A DNA stretch of 64,000 nucleotides from Bugula neritina (taxonomy: Eukaryota > Bryozoa > Gymnolaemata > Cheilostomatida > Bugulidae). The translations under genes were made by a program, and so were the position numbers. The notes under the pieces are model-generated. The model saw nothing but the letters and a program-made list of their open reading frames with translations. It did not search any database and was not told the DNA's origin. The stretch is from the NCBI GenBank assembly GCA_964035545.1, contig OZ037765.1:33231004-33295003 (forward strand). The letters run 5' to 3'. Below, piece by piece: positions 1 through 64,000 of this stretch (its first letter is position 1; each line of letters begins with the position of its first letter).

Positions 1-1087
1 CATTCTTTTGAATTGTTTTATATTTAAACTAATTTATTAGAAATTGGTATAAAAATTAAAATTATATAACTGTGAAGGGGCTATCAGAAGAATTCAATAC
101 ATTTATGATATTATGATATTCAGTCTACCTGTTTTAGCATATTTACCATAAAGATACTCAAGTTATTGCACTTGTCATCACTCAATACTGAGCATTGTAT
201 TAAATATGTACCCAACTTGACTGAGGTGTGCACTTTAGCTGAAGTATTTAACTTGACAGTGTATCAGATGGACTGGTAGTTATAGAACTGGTAGTTATAG
301 AACTGGTAGTTATAGAACTGGTAGTTATAGAACTGGTAGTCATAGAACTGGTAGTTATGGCATTGTTGCTGGACGATGACCAAGAATCAGGTTTTTAAGC
401 TAACTAATGTCAAGTAATTATCTAAAGAATGTGATAGAACGAAGGGAATAAAATGGACATGGAACGTTTCTTCTTACAATTCATATGCACCTCACCTACA
501 AAACAGAAAGCAACATTCAGTTGGCTTACAAAGACAGGAAATAATTTCAAATAATCCTCTGCATTAGATAACTGCATGCATTAGATAAGAATCTGAGAGA
601 TATTGATGAATAGAAACCCTCTCAACTCTCTTTAACAGCTCATGAATATGTCACGTGATATTAGACTGCGGGACTAAATAGCATGTCTTTATAGTATATA
701 AACTCTTTTGAAGGAAAAAAATTGACAAATTTCAACATAAAACTGTTGCCAATGGAAAGCAATTTTACAATTTATTAACAATATTTTGGCAATACAAGTA
801 TATACAGCACTTAAACCTTGAGAGTGTATTTAATTATATTACTTGGTAGAGAGAGCATGGGCGAGGGTTGAGGGAGAGAATGGTAGGGGTAGAAGAGGGG
901 GGTAGGTAGGGAAAGGATAGATGGGGCAGAGGATGGAGTTGGTCATCTGGATGCAGTTGAAAATAAACAGAAGTCATAATAAAACAGGATGTACAAGTTT
1001 GCTTAACATAATATATGAAAATAAAAACTTTTAAAAGATACACAATTCCTGTTAGAATCAGTTACCTGTTGGCATCTCTGGTACATC
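1..1087. other. 3' flank of the ANO10-like gene
   Basis: AT-rich sequence downstream of the anoctamin stop codon. A good donor (gtaactga, minus strand) at about 1059-1066 follows the stop, so the 3' UTR may contain a spliced exon. Apart from the small tandem repeat at 272-357 and a purine-rich stretch around 845-910, I see no gene. Confidence 0.4.
272..357. repeat. 15-bp tandem repeat, about 5-6 copies
   Basis: The unit aactggtagttatag is repeated head to tail, with one copy carrying a T-to-C change. It lies beyond the anoctamin stop codon. Confidence 0.9.
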
Positions 1088-4000
1088 TCACTCATTCTTC
1101 TTTGATGGCGAGGAACCTCCCTGTAAATTAAAGAAGGAATTTTTATAGGTCAGATTAGAGTGAGGCAAGGCAATTAGTATTAAGTATGTCAACTTAATGT
1201 ACTTATAAATAACATTTATATCTAAAAATATGGGGGGCTGAGTGAAAAACACAATGAATCAGAAAAACAAGTTGTGTCGCATGTAAAAAGCCAAGTTTAT
1301 CGAAGTTGTAGCCACGTATGTATATCCTAGTGAATACCTTAGCCATGACACATAAATGAAGATGGAAGTGGCCAAATTTTCACCCGAAGTAATAGTCACT
1401 TTATCTTTAAAATGTTAACCCCAAACTTGCCAACTCTTTTAAGCAGACTAAGAATGGACTTTGCCACACAGTGATTCCAAGAAACACGTTTATAAAGTTG
1501 ATGCATGCCTATATGTTCACTTAGGCAACAAACTTAAAATTTTTTTAGAAAACTGGAATATTTTCTGCATGTAGATAGTTGCTATGGCAACCATATAACA
1601 TATCAAACAGTTCCATACATCAAATGGAAGAATGATCAGTTAGTTAGCTTATAAAATAGCCAGTTTCTAAAACTTGCTAAAACTAATGAAAGGGGCACTC
1701 TACAGTGCCCCCTCTGTTGCTACTAACAAACCTGTATGGAGAGTAGTCTAGTCTTGAGCTGGTAGGCATCTCTAGCCATGGCAATCTGCACCCACTTAGG
1801 AGCGTTGGGAATCATGTATGACACTGACACTCTGATTACTATCAGCAGGTGCTACAAGTGGCAACAGGATAGCTATACATTACAGCATCTCAGTGGGATC
1901 CATATAACATATACTTCTTGCTACAAACTAACCGCTTCAGCTCATATTGTCTGCTCAATATATTCAACTTATACACAAAATTACCAACTTAAAGCTTGGA
2001 ACAAGAATAAACTAAAAACTTTCATTAAGTAGTAACCAGGGGAGGGGGTTCAACTACCTCCCAACTTTTCACGTAACACGTAACTCAATTACAGAAATGT
2101 TACTATTGTACCTGCAGGCTATGGTAAAAACGTATTGACAGTTTAAACTCTAATGCATAAAAGTCAAAATGTAATAATTAAATATTGATATTCCAGAAAA
2201 TAAAATCTATGTTGTTGGTAGAAAAGTGCCTTAATTGTTAAATAACTCATTTTAATGCAGTTCTGCCTTCATAAGACACGTAATATACTATTTATTAAAT
2301 ATTACGTGTAAAATGATGTTGGAGAAAAACATAAAATCAATTTCATGCAGTTTTTTGGCCGTTCAACTAAAAAAGTTATTAGGGTTCTTGGCAGCCACAC
2401 CAAAGATAAAGTCAGAAAATAACTAGAATATTATACTTTAGAGATGACAGCTGAATATATAAGAAATATAAATGACCAGATCTTCATTTTAATACGGACT
2501 GATTATAAGCAATAAATAACTGGTGTCAAAACTAAGGTAGCCTCAGTACCCATAAACCCCTACTTCATTGCAGACACCAGCCAAGTCAATTTAATTCCTC
2601 AAATTTCTGACCACAAAATAAATAATGAAAAATACTTCTGGCTCTTTCGGGTCATTTAAATACATTAGAATGATTAAATATTTCAAGTGGCTAAATCTAT
2701 GAGGAGAGAAGGCTGAGGAGAAATATGTTTAGTAAATAGTTCTGACGAAACAGTTTGAGTTTCTGTAAAGATAGCTAACTAAATGACAGAAAACTAGAAG
2801 AACAATGGCTATATTTATACAATCAGAAGCATCACTTAAAACAAAGATAATTTTCTAATTTGTCAGAGGTGAGAGATCAGAGACAACCTGATATGTAAAA
2901 CAATATATTATAAAGCATTAACGTTGTATAAAGTAAAACGTCCATAATAAAAAGTTATGAAGGCAATGAAGCTTCATTGGTATTCTCGGTATGAATTGCT
3001 TCTACTGATAGTCTACTCATTAACCTTAACTTCTTCTTTCAATGGTGACTTATTAATAATACATACAAAAGCTCAGAGTAAAATATTTAACATCTTTAAC
3101 AATATTTTTCTAAAATTCTAATCTAAAAATTCTAAAGTTTCAGCTCAAACAAATTTTATTTTCAAATACTATAATATTATTATACCTAAGTTCATTATAA
3201 CTCCGCTGTGACACTCACACAACTCGCTGTGACAATCACACAACTCGCTGTAACTCACACAACTTGCTGTAACACACACAACTCACTGTAACACACACAA
3301 CTCGCTGTAACACACACAACTCACTGTGACACACAACTCGCTGTAACACACACAATTTGCTGTAACTCACACAACTCACTGTAACACACACAACTCACTG
3401 TGGCACACAACTCACTGTAACACACACAACTCGCTGTAACACACACAACTCACTGTAACACACAACTCACTGTAACACACACAACTCGCTGTAACACACA
3501 CAACTCACTGTAACACACACGACTCGCTGTAACACACACAACTCGTGCTACTCTGGCCGTGGAACAAGCAGATGTAGAATCAAGGTATTATATTTAAGAG
3601 TTTTTGCTGTTTAAGAGATGCTAAGTTGTAACATTATGATACAAGTACAGCGTAGGACAATATCAGTAGATTAGCTAGTGTGTCTTCCTGTATTCATATC
3701 CTCACAATATACAGGACATCCTCAATAATATCTATTATATCTATTCCAGCATCTCTTATTATACAGGAAAGTGTCAAAAAATAAATAAATTGATGATTAT
3801 CAGTACCCAGTGCTACGGTATGTAATGTACTTTATTGTAGCAAGGTTAAATAGGTGACCCACAAACGTACCTCCAGACCAAAGAACAGAAGCAGTAGGTT
3901 GGCTTGGCTAAGGTTGGGTAGGAGGTTAGCTTTGTAAGCACAGAGACCAATGAGAGCGCTGTTGTTGATTATGGCCAGATAGCCCATCACATCAAACACT

Positions 4001-7000
4001 GTCTGCCAGGCACCTATTCCTATTAACATTCTAGAACATTCTATATCCCATTACAGACATTATATTACTTACATTGAGAAAAATAATTTTTAAAATGGCT
4101 AAAAATTTAAATCATTTACCAACATTATTGCATCCTAAAAAGCTCAAAAATGGTCAATATATAATTCATCTGACAGGGGAAATGACTAATAGGAGAAGTC
4201 TGCCATTCTGTATACCAGCAACGCCCACACAGTCACTTCACTGCTCCATGCTACACAGAAGGGGCTATGATGTGGTGGAGATGTGCCAATGACATAGATG
4301 GAGACACGTCATGCCACAAGCACTTGGCCAGATATGTCATGGGACACTTAGAAATGTCACAAAAAATGCTTGAAATGTTCTAAGAAAGCTGTCAGGGTTT
4401 TGAGTTCCGATTCACATACGGACAGACATACAGACATAAAATACTAAAAAACTTGTCTAAAATCCTGGGCAGAATATTTCACAATGCAAATGCTGTATCA
4501 ATTTGTTTTATAATAAACATCTAGAATAGTTTCATTAAATTTCTAATACATGGATGTGTTTTTCAGCAAGCAACTGCCTTATTCTCTATGTCCTAGGACA
4601 GAGAAAAGCTGGTATAGAATGGGCAGAAATTCAAAATAAAACACTTCATACACAAGTAATAAACTTTACTAGGATCACAAGCTATTAATTTGGGTTTAAA
4701 TCTTTTTAGCTCCAAGCAGAAGAGTATCTAGCCATCTGGTTGTTTAAATTTTTTCTTTGTACATTAAAACAATCTAATCAACAAATTTAGAACAAACTGA
4801 TGATAATTTACAACTTGAGGTAAGTTTTTATAGACAACAATCTGCTAATAAAGAGGTAAGTTATTTGAAGTAATTTAAAGTGACTTAAGTCACTTCAAGT
4901 CACTATAGTGGCCATACAACACTTGAGTCAGCGCTGCCATACTGTCATACTGACCTGCTGCCGGCTTTGAGAAAGGTCTCTGATGTATACGACACAGCTT
5001 GACAGCGTCAGTTCTCCACTCAATCACGTTGTTGACAATGGAGAGCAAGGCGGCTAGCGGTGAGACGCAGGAGAACAGTGTCACGTACCCGTACTGAATG
5101 AACAGCTCCAGGAAGTCATCAAATGTACCCTAGCAATAGTAGACCTAGATAGCTTTATCTATATAAACTAGCAACAGTAAACCTATGAAAGTTTTATCTA
5201 TATAAACTAGCAATAGTAAACCTAGGAGAGCTCTATATATATAAACTTTATTTAAAAATAGTGCATCTCAGAAACTGAAGCAAAGTGAGTCCGAGATACT
5301 AATTTGTTTAACAACATATGCAAAATACTAAAATAATTAGCAGTGCATTGAAAACTGGTATACTAAAAAGCATATCACATCTAGGCAATGGCAATTTATA
5401 AGCTTTGTTTCACATGAATGGTTAAATTACGTTACGTAAACCTACTAAAAGTCGTTATGAAGACTTACCACAGTTGCAAGGCACCAAATATTGGTTTTAT
5501 TACCCTTAAATATACATTTACATTACTTTCTTTCCTTTGATAAAAATCAAAAGTGAACAAATTATTATAAGAACCCATAATCTTCAAAAGAAGTAGCGAT
5601 TCTTTGCCTCATCCTCTTATTTATAGACATAAACCTTACCAAATGGCAGCTTGACATTAAAACAAACAAATTAAGCTACAAATGAAAACTTGTTATCCTA
5701 CAGGTAGTCCACAACTATGTGGCTTAACCACAACTTAAAGAGAACTTAGCTACAACCTAAGGAGAACTTAACTGCAACTCAAGAAAAACTTAACTGCAAC
5801 TCAAGGAGAACTTAACTACATAGAAGAACTTGAATGGGTTATTTTACTTAATTTAGTACACACTGGATATCTCCAGTTTTTAGCCATTTTTTTTGCAATT
5901 TAGCTGCTAATGAACATGGGTTTTTGCCCAAAACTAGTAAAATATCAATAAATACACCTGAATAATCAAGGTTCTTTTTAATTTTGCTTGATTTCCCATT
6001 TTTTTCCTATTTATTTAGCTAATTTGGATTGCGGACCGTTACGATCAAAAGTAGCTGAATAATAACAAAAAACATGGAAAATCACACAAAATTAAAAAGA
6101 ACCTTGATTAATTAGGTATATTTATTGATATTTTACTAGTTTTGGGCAAAAACCCATGTTCATTAGCAGCTAAATTGTAAAAAAATAGCTAAAAACTGGA
6201 GATTTACAATGTGTACTAAAATAAGTGAAATAACCCAAATACAAGCTAAAAAAACTTGGCTGCTACTTAACTGGGACTCAAATACAAAACTGAACTACAC
6301 AGAACTACAACAGAACTACAGGTAAAATGGAATTGCTAACTTCATAAGGATCTTTCTTAGCCTCTTTATCAATCTGGTGCTGAAGTCTCTCATCTGTATT
6401 CATACCGTACTTTCTCCACTTGTACATGAGATACGGTAAAACTGTCTCCTGGAGCTGATCCACAGCCTGTGTTACTATCAGCTCGGTTAGCACAGTCTGT
6501 AATGTAGATAATATACCACGTAATGTAGAATCACAGGCTAAACAGAGCACAGATATTCTTACAACTGTATAGAGAGTCCCAGAACATCACCAATTATTTC
6601 ACAACTTGGAAATTAGAGCTGAAATCAGTAAAATACAAAGAGAAAGGAGAAATCTGAGATTGGGCACGAGGTCAAAGGGTAAGCTTGCCATCAAAAACAA
6701 AATAAACAGATGTACTTATGTCAAACTACTCACAATAAACCTACCAGGGAAAACTAATTTACAGAGGGTCTATTTAAAGTTTAAAAAACTTGTCAAAGCA
6801 GTTGTCATTTGCGCCAAGCAATACAAATACTACCAATACTTGACTAGTAGATATCAAACAATGCTTTATAGTTTGCAAAACAAAACATTGTTTAAAGTTG
6901 CATACTTAATGAATCATATATATCAATACTTTGAGACTGAACATGACTTTCAGAAAAGTAGACAACTTCCAAAAGCCATTGCTAGCTGCTAGTTTGGCTC

Positions 7001-10000
7001 CTTATTGAGGGAATGTAAAGCAAGGATTATCATACATTTGAGTATTTTTCTTGAAATGTTGAAAAAATTTGACAAAAATGAATAAACCTAACCACTGACC
7101 TACTTTATGTTATGACAGTGTAAGTACTACCATACTGTAAGTTACAAGTAAGTACTACCATACTGTAAGTTCTAAGTAAGTACTACCATACTGTAAGTTA
7201 TAAGTACATGCACTTACCCTCCTCAGTAAGGCGATATCCTGGATATAGAAGGCCGTGTAGAACATCAGCATGAATGTGTTGATGAACCAGAACTACAAAC
7301 AGAGTTAAATGAGACACTACTCGGGGGGGGGGGGGAGACTATCGCATGGCTAAACAATACCACAAGTTACAATAAGACTTCTGCAAGTATATTAATTTAT
7401 TATCAATTCAACTTCTGCTTTTATAGATATATCAGTGGCTGAAATGAAAGTTCTTGTTTTATAAGTTAAAGAAAAGATGGAACTATAACCACATTCTAAG
7501 ATTCAACAGAATTTAAGCTGACTTGAATTAATTGTTACAAGATTTGAAAGGGTACCAGAATATTGGACACCACGGTAAACTGTATACAGGGGGGAGGATC
7601 TACTACACCACTGTGCATTGTATACAAGGGGGAGGAATGATCTACTACACCACTGTACATTGTATACAAGGGGGTTCTGCTACACCACTGTACATTGTAT
7701 ACAAGAGGGGGGAGATTCTACTACACCACTGTACATTGTATACAAGAGGGGGGAGATTCTACTACACCACTGTACATTGTACACAAGAGGGGGAGATTCT
7801 ACTACACCACTGTACACTGTATACAAGGGGGGAGCGTCTACTACACCACTGTAAACGAGGACTAGCTAAGTAAAACATACCAGCACTAGTTTGACTGTGA
7901 GGTGGTTATCAAACGAGGACTGTAGTCTATGATTCTCTATAATATATAAATGGCGTTAAATGTCACGTGACTATACAGCATTTATTTTAATTTCAAATTT
8001 TTTTGTATAACGCTGTAGTTTTTATATCAGACATTTGCCATTCAGTTAAATATATATATAATGTAATTCAGTTTGATATAGAGTATAGACAAACTCGACA
8101 TGTTGTACTACATTATAAGAATTAATATTAAATACAGCATAAATAATTTATTATAATTGTAAGTGATCATCACAATCTAATGATAAACTAACTTGGCTTT
8201 CACTACCTAAGAGTTAAACATTAAACATACTGCATCTCAAAAAGAAAATGACAAGAGTTACAGTCTATTCACGCAGTTACAAGAAGTTAGACTGCTCACC
8301 CCACTCATTGAGTTGAATAGCAAGGGGTTTATACAGCTGATTCATAGCTATGATGGCCACACTGTATACAATAGTAGGAACATTGGCTACAGCCTCCTGG
8401 AAGTATCCCGGCTCCTCGAAACTGTTGTACCAGGCCATTGTGTAGTCCTCAAACTGGAAGTACGCAACCATGGCAACCACGCCAACTACATAAACAAACA
8501 TTCACTACAACCAAACATGTACCTACAGCTTACAATTTGTAGATATCATATATCCGATCAATCAGAGTACGCCTTACTGACATACACCGCAATCAACCAA
8601 TCAAGGTACACCTACCTAACAAACACAATATGACTATAGGCAGGGATACAAAGTACAATCTAGCCCGTCTTTTCCACTTCGGGTAGTCTGGCTCTATTTT
8701 ATCTGTGATGGGGTTCTTATGCAGCTCCCCGAAAAATGCCTGCCTAGGTTCTTCTACAAAGTATAGAAGCCACAGGCTAAGCAGTTGATGAATTCACAGT
8801 AAGTTAATTTCGGTAGTGAGGGGGTTTGAAGTTAGTTTCTTCTATAGAAATCTTCTGTATTACAAGCTATACACTTAACTATATAGTGTATAATATTTAT
8901 CACACTATAGTGCATAATACAATATTATTTTTTATTAAAGAATATTGTTTATAGCATAATATATTATATCATGGTTTATATATAATACACATAATACAAT
9001 ATACATTTACTTCTAAGACTTTCAAGATATTTAAAAACATATTTAATTGAAAGAAACTAAATTTGTAATAAGTTCATAAGCACTGAATAAAGTTAAAACA
9101 AACTTTGCTGATGACAGAAATGTCACCATGTTGAAGCTCAGAGTTCATCAAGTTTCAAAATTGCTATTTTTACAAAAATGTGGCCATAAACTGTCAATCA
9201 TTATACGAGTGCTTGTTTGGAAATTATTCAGTTTACTTCTGGTTTCAAAATTAGAATATAAAGGGAAATATAAAAGATAAAAAGACGTATGGCTAATGAA
9301 GTTATGATGCACAGATTGGAATAAGTACAAGACACTGTGACATGGTGGAGATAACTTCTATACCCAGTATTCTAATGTCGGTGGAGCCCCAGGAGTAGGC
9401 CAGCCCATTAGCCCTCCTCTCCCAACTCTTTAGGAAGGCTGTAGACCATATGAGGTTGAATATAGCTAGAGTTATTAGAGAACTAAAGCTAGTTTTATGG
9501 AACTCAAAGACGTAGAAAACAACTCCAACGGAGGCAGGAATTATCAGTGCCCACGTGTAGTAATTGAGAAAGGCAAAGTAGATGGCAATTGTCTCCCCGA
9601 AATAGTCATGAATCTTTTCTGTAAAATAAAATAGTCAGCTTGTTGGAATAGGATGCATGTTGAAATTTATTTGATATATTTTAGACTGTGGGTTACACTG
9701 TTTATAATACAATTCTCAATGTTACATAATAGGACTAAATAGAGACCAGTCTGAGACTAAAGGTCAATACTATGTAAATATATACAATGGCAGAGCTATG
9801 AAACTTTGAATAAAATTTAATTTAATTTCTCCTAAAACAAAAACTAGGGTATTTTCTACTCAAACATATTAATAAGCCATTCAGATCTGGTCAACATAAC
9901 AAAAAATTATGGTGCAAACGAAATCACAGATATAATATAATATAAACTAACAGATATAATATAATATAAACTCACGTAGCGGTTGGTCTAAGGTCAAGGA

Positions 10001-12032
10001 TCTTCGTTTATACCAGAGAGATTCGAGAGAGGCTAAGCTGTCGTCATGCAAAGGGAAGACCTGACTAATTAGTCCCCGACGTTCACATTCTTTCACTTTA
10101 AACAGCAAGTACAAACGCTATTTACTGTCTTCACATTGATAACTTAACTATAACTACAGCAACTAAAAATATAATGGTTACAGTTACTATAACTATAGCA
10201 TGACTACATCTTAAATATAATTATATCTATAACAACTGTAACTACATCAACTATAATGGTCACCAGATAAGAGAAACTACAACTATAATTATAGCAACTG
10301 TAAATAAAACTATAACTAAAACTACAATGATTACAATAACTATAACTAAAAGTGGAAATATAGCAATCAACCAATGCCAAAAGTTGACCCTGGTTATGCA
10401 AACAACTAGTGTATACTATATAATACAGCTAGTGTATACTATAATACAACTATTATATATTTTAATACAACTAGTGTATACTATAATACAACTAGTGTAT
10501 ACTATAATACAACTAGTGTATACTATAATACAACTAGTGTATACTATACTATAAGACAACTATCAGAAGGATTGCAATAAATTTCAACTCACGGAGAGAA
10601 GTTTCTTTGGCCAGAGTAACGTTGGCAACACCTGGCAGGGCAAACTCATCAGACAAGACTTTAACTGATAGTAACTCATGCAGTATCAGCCACTGCCTCT
10701 CCGCCACAGTGAAGAAATGGTCAAGGTCATCTGTAACACAGTAAACAAATGCATTGTGGGTAATACAAATATCAGAAAGCTTTCAAGCTGTAACCATTTT
10801 GTGTGATTAATCTTTAGCATGTGAATTGAGTTTATTTTCAATGCAGAACACAAAAAGTGAAGATATTACATAAAATAATTTTATTATATTGCATCTCAGC
10901 TCTACACTATAGTAATTTGTTTGGCATAAACAATTACAGTATTTCAGAAAATTTTTATGTAAAAGACAGAAATTAAAAATAGAAAGTAAAAAGGCAGCCG
11001 AAGAGCTAATCTAAGTCTACATATGAGTAACAGACTGAGTAAATATGACAATCAGGTGATCAACACACCATGATGTTCAAACAGTTCCAGTTTATCTTTC
11101 CTAAACACTTGCAAAGTTCCGTCACAGCACCGTTTCCTCATGTCCACATAATCAGCTACTTCTAAGAGACGCTCACTAGTGGCACTCACATACATGAAGC
11201 ACTGCAACAGCCCACAGGCTAAATTAGCATATAACTAGTACACTAAGTAACTACTCAGTAACATGCTAATAACTTTAGTAGAAATCAATGGATTTAAAAC
11301 ACAACTATTCAACAATCTCATCCCCAGAGAGTCTCTCTCAAGTGAATTACTTGACAACCATTATAGGTTTTGAAAATAAAGTCGTATTAAAATAATATTA
11401 TTAAACAACTGTAGCATAGTAGTGTGTAACAGAGAAATACATCCTACATTATGGTAAGGTAATGCATGAATTATGTTAAAAAAGAACTGGAAATTGGGAG
11501 GATGCACTAAATTTTAGCCATCAATTGAAATAATAATGTATAGTACTAGAGAAGTCAGCCCTAGGTCAAAGTTCAAATCCCGGCAAAGCCATTGGTGACG
11601 CCATGAACAGAATCAGATTATAATTGCTCTTGTGCTCTATACAGTTAAAACCCACCGTCTGTAGATTTTCACAGATGGAGAGTTTAAACTAGATCAAAAA
11701 TGAGTTAAAACATGAATAATGTTGGGTCCATAACGATATTGAATGTGCTAAAGAATACAGTAACAAACTACCTGCGGTTGACTATTTGATAATTTCTCGT
11801 TGATACGCAAGCACTTCAGGGAGGCACCGCTAACATCTGGGACAGTCACTGTAGGGCCGTCAGCGCTGCCAATATGCTTATTTGAGCGTAAAATTCTAGT
11901 ACTATCAGGCACAGTATTGTATACAGTGTGCTTAGGCTGCTCGATGCAATGTTTGAGGCACTCGACCAGTTTAGGATCCACAGTGTCGGAGAACTGAATG
12001 ACACATATGGCTTGTTCCTCCACCCCACTCAT
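1088..12032 (-). CDS. ANO10: Anoctamin-10-like (TMEM16K) membrane protein, 14 exons, 662 aa
   Basis: Exons (high to low): 11772-12032, 11069-11201, 10593-10730, 9976-10095, 9364-9618, 8616-8753, 8300-8485, 7881-7936, 7218-7292, 6341-6496, 4955-5129, 3871-4013, 1732-1851, 1088-1120. All phases join and give 662 codons plus TGA, close to the roughly 660 aa of vertebrate ANO10. Diagnostic segments seen are [91 protein letters not shown] and NNSALIG. These match the anoctamin core in order, with about ten hydrophobic segments. The family comprises ER/plasma-membrane lipid scramblases and Ca-gated channels; ANO10 is mostly intracellular. The exon 10 donor (GAA|gttagc) is weak, but the join restores the conserved YEGTFDD motif. 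The ATG at 12032 opens the first recognisable exon; a further upstream coding exon cannot be excluded. Divergent from PRADC1. Confidence 0.9.
3203..3545. repeat. About 20-bp minisatellite in ANO10 intron 12
   Basis: Roughly 17 to 18 copies of an imperfect unit close to actcgctgtaacacacaca, with length variants, about 330 bp from the donor of exon 12. Confidence 0.9.
5130..5225. repeat. Tandem repeat carrying the 3' splice site of ANO10 exon 11
   Basis: Read on the minus strand, three copies of a unit of roughly 40 bp run into exon 11. Each contains a near-identical ctattgctag or ctgttgctag acceptor-like string, and the last is the acceptor actually used at 5130-5131. The copies are diverged by a few substitutions. 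Confidence 0.75.
5835..6237. mobile_element. MITE-like inverted-repeat element in ANO10 intron 10
   Basis: About 400 bp with long, near-perfect terminal inverted arms of about 150 bp each. The left arm begins gggttattttacttaattt at 5836, and the right arm ends with the complement of that string at 6236. The arms share the strings aacatgggtttttgcccaaa and ctccagtttttagc in inverted order. The non-palindromic centre (about 6000-6070) has no coding potential. This is typical of a non-autonomous DNA transposon or fold-back element. No unambiguous target-site duplication could be called. Confidence 0.75.
7107..7215. repeat. 30-35-bp tandem repeat beside the ANO10 exon 9 donor
   Basis: Three copies of a unit containing aagtactaccatactgtaag end next to the exon 9 5' splice site (minus strand, donor at 7216-7217). 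They fill the start of the intron. Confidence 0.7.
7559..7862. repeat. About 40-bp minisatellite in ANO10 intron 8
   Basis: Seven to eight copies of a unit containing ctacaccactgtacattgta followed by a G-rich tract. The repeat stops about 20 bp from the donor of exon 8. Overlapping open frames on the plus strand here are repeat translations, not genes. Confidence 0.9.
10405..10556. repeat. 21-bp minisatellite in ANO10 intron 3
   Basis: About seven copies of actagtgtatactataatac. The array lies just beyond the exon 3 donor on the minus strand. Confidence 0.85.
11555..11665 (+). mobile_element. Degenerate tRNA-derived SINE copy
   Basis: Shares, in order, a B-box-like gttcaaatcccgg, then ccattggtgacg, then a diverged block ending ataattgc with the SINE at 45460-45640. 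It lacks a clear A-box half, so it is a truncated or decayed copy in ANO10 intron 1. Confidence 0.5.
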
Positions 12033-12779
12033 TCCTACAGGGTTCAGTGAGAGTTGTTAGCTGGGTATTACCCTCTGCATAAGTAATTTATAAAACTTTT
12101 AGAAACAGTTGAATGTTGGAGGATGTGAGAAAAGTTGAAAGAGCCTTTAATGTGCATCACCTTGGTTCAGAGTTAACAGAGCAACTATCTAAATTTCGCA
12201 GCGCCAAAAATGTAATTGTATGTTATTGCTCTCTTTAGAAACTGTTTCAGGTGCAAATATATTATAATTATTCTTATTATTATATCATTATCTCGAATTT
12301 CACTTACGCACTGCTATAAATTATGACTAAAGTAAGTTTACAGCAGCTCACTGATACACATTTCTTGTAGTCTAAGATTAAGTATAGGATAGTAAGTAGT
12401 GCAGTATGAGTATAAGTATAGTATAATGCAGTAATACAAACAATATAGTGTTAGTATAACACTATAATTATAACTTATAAGTATAAGTGACCAACTTAAG
12501 TAAGGATAACTATAAGATTAAGTGTACAACTATTAGACTTAGTATTACTATTAAGTATTAAGTATAAGTATACTGTATAGTATAACCATAACTCCATAAG
12601 TTAGAAGTATAGTATAACTATATATTATTATTAATATTATTAACATAAAAACAATATTTATATTATTATAATTATTAAATTTATATACTTATACTTATAG
12701 TTATAGTATAAAATTAAATTAAATACTAAAATAGTACTAGCAGCATTATGATTATAAAATTAAATATATATAATCTGTC

Positions 12780-13757
12780 GATACCTGTCGATGTTATTTC
12801 CACACTGGACCTCCCTAGAGGGAAGAAGGGGTGTGCCTCATATAAAAAACTAAGTTGTCAGTACTTGGACAGTAATCTAAAAAGTGTTAACATTCTTGTG
12901 CAGATTAACTTAACAGGCTAACTAGCCTGTCTGTGTGTGATCAGTGCTGATCCTCATATCTCTTATTGTTCTTGGGAGAAAACTATAAAGATACCCATTC
13001 CTGTTCGCTCTCACTGATCTGGGAAATCCTGCAACCTGAGACCGAGTCTGTACAGTGCTTGTGGTCCGCTGATCTAGAAAATGATCATAGGCAGCACTCA
13101 GAGTTGGATGTAGTTCTTCCTTAGACAATATTTTTAGGAGAAGGCTGATGCGTCGGTTTTTCCTCCTTAGATCAAGCGGCTCCAAACACAGCTTTTTCAT
13201 CTCTTTCCCAATATCAGTTCTTCCTTTGCTGTTAGAGATAAAACGCACAGCACATGTTTGAACATTCTCCATTATATTTATATGATTTTTGCTAGATGGG
13301 TCCCAGGCTGCACTGGCATATTCCAAGTGTGGGAGACAGAGGGCTTTGTAGGCAATAAGCTTTGCTCTCCTGAGGGCCCAGTAGAGTGAACGTTTTATCA
13401 TACTTAATTGCCGTTTTGCAACAAGAACCTTTTTTAGGATGTGTTGGTCAAATTTACAGTCTGACTGCAGTGTTACACCAAGGTATTTGGTTGAGTCAAC
13501 ATGATCCAACACTGATCCACTGAGCTTGTATCGGGGAGTGTCGGTTTTAGGGTTAAAGCTGATTATCTTGCTCTTGGAGATGTTAAATGACATTTCCCAC
13601 TTATTCGCCCAAGTACTAAGAGCGTCCAGGTTGCGCTGAAATCTCTTACAGTCTTCAGATGAGGAAATTTCTTGGTAAACAAGTGTGTCATCGGCAAAAA
13701 GAGCACAAGAGCAGTTGAGACACTCAGGAAGATCATTTATAAAAACTAAAAAAAGTA
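12780..13757 (-). mobile_element. 5'-truncated non-LTR (LINE) retrotransposon, RT C-terminal part
   Basis: The minus-strand frame is open from about 13757 to a stop at 12922. It starts with LFLVFINDLPE, then FADDT (the catalytic FADD form of the RT active site), KYLGVTL, PHLEYASAAWDP and an IMENVQTCAVRFI segment, the order expected of CR1/Jockey/L2-type reverse transcriptases after the active-site motif. There is no ATG at the true protein start because the 5' part is missing. The 3' tail, read on the minus strand, holds a GC-richer block (about 12780-12840) and ends near a short cgacaggt-type motif. Base composition is clearly richer in GC than its surroundings, as for a recent insertion. 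Confidence 0.85.
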
Positions 13758-14871
13758 CTAAAACTAAAAGTAATAGCAGTATTTATATATTATTATAATT
13801 ATAAAGTTAAATATATTATTATTTATTATCTAATCAGTAAATGTAATCACTAATCAGTAATCATAATTTATTAATTATTAATTTAATAATCATTATCAAA
13901 CTCATTATCAATATGAATATTAATTTTATTATTATAATTTTATAATTATTACTACTTACAGTTATACTTACTCTTACAGTTTAACTTTAAGTTATCAGAT
14001 TTAAAATTATTATTAATAATAATTATTATAATTATTATTAATTGTTAGTGTTACTAGTTAAGTAGTTAGTGATTAGTTGGCATTGCGACGAAAACGTGCA
14101 CTTTCTTTTTCGGCATCAGGAAATGGTATCGTAGCCATGATCCCAAACATTTTGCTACTTTTTACGATTAATGAGTATAATTGTTTATAGCAAAACATCG
14201 AACTAATTCACATTTTTTTCTCGAGATAATAATTTCTGGCTATATGCAACCGCCCAATAGCAAGCTGCATGAACACGACGATCATTTGATTCAAAAATAA
14301 AATTATAGGCAACCAAATCAAGATTAATACAGTTTAAGTTGATAGAACTACGGTTGGTGTAAATAATTAGCAATTCCTGTAAGTGCATAACTTAATTACC
14401 TGTTATTGTGCGAGTTGATGCAGTTATACTAATAGTAATAGTGAGTAAGAGTAAGTTATTATATTTATTAGTACTATCAGATTCAGTATCACTCTATCAG
14501 TATGAGTATCACATTCACTTTCGTCTTTCAGTTTCACTGTAATTCAAACTGTAAGTGTATCAGTATGAGTATCAGTATAAACTATAAGTTGTAGTATTGT
14601 CTTAGTATAAGCATTAGTATTAAGTATTACTATTAGTATTAGGATCATCATCGTGAAGTGTAACGCTCACAGTGACAAGGATGTTTATGTTGATGTTGAT
14701 CATGATGATGGTTTCATCATGTTTTAATTCATCAATTGAATTGTCATATTCAATTCATTCCTTCATTGTGGTTGACTTGTTCAGTTTGTGATCGTAAATC
14801 ACATCAGTTTTTGGCTAATTTTCTTCTTCATACACTTAGCAGTGACTTCTGTTTTAGTCTAGACTAGAAGA
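13758..14871. other. AT-rich intergenic region between ANO10 and PRADC1-like genes
   Basis: Dominated by simple AT/triplet-like sequence (about 13790-14060 and 14420-14640). A short minus-strand frame at about 14075-14155 starting MFGIMATIPF is noted but not accepted as an exon. This region should hold the two divergent promoters, but no recognisable elements are visible. Confidence 0.4.
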
Positions 14872-17800
14872 ATGTGCGACATTGACGTGTATACGACTCC
14901 AGTAGTGACCTTTGAAGGTGGCACATCATGCAAATGTTGCTTTAATAGACGCTTCAAGCGCAAACATTTCTATAGACGCTCTCACCTATACCAGGCATTC
15001 GCATTCCTAGTTATTGGGAGTTGTTTATTAAAGATTCCCTACGTTCAAGCCGAGCCTGACGATCCTGATTCACTTGGTGAGTTTGAGACGTCAAAGCATT
15101 CTATGATATCGAGTGATATTCAGCATTTATTTAGTAATGTTGAGTAACATATCATAATGATCTAGAAATTTATAATAATATTCAGCCATTATTGTATAGT
15201 ATTCATCTGGTATTGTGTAGTATTCATTTGTTATTATATAGCATTCATCTATTAAAATATGGTATTGATCTAGTAATATATAAAATAGTACTCATTTAGT
15301 AGTAACATAGAAATAAGTTTAGCAATCAAATATTAAACACTCTTCTAAACTCGTCAAGTTGCTAACTCAAAAGCTGCAGTACACTCTAACTATAATCTGA
15401 GTCATACTACTTCATTGATTTCATTCCTGTGTGATGTGAAGTGATTAGAATGATGAAAGAGAGTTCAAGGAGCTCAAAACTACTCATTGCTGTTACTGTG
15501 TTACATCACAAGTTGCTGTTTTCAGCGTCTCCAGCAGACAGTTCATCAAAACTTCTATTCAACAAGCCCTTGGATACAGAAGAGTCTAACGCAATATATT
15601 TCGAAATTCTTGAGCCCGTGACGTTACGATACACGTACAAATCTAGACCCGCACGCAACTTTGGGACATCCTTTGTAAGTCCATGTTCACTGAATGATCC
15701 TCTTTAATATGTAACAATAAAAACCTGCTAAGATGTAATTTGATTTGTAATGTTTCTGTAATTTCGTGCTTCAACCATGTTGCCGTTCAAGCTCACAAAG
15801 GTTGTAAATTTTGCTTATGCTGATACATTCCTTATATTGATACATTATTCCTTATGTTGACACATTATTCCCTATTTTGACACATATTATTCCTTATGTT
15901 GACACATTATTCCTATGTTAACACATTATTCTTTATGCTGACACATATTCTAGAACCAAAGCTACCAAAGTGTTGAGTTAGTAATAGGAGACCCTCTGAA
16001 CGGCTGCAGCGCTGTGAGCAATGCCCAGCAGATTCGAGGCAACAGCGTTCTCTTTCAGAGAGGGTAAGCAACTCCAACACAGACTAAATAAGTATATTTA
16101 ATACTCACACACACAGTATTTGTATGATGGCCTGCTGTAAAACTGTCTGTGTTTCATTTTGAAGTTGTTGACTCTTCATTTTTTTGACACTACTTATGTG
16201 TGCGAGTCAGATAGTATACCTACTACCTAGTAGCTAGGTCTAACTTTTTGGCTTTGAACTCAAGTTTGACATTGAATATGCCTTGCTGTTCGTTTGTAAC
16301 AATAATTTGCTAAGTTATTATAATCTGATACACAGAAGTAGTACTAAGTTGGTAACTGTCTGCATGTGACACACTGACAGTGTACTAGTAGTATTGCTAC
16401 TGTCATACCACACACTGAAAGTGTACTAGTAGTATTGCTACTGTCATACCACACACTGACAGTGTACTAGTAGTATTGCTACTGTATCACCACACACTGA
16501 CAGTGCACTAGTAGTATTGCTACTGTATCACCACACACTGACAGTGCACTAGTAGTATTGCTACTGTCATACCACACACTGAAAGTGTACTAGTAGTATT
16601 GCTACTGTCATACCACACACTGAAAGTGTACTAGTAGTATTGCTACTGTCATACCACACACTGACAGTGTACTAGTAGTATTGCTACTGTATCACCACAC
16701 ACTGAAAGTGTACTAGTAGTATTGCTACTGTCATACCACACACTGAAAGTGTACTAGTAGTATTGCTACTGTCATACCACACACTGACAGTGTACTAGTA
16801 GTATTGCTACTGTATCACCACACACTGAAAGTGTACTAGTAGTATTGCTACTGTCATACCACACACTGACAGTGTACTAGTAGTATTGCTACTGTATCAC
16901 CACACACTGAAAGTGTACTAGTAGTATTGCTACTGTCATACCACACACTGAAAGTGTACTAGTAGTATTGCTACTGTCATACCACACACTGACAGTGTAC
17001 TAGTAGTATTGCTACTGTATCACCACACACTGAAAGTGTACTAGTAGTATTGCTACTGTCATACCACACACTGACAGTGTACTAGTAGTATTGGTACTGT
17101 ATCACCACACACTGACAGTGTACTAGTAGTATTGCTACTGTATTACCACACACTGACAGTGTACTAGTAGTATTGCTACCGTATCACCACACACTGACAG
17201 TGTACTAGTAGTATTGGTACTGTATCACCACACACTGATAGTGTACTAGTAGTATCGCTACTGTATCACCACACACACTGACAGCGTACTAGTAGTATTG
17301 CTACTGTATCACCACACACTGACAGCGTACTAGTAGTATTGCTACTGTATTACCACACACTAGCTACTGTATCTGCAGAGACTGCTCCTTCCTCACCAAG
17401 GCAGTGGTGGCGCAGGAAGCCGGGGCTCTCTTTCTCATCATCACAGATAATGATCCGGGTAGCATGAGCACCAAGATAGACATGGTTCACGATGAAACGG
17501 GTCGGACTGTTAATATACCAGCCTTATTTATAGCAGGAAAAGATGGGTAAGCTGTTGTCAGTACTACCGTTTTCAAAAGTGTTAGTATATTCTGTTAGTC
17601 TATGGCAGGGCCGCAGGAATAGCGTACACCAGTGTTGGTAATGAGCTGTACGGTTCTACCAATACTTTTTTAGCAAATTATTTGTGTGAAATAATTTTTG
17701 CAAACAAAATTTTTTTATAAATCTTTGAAAAACCAATAATGGTGACTTGTTTCTACAATGTATTTCACACATTAGGTAACGGGTTTTAAAACTAGGATAC

Positions 17801-18105
17801 ACCATGAGCCTTCTTCCCTTTGCATTATTGTTCTGTTACTGCACTTATGAGAAATCAGTTTTATTTGTAAAATTCCTCTTGCTAATTTTATTATTTTTAA
17901 ATACATCTACCAGTTGAAGAGGATTGATTTGCTCACTAAATATATTGTTGACCTTGAACTTCAGGCGTGTTTTATTTCTAGGTTTATGATTCAAAAAGAA
18001 CTTAAAAAGTTGGAATATGGGAGTTTTGCTCTCCTCAACATACCAATAAACCTCACCAGTATACCGTATGACCAGAGGAAGGTGCCTCCTTGGAACATCG
18101 TGTAG
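14872..18105 (+). CDS. PRADC1: PRADC1-like protease-associated (PA) domain protein, 5 exons, 251 aa
   Basis: Exons 14872-15076, 15526-15674, 15954-16063, 17379-17546, 17982-18105; phases join without a stop. The PA domain is clear: IYFEILEPVTLRYTYKSRPA, ARNFG, GNSVLFQRGDCSFLTKAV, AGALFLIITDN, VNIPALFIAGKDG, INLTSIPY and the terminal PPWNIV, matching the end of vertebrate PRADC1. Family members are small secreted glycoproteins; INLT offers an N-glycosylation site at the equivalent place. Vertebrate PRADC1 is about 188 aa. Here exon 1 adds an N-terminal tail with a Cys/Arg-rich stretch (SCKCCFNRRFKRKHF) before the hydrophobic segment AFAFLVIGSCLL, which looks like an internal signal or signal-anchor. 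No methionine lies nearer to it, so this start is kept. Convergent with PHF5A. Confidence 0.88.
15815..15953. repeat. About 20-bp tandem repeat running into PRADC1 exon 3 acceptor
   Basis: Six to seven copies of a unit like acacattattccttatgttg with small indels. The last copy merges into the functional acceptor (gacacatattctag) immediately before exon 3. Confidence 0.8.
16362..17365. repeat. 41-bp minisatellite, about 24 copies, PRADC1 intron 3
   Basis: The unit contains cacactgacagtgtactagt followed by agtattgctactgt and then catacca or atcacca. Two main variants (GACAG versus GAAAG; TCAT versus ATCA) alternate in blocks, which suggests higher-order expansion of multi-copy segments. The array stops about 14 bp before the exon 4 acceptor. 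That acceptor itself carries a partial unit (ctactgtatctgcag). Confidence 0.95.
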
Positions 18106-18209
18106 CAGACGGCGATATGGCTGCATACTATTTTTCCACGCGTGTTCTATATTGAATTAGGATTTATTCTCTCTTTCACTCGTTTGATAGCAATTCATTA
18201 TGTTGCTTT

Positions 18210-18215
18210 AATAAA
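18210..18215 (+). promoter_or_regulatory. Polyadenylation signal for PRADC1-like gene
   Basis: AATAAA, 105 bases after the PRADC1-like stop codon, on the coding strand. Confidence 0.5.
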
Positions 18216-18431
18216 CATTTGCTTGTCCATCCATTAACATTCACTTTGTTTGACAATTCCGTTGTTATTTTGCAGTTGATTTATTGAAACTGTTTTATAT
18301 TTGTTTCTGACACAAAGTCACTGCAGCTGAACAGTGCTGCAGCTACTGGCATGAATGAAAATAAAATTAGACAATACTAATGATGTTGTCTTTTATTCGA
18401 ACAAATTATAGCTGAGGTATTCTAACGAATC

Positions 18432-18437
18432 TTTATT
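18432..18437 (-). promoter_or_regulatory. Polyadenylation signal for PHF5A
   Basis: AATAAA on the minus strand (TTTATT on the plus strand), about 190 bases after the PHF5A stop. Another TTTATT lies near 18394. Confidence 0.4.
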
Positions 18438-18626
18438 TAAACAATTTACACAGATTTACAAAAAGCTCTGAGCGTCTTAACTAATGTCCAGTTAAAAAAT
18501 TTCTAAAATTTTTCTATTTAAATGATTTTGAAAACAATTACACATACACTTTATCTGAATTTTAATGTAAAATTGAATTAGCTGTATACCAATATTTACA
18601 ACATATTACATTAAGTTCTGCACAGC

Positions 18627-20174
18627 TCAACGTTTCTTGAATCCATATTTCTTTCTTTCATAGAACAGGTCTGTCTTTGCACTTCCTAAGTTAACAATCT
18701 TGGGACATCCATCTCTCTGAAACACAAGATTTATCAACTAAGTAAATAGTTCAATGCATCTTATTGTATCGGTTGTCCAGATATAAAACCTCCAGATGTT
18801 TATTATAGATACAAGCAATGATGGCTGTACAGTATTTAGAGTAGATTACTAGAAAACCTCAGAGCCTGATGAAATGAAATATTTTTTAATACAGCCAAAA
18901 ATTTTTTTTTTAATATACTAAAATACCTTCAGAGAAATGCCTAGTTTTAAGATAGAGCTACTACATAATTAGACAAATATTTAAGACTTGCAGACATCTT
19001 TAGAAGTATATATTTTACTAAAAACACTGATACAAACTGCTATATGTAATAATATAATAGCTTGCAAACTCGTCTCACCTGTCAACTCTAGCATGAAAAG
19101 ACAACTAGCAAAAACATACTACTTTCTAAAAATATGTGATTACAGCATAAAATGATTTACAGTACAAGTACAGTACAGTAGAAGTTATTATATTTTGCAC
19201 TCTACAGTAAGTAAGGGAAGTAACTTACATCTTTCTCAGTCAGGGTACACTCTTTGCAGTAGTAGGCATCAGACACCCCAGGTCCACCACAGGTGACACA
19301 CCGACCTTGATATGATCCGTAGTTACATTCATCACATATCCTGACCAGTGTACATGGTCGCACGTAGGAATCACATATTACACATTTGCCATCACCTATC
19401 AATATAATCAATAATCAATCACCTATCCAACATAATAAATAATATATTACATAACTAGCAATACACCTAGATATGTTAAAATTACTGCAGCAGATAATTT
19501 AATATGCAGACAGCAGCTGTGGGAGTTTGACGAGTAAAATTGATGAAAAAGATTTGGTTCAACTTAAGTATGGTTCGCTTTTACCCACAAACACATGAAT
19601 AGCAATGACAGTCAAAGTGTAAAAGTAAATACATGTTGAAGCTGTATAGAACTGTGTGCGGACAGAACAAGAATGAATTTATATGATAACAGGGGAAAAA
19701 TATTATGAAAGAAATGTTACAGTTTAAAAGAATGAAAGGCACAACTTCTAATTGCTTAAACTTTATTTACTACCAGTACTAGTTTAATTTAGTTTTATAT
19801 TGTAGTATGTACTGTAGGGTAAATTTAGCAGCAGCTGAAAGATTAAATTTTATTTGATATACTGTAACTTTTTTGTTCCATTTTACTAGCACTTCCACCA
19901 CTTAAAAATTGTATACTTACATTTCTCACAGACTCGGCCAATCGCTGAAAAATATCAAAACAATATTACAACACAAATTAACTTTGTTTATGAGCAATTG
20001 GTAACTAACTGAAGCAGCAACTAATTGATGACCCTGTGATGTGGAAAAAAGTAGAAATATAAATAGAATAAATCCTATCTATTTAAAAAAGAAACATTTA
20101 CATTCTAAAAGAGGTCACTTACCAACTCCTGGTTGTTTTCTACAGAATATCAAATCTGGATGATGCTTTGCCAT
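18627..20174 (-). CDS. PHF5A: PHF5A, PHD-finger-like zinc protein of the SF3b complex, 4 exons, 110 aa
   Basis: Exons 20123-20174, 19921-19944, 19229-19395, 18627-18716; 111 codons including TGA. The translation starts [16 protein letters not shown], contains [18 protein letters not shown] and [15 protein letters not shown], and ends [13 protein letters not shown]. This is near identity with PHF5A across eukaryotes, with all paired CxxC knuckles present. PHF5A sits in the U2 snRNP SF3b complex with SF3B1 and helps form the branch-point adenosine pocket. Exon 2 is only 24 nt. Divergent from DDX47 (about 1.7 kb between start codons); 3' end faces PRADC1. Length and sequence leave little doubt. 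Confidence 0.97.
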
Positions 20175-20639
20175 CGAGATTCGGGACAGAAATAGATGTA
20201 GATAAGTTGGTCTAAAATCTGCAAATACATTTAGTTCCAATATTCATTCCCTTCGAATTTATTGTTTTTATAGTTATTCTTACTTGGTCGAGAAAAGAAA
20301 ACCATCACAAACACCTATACAATTTTGAAATGTTAATGTATAGATAATAGATTGATTTATAGTTATGCTAATAGGTAAAAGATTGTCACTTTTACATCTA
20401 GTTCAAGTGTCACAAGCCATAAGAATACTTATAGTATTAGGCCTAGTTATACTATACAATAAGAAACTGTAGATTGTAGAAGGTTGTATTTATATTACTT
20501 CAATTTGAGTCAAGTTTTTTATTTCAGGTTTCGTAATCTAAAAGTAAATACAGTTAAACTTATTTAATTATACCTTATTAACGCGATACATTAAATTTAA
20601 TGATACAATATTACGGTGAGTACGAAAACTTTATGCTTC

Positions 20640-21200
20640 CAGTTCCAGGGATAGTCACAATTTTAGTGATAGATATACTTATACTTATAGTTATACAGCT
20701 ATACTCATATTGATATTCAATTTCATAGTCATAGTGATAGTAATTACTGAGAATGACATACATACTCACACTCATAGTGACACGGATAATCATAATCATA
20801 CTGATACTCGTACTGATATTCATATTGATAGTATTACTATTAATATAAATATAAGTATTACTATTAGTATTACTGACTCACAGTCTATTACTAGTAGTAT
20901 TAGTATTACTAATACTATTAGTATTACTATTAAGTATTAGTACTAGTATTACCTCCAGTTACCTCCAGATTACGATCATGCTAGACCACTAGGTAGCAGA
21001 AGCGGCATGCCTCATATGTTTACGGTTGGTCAGACAATTAGACTATTACTATTATTATTAGTATAACTATAAGTTTTTGTTAATGTTATACTCATCTATC
21101 ATTATCACTATGATTATCATACTATAAGTTTAAGTATAAGTATAACTATAACTATAAGTATAAGTATAACTATAACTATAATCATAACAAATTAAACAAG
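20640..21200. repeat. Low-complexity AT triplet-rich intergenic tract
   Basis: Imperfect runs of tat, agt and act words, for example repeated ctataactataagtata strings, between the divergent PHF5A and DDX47 genes. Open frames here are repeat translations. Confidence 0.6.
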
Positions 21201-21454
21201 GTGAAATTGGTAGGAATAATACCAGACAGTAAATTAAAAACACAGTGATTATGATAAATACACAAATAAGTAATAACTTAAAAAGAGAAGTCAAAGAGTA
21301 TCAGAAGCAGCTCTCTTTACACAATTTGAATTACAATCTCTTTCACTTTCTTCGCGAAAATACGAATTACTACAAATACATCCTCGTTAGTTTTATGTAC
21401 CGAGTTCTACAGAAAAAAGAAGCCCAATATTCTAGGTTTCCTGGCTAATGTAGT

Positions 21455-21524
21455 CAAACCCACTGAGCTCGAAAAGTTAATATTTTTGAGTTCATTGGTT
21501 TATTCCAGCTCAGTGGGTCAAACC
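21455..21524. repeat. Short inverted repeat related to the fold-back element ends
   Basis: caaacccactgagct at 21455-21469 is mirrored by agctcagtgggtcaaacc at 21507-21524. The same string, cactgagctgg next to gggtttaccc, occurs at the end of the large palindrome near 34921-34941, so this is probably a remnant of the same family. Confidence 0.55.
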
Positions 21525-21838
21525 TGTAACTTTAGAAAGATAACTCTAGAATTTCAACACGCGCATACAATAGTCCGAAATTTACGGTTTAGTGTAACAA
21601 TTAACATTGAATAAACTAGCAACGCAATTTTCAAGCTGGCACATGTTCCAAACTAGCAGGTTTTCACAACTCAGTCTCATGCGTTGATTGTACCACTCAC
21701 AGTCACTTGTATATTAACGTTAACTCAGGTCGTAGACGTATTTATATTGTAATTACTCATAGTGAGTCATCGCAAGCAAGAATTTTTTCCAGTTTTATAG
21801 TTTACTAATATTAGTTTATAAATATTTTTTTGGAAAAC

Positions 21839-24800
21839 ATGGCTTCTAAAGATGCATTGGACAAAGAAGTAGAACTAGAGGAGGGAGAGAAAAGCACCAC
21901 GTTCAAATCATTGGTTGGTAAACCAAAACTAATTAATAATTAATTTATAATAATTCTATTAGTATTTGCCTAAACTATATGTATACCTGTAAAACTAAAA
22001 GGAGATTAGACTTGGTAATACTAATACTAATAGTAATAGTATAACTATTTGTATTACGGTTAGTAATGCTAATGTTAGTATTAGTATTACATTTACTACA
22101 AGTACAAGTATTACTATTACTATTAGTATTACTATTACTAATAGTAATACTAATAGTATTAGTATTAGTATAACTATAACTAATTCACTTTCAGTAATAC
22201 TCTAAATTCTAATAGTAATAGTAATAATTACACTTACTCTTAGAGTTAGTGTTATAGTTATAGTAATACTAATATGAAGTTAAATTGCTCATTTATAATA
22301 ATATTTCTAATTATTGTTATATTACTAATATTAGTATTACTATTTGTATTACTGTATTAGACTTACTCTTATTTTTAGTCTTGCTCTTGAAGTTAATTTG
22401 GGTGTTGTGATGTGATCTGAATTATTATCATTTATCTGGTTATGATTACTTATAGTTATAACATATATGAATTTCAATATATCATTGTGATTGTCTGTGA
22501 TCTCTTATTCTTCCTGTGGAAAGCTGCCTAGGAATACCTTAAAAATTTAAAAATTAAATTGTGGAAAGTTTGTTGGTTCTCTTCTCTTAGCAAATCAAGT
22601 TTTAGTGATTGACTTTTTTGATTTTGTTAGCTCATCATTATCATTATGATAATACTTATAGCCACTCTTGCCATCAGATTTAGCCAATTAACCTTACCAT
22701 AACTATAAATATCAGTTTTACTATTAGTGTTAGTGTGATTGTGAATGTCAGTCTAACAACTACTGCTTTTTACAATCGCCATAAATTACCTTGATTGTGA
22801 CCATGGGCATGTTTCAGTGTCCATGAATTTGAAATTATTATCAATTTATTGATAGTGAGTATTGGAATTATTGTTAAACATAATTAGAGGATGATCACTC
22901 GATGAGGCTCGGCAATTTAGTTGTGTCAAAAGCAACTATCCTAGTTAGTTATATTAGCTAACTTCAATCTACATGTTGAATTTTTTTAAAAAGTAACAAT
23001 ATTATAGAGTGTGGTATATACCTAGAGTAATAAACAATCATTTTATCTCTGAAACTGCTATAGTTTTGTGGTTTTATAATACAACCCAGTGATTTTATCA
23101 TAAATGCTGGTTTTAAATTTATTTCGCCAAATATCAAATGAAAGCATCTTATAAAAATAAATAAATAAATTGAGTTGTGCTACCTCCAAAGTAACTTGAC
23201 GCCAGTCACGCGTTTTGTGCTATCATTTTGTCCTGATTGATGAGTTGAACTGTCACTAGATTCAGTAGTGTCTAATTTTTGATAATGCTTGCCTTTTACT
23301 TTCTTGTGCTTATAAGTTTTGTTAGAGCCTTTACTGTCACAAGGATACAAACGACAATGGTGGTCAGGGTATTCATGGTAAGCTGTGCTCTGGTTATTAC
23401 AGGCTGTTCCCGGTGTAGTTCGGGTTTTCCTCTGATATTTAGAGTTGTTGTTAGAGTTGAGATGTGTTACGGGCAGCAACTGCTGACCTCTGTTGTCTAT
23501 CAGAGCGTACTTCATTTTGTTGTTAGTCCGGCAGCAACAGATGCAGGCGAGTATCACCAGTGCCAGTAAGATGGCCGACATTGATGACAGCACCAGAATT
23601 ATTATTATTGCTGATGAGCTGCTTGTGAGATTGTTTAGTCTCTTTAGTATTGTATCTACTCTGTTTCTGATAGTGTTGTCACTTACGGTGTCTTGTATGG
23701 TGTCTTCTGTATGCATAGGATAGCCTTCTGCTAGAGTATGTCCAACTATGTGGTCATGGTTAGTCTGCTTCACTCCATTTGCTGCTATTTTTATTTTCTT
23801 ATCTTCTTTGGATGCCGGAGCGCATAAGGCCCACGTCGGTGTACTTCCAGCCCAATAACCGTCACCTTTGCATGTGGCTGTTAAGTCACTAAATAATGGA
23901 CTCGTGCATCGTAGCTTACATTCCGTTCCAACTCTCACCTTTTGTTGTAACACACACGCCTCTGGCTCCCATGTTGCTCTCGCAGATTTTATTTTCTCAC
24001 GAATGAATTTAGTTTCGCAAGTAACTGACTTACAAAAGAGTGGTTTCGGGTTCCATTCTCGGGCAATGTTGCCGTATTGCGGTCGTCTATCTACACATTC
24101 AATTCGACTGGAGGTGCCACTAAGGGCGGAAGTGCCGTAGCGACACTTGGAGTTACAGGTTGTCCCTCTTGGATACCCTAACTTCCCTATTGGCTTGTCT
24201 GAACACTTCCACTCTATCTGTAACTCATCACTGGAGATGACGGGCTGCAAACACACGTCTTCATAGAATGTCCGTTTATCATGATCAGCCACACGGTTTT
24301 GGTGAAAGTTCACGATGTACTTTGCTTCCAGTGTGTTCACACTGTGTAGCAGGAAAGAGTACACTTGTATGATGAATCTCATGCTTTCACCTTCTAGTTT
24401 CATAATGTCACTGTTTTTCTGAAAAATCTTCACGTATAACACAATGTAATTACTTTGTTATGTCCAACAATCTTCATAGCATATAATATGTAATATTTTC
24501 CATTGTATTTGCTCTCCTTGTGAACATTTCATATTGTCCCTTGATTTTAGGGTGTATTGGATGTGTTGTGTGAAGCTTGTGAACAGCTTAAATGGAAAAC
24601 TCCATCAAAGATACAAGTGGAGGCCATACCAGTTGCTTTGGCAGGTATGTTAGGAAAGTAATAGTGAACACACAGTGGTAGTATAAAAATATTATACTAT
24701 AGTCATAGTGAATACACAGTGGTAGTATATAAACATTATATTGTAGTAATAGTGAATACACAGTGGTAGTATATAAACATTATATTGTAGTAATAGTGAA

Positions 24801-27800
24801 TACACAGTGGTAGTATATAAACATTATATTGTAGTAATAGTGAATACACAGTGGTAGTATATAAATATTATATGCAGTGAGTATTTAGTGTACAAGTTTT
24901 ACTTTATTTTAAGCGTTTTTCCTTTTTGCGCCAACTGTATTTATCTTAAGAAACATTCCAATATGAAAGTGGCATAAAACTTGAAGTGTCAAGACTTAAA
25001 ATTGTACATGTAACCTTGACCTTGTATTTAGCACATCAAGCTGTTACATTGCATGTTGTAAACAGGAAATGACATCATTGGTCTGGCTGAAACCGGGTCA
25101 GGGAAGACCGGAGCGTTTGCTCTGCCAATCCTGCAGGCGTTGCTGGAGACACCTCAGAAGTTGTTTGCTCTCATTCTTACTCCAACCAGAGAACTGGCTT
25201 ACCAGATCTCTGAGCAGTTTGAAGCTCTGGGGGCCACCATAGGCATCAAGTGTGGTGAGTGGATCAGTCAGCCAATAGTATATCATGAGTAAATCAGTTA
25301 GCCAATCATATCGCACGTGTCAATCAGTTAGCCAATCGTATCGCATGTGTGATTCAGTCAGCCAATAGTATCGCATGTGTGATTCAGTCAGCCAATAGTA
25401 TCGCATGTGTCCATCAGTGGTGTGAGGAGATTATTCCCATCAGCTACATCTAATGACTGCCATGTAATACCATTAATATTTAAGTGGTTTTACCATAATA
25501 CAATTTTACAAACTAAGTTTCCAATATAATATTTTATTTGTCTCAACTCTGTTAGCTTGATTTATATTGAATTAGCTAATTGAGTCTTCTAAATCACTCA
25601 ATCTCTTTCTCGTGTATGTTCATTTATGTTATGTTAGGACAAAAGTATTTAACAAATTAAGTTCATTTTCATTTTAAGGAAATCTATAAAACAAATATTG
25701 GTTAGTATTCATAATTTTGTACTAAATTTTATGTTAATTTTTACACAGATGAAATTGCTAGTTTTCACCTTAAAAATTCCCTGTTTTTACCGTGAAATGA
25801 GAATGAAACTTTGCTTCTAACTTGGTTGCTTTTCAAGTGACAATGGGAACATAAGCTAAAATATATCTCCCTTCTGTATTATGTGGTACTTGACATATTT
25901 GTAGCCGTGATTGTGGGTGGCATGGACATGGTATCACAGGCTATGGCCCTGGCTAAGAAACCTCATGTAATAATTGGTGAGTATCCGTGACAGGTTGTAC
26001 TGCTGGGAGTGTGTGAGTTATACACTAACAGTATTAGTCGTACACTAACAGTATCAGTCGTACACTAGCAGTATCAGTCGTACACTAACAGTATCAGTCG
26101 TACACTCACAGTACGAATGATGAATACAATAGCCAACTGTTAAATGATCCCAACGTCTATTTCATGTTTTTAATAGGTTTTTTATTGAAATGGAACGCAA
26201 ATTTAGAAAACTTAAAGTATGATATCTAATGACAATACAAGTTGCTAACACCAGATAATATTGCATAGTTTTTCAGACTACCCATGCTTTTATTTGACAT
26301 GTTGATATAAGGTGTTTGGTGTATTACCTCGTGGTTACTGAGAGCCGAGGCTTTTAAACTTCTCCGTACTGAAATCATTCTGCACCCAGGTTCTGTGTCT
26401 CAGCTTGCTGTGTGGACTGTCTAAAACAGCTGGTTCTATTTTTAGCAACACCTGGTAGACTAGCAGATCATCTGGAGAATACGAAAGGTTTCAACTTGCG
26501 AAGTCTGAAATATTTAGTGAGTATTATTCTTCTGCTGTTTGATATTTACAGTATCTGTGTTGACATCAAATATGATGTCTTAGTTGGTTATTATTAGGGT
26601 AGTGCTCCCCATGTTCCATGTAATAATAAAATATGGTGGCAATAAAATTGGAATATTACCTATTGTCAGATGACCTATGATGTCATAATGTTGTCTGTTG
26701 CTAGGTGATGGATGAAGCTGATAGAATTCTGAACATGGATTTTGAGTCCGAAGTAGACAAAATTCTCAAGTCGATACCGAAGGAGAGGCGAACGTACCTC
26801 TACTCTGCCACCATGACCAAGAAGGTGCAGAAGCTACAGAGAGCCTCTCTGAAGGACCCGGTCAAGGTTGAAGTGTCCAACAAGTACCAGACTGTAGACA
26901 AACTACAGCAGTTTTACATATTCATTCCAGCCAAGTACAAGGTGAGCTGGAGTTGTCTAACCTTCTCGTGTGTATATCTTTAAACTATAGCTACTATAGT
27001 CTATACAATACTATATTGTACTGTGCTGTTCATTATACAATATACACTATACTGTACAGTACACTATACTACATTATACAGTATGCTATACTGTATAATG
27101 TACTATACTATATACACTATACTATACAGTATACTATATACTACACTATACTACATTATACAGTATGCTATACTGTATAATGTACTATACTGTATACTAT
27201 ACTATACTATATAGTATACTATATACTACACTATACTATATTATACTGAAATACTGTGTTTCAGGACACATACCTCGTCTACATACTGAATGAATTAGCT
27301 GGTAATTCTTGTATCTTGTTCTGCGCTACTTGTGCCAACACACAGAGGGTCTCCCACATGCTTAGGAATCTCGGGCTAACAGCCATACCCCTCAATGGAC
27401 AGATGCAACAGGTGAGGAACTTAGACTAACCTTATCCTCGTCACTAACCATAACCTGTATTCAGGAACTGAGCCGGTATGCTTGAGTGAATCAGCCATTT
27501 GTGTTGTGTCACTGGTGTTGTAAGGATAGGCGTGTTGCTTTCTGTTTGGATCATTTAAGTGAGCATGTCCTCTCACCCTTTTGGGGTTCAGTGAAAGCAA
27601 TACCAGCTTCGGATATTTTGAAAATACAACCTGACTTTAAGAGCAGTCGAGAAATATTATGCTAATTATTGACTAGATGATTGAGTTTACTCACAAGGAC
27701 TGATACAGTTGCTGTGAAAAGTTGTTCTCTCCATGTTTTGACTGTAAAGTTCTTCTGATCCGTTTCCAGGCTAAGAGGTTAGGAGCTCTGAATAAGTTCA

Positions 27801-27907
27801 AGGCTAAAGCCAGGTCTATCCTCATAGCAACAGACGTGGCCAGCAGGTTTGTACTTCCCACTACTCTAGTTGGCTGACTGGCCTAATACACTGTATACTA
27901 CTAGTTG

Positions 27908-27944
<37 letters not shown>

Positions 27945-28068
27945 CACTACTACTACTACTAGTACTACTACTACTACTACTACTACTAGCTACTACTACT
28001 ACTACTAGTACTATTACTACTACTACTACTACTACTAGTACTACTACTACTACTACTACTACTACTAG

Positions 28069-28155
<87 letters not shown>

Positions 28156-28175
28156 CACTACTACTACTACTACTA

Positions 28176-28206
<31 letters not shown>

Positions 28207-28332
28207 CACTACTACTACTACTACTACCACTACTACTACTACTAGTACTACTACTACTACTAGCTACTACTACTACTACTACCACTACTACTACTACTAG
28301 TACTACTACTACTACTACTACTACTAGTACTA

Positions 28333-28386
<54 letters not shown>

Positions 28387-28621
28387 GCTACTACTACTAC
28401 TACTACTACTAGTACTACTACTACTACTACTACCACTACTACTACTACTAGTACTACTACTACTACTACTACTACTACTAGTACTACTACTACTACTACT
28501 ACTAGTACTACTACTACTACTAGTACTACTACTACTACTACTACTACTAGTACTACTACTACTACTACTACTACTACTACCACTACTACTACTACTAGTA
28601 CTACTACTACTACTACTACTA

Positions 28622-28685
<64 letters not shown>

Positions 28686-28715
28686 CACTACCACTACTAC
28701 TACTACTACTACTAG

Positions 28716-28748
<33 letters not shown>

Positions 28749-28750
28749 CA

Positions 28751-28787
<37 letters not shown>

Positions 28788-28805
28788 CACTACTACTACT
28801 ACTAG

Positions 28806-28840
<35 letters not shown>

Positions 28841-29500
28841 TTACTCTTACCATTGCAGGGGTCTGGATATCCCACACGTGGATGTAGTTATCAACTTTGA
28901 CATACCCACCCACTCTAAAGACTACATTCACAGAGTTGGCCGGACGGCTCGTGCTGGAAGGGCAGGAAAATCCATCACCTTCGTCACTCAGTGAGTCATT
29001 TATTCATGTGTGTCTCGGCTGCTTAGTGTAATATTTGTTGTGTGTACCCTCTACCACCCCTACCATACTCGTAGGTACGACGTGGAGCTGTTCCAGAGGA
29101 TAGAGCACTTGATTGGCAAGAAACTGCCACAGTTTAAGACGGAGGAAGAGGAAGTGATGCAATTACAGGAGAGAGTGGCTGAAGCACAGCGTCTGGCAGC
29201 TATGGTAAGAGCCCATCATATACAGGAGTATAGCTAACCCTTAGTAAATACAGGAGTGTAACTAACCCCCTATTTTATACAGTAGTGTAACTAACCCCCT
29301 ATTATATACAGGAGTGTAAGTAACCCCTATTATATACAGGAGTGTAGCTAACCCCCTATTTTATGCAGGAGTGTAAAGAAGAAGCACAGGCTAAGAAAAA
29401 GTCTAAACGAGGTGCTGCCTCAGACAGCGACACAGAAGAGGCTGCTCAGGGCTCTGTCAGGAAACGTATTAAGAAAGGCAGAAAGGGCAAAGGTCATTGA
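21839..29500 (+). CDS. DDX47: DDX47 DEAD-box RNA helicase, 11 exons, 451 aa
   Basis: Exons 21839-21913, 24551-24644, 25066-25254, 25905-25976, 26446-26516, 26705-26941, 27265-27411, 27770-27846, 28859-28990, 29075-29204, 29369-29500. All phases agree, giving 451 aa (human about 455). Motifs in order: Q motif ([12 protein letters not shown]), [15 protein letters not shown], Ia [14 protein letters not shown], Ib [48 protein letters not shown] and [26 protein letters not shown] and [18 protein letters not shown] place it with DDX47/Rrp3, a nucleolar helicase in pre-rRNA processing. The tail is lysine/arginine-rich, ending GRKGKGH. Intron 1 hosts an antisense gene and intron 8 a long CTA tract. 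Nearly every intron carries tandem repeats. Confidence 0.96.
22015..22390. repeat. Low-complexity AT tract in DDX47 intron 1
   Basis: Repeated words such as actaatagtaat and attagtattactatta, interrupted and degenerate. No coding content. Confidence 0.6.
23180..24442 (-). CDS. Single-exon membrane protein with two sushi (CCP) domains, nested antisense in DDX47 intron 1
   Basis: One uninterrupted frame of 420 codons. In this numbering, Met21 (plus-strand position 24382) begins a signal-like segment, [20 protein letters not shown], so translation may start there. Two four-cysteine CCP/sushi modules follow: about residues 64-137 (Cys 64, 80, 96/100, 116, 137; final KPLFC) and 142-207 (Cys 142, 163, 175/179, 191, 207; [11 protein letters not shown]). 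A stalk with NLT at 271 precedes a transmembrane segment at about 278-304 that ends in a Cys cluster (ACICCC). The cytoplasmic tail of about 115 aa is rich in Ser, Asn and Lys. Sushi domains typically mediate adhesion or complement-type binding. The specific family was not recognised. The long intact frame and domain order argue it is real; transcription is unproven. Confidence 0.72.
   Translation of the reverse strand: MLYVKIFQKNSDIMKLEGESMRFIIQVYSFLLHSVNTLEAKYIVNFHQNRVADHDKRTFYEDVCLQPVISSDELQIEWKCSDKPIGKLGYPRGTTCNSKCRYGTSALSGTSSRIECVDRRPQYGNIAREWNPKPLFCKSVTCETKFIREKIKSARATWEPEACVLQQKVRVGTECKLRCTSPLFSDLTATCKGDGYWAGSTPTWALCAPASKEDKKIKIAANGVKQTNHDHIVGHTLAEGYPMHTEDTIQDTVSDNTIRNRVDTILKRLNNLTSSSSAIIIILVLSSMSAILLALVILACICCCRTNNKMKYALIDNRGQQLLPVTHLNSNNNSKYQRKTRTTPGTACNNQSTAYHEYPDHHCRLYPCDSKGSNKTYKHKKVKGKHYQKLDTTESSDSSTHQSGQNDSTKRVTGVKLLWR
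24650..24875. repeat. About 44-bp tandem repeat, DDX47 intron 2
   Basis: Four to five copies of a unit containing tagtgaatacacagtggtag followed by tatataaacattatattg. It starts within 10 bp of the exon 2 donor. Confidence 0.85.
25255..25412. repeat. About 30-bp tandem repeat at the DDX47 exon 3 donor
   Basis: Copies of gattcagtcagccaatagta followed by tcgcatgtgt. The first diverged copy (gtgagtggatcagtcagcc) includes the functional 5' splice site. Confidence 0.75.
26015..26113. repeat. 20-bp tandem repeat, DDX47 intron 4
   Basis: Four to five copies of tacactaacagtatcagtcg, about 40 bp after the exon 4 donor. Confidence 0.85.
26985..27247. repeat. Tandem AT-rich repeat, DDX47 intron 6
   Basis: Overlapping copies of tactatactatatacacta and tacattatacagtatgctat words fill most of the intron between exons 6 and 7. 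Confidence 0.75.
27903..28842. repeat. About 0.94-kb CTA trinucleotide microsatellite, DDX47 intron 8
   Basis: Almost pure ACT/CTA triplets, interrupted at intervals by GTA (giving actagtact palindromes) and ACC variants. It reaches to 16 bp before the acceptor of exon 9. Long open frames on both strands (poly-Thr, poly-Ser, poly-Val) are artefacts of a triplet repeat lacking stops. Confidence 0.97.
29205..29368. repeat. About 32-bp tandem repeat made of 3' splice-site copies, DDX47 intron 10
   Basis: The intron consists almost wholly of five copies of a unit containing tatacaggagtgtaactaac followed by cccctatttta. The functional acceptor of exon 11 is the last copy (tttatgcag|GAGTGTAAAG), so each unit repeats the branch/pyrimidine-AG-exon junction. 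Confidence 0.9.
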
Positions 29501-29674
29501 GTAGATGTGAACCAGCAGTGCATAGCATCTATATAGACTGTATGGTGGTGTATATACATTTTATTATGTAATTGTGTATATTATATCTTTACTCATGTCC
29601 ATCTGATGATCTAGTTTAATATGTTGCAAGGATCAGTAAATTATTTTTCTGTATTTTTAGATTATAACTACAAT

Positions 29675-29680
29675 AATAAA
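29675..29680 (+). promoter_or_regulatory. Polyadenylation signal for DDX47
   Basis: AATAAA, 175 bases after the DDX47 stop. Confidence 0.5.
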
Positions 29681-30019
29681 TAATATTATTACGTATTATA
29701 ACCTCCATTTGTTAATTCAGCATCTTATCAATGTTAACGATATCAGCAGTATACTACCATCTGTTTTTGTATTAGTGAAAGGTAGTAATTATATGTGGTG
29801 TGAGAAGATATAAAAATGGATTCGCTGATCCATTCAGAGTAAAATTTGTCAATTTATAATAAAACAAGCTGAATGTAGTTATACAAGTCAGAAGAGTCGT
29901 TTTATAGTAAAGTCTTGTTGCTCACTTCCAAGTTGATTAAGAGACATTTATATATAGAAAGGTGATGCTGTAAAAATCTACAAGAGAGCCCCTGTTCACC
30001 TTATATAATATCTAAAGCA

Positions 30020-30480
30020 ATGAAATCCTCCCGTAACTCATCTGCACTCTTTTAAACACAGCATTAAAATGGCGACGTACATCTAGTTGAGAATCTTCTC
30101 CCTTTAAAGGCAGCTCAGGGAGGTACTGTTCAAAACCTCTTGCATGTTCCGAGAGATGCTCAGAAATGTCTTGAAAGAGAATCTTGAATTCGTTTTCCTA
30201 ATAATCCATCAGCATGGGAATGACACCATATTTTTGATCTGGATGTGTGTCTGCCACAACATCCTTTAGCTTTGAAAGCATTGATGCTGCTATGAAAAGC
30301 AATGATGTGATGATTGCACTCATGTATTCTTTAGGTTCCAGCTGTTAAGTGCAGCAAATATATTCACTAGGTATGCAGTATACAGCTCATAGACTACAGA
30401 GTATAGAGATTAGCTGCTAAAATTTCAGGTTGATTCTAACTTTCAAGAAGCTCCATTTGCAGTTCATAGAGTTACCACGT
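30020..30480 (-). pseudogene. Degenerate coding remnant, unidentified (possibly hAT-type transposase)
   Basis: The minus strand reads, with stops and frame breaks, ASMLSKLKDVVADTHPDQK, KILFQDISEHLSEHARGFEQ, a segment ending RRHFNAVFKRVQMSYG, and a separate short LYELQMELLES. Codon-like composition and long partial frames suggest a decayed protein gene. The final two pieces recall the C-terminal region of hAT/ZBED transposases, but that resemblance is weak. No intact frame exists. Confidence 0.3.
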
Positions 30481-31540
30481 TTCCACACACTTGAGTGTGA
30501 AACAGCAAAGTAGTGAATGTATATTTACGGCATACACTCGATTATAATTAAGAAAGATTAGCTATACAAGTGCATCAAGTTGCCAAGTTGCATGGACGAG
30601 AAATGGAGGCTTTTTGATTTTAGCAAAGTTTCCTTTCTCTTAAATATCTGTTGCATCATGTAATGAAACTTGGAAAACCAGGGGGAGCTCACGAACTGCG
30701 TGTGATTTTTAGAAATGAAATTCTGTGCCTAGAACCCCCCTCTCGTGCCCCAGGTTGGAAATCACTGATCTAACACATTGGACTGGAAAAGATATTTTGG
30801 GCTCAGTGATCTAACACAAGTATGCACATTTTATACTCAGAGTTGTCTATTCCTTGACTTAGAATCGTAATAAATTGGATTTTAGTTGAAAGTAGGACTT
30901 TCCCTAGTATAGCCTAGACTCTGAAGTTATTGAATCGTAGTATGGTTTACCCCATTGAACTATAATCCCCTGGAATGGCCAATGTAAATTTTAAACGTCC
31001 AAATATTTCAGCCATATTGAAGAATTCTTATTTTTGGACACTGCCTACTTTCTAATGTAAAAGTAATGGAAATTACTATACTTTGCAGTATTTATAAAAC
31101 CTTTGGCATCACACCACACAAGTGAATAATTCCAAAATCTACTCTATTTTTATCTGCTGGTAATAAGGGTTGGCTATAGCATAAAGAAATAAGGCTGGTA
31201 GTTATAAAAATATTCTTTTTTGAAACAACAAAAGCAAGTTGATATCAAGTAAAAACCTAGTATATGATATAACATCTACTTAAATTTAGCTGCTGGTAAT
31301 AATTGTTGGCTATAGAATGGAGAAATGAGGCTAGTTGTTATAAAAATATTTTACTTTAAAACAACAAAAGCAAGTAGATATCAATTAAAAACCTGATATA
31401 TAATATAAGTAATATAAATAAAAACTAGAAATAAAAAGTCTATTGACTCTTAAAAAGAACATTTTCATTATTTCTCTGTTGACAGCTCACTTTATGTAAA
31501 ACAAGTTTTTTATTTTAGACAAATTGTGTTAAAAAAAATC

Positions 31541-32914
31541 TTAATATATTTCAACAATGAGGTTGAGTAACGTAGAGTGGTGGTTCTCAATGTCAGTAGA
31601 AGTTTCCATAGCATGCTTTTCAATGCCAAAAATATCGTATCCACCAATCTCCCCCTTCACTGTAAGAATGATCCTAAAATACCATTCTAATAATTTCAAG
31701 TTATCAAGCCAGTAAAACAATTCAAAAGCTTTTAATCTTTTTAGAAAACACAGGTGTACTCCAAAAACATTCAACTTGCTATGCTGTATGCTGCACAAAA
31801 TGAAAATACTAATTCTCTCTTAAAAATGCCTTGACAATTATTTAAACCTAATTAATTATGGCTGTTAAAACTGTGTGAACTGGTAGATCTTCATTGCTGG
31901 AATTTTTACTCACATTCGTATTCTGTGGTGTAACTGGTTTCTAAAAAGAATTTTAAAAGTAACTTGCATAACAAATATAATTTTTGGACAACTTTGAAAG
32001 AATGCTAATTTTACACTATAGTTTAGAACTTAATAAAAGTCTAGATAGAATAGAAACCAACTCTGCTAATGAGACAGCTCCTTCATGCAACCTTCCAGTT
32101 TGGCCAGTGGTGTCAATATGCTGAGGATAAAAATGTTCACTGCACAGTTTTGCAGTTTCTGATAGTTCTTCTTAGCCCCTGGACACTTGCCACCATTCCT
32201 TACACATGCTGAAATCCTTTATTTTCATTTTGTTAGAGAATCTAAAATAGAAATATATGAATACTTAAAGCTAAAGCTAAGTGAATTTAGTATACAAACT
32301 ATTAATTTTTGCTGCATATTATAATGTTTTTATAAAAAAGCTTTTGCTAAATCCTAATACTAGCCAACTTCTAGTACAATTTTGTGTAAGATCTACTTTG
32401 CCTTGGATCATTTATTTGTCAACAAAACTTAAGCCTTTGGCTATATTTTATTATATACTTATATAGCGTTAGTGTTACAATTAGACTCTAATTCAAGTTG
32501 TAGTTCAGTTTTATAGCTAAATCATCAAATTGAAATGACTAAAAGTATATGGGTAATGGCTATAAAAAGTTAGTCAATTTGAATTACAATAAATTAAGAT
32601 TTAGATCATCATTATGACTCAAACTAAAAGTATAGTCATTGCCATATATTTATAAATCATCTTTACCATAATAATTGATACGGATACAATTACTAATAAC
32701 TATTAGTATTAGTGTAAGTATTACTATTGGTGATAATATTAGTAGAAGTATTAGTATTACTCAAACTAACCTCAACCTGTGAAATGAAGTGTTTCTCTCT
32801 TTGCTATCAACGCGATGAATTTGAGTAATTGAAGCAATTATAAGCAAAGCACTGTAATCCTGATGCTCTTTGGCTTTTTGAAACTGCGTGATAAGTGTGT
32901 TCAGAAGTATCCAT
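31541..32914 (-). pseudogene. Broken THAP-domain (zinc-finger) gene
   Basis: Two exons of a THAP domain are recognisable on the minus strand. Exon 1 (32771-32914) begins MDTSEHTYHAVSKSQRA and contains LQCFAYNCFNYSN. A frame change then leads to KERNTSFHRLR at a donor (gttagt). Exon 2 (about 32062-32241) continues KDFSMCKEWWQVSRG, then an in-frame TAA at 32172-32174, then LSETAKLCSEHFYPQHIDTT and RLHEGAV. Together these show the C-x4-C, SFHR, CKEW, LCSEHF and final AV motifs of THAP in order. A frameshift plus a stop make it non-functional as read. Possible downstream exons (KPVTPQNTNV at about 31915-31945, and a frame ending LLNLIVEIY at 31541) follow. THAP domains occur in P-element-type transposases and in host DNA-binding proteins; which this was is unknown. 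Confidence 0.65.
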
Positions 32915-33150
32915 TGTTAGTAATGCTTACTATTAGTGACAAACCACGACATTTGAAAATTTAACAATGGCGGCAAACTGGCTAAAATTAAAATACTTCT
33001 CGAAAAGAGGCTCCAGTTGACGTGAAAAAATGAACTGGTCACGTGATAAACTGCCCGAAAATCTTACTTCAAAGTGAAACTAACAATCCACCAATATGGC
33101 TGCTCTTTGGACGCGGGGTTACATTATAAAGCTACCGGATGTCCTTTCCA

Positions 33151-34970
<1,820 letters not shown>

Positions 34971-35189
34971 GGTTTACTCAGAACCCTAGTTTTTGCCCCC
35001 GGAAAAACAACTTGGGCCATGGTCCACAGCTACAGTAAAATTAGGTTTGTATTGCCATTAAGATTTCATTGTAGGTTTTTTTTGATTTTTGCAATGAAAT
35101 TAAATTAACTGGTGATGCAGATAGTAAATGACCATGCTTATTCAGAGAGACCTTGGCAGTCTACTGTTACCCCACAACTTTTAACTTTT

Positions 35190-35722
35190 TTAAGAATGAG
35201 TACTAATAGTAGTAGTACTACTACTAGTACTACTACTACTACTAGTACTACTACTACTAGTACTAGTAGTAGTAGTAGTAGTAGTAGTAGTAATACTAAT
35301 ACTAATAGTATTACTAATACTAATAGTAATAGTAATACAGTATTACTAATAGTAATACTAATACTAATAGTAATACTAATACCAATAATAATACTGTTAG
35401 TATTAGTATTACTATTAGTATTACTCTTAGTATTAGTATTACTATTAGTATTACTATTAGTACTACTACTACTACTACTCGTCTACTGCTGCTGCTACTA
35501 CTACTAGTACTACTAGTAGTAGTACTGTAGTGCTACTGCTGCTGCTGCTAATACTTATACTGCTACTAGTACTTAGTACTACTAGTAGTAGTAGTACTAA
35601 GTACTAGTAGTAGTATGTGGTGACTACTAGTAGTAGTAGTACTAAGTACTAGTAGTAGTATGTGGTGACTTAGTACTACTACTAGTAGTAGTTGTAGTAG
35701 TACTAAGTCACCACAATCATAC
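35190..35722. repeat. Palindromic triplet repeat tract (TAC/TAG/AAT)
   Basis: Blocks of tac triplets alternate with blocks of tag triplets (tactactagtactactact then agtagtagtagt), and later aat/att triplets. The block at 35560-35720 contains mirrored tactactagtagtagtag segments capable of hairpins. The plus-strand frame across it is not a gene. Confidence 0.85.
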
Positions 35723-36386
35723 CGATATGTTCAGTTTAAACTGCATGTTTTTTCATTGAAGTGCTCTTGGAGTTGAATACTGAAATAACTAAGCTAAATT
35801 CAAATTGTTAGGTGACATTTTCATTATGATTATTTATCGATGCTATAAATATATTTTTATGACTGAACATGAATGACATGTTGTCATCATATTGATTTTC
35901 TTTCATATCAGTATCTGTATTGCCACTCACCACGTCCACTGTGTTTGCTATCTTCCTTTGACTTTCATATTGAATTTATCTCTTTATTGTATTTTAATGT
36001 GATATATAATAATATCAATTTGAAAATAATATGTTAGATTTCTAAAAGTAAAGCTCAGGGCCAGATTTTGCCAAATTGAAACTTCTCTACTACTCATTTA
36101 CTACATGTAAATGTGTAGTACACCTACGCTACCTCATTGATAGATTTTAGATGACATCGATGTATATGTGTGCTTGTGTATTCAAAATATTATGCTGGTT
36201 CAAATCTCTTTAATAAGTCATTTTAGGTTTTTTTTAAAGAATAAAACTTTTGATCAGGAATTTCCAGTTTGCACTAAATGAAATGACTTCAGATACTGAT
36301 TTATTCATACAATCTTATAGATGTCTTTCCCAGAGTTCCTTGTATAGAGACTGTCTGAGGAAGTTAGTTTCCATTTGGGCTCAAGT

Positions 36387-36399
36387 ATGGCTTCTTCTG
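36387..36399 (+). other. Possible alternative first coding exon of the kinase-caspase gene
   Basis: ATGGCTTCTTCTG followed by a strong donor gtaagg. It is in phase to join an acceptor (aaatttag|ACGAGG) inside the annotated first exon at about 36994, which would give MASSDEEFIGHGSFG. The acceptor has only a weak pyrimidine tract. The choice does not affect the kinase domain. Confidence 0.35.
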
Positions 36400-36972
36400 G
36401 TAAGGTCTTTTGCTCTACTATAAGTTCTTGTAAAGATGAAACACTTTTAAGATAAATGACCAAATTAGTTGTTTATATCTCTACAATTTCTATATGTATC
36501 TGTCTAATTTATTTGGGAACTTTCTTAAACCACCAGCTGAATATTATTTTCATTTTTCTTTTCTAGCCCGTTTTATCAACTTTTATAGGTGCCATTTAGT
36601 ACCAGCTGTAGTGCCTAAAGTTAAATCATCTTTTACTGCTCTTGCTGATAGTATATTGATGTGAAATTTAAATTTAAACAATAACCCTAATAGGTACTAT
36701 AATATATTATAGTATTTGTATGTTTTACTATAATACTCGTACTATAAATATAATTGTCTAATATGGCACACTTTTCTTTTTGGCTTCATTTTTACTACTC
36801 TTTTGTTTTTCGGAACTTTTCTGATTCCTTTCTAGAATGTGAAATGGTGTTTGTTCTGAAACTTGTTGGATTTCTCCTGGTAAACTTATGCATATTATAT
36901 GTACTGTCATAGAACTAAGCTGTATTGCTGACATATATGTATATAGCTGTATCTAGTTAGGGTCTCTTGTAA

Positions 36973-39900
36973 ATGAATCATCGCTTAAATTTAGACGAGG
37001 AATTTATTGGCCATGGATCCTTTGGAAAAGTATACAAAAAATATGACTCTGAAAGTCAACAGGTAGTGGCTGTTAAAAAGATCAAGCTTGGTCAAGTGGA
37101 CAGTCCTGATTATGAAAAGGTGGGTTGGTTTACTCTTAGATGCAAGCTAAAAATAAGCTTCACTGGTGTAGAAGGTATGCATAGCTACTTTGGTACTTAT
37201 ACTATGGCACTATTTCCTTTTTTATTATGCACTTCTGTTTTTTTACAAGTTTTATTTATGTATTTGTCATATATTGCTGTTAAATTCCATGCCTAATAGT
37301 TATAGTAATATTTCTTTCAGCTTCAATAAAGCTAGAAAAGGGTGCTTGGGGGGGGGGGGAGTGAAATCAATGGAAACTCTATACGTCGAAGGTATAAATG
37401 CACCATTAAAGTTATAATACTATTTCTTTCAGAATATTGAAAAAGCAATGAAAGAAGTGGAGGCAATGGAGAATTTAGACAAACATGAGAGAATAGTTCA
37501 ATATATCAGACATGATGTGATATCTGATCACAGTATGTGTTTTCTACTCTGCTATTAAACATCAGGATTTTGAAAAGGAAAACCTCACCTTACCTTAAAT
37601 CTTCAGCATAAACTTATTGCAATTATATTTAATTACTTTTACTAGACTTGACATTACAAATGTTTATGTGGGCCGAATTTGTTTAACTTATAAGGTGAAG
37701 GATTCCGTCTGCTTTTGAACCCTAAAAGCTACACGAGTATACCAGCTAATCTGCAGGGGCTCAAACCCATTCATACCATGTTATCCCACATGATGTTACA
37801 AGTGGGTTTACTAAAACCTATAGTCAAAAAATGTTGTTATCGTTCTGGAGTCAGTGATGTATTGGTTATCTGTATAAACAGCAAACTGTATTTGTAAGTA
37901 ACCATGCGGATTAGAAGTAATTACACTGACACACAGGTCTGTGATGGAAACAGTCACTAAGCACAGTATGCCTATAGAATATTGTTATTAATAACTAAAA
38001 TGTTGGCTTATCAAATTTATAAGTCAAGGTTTCAACACCTAAAAGCTTTGTTTTAATTTTCCAAATTCATTTAAACCCATCATATTATAGAGCAAAAAAA
38101 GGTGCTTCACATCTTCATGGAGTACATACCTGGGGGGACAATAAGCAGCCGTCTAAAGTCTACTGGTGCCTTCACTGAAGAGGAAACTAAAAGATGTATG
38201 CGTCAGATACTGGAGGGTCTCCTATTCCTTCACAATCGAAGGAAGATACACAGAGATGTGAAAGGTACAATGGATTATGGATATCATAAAAGTTATTTTG
38301 AAATAACCTGTAACTGTCTGCACGAGTTTTTTCACCGGTTTCCCATTTATCAATCAGATCAGCCCAATTGACTTGAGATCGTTATATATGGGAAACTGGT
38401 GTTTATTTTTTGTTTCTTGCAAGTTGAAATTTTATAATGGCAAAAAAGTTTCAAAACATCATTCAGCAGCTGCAGCCTTGTTTTAAGTGAAAATTGGTTT
38501 GTTTTTAAAAGTTTGGCTTTTTCATGTTCAAGCGGCCAGGTATTTTTTGCAGATTCGAGATTAAGATTTGACCCCAACAAATTAGCCATTTACATTTCTG
38601 GTTCATGGACTCTATATTGCTGAAATCTAGTAGAATAGCCATATAAACTTTAAGGAACAGCTTTTTCATGATTTCTTTGTTACAGGTTCAAACATTTTGT
38701 TTGATGAAAATGACAACATAAAGCTGTGTGATTTTGGTTTATGTAAATGTCTGAGTGAACTTTCTTCATACAACAGTACAACTACTTTTGTTGGGACTCT
38801 CCACTGGATGGCACCTGAGATTGCGGCTGGTGAAATGTATGGCAGAAAGGTTGATATCTGGTATGTAGCTATTATATAAATGCGTCTGGAACTGTATTGA
38901 AGACATACCTATAAAAAGTACCAAACTTTCAGAGGTGTCACTAGAAGCCGAGAAATATTATATCCACAACCCACAACTTAACCTAACCGCAATATGATGA
39001 CTGCCCCATTTTAGTTTTGTTATCATGGATTTTGAGCCAACTTGAATTGGTTGAACACAAAAATAATATTATTATTGTAGATCATCTGTTTCTAACTCAA
39101 TTTTATTTTTTATGTTTTTAGATTTCTAAAATTCAGCCATCATGACTTTAGTATTGCAGAAACAGAAAATAAGTATATATATAAGTGCTATTAGCTCCAG
39201 GTGGTGTTGTGACCAAAGAGTTTAGAAAATAGTGTCAATAAATATACAACGTCTTTAATCTGCAATTTAAAAGTCTCCGATATTTTAATTTTTTGATTAC
39301 AGGAGTGCTGGAGCAACTATGGTGGAAATGCTTACAACAAAACCTTTATGGCCAACTTTAGAAACCTTTCCAACAATGTTTCAGTTTTCAAAGAAAGCTA
39401 GTCCTCAATATGACCTTGACCCATCTGTTAGCGAAGGTGCCAAACAATTATTAGTTGATGTCCTGGTCTATGATCAGTATCAAAGGCCATCTGCAGAAGA
39501 GCTGCTCAACCACCCCTGGTTTGGGACAGCCGGCTCTGGTATGATGTTTTTGGAATTTTAGGTGTTGACTATTTTTTAAATATTTCTTCGAACAGTAATT
39601 AAACATTTACTTTCACTAGTTTTTGACCTATAAAATAGTTTTGAGCAATTTAACTTCCAATATTGAATTTGTCATGTATACATGTAGCCTATGTACTGTA
39701 TTACTATTATATTACAAATGAAATATTAAGTTTCATAATAACAAAAGATGTGAAGTTATACTACTGCAGAGTCTAGGTCTAAAATTATGTATAGTATGGA
39801 AACACCCTCAGTGTAACCATATTGATACAAATTACAATAGATTTTTTCCTTCTAACCAAACTAACAGACAAAGCTAAAAATTAATAGGTAGGTGCATTAA

Positions 39901-42900
39901 TTTAAAAATTGGGAAAACCTTTGGCCTAGATAAAAATGTAGCACAAGTTATGTTCTCTCGAGAATTTCTCCCTGTGTCTCCAAACTAAAATTCACGTTAA
40001 GTTAAGTAACTAATGCTATTGAGATTTCTCCTTTACTGATCAAGATTAAAACTTTTTAGACAACAATGATGCATATAACAAGGTCTAATTTAGTTCTACT
40101 GCATTTTGCTACTCAACGAGACTTCACTATTTTTGCTTCCTTTATCTCAACATTTTATGCATTGCAGTTGCTGGTAGTAGCCAATCAGATCTCAGTGATT
40201 TCTCTGATGATGAGGAGAATCTGCTCCCTGATGGAAAGGAAGTTAAAGATATGGAGTTTATAGGACTCAAACTGAATCCCACCAGTAACATAAAGATAAG
40301 GCAGCTGTTCTCAAACACTGACAAGGTGATCACTTCTTATGGCTATGTCCTTTATCTTTGCCAGTTGTTTAGTTCAGCAGTAACAAATATTTCTCTGTTA
40401 CATCCAGGTGTTTACTATGACTAGAAAAAGAGGAAGAGCTCTGATAATAAACAACATGAACTTTGATAGGAGACCAGATTTGTGTAGGAAAGGTTCAGAT
40501 ATGGATGTTGAGAATATGTCTGCCATGTTGAAATCTCTCAAGTTTGATGTTGTGACTCACACAGACCTGAAGGCTGAGGTAACTTCTCTTTGCTATTATC
40601 TGTAACATGCTCCACTTTTGCTATTATATTAGTGCATGAGCACTCTTGTGTGTTAATGTATACTCTTTGTGCATATATAAACATGCAGTTTAAGAACAAA
40701 GATTGAAGACAAAAAAATATAAAGAAAGTGTAACATAGTGATCTAAGGATGTTTTGCTATTTAAGATATTTACAGTTAAATTTTGCTTGTTTGTTTATAC
40801 TTGTTCTTGATTTAGCTAGTCATCATAACAGTGTGGCACAGCTGTATGTTTGGTTTTGTTGGTAATTTATTAGAGCTGCAAGTCTCATATATTAGAGCCG
40901 TAAGTCTCAACTGATGCCTTAAATGGCAACGAGAAAACTATAATGAATCAAACAATATTATGTTGGTAAAGGTATGCAAAAATGTATAACAATTTATTCA
41001 AATTTATTTAAAACAATATTTTATATTACATTACAGTGCAAAAGATATTACTAAGAATAACTCAATATTTTTGTATTACCTGATTGGCTCTACATAGTGG
41101 CTGCACTAGTCATGGTTCTAGCACTTGACCTACGATGCATGGTTAGGGCAAGTCTAGAACAAAGCATGATGTGCAGCTTACAAGTATTTATAGCTAGCTA
41201 GCTAAGTTGATTTATTTACCATACAAGATGTGTTTGCTGACATAGCAAGTTTATAACAGGTCACTGATTCGATGGTTAACAAATAAGGTAAAAAAGGTTG
41301 ATGACAATAAGGTCAACTTGTTAACTATAGGTATTTTATGGATCCAATTTCATTTCTCTATTACTATTTATATACACAAACAGGATGTGCTACAAAAGGG
41401 CCATGATGGCTGTTACAGTCAGCATTACAAAAGGAGAATTGAAGTGTGTAGTTTGGGTTAATTTTTGCTGCACTTTTTCTGCAATGAAACTTGTAGGAGA
41501 TTCTGTTTGCTGTAAAATCTGAGGTCAAAAAAGAGGAACACGAAGATCTGGGATGTCATGTGTTGGTTATCATGACTCATGGAGGGCTGAACAACTACAT
41601 CTATGGTACAGACCTGAAACGAGTCAAACTAACAGATGTGTATGACCTTTTGACCCCTTTGAACTTCACAGGAATGGCTGGCAAACCAAAGGTTGTTATA
41701 CTGGAAACATGTAGTGGAGGTAATTTTTATTCACAATAGAACTGTTCACACTTGGCACAAAATTAGAAGAAGTTGCTTTAATAAAGTTCGAAATTTTATT
41801 AATTTTACTTTTTCAAGTCCTAAAAACTACATTACATGCAATGCGTTATATAATAATGTTTTACTGCAACTTACGTACACAATTCCAATAGATAGTAATC
41901 ATTAGTGAAACGTTAGCAGGCATATAACATGTTGTTAAGTAGTAAAAAAGTAAATAGAAGATGACAATACCTCCATTTTGTTGAGGTAACAATCAACAAT
42001 GCCTGTGCAATTGAATTACTAGTAAACAGATAATTTGGTGTTGTCCCACTTATGCAAGCGTTTTCATTTGAAGCTGCTGTTTGTTGTAACTGTACTTGTA
42101 ATCTCAACTTCCTGAAACGTAATACATTCAATTCTGCTGAAATAAACTATTCCTATGTTTTTCAAACGCAATCTACAAACTACTCAACATAATAATTATT
42201 CTTCTGACGTGCTTGCTGTTTCTCACATTGATTTGCTACTTAAAACTTTTGATTTGACAACTTTGTCACTTCATTTGATATATCAAGCGCAGTAACACAG
42301 CTCAGGCTACATAAGTGACTATACTTTTTGAGGTGTCTTGCCTTAAATACCAGATCATTCATAAAAAGATAGAAATTATATTTAAAGCACTAAACAACTG
42401 GGAACACGTATGATGACCTTACAAAGGAAGTCCAATCAGTTTCTCTCAAAACTCTTAGAAGTTGAATCTAATGAAAGTAGTAGTCGGGTTTTGTTTGCAT
42501 GACTAAGGCATGGGACATTAAACTACCAGAAATAACACCAATAACATCATTAATGAGCTAAAAATTAAAAAGATCCTTCTAGTGGTATTTGTGTTGTGAC
42601 CAAGCATTTGAAACAGAAATATTTCTATAGTCTGGCAGAATTTATTAGCAAATTCAAACACATTGGAACACAACCATTGCTTGTGATTACAATGTATGTC
42701 ACTCATGTATGTCTAAACATAGTAATAAAAAGTCTGTGTTACAGAGAGAAGTGATTATGGCCAAAGAGGTATAGACAGATTTGATATCGGAGAATCACAG
42801 AAAGAGGGGGAGAGCGTCTCACCTCCATTTGCTAAAGTTCCCAGATTAGAAGATGTTGAGGCTAAGAATCAACTGAACTATGATGACCTGTTAGTGATGA

Positions 42901-43919
42901 AATCTAGCATGGAGTGTGAGTAATAAATGTACATGTTATATCATACCATATAGAATATATGATGATGGTTTTTGTGTGAATGGTGCTTGAAAATACAACA
43001 AAGGTGATAATTCTCGTGATTTATTATAATTCAACTAGCTGGGAAATCCCTATAATTCAAACATCAAAACAGTTTCATTTCCTAAGTGTGAGAATATGTT
43101 TAAATAAATCTACTTGTAGAAATCATATCAGTGTTAGACTGCGTGTAATGCGCTATATTTACTGTGTGTTTTTGGTAGCATTCATATCAAAGATTCATCC
43201 TGAGTGTGGATCTCTAATGATTAGAGCTCTTGTATCCTCCATGTATAGACATGCCTGTCACCATGACCTCTACACTATATTCAAACAAGTAAGTGTAGAA
43301 AGCAAACTGTTTGAATATATTTGAGGATTCATTTAGATCTCTGCACGAGCAGTACTAGGAGTATAACTAAAGAAAGTATCAACACATTGTGTTCTACCTG
43401 TGTGCTTTTACATCACTCTAACTGCATATACTTTTAAAAAAACTGATAACTTCTTAATAGCAGGAATATTTTTCTTGCAATGCTAACTCAAAGATATTAA
43501 TGAGTCAGTGTTAGTGAAACTAATATACAAAGCCTATAAACTCGGGAGGAGGGGGGAGGGGAGAACATTGTGTAAAAGTGTAACTTGTGTATTTATAATC
43601 ACTATAATTGTTTTGTTGAGAGTGTCTCAAGATGTCTCCTGTCTACCCAATACCGAGCTTCCATTATCATGTTTGCTAATTACTAGCTGTTGTTTTACTG
43701 GTGAATTTTTGACTGGTAGACAAAGTACATCATAATAAGACTAATTCTATTTCCTGCTCTTATCTGTTTCTTCAGGTGCAGACTAAATTGAGAAAACTGT
43801 GTGTAGATCGGGATTTTGAGAGTGGAGGACAGTTGGTTGTAGTCTGGGATACTCTCACTCATATGAGAAAACTTTACCTGTTTCCTGGGTTTAATGGCTA
43901 CAAAAGAGAAGATGACTAA
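36973..43919 (+). CDS. Protein kinase-caspase fusion, 11 exons, 602 aa
   Basis: Exons 36973-37119, 37433-37532, 38091-38264, 38686-38860, 39303-39538, 40168-40325, 40408-40578, 41497-41719, 42745-42915, 43179-43288, 43776-43919; every phase joins, with no stop. Residues 9-272 are a STE11/MEKK-like kinase: Gly loop GHGSFGKV 13-20, VAVK Lys35, alpha-C Glu near 57-59, HRDVKGSN with Asp138, DFG 156-158, GTLHWMAPE ending at 185, LNHPWF near 270. An acidic linker (SDFSDDEENLLPDG) leads to a caspase-like domain, about 331-595: RGRALIINN, RKGSDMD 357-363, MTHGG with His415, IYGTD, ETCSG with Cys459, then the p10-like part GSLMIRALVSSMY and LVVVWDTLTHMRKLYLFPG. The kinase looks catalytically complete. 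The caspase dyad is present but specificity residues differ. An in-frame TAA precedes this ATG; an alternative first exon at 36387 is possible. Exon 11 has a decayed copy downstream. The kinase could phosphorylate, or control dimerisation of, the protease (inference). Confidence 0.85.
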
Positions 43920-44061
43920 TAAATCAGAATCACTGTACGACATCTGCTTACAGCTATTCCATACTGTAAATAATTATATACTCTTACTGTATGTGAACAA
44001 TTTCTCAAATGTTATTCAAGTACAAACTCATTGAACTATAAAGGGTTATAGTTTCAGTTCA
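43920..44061. other. 3' flank of the kinase-caspase gene
   Basis: An AATAAA overlaps the stop codon (43918-43923). It is too close to be the likely polyadenylation signal; no better-placed one was picked. Confidence 0.3.
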
Positions 44062-44181
44062 GTGTACAAACTAAATTAAGAAAACCGTCTATGAATGAAA
44101 TGTTTGTTATAGTCTGAGATACTCTCACTCATATGAGAAAACTTTACCTGCTCAATGATTGCTAGAGAGAGGATGACTCTT
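44062..44181 (+). pseudogene. Decayed duplicate of the last kinase-caspase exon
   Basis: The strings caaactaaattaagaaaac and gatactctcactcatatgag, then aaaactttacctg and gaggatgact, repeat exon 11 (43776-43919) in order. An internal deletion of about 25 bp, a TGA in place of the TGG of VVVWD, and a diverged end are visible. The exon and its immediate upstream region were duplicated in tandem and then lost function. Confidence 0.85.
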
Positions 44182-45459
44182 GCATTATATACATAATTAA
44201 GTTCCAGCCTTTAAAAACTCTTTTAGGCGATTTTGTTTCAAGTTATCAATTTGAGTGGCTCAACTCTGAAGACTTGGAAGCAATATTTAGTCACAACTTG
44301 CAGTGTTGGCATTTTAATATTTGTTGACCCAATGGAGACTTGAAAGTTACTGAAAAATGTAACATAAGTCTAACGCTAAAATATTTCAACGACAGTTTTT
44401 TTATACACATTTTTGTTATTGTCAATTGAAGAATCCATGAGAGAGTATTAAAATTCATATATACCTTAGCAATTGCCTACTGACTGCTTGCTGCTCAAAC
44501 CATTTTGTTGAATATTAAATTGGTTTGTAATTTCTGGTGGCGCCTCAGATTGGCCTAAACAGTCTGTAAATGAAAGCTAATGTATATAAAGATATTTTAA
44601 TACCACATGAGTAAAACTTACCATGGATTCTTCAACATTATACCTACAATGTCCTGAGTGTATTTTAATTTTAGTATTAGATAAAATGCTATGAGTAACA
44701 CTTCAGAATTACAAGAAATCATTATACTTTTCTCATTCCTGGGCCATAAATTTTTCATGGTTTTCTCTCTTGCCTCATTTTCAGCACCATATTCTATGTA
44801 CATTGCTACTTTGAAATTACACTGTATAAGCCGCTTTATTTAAAATATTTTAGAGCTACTATATAATATCACCATATTAATATTAGTAACTTTACTAATA
44901 TTAACATAATATAAGGATATAATATATTTATACACTTACATATTAGCTAAACACTACGTTGCATTATCAGTAACTGTACCACAAGTTAATTCATTTACCT
45001 TATTCTGTAGTCTAAAATAAAACACATTTAAATATATTTTTGCACAGCAAGTACAGGAAGTGCACTAACAAATACATAAAAAATAAACTAAACAACATAA
45101 TTATTGCTCAAAAAATTGTATAAACAGCAAAATTAAAGCTAGTATTGTATACGTGGAGAAAATCTTATCAATGCAATCAATACTCACAAATATTATTGTA
45201 TACAACACTTTATTTCGAGCAAAACTAACAAACATAAGGCTATTTTATGTATTGTAGCCAACAGGCTGAAAATAGAGCTAAGAATCCAACATTAGAAAAA
45301 CAAATAATAATAAATCTATGGCAACCATTAGCAGCCTTGAGTTCCAATTGGTTCCATGCGTTTTGAGCAGAACTTAGATTACTTCGACAGCGAACTATTT
45401 TATTGATTTTCTCATAAAAACTGTTTAAAAACAGTAAAGTAGTAACTGAACTGAAGGGA
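44182..45459. other. Intergenic, no gene seen
   Basis: AT-rich sequence without conserved coding frames or clear repeats on either strand. Confidence 0.4.
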
Positions 45460-45640
45460 GCAGCCGTGGTCTAGGGGTTAGAGCGTTTGTCTAGTAAACA
45501 CGAGGTGATGAGTTCGAGCTTAGACAAAGACCATTGGTGATGTTAGGAAGAGCATCCAGTCATAATTGCCCCTGCATGTGCATCATTTAAATAAGTCCTT
45601 AGCCCGCTTTAACAAAAACCCTTTCTATTGCAGGGGTTTT
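45460..45640 (+). mobile_element. tRNA-Thr-derived SINE
   Basis: The head has an A box (tggtctagggg) and a B box (gttcgagct), plus an anticodon-arm segment (gtctagtaaac) identical to the tRNA-Thr(AGT) loop ctagtaa. The cloverleaf lacks a paired acceptor stem, and a tRNA-unrelated body follows (ttggtgatgttaggaagagc, then atccagtcataattgc) before a tail near ccctttctattgcagggg. A reverse copy at 48000-48145 and a partial copy at 11555 share the body. It is therefore a SINE with internal Pol III promoters, not a tRNA gene. Confidence 0.8.
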
Positions 45641-46225
45641 CTCACAGGCATAACGACTATAAACTTGCATGAGTTTTTTAAGTGATAACTGAACAAAATT
45701 GTCAATTACATAAATTAGATTTAGCTACTTAACAATATGCTGAATACATTGGATTTTTCTGCAGCTTTTATAAGTGGTGGACGTCAAAATGAGTGTTCAT
45801 AGAGAAAAGAGATAATGCAGTTATGTTTGTATAATGCCTATTAATATCTTTCCAATTTTCACAATAATTAAATAATATAATAAGCAATGTTTGTTATGGT
45901 TCCACTGTAGAGTATAATTGTCATATACTTATAGTAACTAGAATTATTATTCTTTGATTTTTTTTCCAAGTGTAAATATTACAATAGTAAAGAGTAGACC
46001 TGTACGTTTTACTCGAGCTGCAGAGTTACTTCCTCTCTTTTTACAATAGTAAATATAGTTAACCAATCCTGAGAGTGAGTCGGGAATAGCACGTGCAGTT
46101 TGCCGCGTTCTGAATCAACGAATATACTTGATAGATTTTTTTTCAAGAAAAGATTTATCCACTTTGATTTCTTGTCAAGATTTATATTCTTTTAACTTTC
46201 GACATATACTGATTCTTTAGTTGAT

Positions 46226-49200
46226 ATGCGCTTGCCAAAGAACTCCAGTGTTACTAGACATGTATGCCATAGAGACAACACACGTGCACAAAAATTCCGG
46301 TTCAACTTGGAGGGCAAAGCATTTTCTCAACAGTTTTCAAAGTTTTATGAAGCTCGGCTAAGAAAAACGTCTCCTCGTCTTGAAAGTTCAGCTAAGCAGA
46401 AATGGGGTTAGTACTCTGTCACCTAATGACTAAGAGTAACTGAAGTGTGAGTTGCAATTTAATTTAAATTTCTTGCTCATTGCTATTGAAACTGAAAAAC
46501 AATAATCTGACTCTCACTCTCACTCTGGATCGTTAAACTTGAAATTCAAATTGAATTAAATTCAAAGTGTTAATAGTGAATTATTAGATTAAAACTTACT
46601 CTTACACGACTTACAGTCTCAGTAACTAAACACTTTGAAATTTAGGATTGAGTTAGTAAACTAGTTTTTAGACTAGCCGTAACTGGAAGTAATGATAAGT
46701 ATTGGCAATGGCTATTGCAATTAGTATTACTGAATTACTATTAGTGAATTACATTTACTCACTTTACTGTTACAGTTATAGTTAATAAAATTTTGATATC
46801 TTCTTCTAGTAATCTACTTTCAGCATGTACTGTCAGTGCAAAAGAAGAAAGTAATTTGAAATGAGTTTTTTGAACTTATTATATACAAAGCCTCAAAATG
46901 ATAATTATAATGAATTGAGATAATAAAGTGATTAGTAGTGCAATTATATTTATATTAATATTTTTAATTATAATAATCCTGTTAACAATTTTTAATCTCA
47001 AACATTTTCCTTTACACAATTAACGTAATTGTTTAAGTATTTGTAATCATATTGATATTGGAACTTTAAATTATTTGAATTCATAACAATTGTTGGCTTT
47101 ACTTTCAAAATCAATATGATGTAAATTGCAGCTAGATGATGGTATGTTCTACATTGCTGGTGCTAATATTTTTCTATTGTGGTTATTATTTGAGTCTGTT
47201 GAAAGCATAAATAAAATGCCAGCCATCACACATAGTCTAAAGCTACATATTATTTTACATATAAACTTAGAACCTTGTATAAACAGCTAGTGCCATGTCA
47301 CAGGTTCTGATATCCCTATACGCCAAGTATGTCACGTGGTGAGTGGAGAGACCTGTATTCTCATTGGTACCATATTCAAGGAGATGAAACTGCAGCCCAG
47401 TGTTTTAAAGGAGTTGAGTGATGACCTAAATCTTCTTCCTCAGCCAATCAGAGATAACTATACATCTGAAGATGATGTGCTGTACCTGGAAGATATGTTA
47501 CAACGTATTGTATTGGTTGGCGACATAGTGGGTGATGAGTTAGTAACAGGTATAAGATAAAGACAGCGTGTTTATTGTTTTTATTTATTTCGTTTAGTTA
47601 TTACAAGACACTAATACAGTGTATAACTAGTTTCTAAAAGTCAAGTAATACTGTAACAGTTCTGTTTAGATTTGTCTTTTAAAAATCATAATGGCATACA
47701 AATAAACTTTATTTTCTTGGAAACTCTTCAATGTAGACAGACTTTGATATTCCCAACAGGAGTGAATATAGCAGTTAAGGGAGTAGAAAGGGGAGATAAC
47801 CCTGGACACTTTACAGTAGAAGATATCTGCTTTTTGAACTTATCACCGTGTCTCCCGCCATCTGGTACAGAGGAGAGGTTAGAAGTTATTCTCTCTTGTA
47901 TCTGTAGCACAGTATATATTTTACTATTTACTAATTCAAGTTTAAAGTCACTATCCCTGTGAGAACCTCTCATAAAAAGGGTTTTTATTTTATTTCAAAA
48001 CAGGTTAAGGGCTTATTCATATGCAGCTTAGAAGCAATTGTGATTGGATGCTCTTCCTAACATCACCTGGTGTTTTGACTCAAACTATGACCTCATGTGT
48101 ATTAGGCTAGCACTTTAAACACTGCACCTAAACTCTTCCCTATTTCTGTACTATGCTTTTTAAAACCATGAAGCCTCTAAGTTTTTAGATTTATCTGTTA
48201 ACATGAGTAAATGTTTTGTGAATTGTTACAGTGAAGTGCTGCTGGTCTGTGGTTTAGAGTTTGGTGGTGCTAAGGCTACACAGCTGTCTCTACAGCTTCT
48301 CTCAGACTATGTAAGTGGAGGTCTGGGAGAGACAGAAGACGTCAGTAAGGTTTGTAGAGTCATCATTGTGGGAGATTCTGTCGGGAAAGAAGTACATGAT
48401 AAAGATCAGCATTACAAGGTACTTACACTTAGTACTACATTGTACTTACACTGAGTACTACAAGATACTTACACTTAGTACTACATTGTACTTAAACTGA
48501 GTGCTACATTGTACTTACACTGAGTACTACAATGTACTTACACTTAGTACTACATTGTACTTACACTGAGTACTACAAGGTATATTATACATAGTACTGT
48601 ATATTACACTGTATATTACACTGTATATTATACATAGTACTGTATATTACACTGTATATTACACTGTATATTACACTGTATATTACACTGAGTACTATAT
48701 ATTACACATAGTCCTGTATATCACACTGCAGGCAAAGTACCTCACTAAGAACATCATAGCTGGCAGTGTTGATGCTGTAAAACAGCTAAACTCATACATA
48801 GAAAATCTCACTCAACATGTTCCAGTTACAATAATGCCAGGAGAGTACGACCCTAGCAACTATACCTTACCTCAGCAGCCTCTGCACCCTTGTATGTTCA
48901 CTGACAGTACGGGACGACTGGAGACCGCCCCCAATCCTTATGAATGTGAAATTGAAGGCACTCAGTAAGTGTTTGCCAATTTGTTAATATTATGGGCACA
49001 CGCTAGATGTTATAGTTGGTTTTTAAACAAAGTTTTTATGAAAAGTGTTTTAGTTGACTATAGAAAAGTTTGAATAGTCCGTTATGTTTTGTAGCCTCAG
49101 TTTTACACAATATTATCTGTAGTCTGAGATTCTTCTCATTTCTGTAGTATTTTGGGACACTCCGGGCAGCCCACCAACAATATAATGAAGTTCAGCAAAC

Positions 49201-51330
49201 TGAAGAGCAGTTCCCAGGTGCTAAGGAAGTGCCTTGAGTGGGGACACATAGCACCTACAGCTCCCGATACTCTTGGTAGTTATCTCCACATATTCTCTCT
49301 TCTGTACTTTGGAGTTGTCTGTACCTCTGTACATTAGAGTTGTCTGTACTTCGGTACATTAGAGTTGTCTACCTACAGTAATAAGCTCGAGTCACAAGGG
49401 AAACAACAAGGACGGTAGAAATGTTGCAAAAATAAAAAAAAATTAAAGGGAAGAAGTGGAATTGTTGGGGAAATAAAAATTTAAGTTTTCTAAAATTCTC
49501 AAACATATAAAAGGTGAAATCTCCTTTAAACTTTTGAAATAGTCACTGTTTTATTCAAAAGTGATAACAATCTTCCCATCTGTACTGTGTGGACAATTCC
49601 CTTAATACTCAAACTATTCACCAGATAACTAACTGTGACCTAATCACTAGCTGTATAGTCTAATTCTCTGTCCTTTACAGCCTCCTACCCTTACAGTGAA
49701 GATGATCCTTTTATTATTGGGAGTTGCCCTCACTTGTTCTTTGCTGGAAATCAGAATAGTCTAGAAGCTGAGTATTTCACTCAAGGTTAGTGATGTCATT
49801 GTAGCCTTGATGTACATCATTATATCTACACATGAGTTGTGTGGCTTTAATGTTCGTATAAGTTATTGAAAGTTGAGTGTAACTTTGCTATTCTAGTGTA
49901 TTGTGACCAAATGCCATAAAAACTATTTGAGTGAATTGGTATTTATTAGTGAAATAGTTTTGTATGCATTACTTCGGTTTTTTATTGAAACCGTATAAAC
50001 AACTCATATCAATTTGACATTTGAATTAGCCATCTAAACTTATTGTTAGGCAGATAATAAACCAACAGATTCTATTGGTCAGACTTGTGTCTACTGTTTC
50101 CTCTTTCTCACTGTTGCACAACTTTAGCTAGCCTTAGTGGATCTCCCTTCTAGTTTGGGGTTTGAGGTCAGTGAGTTGTCTTTTCCGCCCCCTTTTAGTC
50201 TTGCTCTTTTGCATCCACCACTGGCTGTAGAGTTGTCTTTCAGATAACTGCAGACGGAAGATGACTTACTACACACATAACACTATTCTGTTCATTAGAA
50301 AGACAACTCCTTCGTCACTGGTTTTACTTAACGAGACATAACTGAGAATTACTCACTGAGATTCTATTCTCAACTTCAACTTTGTTCTTAATTTTAATCA
50401 CTTAACATTCAAAATAATTTATTTCCACTTCAGAGCCATTTTCAATGCAGACGACTGGCTCAGTGTGGTAGCATATCTCATTCACACTGTCTATTATTAT
50501 ATTATATCACAGCTCTGTCATGTATTCTGTTATCATTTCCTCTCTGGGGACAAAGTCAGTAACATTTAGATACTCTAACAGTTATGGGACACTGCACCGT
50601 GTCTTACTATTACGTGTCTCACTATTACGTGTATGATTTGCATGCACTGTAACTACTGTGTGGTAACACCTACTACACACTCAACTTGTTGATAGCTTGA
50701 TACATTTGTAACCATGACAACATACAATCAAATGCAGCCTTTTTTTCAACTTTTCTACCTATATTCAGTAATTATTGCTACCTGGTCATTTATTAAAAAT
50801 TCTTATCTGAGAAGATTCTATGGTTTTCTAAAAGTTGTATATAAAAAAAGTATTTCACAGGAATTTACTGAACTTTGAGTTGGTATTACATTAGTTACAT
50901 TAGCTCTGTTTATGTGGAGACCATCATGTGACCAGCCAGCTTGCTGTCACTTGTCAGTCTATCTGTGGTATCATACTGGTAGAGTCTATTACCACTCTGT
51001 CTCCAGTATTACCACTCTATCTCCAGTATTACCACTCTGTCTCCGGTATCACCACTCTGTCTCCAGTACTGCAAGTTTTAATTGACGGTTAGAAAACTTT
51101 TTGCTGTCTGGTTTTATTTAAGAGACTGAGACATGCTCTATCCTTGTCAAATACTCTTGTTTATGTGAGTACTGAAATGCTATTTTCTAATACGTTGTCT
51201 TGTTTTCTCAGGTGATGGCCGCTGTCTATGTTTGGCGCTGCCCAAGTTCTCAGAAACCGGCATCTGTGTCAAGGTCAATTTGAAAACTTTAGCTTGGGAA
51301 CCTATATGTTTTTCTGTTGGGCCGATGTGA
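46226..51330 (+). CDS. POLD2: DNA polymerase delta subunit 2 (POLD2/p50), 8 exons, 438 aa
   Basis: Exons 46226-46406, 47304-47549, 47760-47877, 48232-48418, 48732-48964, 49148-49275, 49681-49785, 51212-51330. Phases join to give 438 aa (human 469). Conserved segments: FSQQFSKFYEARL, CILIGTIFKEMKLQPSVLKE, LLPQPIRDNY, GHFTVEDICF, VLLVCGLEFGG, AKYLTKN, VPVTIMPGEYDPSNYTLPQQ, PLHPCMF, FLG-type HILGHSGQPTNNI, APTAPDTLG, DPFIIGSCPHLFFAGNQ, and a C-terminal sheet ending FSVGPM. It has the OB fold and inactive calcineurin-like phosphoesterase fold of B-subunits; the protein bridges POLD1 and POLD3 at the replication fork. Compared with human, the N-terminus is shorter and the acidic tail absent. Intron 4 is wholly tandem repeat. 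Confidence 0.95.
48000..48145 (-). mobile_element. Reverse-oriented SINE copy in POLD2 intron 3
   Basis: The complement reads aggtgatgttaggaagagca, then tccaatcacaattgc, then a diverged tail, matching the body of the SINE at 45460-45640. Upstream, a degraded tRNA-like head is visible (gagtttaggtgcagtg and gtgctagcctaatacac). Confidence 0.75.
48419..48731. repeat. Tandem repeats filling POLD2 intron 4
   Basis: The first part has about six to seven copies of tacttacacttagtactaca and cttacactgagtactacaag variants, which include the exon 4 donor text tacaag|gtacttacac. The second part has copies of tgtatattacac. The last one merges into the acceptor of exon 5 (gtatatcacactgcag). Essentially no unique intron sequence remains. 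Confidence 0.9.
50985..51066. repeat. About 20-bp tandem repeat, POLD2 intron 7
   Basis: Four copies of gtctccagtattaccactct with small changes. Confidence 0.85.
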
Positions 51331-51543
51331 AGGACAGACTGTAAGATGGTATATATTATGTAAACTCTAAGGCTAGTTCTATCTTATGCCTTGCATGTAT
51401 AATGTGTATATTGTGTATTCTAAATGATAAGGAGCTGTGTGTTGAGAGTGCTGTACAATGTGTATTTAGCTCTGTTATATATACATTATTCACAACATGA
51501 AAGACAATATAGAAGATGTAGGTTAACAATATACAATGTACAA

Positions 51544-51549
51544 AATAAA
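51544..51549 (+). promoter_or_regulatory. Polyadenylation signal for POLD2
   Basis: AATAAA about 214 bases after the stop; a second AATAAA lies near 51609. Confidence 0.4.
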
Positions 51550-52101
51550 TCACTAGAATATAGTCACCATGTTATAATATAATTATTCTGCTCTGTACAA
51601 AGGAAAACAATAAAATTATTTCATAACATGTAAATGGATGTATTATAATTATACACTCATCCATTAGCTTGGAAAATACAATATTATAAATATAGATTTG
51701 GAGTACATAATATATTGTTGAAAAGCTTGAATATAGTGTTTATAAGACTAGAATGTGTCGTTATTAGGAGTTATGCCTCCCGTCAATCAAGTAATGATGC
51801 AATATAGCCTGATACAGGTGTGTTGTCCGTCTTATCACAACTGAAATAGTTACAAATTCTATCAGTTTTCTACTGGACACTTGAAAATCTCCATGCATGA
51901 TAATACTAACATGTAAGAGCACTAGATAATGACAAGATATTGGACAATTAAGTTTTTATGTAATGTGAACAATGCATATGCTACTTGTGTCCACACCTCT
52001 AACCTTGCAACTGTGCGCTACTAATCAATATTCATAACATTAGATCAGTGGGTTAATGTGCAATGATCATTAGTATCATATATTAGAGCTAATATATTAG
52101 C

Positions 52102-52608
52102 TTAGGAGTTGGTATCGCCTGCTGACACTGGGTCAGTGTCTGATGCCACTGGGTCAGCACGGCACTCCGTCATATTTCCGGCAGCGTCTAAATCGTACAC
52201 CAAGTCTTCTCCGCGCATTTCGCATATCGTGTTGGTGAGGGCCATAATGTAGTTCTTAGCCAGACTCAAAGTTTCTATCTTACTTAACTTTTGTTCGGCT
52301 TCTACATGAGGAATGACGCTACGTAGATCTTGGAATGCCCCGTTCAGGTTGTGCATACGTTGCCTTTCTCGCTCGTTACTTTCTAGCCTTCTAATATTTC
52401 TTTCTCTTGCGTTTACCCCTTTTCTTTTTCTACCAGCGCGTTTTGGTGTTTGTTTCTCTAAATGCGGGATGTGCGCACTAGAGTTGTATTCTGCTTCTCC
52501 ATTGGATGAGCTAGAGCACTGGGACTCCAAGGAGTTGCGATCTTTTTCGTCTGGACCTCTTAGCCATTCTAGGTTGTCTGATGTGATGTTGGAAGTCATC
52601 AATGCCAT
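52102..52608 (-). CDS. BHLHA15: Mist1/BHLHA15-like bHLH transcription factor, single exon, 168 aa
   Basis: One intact frame. A basic cluster ([16 protein letters not shown], residues 56-71) precedes the bHLH domain at about 73-131: [20 protein letters not shown] in the basic region and helix 1, then [20 protein letters not shown] in the loop and helix 2. [11 protein letters not shown] and KLSKIETL are characteristic of the Atonal-superfamily Mist1/Dimmed group; Glu80 and Arg83 of the basic region allow E-box binding. Mist1 and Dimmed drive secretory-cell programmes in vertebrates and flies. The N-terminal region is Ser-rich and the C-terminus acidic (DTDPVSAGD). Convergent with POLD2 and divergent from CCDC40. 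A close relative such as a neurogenin or Beta3-type factor is less likely but not excluded. Confidence 0.88.
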
Positions 52609-55600
52609 TTTCTAAAACATTGCAAATTCATTTCTACATCTCTGAGTTCTATAGCTATAATAGATACTGTGACAGTTTTGTTGGTGATTTTTATTCACAG
52701 TGGAAGGATCTAACACGTGGCAGAATTCATGCTTGCTCAATGAAACCACAACATCTTGTATCTCACATTAATTATTATCACCATCCCTGGTAATGAGGGT
52801 TTCAGGTAGCTTACACATTGCCCCAAACCATACTAACAATTTGACCATCACTAATGGCTCCGCTAGAATTCAATTTACCAACCCGCCACACTAGTTTGGC
52901 ATTTTTTACCACTAGACCGCAACCACTTTCCTGCCTTTTTTAGCTATTTCAAATTTATTTTCATACAACCAGTATTTCTTAAAAATCATATACTTTTACA
53001 TTTAAATCTTGCACTATTTTTATTGAGCGCTTTATACAAACTCAATGTTGCAAAATTTCTAAAAGCAAGACTTGAAAAAAGGGAGACTCTCTATTGTCTG
53101 CATACCTCTTTTTCTTACAAACTCATAACATGAGTCCACAATATGTAAAATTTCAAGTTTTACTTCTCTAATTTTGTTATTGAATGAGCGTATTTAGATA
53201 CATTGAGTAAAGAAAATTAATAGAATGTAGAAAAATAATGTAAGCAGAGAACAACTGATGGAAACTATGTCAGTAATTACTGCAGATTGAGTCAAAAATT
53301 TATCACTGAACATTATATGCATATTTAACATTTCTGACTACAACTATAAACATCTACACAGAATTTAAAATTTTGTTTGCTAAATTGTTTCTGCTCTATA
53401 AATAAACTCAAAATTTCATAGTGTCAAACTTCATGTCAACTTTATAAATACATTCAAAATTTGATTCTGTGAAACTACATGTCAACTCTATAAATACATT
53501 CAGAATTTGATTCTGTCAAACTGAATGCCAGCTCTATAAATACACTCAAATTTTATAGTATCAAACTTACATGTCAGCAAAGCTATTTTCAATAAATATT
53601 ATTTAATAATAAGACTGAAAGGTTTGTGTAGAATCATTTGCATTGTACTCCATTCAATGGTGTACCATGTTTGTGTTTACACTTCAAAATAGCAAATTAA
53701 TGTCATGAGCTGAAGTTACAAAAAAGCAATTATTACATAATTAGTTTACCTAATCATTCAGCTGATTGGCAGATAAACAACAATCTAATAATATACAACT
53801 ACACCATTTATCAGCAGTGGAAATGTAATCCAATTTGTGTAACAACTAATATAGTATCGCATATAATATTTGCATATAGAAGTCTATAAATACAGCCCTA
53901 CTAATACCAATTTCCTGTTCCTCTGACCTCACAGTTAATATATTATACACCTCAAGCATGTCAATGCTATGAAAGATATATCACATAAACAATGGTCTCA
54001 CAGGGATAAGATGCCCCTCTTACTTTGCACACATTGCATAACACCGCCTACCATAACATGCTATTCCTGTAGTGTTGATGAAACTCATTATGTCAACATT
54101 AAGAAAAATCAATTGCATTGCTAGGATAATATTCAAACTTCAATTAATTTATTTAATGAACTTCTGCTTCAAAGTCTTGGAAATCGATTGAATGACGACA
54201 ACTGAATGAAAATTAAATTCAATCCTCTTCAACTTTTGTCATCTGATAGACATAGTTGACAGTCCCAATCAGTCAAGGTGTTTGTAGTCTATGATTGCGC
54301 CTATTGTTTTTTAAGTACGACTGTAATAGTGATGCACTTAGTGGTATCATGTGCAATATCTTAAACGGCAATTCATCTTAGAATTCAGAATTAAATAATA
54401 TAGCTTGTTTTGGTCCTTTTATTTTACTTACAAGTATTTTGAAAAGCTCCAGCATTTAGAAAATATTTATTTCAAGTTGTGTTGGGAAAAACTACCAGTT
54501 TTTTTGTGGAAAGGAAATTATTTTGTTTCTGATTTGAAGCACAAAAATGTCTAATTTCTGCAGGTTCTGAAGTTGATATGTCCTGCCCAATGCAGATGTA
54601 GAAGTAACTGAATAATTACCATTCAATAAAAAATATTTTAAAATTCAACACATTCATAGCCAACTCACCTCTATCATTACTACATTGAGATGCTACGAGA
54701 ACGATTCTGCCACTATAACTGGGTGCAAGCTATACCACAGCATCTGCATTATACAACAGCTGGTTATGAAATGTCGGTGTCTAGCTTACATGAGGCTAGC
54801 TCCAATCGATTTGATTGGCTAACTTTGCATTGGAGTGTTATGATGGTGGTACCTATTGATACTACTCAAATAATGATTTATTAGACATGCATGAGTATTG
54901 GTAACGTACTATGGATGACATTTAGAGACCGTATATTGGCCTAATATTGTGTATAATCCTTTACTTTTCAAACTAGTCGTTAAATTATGTGGACCTACTT
55001 TCAGTTTGTCTTTCCATAGTTGAATTATAGAAGAAATATTGATCAAATGGTATAACATGCTGAAAATTGCATAAAGTCCCTTGAACAGTGGGAGGGAGCT
55101 ATTCTAAGCTACCTCTTTTTATAAAAAATAATTTATAAACTCTTTTTCTATAACTTGTGATATTAGCTTCAAAGTCTCACGTCTCCCCTTGTGTTGTACA
55201 TTATGTAATTGCACTTTGTTGTGAATTTGAATTCAACTCAGTTGGAAAATTGTCTATGGTGACAGGTAATGAAGTATGGAGATTTCTATCCAGGGTATCA
55301 AATAGCTTCTTCATTTTTAGAATTTAGTAGAAATAGCATATATTTTTATTTTGGCACCAACTCTACAAAAGCTTCATAAATGTTTAGGCTTTGATAACAT
55401 GTAGGCTTCAGTGGATGTGATTAATCAATCTATTTGTGTTTTACAGTTAGTTTTAAAATAAATGTAGGGCATAGGTAACCTACTAGTACTTACACTTACT
55501 CTGCAGCCCACAGTGTTCATCTAGACTCTAGAGGTATATTCACATAAAGTTTCTATGCTTAGAATAAAGAATATTCTATTCATTTCAGTTCTTCAGTTAG

Positions 55601-55819
55601 TGTTTTAAATTTATTTCAGTTCCTCAGATCGAAAGTTATTAATAAACAAAATGTAAACTGTAAAAGCCCATGAATCTATACTAATACAATGAACAAAAAA
55701 AGTTTCATTTTAATGTAGGCTTTAGTTAAGGTGGTTTTATACAAGAAAAAACATTTCATTTTACAAGTTGCAAGTTGTCATTTAATTGATTCAAGTTAGA
55801 CTAACAAGATTTGAGAAAT
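52609..55819. other. Intergenic region between the bHLH and CCDC40 genes
   Basis: AT-rich, probably containing both divergent promoters. One diverged tandem repeat (53388-53575) is visible. No other coding or RNA features were found. Confidence 0.4.
53388..53575. repeat. Diverged tandem repeat of roughly 50-60 bp
   Basis: About four copies of a unit containing tataaatacattcaaaattt and then ctgtcaaacttcatgtcaac, with many substitutions. Confidence 0.75.
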
Positions 55820-58800
55820 ATGGCTGACATTGACACAGACACTGATGTCATCATACCAAGTATTAATCTTGACACGTCCATTCCTCATTCTGACATCACC
55901 TCTGGTGGAACTCCATTTCCAACAGGTCCGTTATTTAGGCAGCGTAGAATTTGAGCTTTGGAAAACTTTTTTATAAATTTTATGAATTTTTAATGACTAA
56001 TTATCCATTAGATACTAGTCATAAATAGGCTTTAATCTTTCAAGCAACTTTTTGATAAAACTTTCTGTCATTTTACTAAAAATTTAGTTGTAGTTCTTTT
56101 TATTCTGAGTTTAAGGTTATGTGATGTTCAAACAATTGAATGCTTGCTATTAGCCACTAAAATGTCAATTTGTCTGCATATGCAATGATTCACCCCCTTG
56201 AGTGTTTGCGCAAGTGTGTCTTGACATTAAAAGCATTTAAGTTGAAGATTATATATTATTTTGTAATGTATAGTTAACATTTCCTTACTGAAAATAAAAC
56301 TAAGTATAGGTATTGTGTCATTTTAATTTTGATAGACACTATTATATTGTGATTGTATTGTAATCTAAAGAGTTTGTAGATGCTATCAACTCACTCCACA
56401 TCTACCCAATATGTGAAACACAATCTAAATTTGGTTATTAAACCATTGCAGTATTGTTTAGCTAATCTCTTTAAACATAATCAATTATATAAATAGGAAA
56501 TAATTCTTTATTTATTGTTTGTTTGCAGCTGTCACTGAAGATGATCTAGATAAGTATGAATTGCCAAATTACTCTTTATCATTGTTTCGTTTGCTGCAGA
56601 CCTTGTATAAGGGAGGGGCGTTGTATAGGGGAGGGGCGTTGTATAGGGGAGGGACCTTTTGGGAGAGGGTCCTTGTATAGGGGAGGGTCCTTGTATAAGG
56701 GAGGGACCTTGTATAGGGGAGGGTCCTTGTATAAGGGAGGGACCTTGTATAGGGGAGGGGCCTTGTTTAGGAGAGTGACCTTGTGTACGGGAGAGACCTG
56801 ATATAGGGGAGGGACCTTTAGGGAAAGGGGATTTTACATTTGCAAAATTTATTTCTCTATACTAACAATAGGTTTACTCTTGGTTTTATTAAAAGTATAA
56901 TGTTATGTCTCAAAATTTGAATTGTTTAACTTCAGATTATAATTGAATATAGTCTAACATGCCAGGTCATTAGCATCATCTAATGCTTTAAAATTTCCAT
57001 CTCATTTCTATGCATGTTTCTGTCCAACTTTTATTAGTTTCAAATAGTTTTTTCTATCAATAATAATTCACCCTGCAGTTATCTACCTTCTTCACTTAAC
57101 TATTCACTGCTATCACAGAATGCTCTGCTAGGCTAACTCACGTCTGCTAACTCACGTCGGCTAACTCACGCCTGCTAACTCACGTCTGCTAACTCACGTC
57201 TGCTACTCACGTCTGCTAACTCACGTCTGCTAACTCACGTCTGCTAACTCACGTCTGCAGATCTCTGAGGTAATGTGTTATATTTCAGCTCTGAATGTAT
57301 CCCGTATGAAGAGGATAGTGACTCTGAGGAGCAGATAGTCCTGGATCCTGACCATGTAAGTGTGTGATGTTTGAGACGTGCCTGTTCGTTTCACTAACTA
57401 CCAATATAATCAATGTGAACTCATTACCATTTTTATCACTTGAATAAATTTAGTTTCTTACGTTTTCAGCCATTGATGGTTCGCTTCCAAAATGCTTTGG
57501 GGAATCAATTGAAAAAGAGGCTGGAGCAACTTGAGTTGCAAGAGAAAGACTTGGTTAGTCATTTAAGTAATACTCTATATAAAAAGACTCTAGTGTAATT
57601 TTATTAACCGTTATTAGTAATATTGATTGCCTTTTCTCTCCTCCAGAGCATGAAACTGACGGCGTCTCACAAGGAGAGAGAGAACCTGGGAGTTGTCTTG
57701 TACTCCGAGCAGCAGGAACTTGCCTTGCAGCAGGCGAAGTTGGAGAATCTAAACCAGGAGCTGATTGGTCACTCAGCACAGCGACTCTGTAAGGAGGCCG
57801 AGATGGAAAATCTGCGCAGGGAATACAAGAGTGTGGTCAGCCAATCAAATGAGAGCAAAGTTCAAGGTCTGTCACTCATATTTCTTCTGCTGCACTTTTG
57901 TATCGTCTGAGTTTATACTATACTTTCCAGTTTGCAAAGCAGATTGTTATAACAGTTAACTTTACTTATGAGATATATCCTCTTCTCATGTGAGACTTAG
58001 TGATGATGTAATGAGTCAGCATTCAACAGGAAATAGACTCGAAACTCGAGGCTGTTACTAATTCTAGATATCTGATATTTACCATGCTTCATATTTAAAG
58101 CGTCGATTTAATATCCCGAAGTATTTCAGCTGCCAACTCAAATACCTGCAAATGTCATTTTCTGTGGTCAAGTGTGAATTATTTTTAAATACCCTGAAAT
58201 AACACAACAAATATGCCGATTTATAAATATAAACTGAATGCTATGAAAATGCGATTTCATCCTGAAAGCCTGTTGCTGATAAATTACCTCCCCCTGTGTC
58301 ATGTTGCCAGCTGCTGAGGTTCAGAAAGAGTTGGATCAGTTGAACCTGAGGCTATTCTGCCTCCTGGCCAGTCACAAGGACATTCAGAGCGATGTCAAGG
58401 TCATGAAACGCGCCACCTTGAAAACAAAGAAAGACTTTGCTGACCTGGAGGTGGAGAAACAGAAGCAGGTGAGCTGTTACCATGTGATACTAGAGCTATA
58501 ACCTGTTACCATATGATACTAGAGCTATGAGCTGTTACCATGTGATACTAGAGCTATGAGCTGTTACCATGTGATACTAGAGCTATGAACTGTTACCATG
58601 TAATACTAGAGCTATGTAATAATACTACAGGACTACCGGGCCGACTATCTAGTGGATCTGATAGACCAGAAGGCCACTGAGATGGACATGTACAATGCCC
58701 AGCTAGCAGCTCAGCAGCTGGAAACTCGGAGATACAGAGACTTGCTGGCAGACGCCTCCATGGAGTTTGAGGTGGGCACGCTTCTTTTTATCTCACAGTA

Positions 58801-61800
58801 AACTAAAATATTGAAACTTCTTTTTTTTTCTCCTCCTTTATATTTTACAATTAACTAAAATGTTGAAACTTCATTTTTTTCTCTTTTTATCTTACATTAT
58901 TTAGACTAAGTGAAAGTGATGCAGTGCAACTGAATAAGATTCTGGAATCTTGTAGAACATTCTAGAAGTTAGTTAACTAGACTCCACTGCAGCCCTCACA
59001 AACACACAGCTCTGCTGGTACCAACACATATTAGCCGGCTGTGTCGGTGTAGAGGTTGTCGAATCAGTGGGAGGGGCTTAACTTTGATGTTCCCCTGCAT
59101 CCAGTCATGTGACCTTTGATGGCTCAACTTACGTCTATGTGATATTTCTACTGCAGGTTCTGTATACGGATATCAAACAAGTGCGGAGTAACTGGAACTC
59201 CACCCTCGTCAGCATGAAGAAACACGATGAATCATTGGCTATGATCCTCAAAGATGTAACGTATGTGCTGATTGATCACTTTTGATCTTGTAGAGTTAGC
59301 TTAACTGATTGTATATCTAAGTCCAACTCAATACTTATATACTTGATAATATATAAACTAAAATCTGCTGTACATGCAAATGCACCAGCTGTGTAATATA
59401 ATGAATTCAGCATACTGTCTCTTAATTCTAACTTTGACCTTAATTTATATGTAACACCAAACTTTAAAGTACTATGGTTACTGTTGTGGTGGTGGTGGTG
59501 AAAGAATGCATCAGTATTATATAAAATATATCGTTACCTTACAGTTGCGATACTATAAATAGCTCTAATGCGATGATATTGATACTATAAATAGCTATAA
59601 TGTAATGATATTGCCGACAGCTCGATTTGAGGGAATGTCAGACACATCTGTCTCCTCATAAGTGTCTACCTCACCAAATGCCTCGAGTAACAGCTGCTGT
59701 TTACTCGCTAAGTGCGCCAAATCGCTCTTTCATCGTCTCCTAGCAACTTTCTTGAGTTATTTATAGTAGCGGATATGCTGGTTGTTTAAGATGGTGGGAG
59801 ACCCATTTCACTTTACTTCAACCGGTTGTATGGGTCGAAAGATAAGATGCACGCATCAACATTGAGAACCTTGATAGAATGTCAGAGAGACTTGGACGCA
59901 TTTTTGTCAATCACAGCTTTTCATGCAATAAAAAAGCTTAAGTTTATGATTTTTGTTGCTTGAAGTTTTATCTGTTGATTAGAAATGAGGAACAGATTTT
60001 GCTGAGTAAGGAAAAGGAAATAGAAGCTTACAAGAAGAACATCCTGCAGTGTGAAGTTAAGCATGAGAAGCTGACCTACATGTCGCACAGAGTCAGCAAC
60101 GACATCGCCACCAGCAGGAAGTCTCTATCTAGGTCACGGAAGAGACTGGAAGATCTCAAAGTCACGTATACTCAAAAGAGTCGAATGTTGCAGACGTTGG
60201 AAGGACTTCTGACTCAAGTCAATGCTGTCAGTAATAACATTCTCATTATACGGTTTTTTGATGACTCATTGTTTCCTGTGTCATGTAATTTAGTTCAATA
60301 GTTTTGAAATGCATCTGTGAGCTAGATTGGAGGGGACTTCAACTCATCCTTCACAGCTTGCTAGTTGCTATGCATTATTGGTTGCTGAGTTTGTATTTTG
60401 ATTACATATACGGTAATTTATAGTCTTTTGTATAGCAATCTGTAGTCTTTGGTATAAAATTTATAGTCTTTGGTATAATAATGTATAGTCTCTGTAGGCA
60501 ATAGTATGAATTGCTCCGTTCACTAAAAAGTAATGACAACTCCAACTTCTTATTTTCCTTCTTGTTTAGGTAAAAGCAGACAAGCAGTCGGAGTTGTCTT
60601 GTCTACAGAAGGAAGTTGAGAATATGGCCGCAGGTAGAAATGATATGAAGTTGGAGCTGTTCAATAGACTACGCTCTCACTCTATGAACAGCAAGGCAGC
60701 AGAGTACACTAATAAGAAGACTCTCGCTATAATACATCACATCAAGAAGCTGGTAGAGTAGCCATGCCTTTATAATCCTTCTGATATACATTCCATTTCC
60801 ATTTTCCTTTTAGATATAAACGTGCATGACTGCGGCATTGAAGGTTGCTTTAAAAAGCTGATTGATGTTATGTATTGTCATTTTGATTTTTCAAAGCTTG
60901 ATGGTTTTTATGTACTTTTAATTTTATCAGGAAAATGACATGTCAAATGAAGAAAATGGACTAGCTGTATTGGAGCAGAAGCTGCTGCAAGTGGAGTGCT
61001 GTATCTCCCACAACAGAGAGCAACTGGTTGGCATACAGAAGGAGAGCGAGGAGAAAGGCGACATCATCGTCAACTACAAGAACTCCTACGACAGGAACCA
61101 CATCGTTGTGGAGAGGAAACAGAACTACATGGACGAGTGTAACAGGAAGTTAGCTAAGTTGCTGGAGAAGCGTGACGTAAGTGTGAATACTGACTGGTAA
61201 CAGTAATGTCGAATACTATTGTGTTGTTAGTGTAGATGTCTATTGAGGTCAAAAGGTTAATTATCGTATTTTCTGCTGTTTAAGGGAAATGAAGTCAGCC
61301 CTCTGGAGAACCTCGTTCTGAATTTGACCAAATCTCTACGCAAGGAAAGCACCAACATGCTCGACGATGAAACCATGTGGCTGGAGAAACAGCAGGAGTT
61401 ACTCACCCTTGTGCAGGACAAACACAACCTAGAAATAGACATCAAGTTGCGGCAAAGAGACATCGTTGTTATGACAGGAAAGAAACGTAAACTTGATGGT
61501 AAGAGATCGATGTTAGTCATAAGTTGAACAGACGCCTTGCGGTGCTATGTTATAAAGGAAATATTACTGGTACAGTAGATGGTCAGAGTAGAATGTGAAC
61601 TTTGACCTTTAGAACTTTGTTGCAAATCAGAAGATTCATTTTGTAATTTTGAAACAAACATCAATAAGCATGACAACACAGTGTTTTCTGGAGTTGAATT
61701 TTTTCTCAATTAGGAAGTGTTGTGCACTCATCTGTCACTCAGTCTAGAGGTATAATTATATCTTGCGACATTCTTACTGTTTACTCTGATGAATGTTTGG

Positions 61801-62498
61801 AAAGTTCACATGATGCATTAGCCTGTTTGCAAGAGGAGCCAACTCCTACTACTGTGTGAATATCTTGTTGACATCATTGTGTTTCTAGAGGCTGTTGAGA
61901 AGGAGCAGACGGAGATAAAGAGATGCACAGTCGATATGAAGCATCTCCGTATCGATATAGATAGGATTGTCCTGCATCTTAACAACCAATCAGGTTGCTT
62001 CTTACTTTCTCATTAGATACTTGAATAGCTAGTGAATCGAGTGCAAGTAGCTTTACTTCCTTTAAATCAATTTCAGCTACTGATGAACTAAACTAAATTC
62101 TATTCGTATAAAGTGTTCAGTTGTTTTACAAACTTTATTAGGCAGTAAGTGAGAGTGCATTTTTGCATAACGGAATTTTTTACGAACCACTGAAATATTT
62201 TAGATAAATAAATTAGGCTGACTATTTTTTAATTCTCAAAGCTTAAACACAGCAAGTAAGCAATGCAAAATCTAAACCTGTTGCCAACACTTAAGTGTAC
62301 GTAGTGTCTTGTAAGTTGAAGTATTGTCTTTGGTTTAAAAGATAAGAAAGATGTTGTGGAAAATGCCAATTGGCTGATGGAGACGGATTTCATTCGAGAG
62401 CTGAAGGAGTTGGAGATGGACATGATGGGGAGACAGAGCAAGCTGGAGGAGCTGAACGATGAGAAAGAGGCTTTGCTGAATCAACTAGTGCAGATAGA
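55820..62498 (+). CDS. CCDC40: CCDC40 coiled-coil ciliary protein, 5' 14 exons (incomplete at right)
   Basis: Exons 55820-55925, 56529-56553, 57289-57355, 57470-57553, 57647-57866, 58311-58468, 58631-58771, 59157-59260, 59983-60226, 60570-60752, 60931-61176, 61285-61498, 61889-61993, 62342-62498; about 685 residues, with the 3' exons beyond the window. Strong anchors: LDPDHPLMVRFQNALGNQLK, KEIEAYKKNI, KVMKRA, IVVERKQNYMDECNRKLAKL, GNEVSPLE, TMWLEKQQELLTL and EKEALLNQLVQIE, all in the order of CCDC40. The protein is almost wholly coiled coil after an acidic N-terminus (SECIPYEEDSDSEEQIV). With CCDC39 it forms the 96-nm ruler of motile axonemes that positions inner dynein arms and the nexin-dynein regulatory complex. 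Exon 2 is only 25 nt. The exon 14 donor lies inside a satellite. Confidence 0.9.
56600..56832. repeat. 18-bp G-rich tandem repeat, CCDC40 intron 2
   Basis: About 11 to 12 copies of ttgtataggggagggacc with GCG and ACC variants. It starts about 50 bp after the donor of the 25-nt exon 2. Confidence 0.9.
57128..57260. repeat. 14-bp tandem repeat, CCDC40 intron 2
   Basis: About nine copies of ctaactcacgtctg. The last runs into ctgcag, an acceptor-like string about 30 bp before the real acceptor of exon 3. Confidence 0.9.
58469..58622. repeat. 29-bp tandem repeat beginning at the CCDC40 exon 6 donor
   Basis: Five copies of a unit gagctgttaccatgtgatac followed by tagagctat. The first copy starts with the functional donor (AAGCAG|gtgagctgttacc). 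Confidence 0.9.
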
Positions 62499-64000
62499 GT
62501 AAGTTAAATACCTACATAGTAAGTTATATACAGATAGAGTAAGTTAAATTCCTACAGAGTAAGTTACATACAGATAAAGTAAGTTATATACAGACAGAGT
62601 AAGTTATATATAGACAGAGTAAGTTATATACAGATAGAGTAAGTTATATACAAATAGAGTAAGTTATATATATATAGACAGAGTAAGTTATATATAGACA
62701 GAGTAAGTTATATACAGATAGAGTAAGTTATATACAGACAGAGTAAGTTATATACAGATAGAGTAAGTTATATACAGATAGAGTAAGTTATATACAGACA
62801 GAGTAAGTTATATATAGACAGAGTAAGTTATATACAGATAGAGTAAGTTATATACAAATAGAGTAAGTTATATATATATAGACAGAGTAAGTTATATATA
62901 GACAGAGTAAGTTACATACAGACAGAGTAAGTTATATACAGATAGAGTAAGTTACATACAGATAGAGTAAGTTATATACAGACAGAGTAAGTTATATACA
63001 GACAGAGTAAGTTATATACAGACAGAGTAAGTTATATACAGACAGAGTAAGTTATATACAGACAGAGTAAGTTATATACAGATAGAGTAAGTTATATATA
63101 GATAGAGTAAGTTACATACAGATAGAGTAAGTTATATACAGATAGAGTAAGTTATATACAGATAGAGTAAGTTACATATATAGATAGAGTAAGTTATATA
63201 CAGATAGAGTAAGTTACATACAGATAGAGTAAGTTATATACAGATAGAGTAAGTTATATACAGATAGAGTAAGTTATATACAGATAGAGTAAGTTATATA
63301 CAGATAGAGTAAGTTATATACAGACAGAGTAAGTTATATACAGATAGAGTAAGTTATATACAGACAGAGTAAGTTATATACAGATAGAGTAAGTTATATA
63401 CAGATAGAGTAAGTTATATACAGATAGAGTAAGTTATATACAGATAGAGTAAGTTATATACAGATAGAGTAAGTTATATATAGATAGAGTAAGTTACATA
63501 CAGACAGAGTAAGTTATATACAGACAGAGTAAGTTATATACAGATAGAGTAAGTTACATACAGACAGAGTAAGTTATATACAGATAGTGTAAGTTATATA
63601 CAGACAGAGTAAGTTATATACAGACAGAGTAAGTTATATACAGATAGAGTAAGTTATATACAGATAGAGTAAGTTATATACAGATAGAGTAAGTTACATA
63701 TATAGATAGAGTAAGTTATATATTGATAGAGTAAGTTATATACAGACAGAGTAAGTTATATACAGACAGAGTAAGTTATATACAGACAGAGTAAGTTATA
63801 TACAGACAGAGTAAGTTATATACAGATAGAGTAAGTTATATACAGATAGAGTAAGTTACATATATAGATAAAGTTATATACAGATAGAGTAAGTTACATA
63901 CAGATAGAGTAAGTTATATACAGATAGAGTAAGTTATATACAGATAGAGTAAGTTACATATACAGATAGAGTAAGTTACATACAGATAGAGTAAGTTACA
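62490..64000 (+). repeat. 20-bp satellite built from the CCDC40 exon 14 donor site, about 75 copies
   Basis: The unit acagatagagtaagttatat repeats from the end of exon 14 to the edge of the window. Unit 1 is the real junction: exon text CAGATAGA followed by donor gtaagtta. Variants are few: cagatag versus cagacag, ttatat versus ttacat, and 22-24-bp units with an extra tata. Longer blocks recur (for example the segment holding tatatatatagacagagtaa at about 62670 and 62870), showing higher-order duplication. Nearly every unit keeps AGAGTAAGT, a strong consensus 5' splice site. Confidence 0.97.

Follow-up and report, generated by a model that had tools for sequence, protein, structure and literature searches.

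Structure of the kinase-caspase gene

The window, a 64-kb stretch of chromosome 1 (OZ037765.1) of the bryozoan Bugula neritina, carries a gene of 11 exons at positions 36973 to 43919, whose modules are listed below. The exons join in frame into 1809 nt (602 codons and a stop) with no internal stop, and all introns are GT-AG. The exon ends and the consistent phases are thus those proposed by an initial annotation of this DNA, which had also looked to early animals for this architecture; the host is a bryozoan, not an early-branching animal.

36973..37119, + strand: exon 1, kinase N-lobe with glycine loop GHGSFGKV and the VAVKK lysine; start codon uncertain
37433..37532, + strand: exon 2, alpha-C region of the kinase (KEVEAMENL); its donor has the lowest score in the gene
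38091..38264, + strand: exon 3, kinase hinge to the HRDVKG catalytic loop
38686..38860, + strand: exon 4, activation segment with DFG and APE motifs
39303..39538, + strand: exon 5, end of the kinase C-lobe; phase 1 at its end; weak donor GTATGA
39539..40167, + strand: intron 5, meeting point of the kinase and caspase modules
40168..40325, + strand: exon 6, acidic linker (VAGSSQSDLSDFSDDEEN)
40408..40578, + strand: exon 7, caspase p20; LCRKGSD, first Asp-pocket Arg retained
41497..41719, + strand: exon 8, caspase p20; His in MTHGG and Cys in LETCSG; pocket Gln changed to Glu
42745..42915, + strand: exon 9, inter-subunit linker followed by the start of p10
43179..43288, + strand: exon 10, p10; FISKIHPECGS against FVSWRDPKSGS in caspase-9 (Arg changed to Ile)
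43776..43919, + strand: exon 11, end of p10 and stop codon
44064..44177, + strand: remnant of a second exon 11, partial and broken, with stops within

The first ATG is uncertain. An in-frame TAA lies immediately 5' of it. A possible acceptor, which would start exon 1 at 36995, is in phase with one in a second kinase-caspase gene, but the two acceptors scored low (3.0 and 2.2 bits). The donor of exon 5 scored 4.0 bits, whereas the tenth percentile among 104 donors taken from related loci was 5.9; the donor of exon 2 was weaker again at 0.2 bits. If exon 5 is read on unspliced, a TAG follows after 7 codons. Exon 6 contains an in-frame Met.

The kinase half

Pfam assigned residues 9-272 to Pkinase (234.5 bits, cut-off 31.7, E 1.8e-69), and the glycine loop, Lys, Glu, HRD, DFG and APE motifs were all present in the translation. 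The best solved-structure match was MAP3K2 (2e-60), so the STE11/MEKK-like assignment made at first holds. Among the matches listed, the nearest named kinases were MAP3K2/3 (about 40-45% identity) and the top two were unnamed Lymnaea kinases. The N-terminal PB1 domain that marks MAP3K2/3 proper was absent from the model by Pfam, as were CARD and DED; a missed upstream exon is possible. Neither in the window nor in the second gene did an ORF 5' of the kinase match those lying 5' of the other kinases compared.

By homology, exons 1-5 form a cassette for a MEKK-like kinase, and of the kinases compared those on chromosome 8 were closest to it. Two of these, L033 and L035, have the same five-exon layout, and their coding sequence runs past exon 5 into another ORF. 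In a further relative, L034, exons 1-2 were not seen. The loci L036 and L037 are kinases for which the DNA fetched (3.5 and 2.3 kb) contained no caspase match.

The caspase half and its Asp pocket

Residues 338-561 matched Peptidase_C14 (124.2 bits against a cut-off of 21.4, E 8.4e-36), and the best solved structures were an ancestral effector caspase, caspase-9 and CED-3. The initial annotation had described a C-terminal caspase p20/p10 domain with His and Cys. Domain and catalytic residues were found on alignment to caspase-9; the substrate pocket of a classical caspase was not. The Asp pocket of caspases consists of Arg, Gln and Arg. In the window copy the first Arg is kept, Gln is replaced by Glu and the second Arg by Ile, and a nearby Trp is replaced by Lys. 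The Glu and the Lys were present in all 12 complete copies of the window subfamily, which also kept the catalytic His and Cys (12/12).

The caspase half is a member of Peptidase C14A by descent, for which we do not claim classical Asp specificity; the protease may not cleave after Asp. Since two Asp-pocket residues are lost, a classical Asp-specific executioner is less likely for the window copy than a caspase of altered specificity, or a partner or decoy acting on other caspases. The ratio dN/dS was 0.14-0.26 for the kinase half (4 comparisons) and 0.18-0.46 for the caspase half (12 comparisons), which indicates that both halves are under purifying selection.

A large family of LRR-Roc-caspases in the genome

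We searched 215,847,546 bases in 295 contigs (published: 216,009,554 in 320) and found at least 176 caspase matches, with the best 150 of 295 candidates scored. From among the best caspase matches of a further search 20 loci were chosen as the paralogue set, which covers close family members. In all 19 close paralogues fetched, the linker and caspase exons were the same as in the window gene, and a P-loop GTPase ORF and leucine-rich repeats (LRRs) lay 5' of them. Pfam recognised the GTPase as Roc in one of two paralogues (L019, 31.7 bits against a cut-off of 27), with the other just below the cut-off (L030, 26.1); matches to COR-A/COR-B were weak and below cut-off. A profile of 18 paralogue LRR-Roc regions matched the LRR-Roc regions of Chlorobium Roco, LRRK2 and LRRK1, and the one structural model of the region was of modest quality (pLDDT 60.5).

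The window gene shares the linker and caspase exons of this family with the same phases and lacks its sensor, as no LRR or Roc matched upstream at E 0.01 in the 64-kb window. We conclude from the shared exons that exons 6-11 are the linker and caspase cassette of a large LRR-Roc-GTPase-caspase family. The acidic linker described at first is exon 6, which the paralogues share. The membership in this family, with a kinase standing where the sensor would be, goes beyond the initial annotation. An ancestral kinase for the whole caspase family was considered and ruled out, given the LRR-GTPase ORFs at 19 of 19 non-kinase loci fetched. A remnant of an LRR-Roc gene 5' of the window gene was also sought. 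The segments 33273-34193 and 34331-34849 match L014 and L021, and proved to be arms of an inverted repeat, not gene homology; the arms occur in both orientations, as expected of a dispersed element.

In the caspase tree the window gene fell among the LRR-Roc-caspases, its exact position being without support. Its p20 was 93% identical to that of L016, and its caspase exons differed from 9 of 11 LRR-Roc-caspase copies by a dS of 0.14-0.22. Introns other than intron 6 were mostly unalignable between the window and the paralogues. Caspase exons this close beside introns that do not align hint at gene conversion among the caspase exons, which would blur both the dating and the caspase tree.

The junction at intron 5

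Followed in the 5' direction, the DNA match between the window gene and the LRR-Roc-caspase paralogues stopped at the exon 6 splice acceptor without entering intron 5, and intron 5 itself matched none of the 34 other loci compared. The start, phase and first codons of exon 6 were the same in 14 aligned paralogues, the window copy having an in-frame 33-nt deletion. In the paralogues that share this acceptor, other coding exons stand upstream of exon 6. Given that both cassettes have phase-1 boundaries and that DNA homology to the caspase family goes no further than the exon 6 acceptor, intron 5 is, on these alignments, where the kinase was joined to the caspase cassette.

A second kinase-caspase gene on chromosome 6

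Chromosome 6 carries, at 13,622,878-13,629,357, a second, diverged kinase-caspase gene (L013) of 600 codons without an internal stop. It agrees with the window gene in the order of its exons and in the phase of each of its ten introns, with the start of its exon 6 placed by eye. In this copy the Asp-pocket residues are retained, unlike in the window copy, and it looks like a classical enzyme. Because the exon 6 acceptor is inherited in common with the paralogues and a second gene has the same exon order and ten phases, the kinase very probably stands in the prodomain position of the caspase in a single gene, as the initial annotation had held. The weak exon 5 donor could allow a kinase-only product, and the Met of exon 6 a caspase-only start.

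Among the matches listed, a kinase and a caspase lay within 10 kb only in the window and on chromosome 6. This comparison was made by eye on the best 150 of 295, 140 of 473 and 123 of 518 candidates, and more kinase-caspase genes may therefore exist. In the kinase tree (8 rows), the window kinase grouped with L034 (support 98/94), the closest relative of the chromosome 6 kinase was a different one, and an AU test on the same rows rejected a single kinase origin (p = 0.000325). The differing relatives and the rejection suggest that the fusion probably arose twice. The five-exon layout of L033 and L035 makes identical phases expected regardless of a shared fusion.

Origin of the gene and alternative explanations

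The explanation we favour, with a fair degree of confidence, is a chimeric gene made by exon shuffling, in which the kinase would provide the input where the family has its LRR-Roc sensor; we infer one transcript and one protein. Several alternatives were weighed against it. The DNA could hold two adjacent genes, a kinase that stops shortly beyond exon 5 and a caspase whose first residue is the exon 6 Met, which would suit the weak donor and the early TAG. We regard this as unlikely: the acceptor and first codons of exon 6 are kept as in the 14 paralogues, the chromosome 8 kinases L033 and L035 extend past exon 5 into a further ORF, the chromosome 6 gene conserves the arrangement with all phases, and intron 5 lacks AATAAA, though it has two ATTAAA (39598 and 40045). 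A recent chimeric pseudogene, or an unexpressed by-product of a family in flux, is brought to mind by the numerous close duplicates and the broken exon 11 copy adjoining the gene. It is very improbable in view of 602 open codons across 11 exons, uniformly GT-AG introns and dN/dS values of 0.14-0.46.

A stronger contender, although we still doubt it, is a single gene in which the caspase half would be a FLIP-like pseudo-protease that binds and regulates other caspases and leaves the kinase as the sole enzyme. The three replacements around the Asp pocket, two of them present in the 12 complete subfamily copies, would be natural in such a protein; the catalytic pair kept in the same 12 copies and a dN/dS well under 1 argue against it. 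Finally, a single old fusion could have given rise to both kinase-caspase genes, with conversion from other paralogues overwriting them afterwards. The identical exon phases and the signs of conversion among caspase exons are compatible with this, but the AU result speaks against a common kinase origin and the layout of L033 and L035 already accounts for the phases, so that we give it little credence.

If the kinase-caspase chimera is made as read, its activation can be sketched by analogy alone. A stress or microbial signal would recruit or activate the kinase, standing in for the LRR-Roc sensor, and the kinase would then phosphorylate the Ser/Asp-rich linker or the caspase half. The caspase domains might thereby be brought together to dimerise, as initiator caspases do by induced proximity. 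Cleavage of the linker could possibly free the kinase, as with MEKK1, which is cut by caspases according to PMC3045432; the same paper describes the site as dispensable in the system studied there.

More tentatively, and with somewhat less than an even chance of being right, the linker-caspase cassette may be an interchangeable cartridge, joined to LRR-Roc sensors in the large family and twice, independently, to a MAP3K-type kinase, so that sensor and protease share a single chain. In the subfamily of the window gene the Asp pocket would have been rebuilt, and its members may be animal caspases with a new cutting preference, driven directly by phosphorylation.

In well-studied animals, initiator caspases rely for their start on adaptor proteins that act via death-fold prodomains. 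A starting module fused on, whether GTPase sensor or kinase, would remove the adaptor step, and the protein of the window gene, if made as read, would couple two normally separate signalling steps in one molecule. The two genes offer a natural experiment, with the same kind of cassette, probably independent fusions, and a classical or an altered Asp pocket; with the LRR-Roc-caspases included, one kind of cassette is served by two kinds of input. It can now be tested whether phosphorylation alone starts a caspase and whether animal caspases shift away from Asp. A bryozoan, a colonial animal, carries this large repertoire of sensor-caspases.

Comparison with known systems

Searches across species gave 7576 protein candidates of 331-1053 aa. 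By Pfam annotation, none of the best 120 of 1040 matches from other species had Pkinase and Peptidase_C14 in one protein; the searches were not exhaustive, as that with the caspase half alone gave a single protein and missed P0099, which another found. We found no kinase-caspase protein in print in open-access PMC, by architecture, family or animal.

A further bryozoan, Watersipora, also has predicted LRR-Roc-caspases. Two proteins of Watersipora subatra, P0141 (1105 aa) and P0142 (1419 aa), have the linker and caspase cassette of the window gene, and are 31% identical to Bugula L019 from the post-Roc region through the caspase. Their sensor is an LRR and Roc-like GTPase (Roc below cut-off, with weak COR-A/COR-B matches also below cut-off), whereas the window gene has a kinase, and they keep the Gln and Arg of the Asp pocket where the window copy has Glu and Ile. 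NCBI names both malignant fibrous histiocytoma-amplified sequence 1 homolog.

On the kinase side, the closest named domains are those of MAP3K2/MAP3K3 (MEKK2/3); most of these matches listed carry PB1 (PF00564), absent from the window model, and none carries a caspase. The initiator caspases caspase-8, caspase-9 and CED-3 share the p20/p10 sequence, His and Cys with the window caspase, but have CARD or DED where the window gene has a kinase, and the window copy differs in its Asp pocket. RIPK1 and caspase-8 are a kinase and a caspase that act together, as proposed for the window protein; however, they are separate proteins linked via death-fold adaptors. That linkage is covered in part by PMC8195603.

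Acropora caspase-X, like the window gene, is a lineage-specific animal caspase of unusual architecture; it differs in having inactive and active caspase domains, with no kinase mentioned in the part of PMC4715348 consulted. The Roco proteins (LRRK1/2, MFHAS1 and Chlorobium Roco) follow the same principle of coupling an effector to an input module, and the caspase half of the window gene comes from a family of this type. Bacterial proteins in which LRR, GTPase and COR accompany a caspase or another effector likewise join input to effector (PMC8195603). The window gene differs from both groups in having neither LRR nor Roc.

Structure of the predicted kinase-caspase gene

The window covers positions 33,231,004-33,295,003 of chromosome 1 in the 215.8-Mb assembly of the cheilostome bryozoan Bugula neritina; in tzBugNeri2.1, chromosome 1 is given as OZ037765.1 (PMC11480708). 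The initial annotation had described a kinase-caspase gene of 11 exons at window positions 36973..43919. We recovered all 11 exons on the plus strand with the same ends, and every intron was of the GT-AG type. The joined exons formed a stop-free frame of 602 codons. By Pfam, the protein contained a protein kinase domain (residues 9-272) and a caspase domain (338-561), each far over the cut-off. The nearest solved structure to the kinase was MAP3K2, and those nearest to the caspase were an ancestral effector caspase, caspase-9 and CED-3. A second copy of exon 11, partial and broken, adjoins the gene downstream (44064-44177). Other features noted in the window were as follows.

12922-13782, minus strand: ORF that by eye resembles the end part of a reverse transcriptase from a retroelement
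23180-24457, minus strand: sushi-repeat membrane protein (by eye)
33267-34849: long inverted repeat, arms 85-88% identical, copies also in caspase paralogue loci L014 and L021
45455-45680 and 47930-48118: short dispersed repeat with copies (71-76% identity) in caspase paralogue loci L017, L026 and L030 and chromosome 8 kinase loci L034 and L035
48570-48968, plus strand: DNA polymerase delta subunit-like exon (by eye)
52102-52611, minus strand: bHLH factor (by eye)

The caspase half and the LRR-Roc-caspase family

Caspase-like exons were abundant in the genome, with at least 176 matches (150 of 295 candidates scored), and the caspase repertoire of B. neritina is very large for one animal. These exons were densely clustered on chromosome 1 (32.8-35.5 Mb) and chromosome 6 (2.5-6.2 and 12.8-15.6 Mb). 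We compared 20 loci chosen because they strongly matched the caspase of the window gene. All 20 had the linker exon and the first caspase exons in order, and the later exons were present wherever the fetched stretch reached them. A kinase preceded the caspase exons in only one locus, L013; the other 19 carried an ORF with LRRs and a P-loop GTPase, 684-733 codons long in 18 of them, its length in the nineteenth (L015) being hidden by 4397 masked bases. Of two GTPase ORFs tested by Pfam, Roc was over the cut-off in L019 and slightly under it in L030. A profile built from 18 of these ORFs matched Chlorobium Roco, LRRK2 and LRRK1 in their LRR-Roc regions. A COR domain may follow Roc, with weak COR-A and COR-B matches under the cut-off. 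The LRR-GTPase sequence was not found in the 64-kb window. Judged from its sequence, the caspase half of the window gene is a member of this LRR-Roc-caspase family.

One gene or two

The kinase exons (1-5) and the caspase exons (7-11) quite probably belong to one gene. A kinase gene followed by a separate caspase gene would fit the weak exon 5 donor, the stop codon shortly past it, the two ATTAAA in intron 5 and the Met inside exon 6. Against two genes, the exon 6 acceptor was conserved, the phases matched, intron 5 lacked AATAAA, and purifying selection was seen on the kinase half as well as on the caspase half. Also in favour of one gene is a second kinase-caspase gene, L013 (chromosome 6, minus strand), in which 600 codons run from a kinase into the same linker and caspase. 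All ten intron phases were identical between L013 and the window gene, some L013 exon ends being set by eye.

Joining of the kinase and the caspase

In a kinase tree of 8 rows and 193 columns, the window kinase grouped with that of L034 on chromosome 8 (support 98/94), and the L013 kinase with that of L036 on chromosome 5 (82/79). On the same alignment, a single group of the window and L013 kinases was rejected (AU p 0.000325). In caspase trees, which had no outside root, the window caspase fell among the LRR-Roc-caspases, its exact place unsupported, and L013 was remote. Two kinase-caspase fusions, probably separate, are the simplest reading. The dS between the caspase exons of the window gene and its LRR-Roc-caspase paralogues was 0.14-0.22 for nine and 0.29 and 0.37 for two more. 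The caspase exons may have undergone gene conversion: they are close, while the introns, apart from intron 6, mostly fail to align.

Paralogues L028, L021 and L024 matched the window DNA at approximately 93% identity from inside exon 6 through intron 6 and exon 7. The first codons and the acceptor of exon 6 also aligned with 14 LRR-Roc-caspase paralogues, relative to which the window exon 6 has a 33-nt in-frame deletion. Upstream of this acceptor the intron failed to align with the 14 paralogues, and intron 5 had no match in any of the 34 other loci compared. Further upstream, the sole match to L014 and L021 was over the inverted repeat at 33267-34849, which is probably a fold-back element of the dispersed kind. 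A phase-1 GT[A/G] followed the last kinase motif in all seven kinases examined, as one among several candidate sites; this donor was near-consensus in the kinase loci L035 and L037 and weak in the window gene. The caspase side of the join starts in phase 1. We read this pattern as the footprint of exon shuffling through an intron.

The loci L033, L034 and L035 on chromosome 8 encode MEKK-like kinases. Those of L033 and L035, and probably that of L034, continue into another C-terminal ORF, propeller-like on weak matches, which was absent from the window and L013. Short ORFs are repeated upstream of the kinase in L033 and L035. On many small contigs, kinase frames were broken by TAA or TAG and hardly ever by TGA (e.g., C156:37472-38209 and C284:17644-18387), and for this reason the sequences suggest a co-sequenced ciliate reading TAA and TAG as amino acids.

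Active site and Asp pocket

Six positions (two Arg, His, Cys, Gln and Trp) were compared with caspase-9 as the reference. The window caspase retained the first pocket Arg, the His and the Cys, whereas Gln was replaced by Glu, Trp by Lys and the second Arg by Ile. The same Glu and Lys occurred in all 11 complete LRR-Roc-caspase copies, in which the last pocket position was Arg (five), Ser (three) or Val (three). L013 had the classical residue at all six positions. Four other aligned bryozoan proteins retained Gln and both Arg, with Trp replaced. The B. neritina database caspase P0143 (EB796_012341, 623 aa), which has a stretch resembling the region after Roc, was classical at the pocket Gln and Arg. 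Gln161 and Arg207 take part in the Asp pocket of caspase-3. Arg64 of caspase-3 is described as binding the substrate Asp, and Arg207 as contacting other residues of the inhibitor (PMC1931592). Given the changed pocket residues, the window subfamily may cut after a residue other than Asp, or may act as a partner of other caspases.

Proposed working and comparison with known systems

We found no report of a kinase and a caspase in one animal protein in the literature searched, and no such protein among the 120 protein matches listed. The predicted Watersipora subatra proteins P0141 and P0142 carry LRRs, a Roc-like stretch under the cut-off and a caspase in a single chain, indicating that the LRR-Roc-caspase type occurs in at least two bryozoans. 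Bacterial LRR-GTPase-COR proteins are described as ending in at least 24 kinds of C-terminal domain, caspases included (PMC8195603), and a figure legend gives CARD and TIR domains for Trichoplax Roco proteins (PMC4104024).

In the window protein, the kinase would sit in the place of the sensor. An upstream signal would activate or recruit the kinase, which would phosphorylate the Ser/Asp-rich linker or the caspase, and the caspase halves would then dimerise. MEKK1 is reported to be cleaved by a caspase, with cleavage linked to constitutive kinase activity, and its caspase site was dispensable in the cells of that study (PMC3045432). MEKK1, in which a caspase acts on a kinase, is a precedent for traffic opposite to that proposed here, from kinase to caspase.
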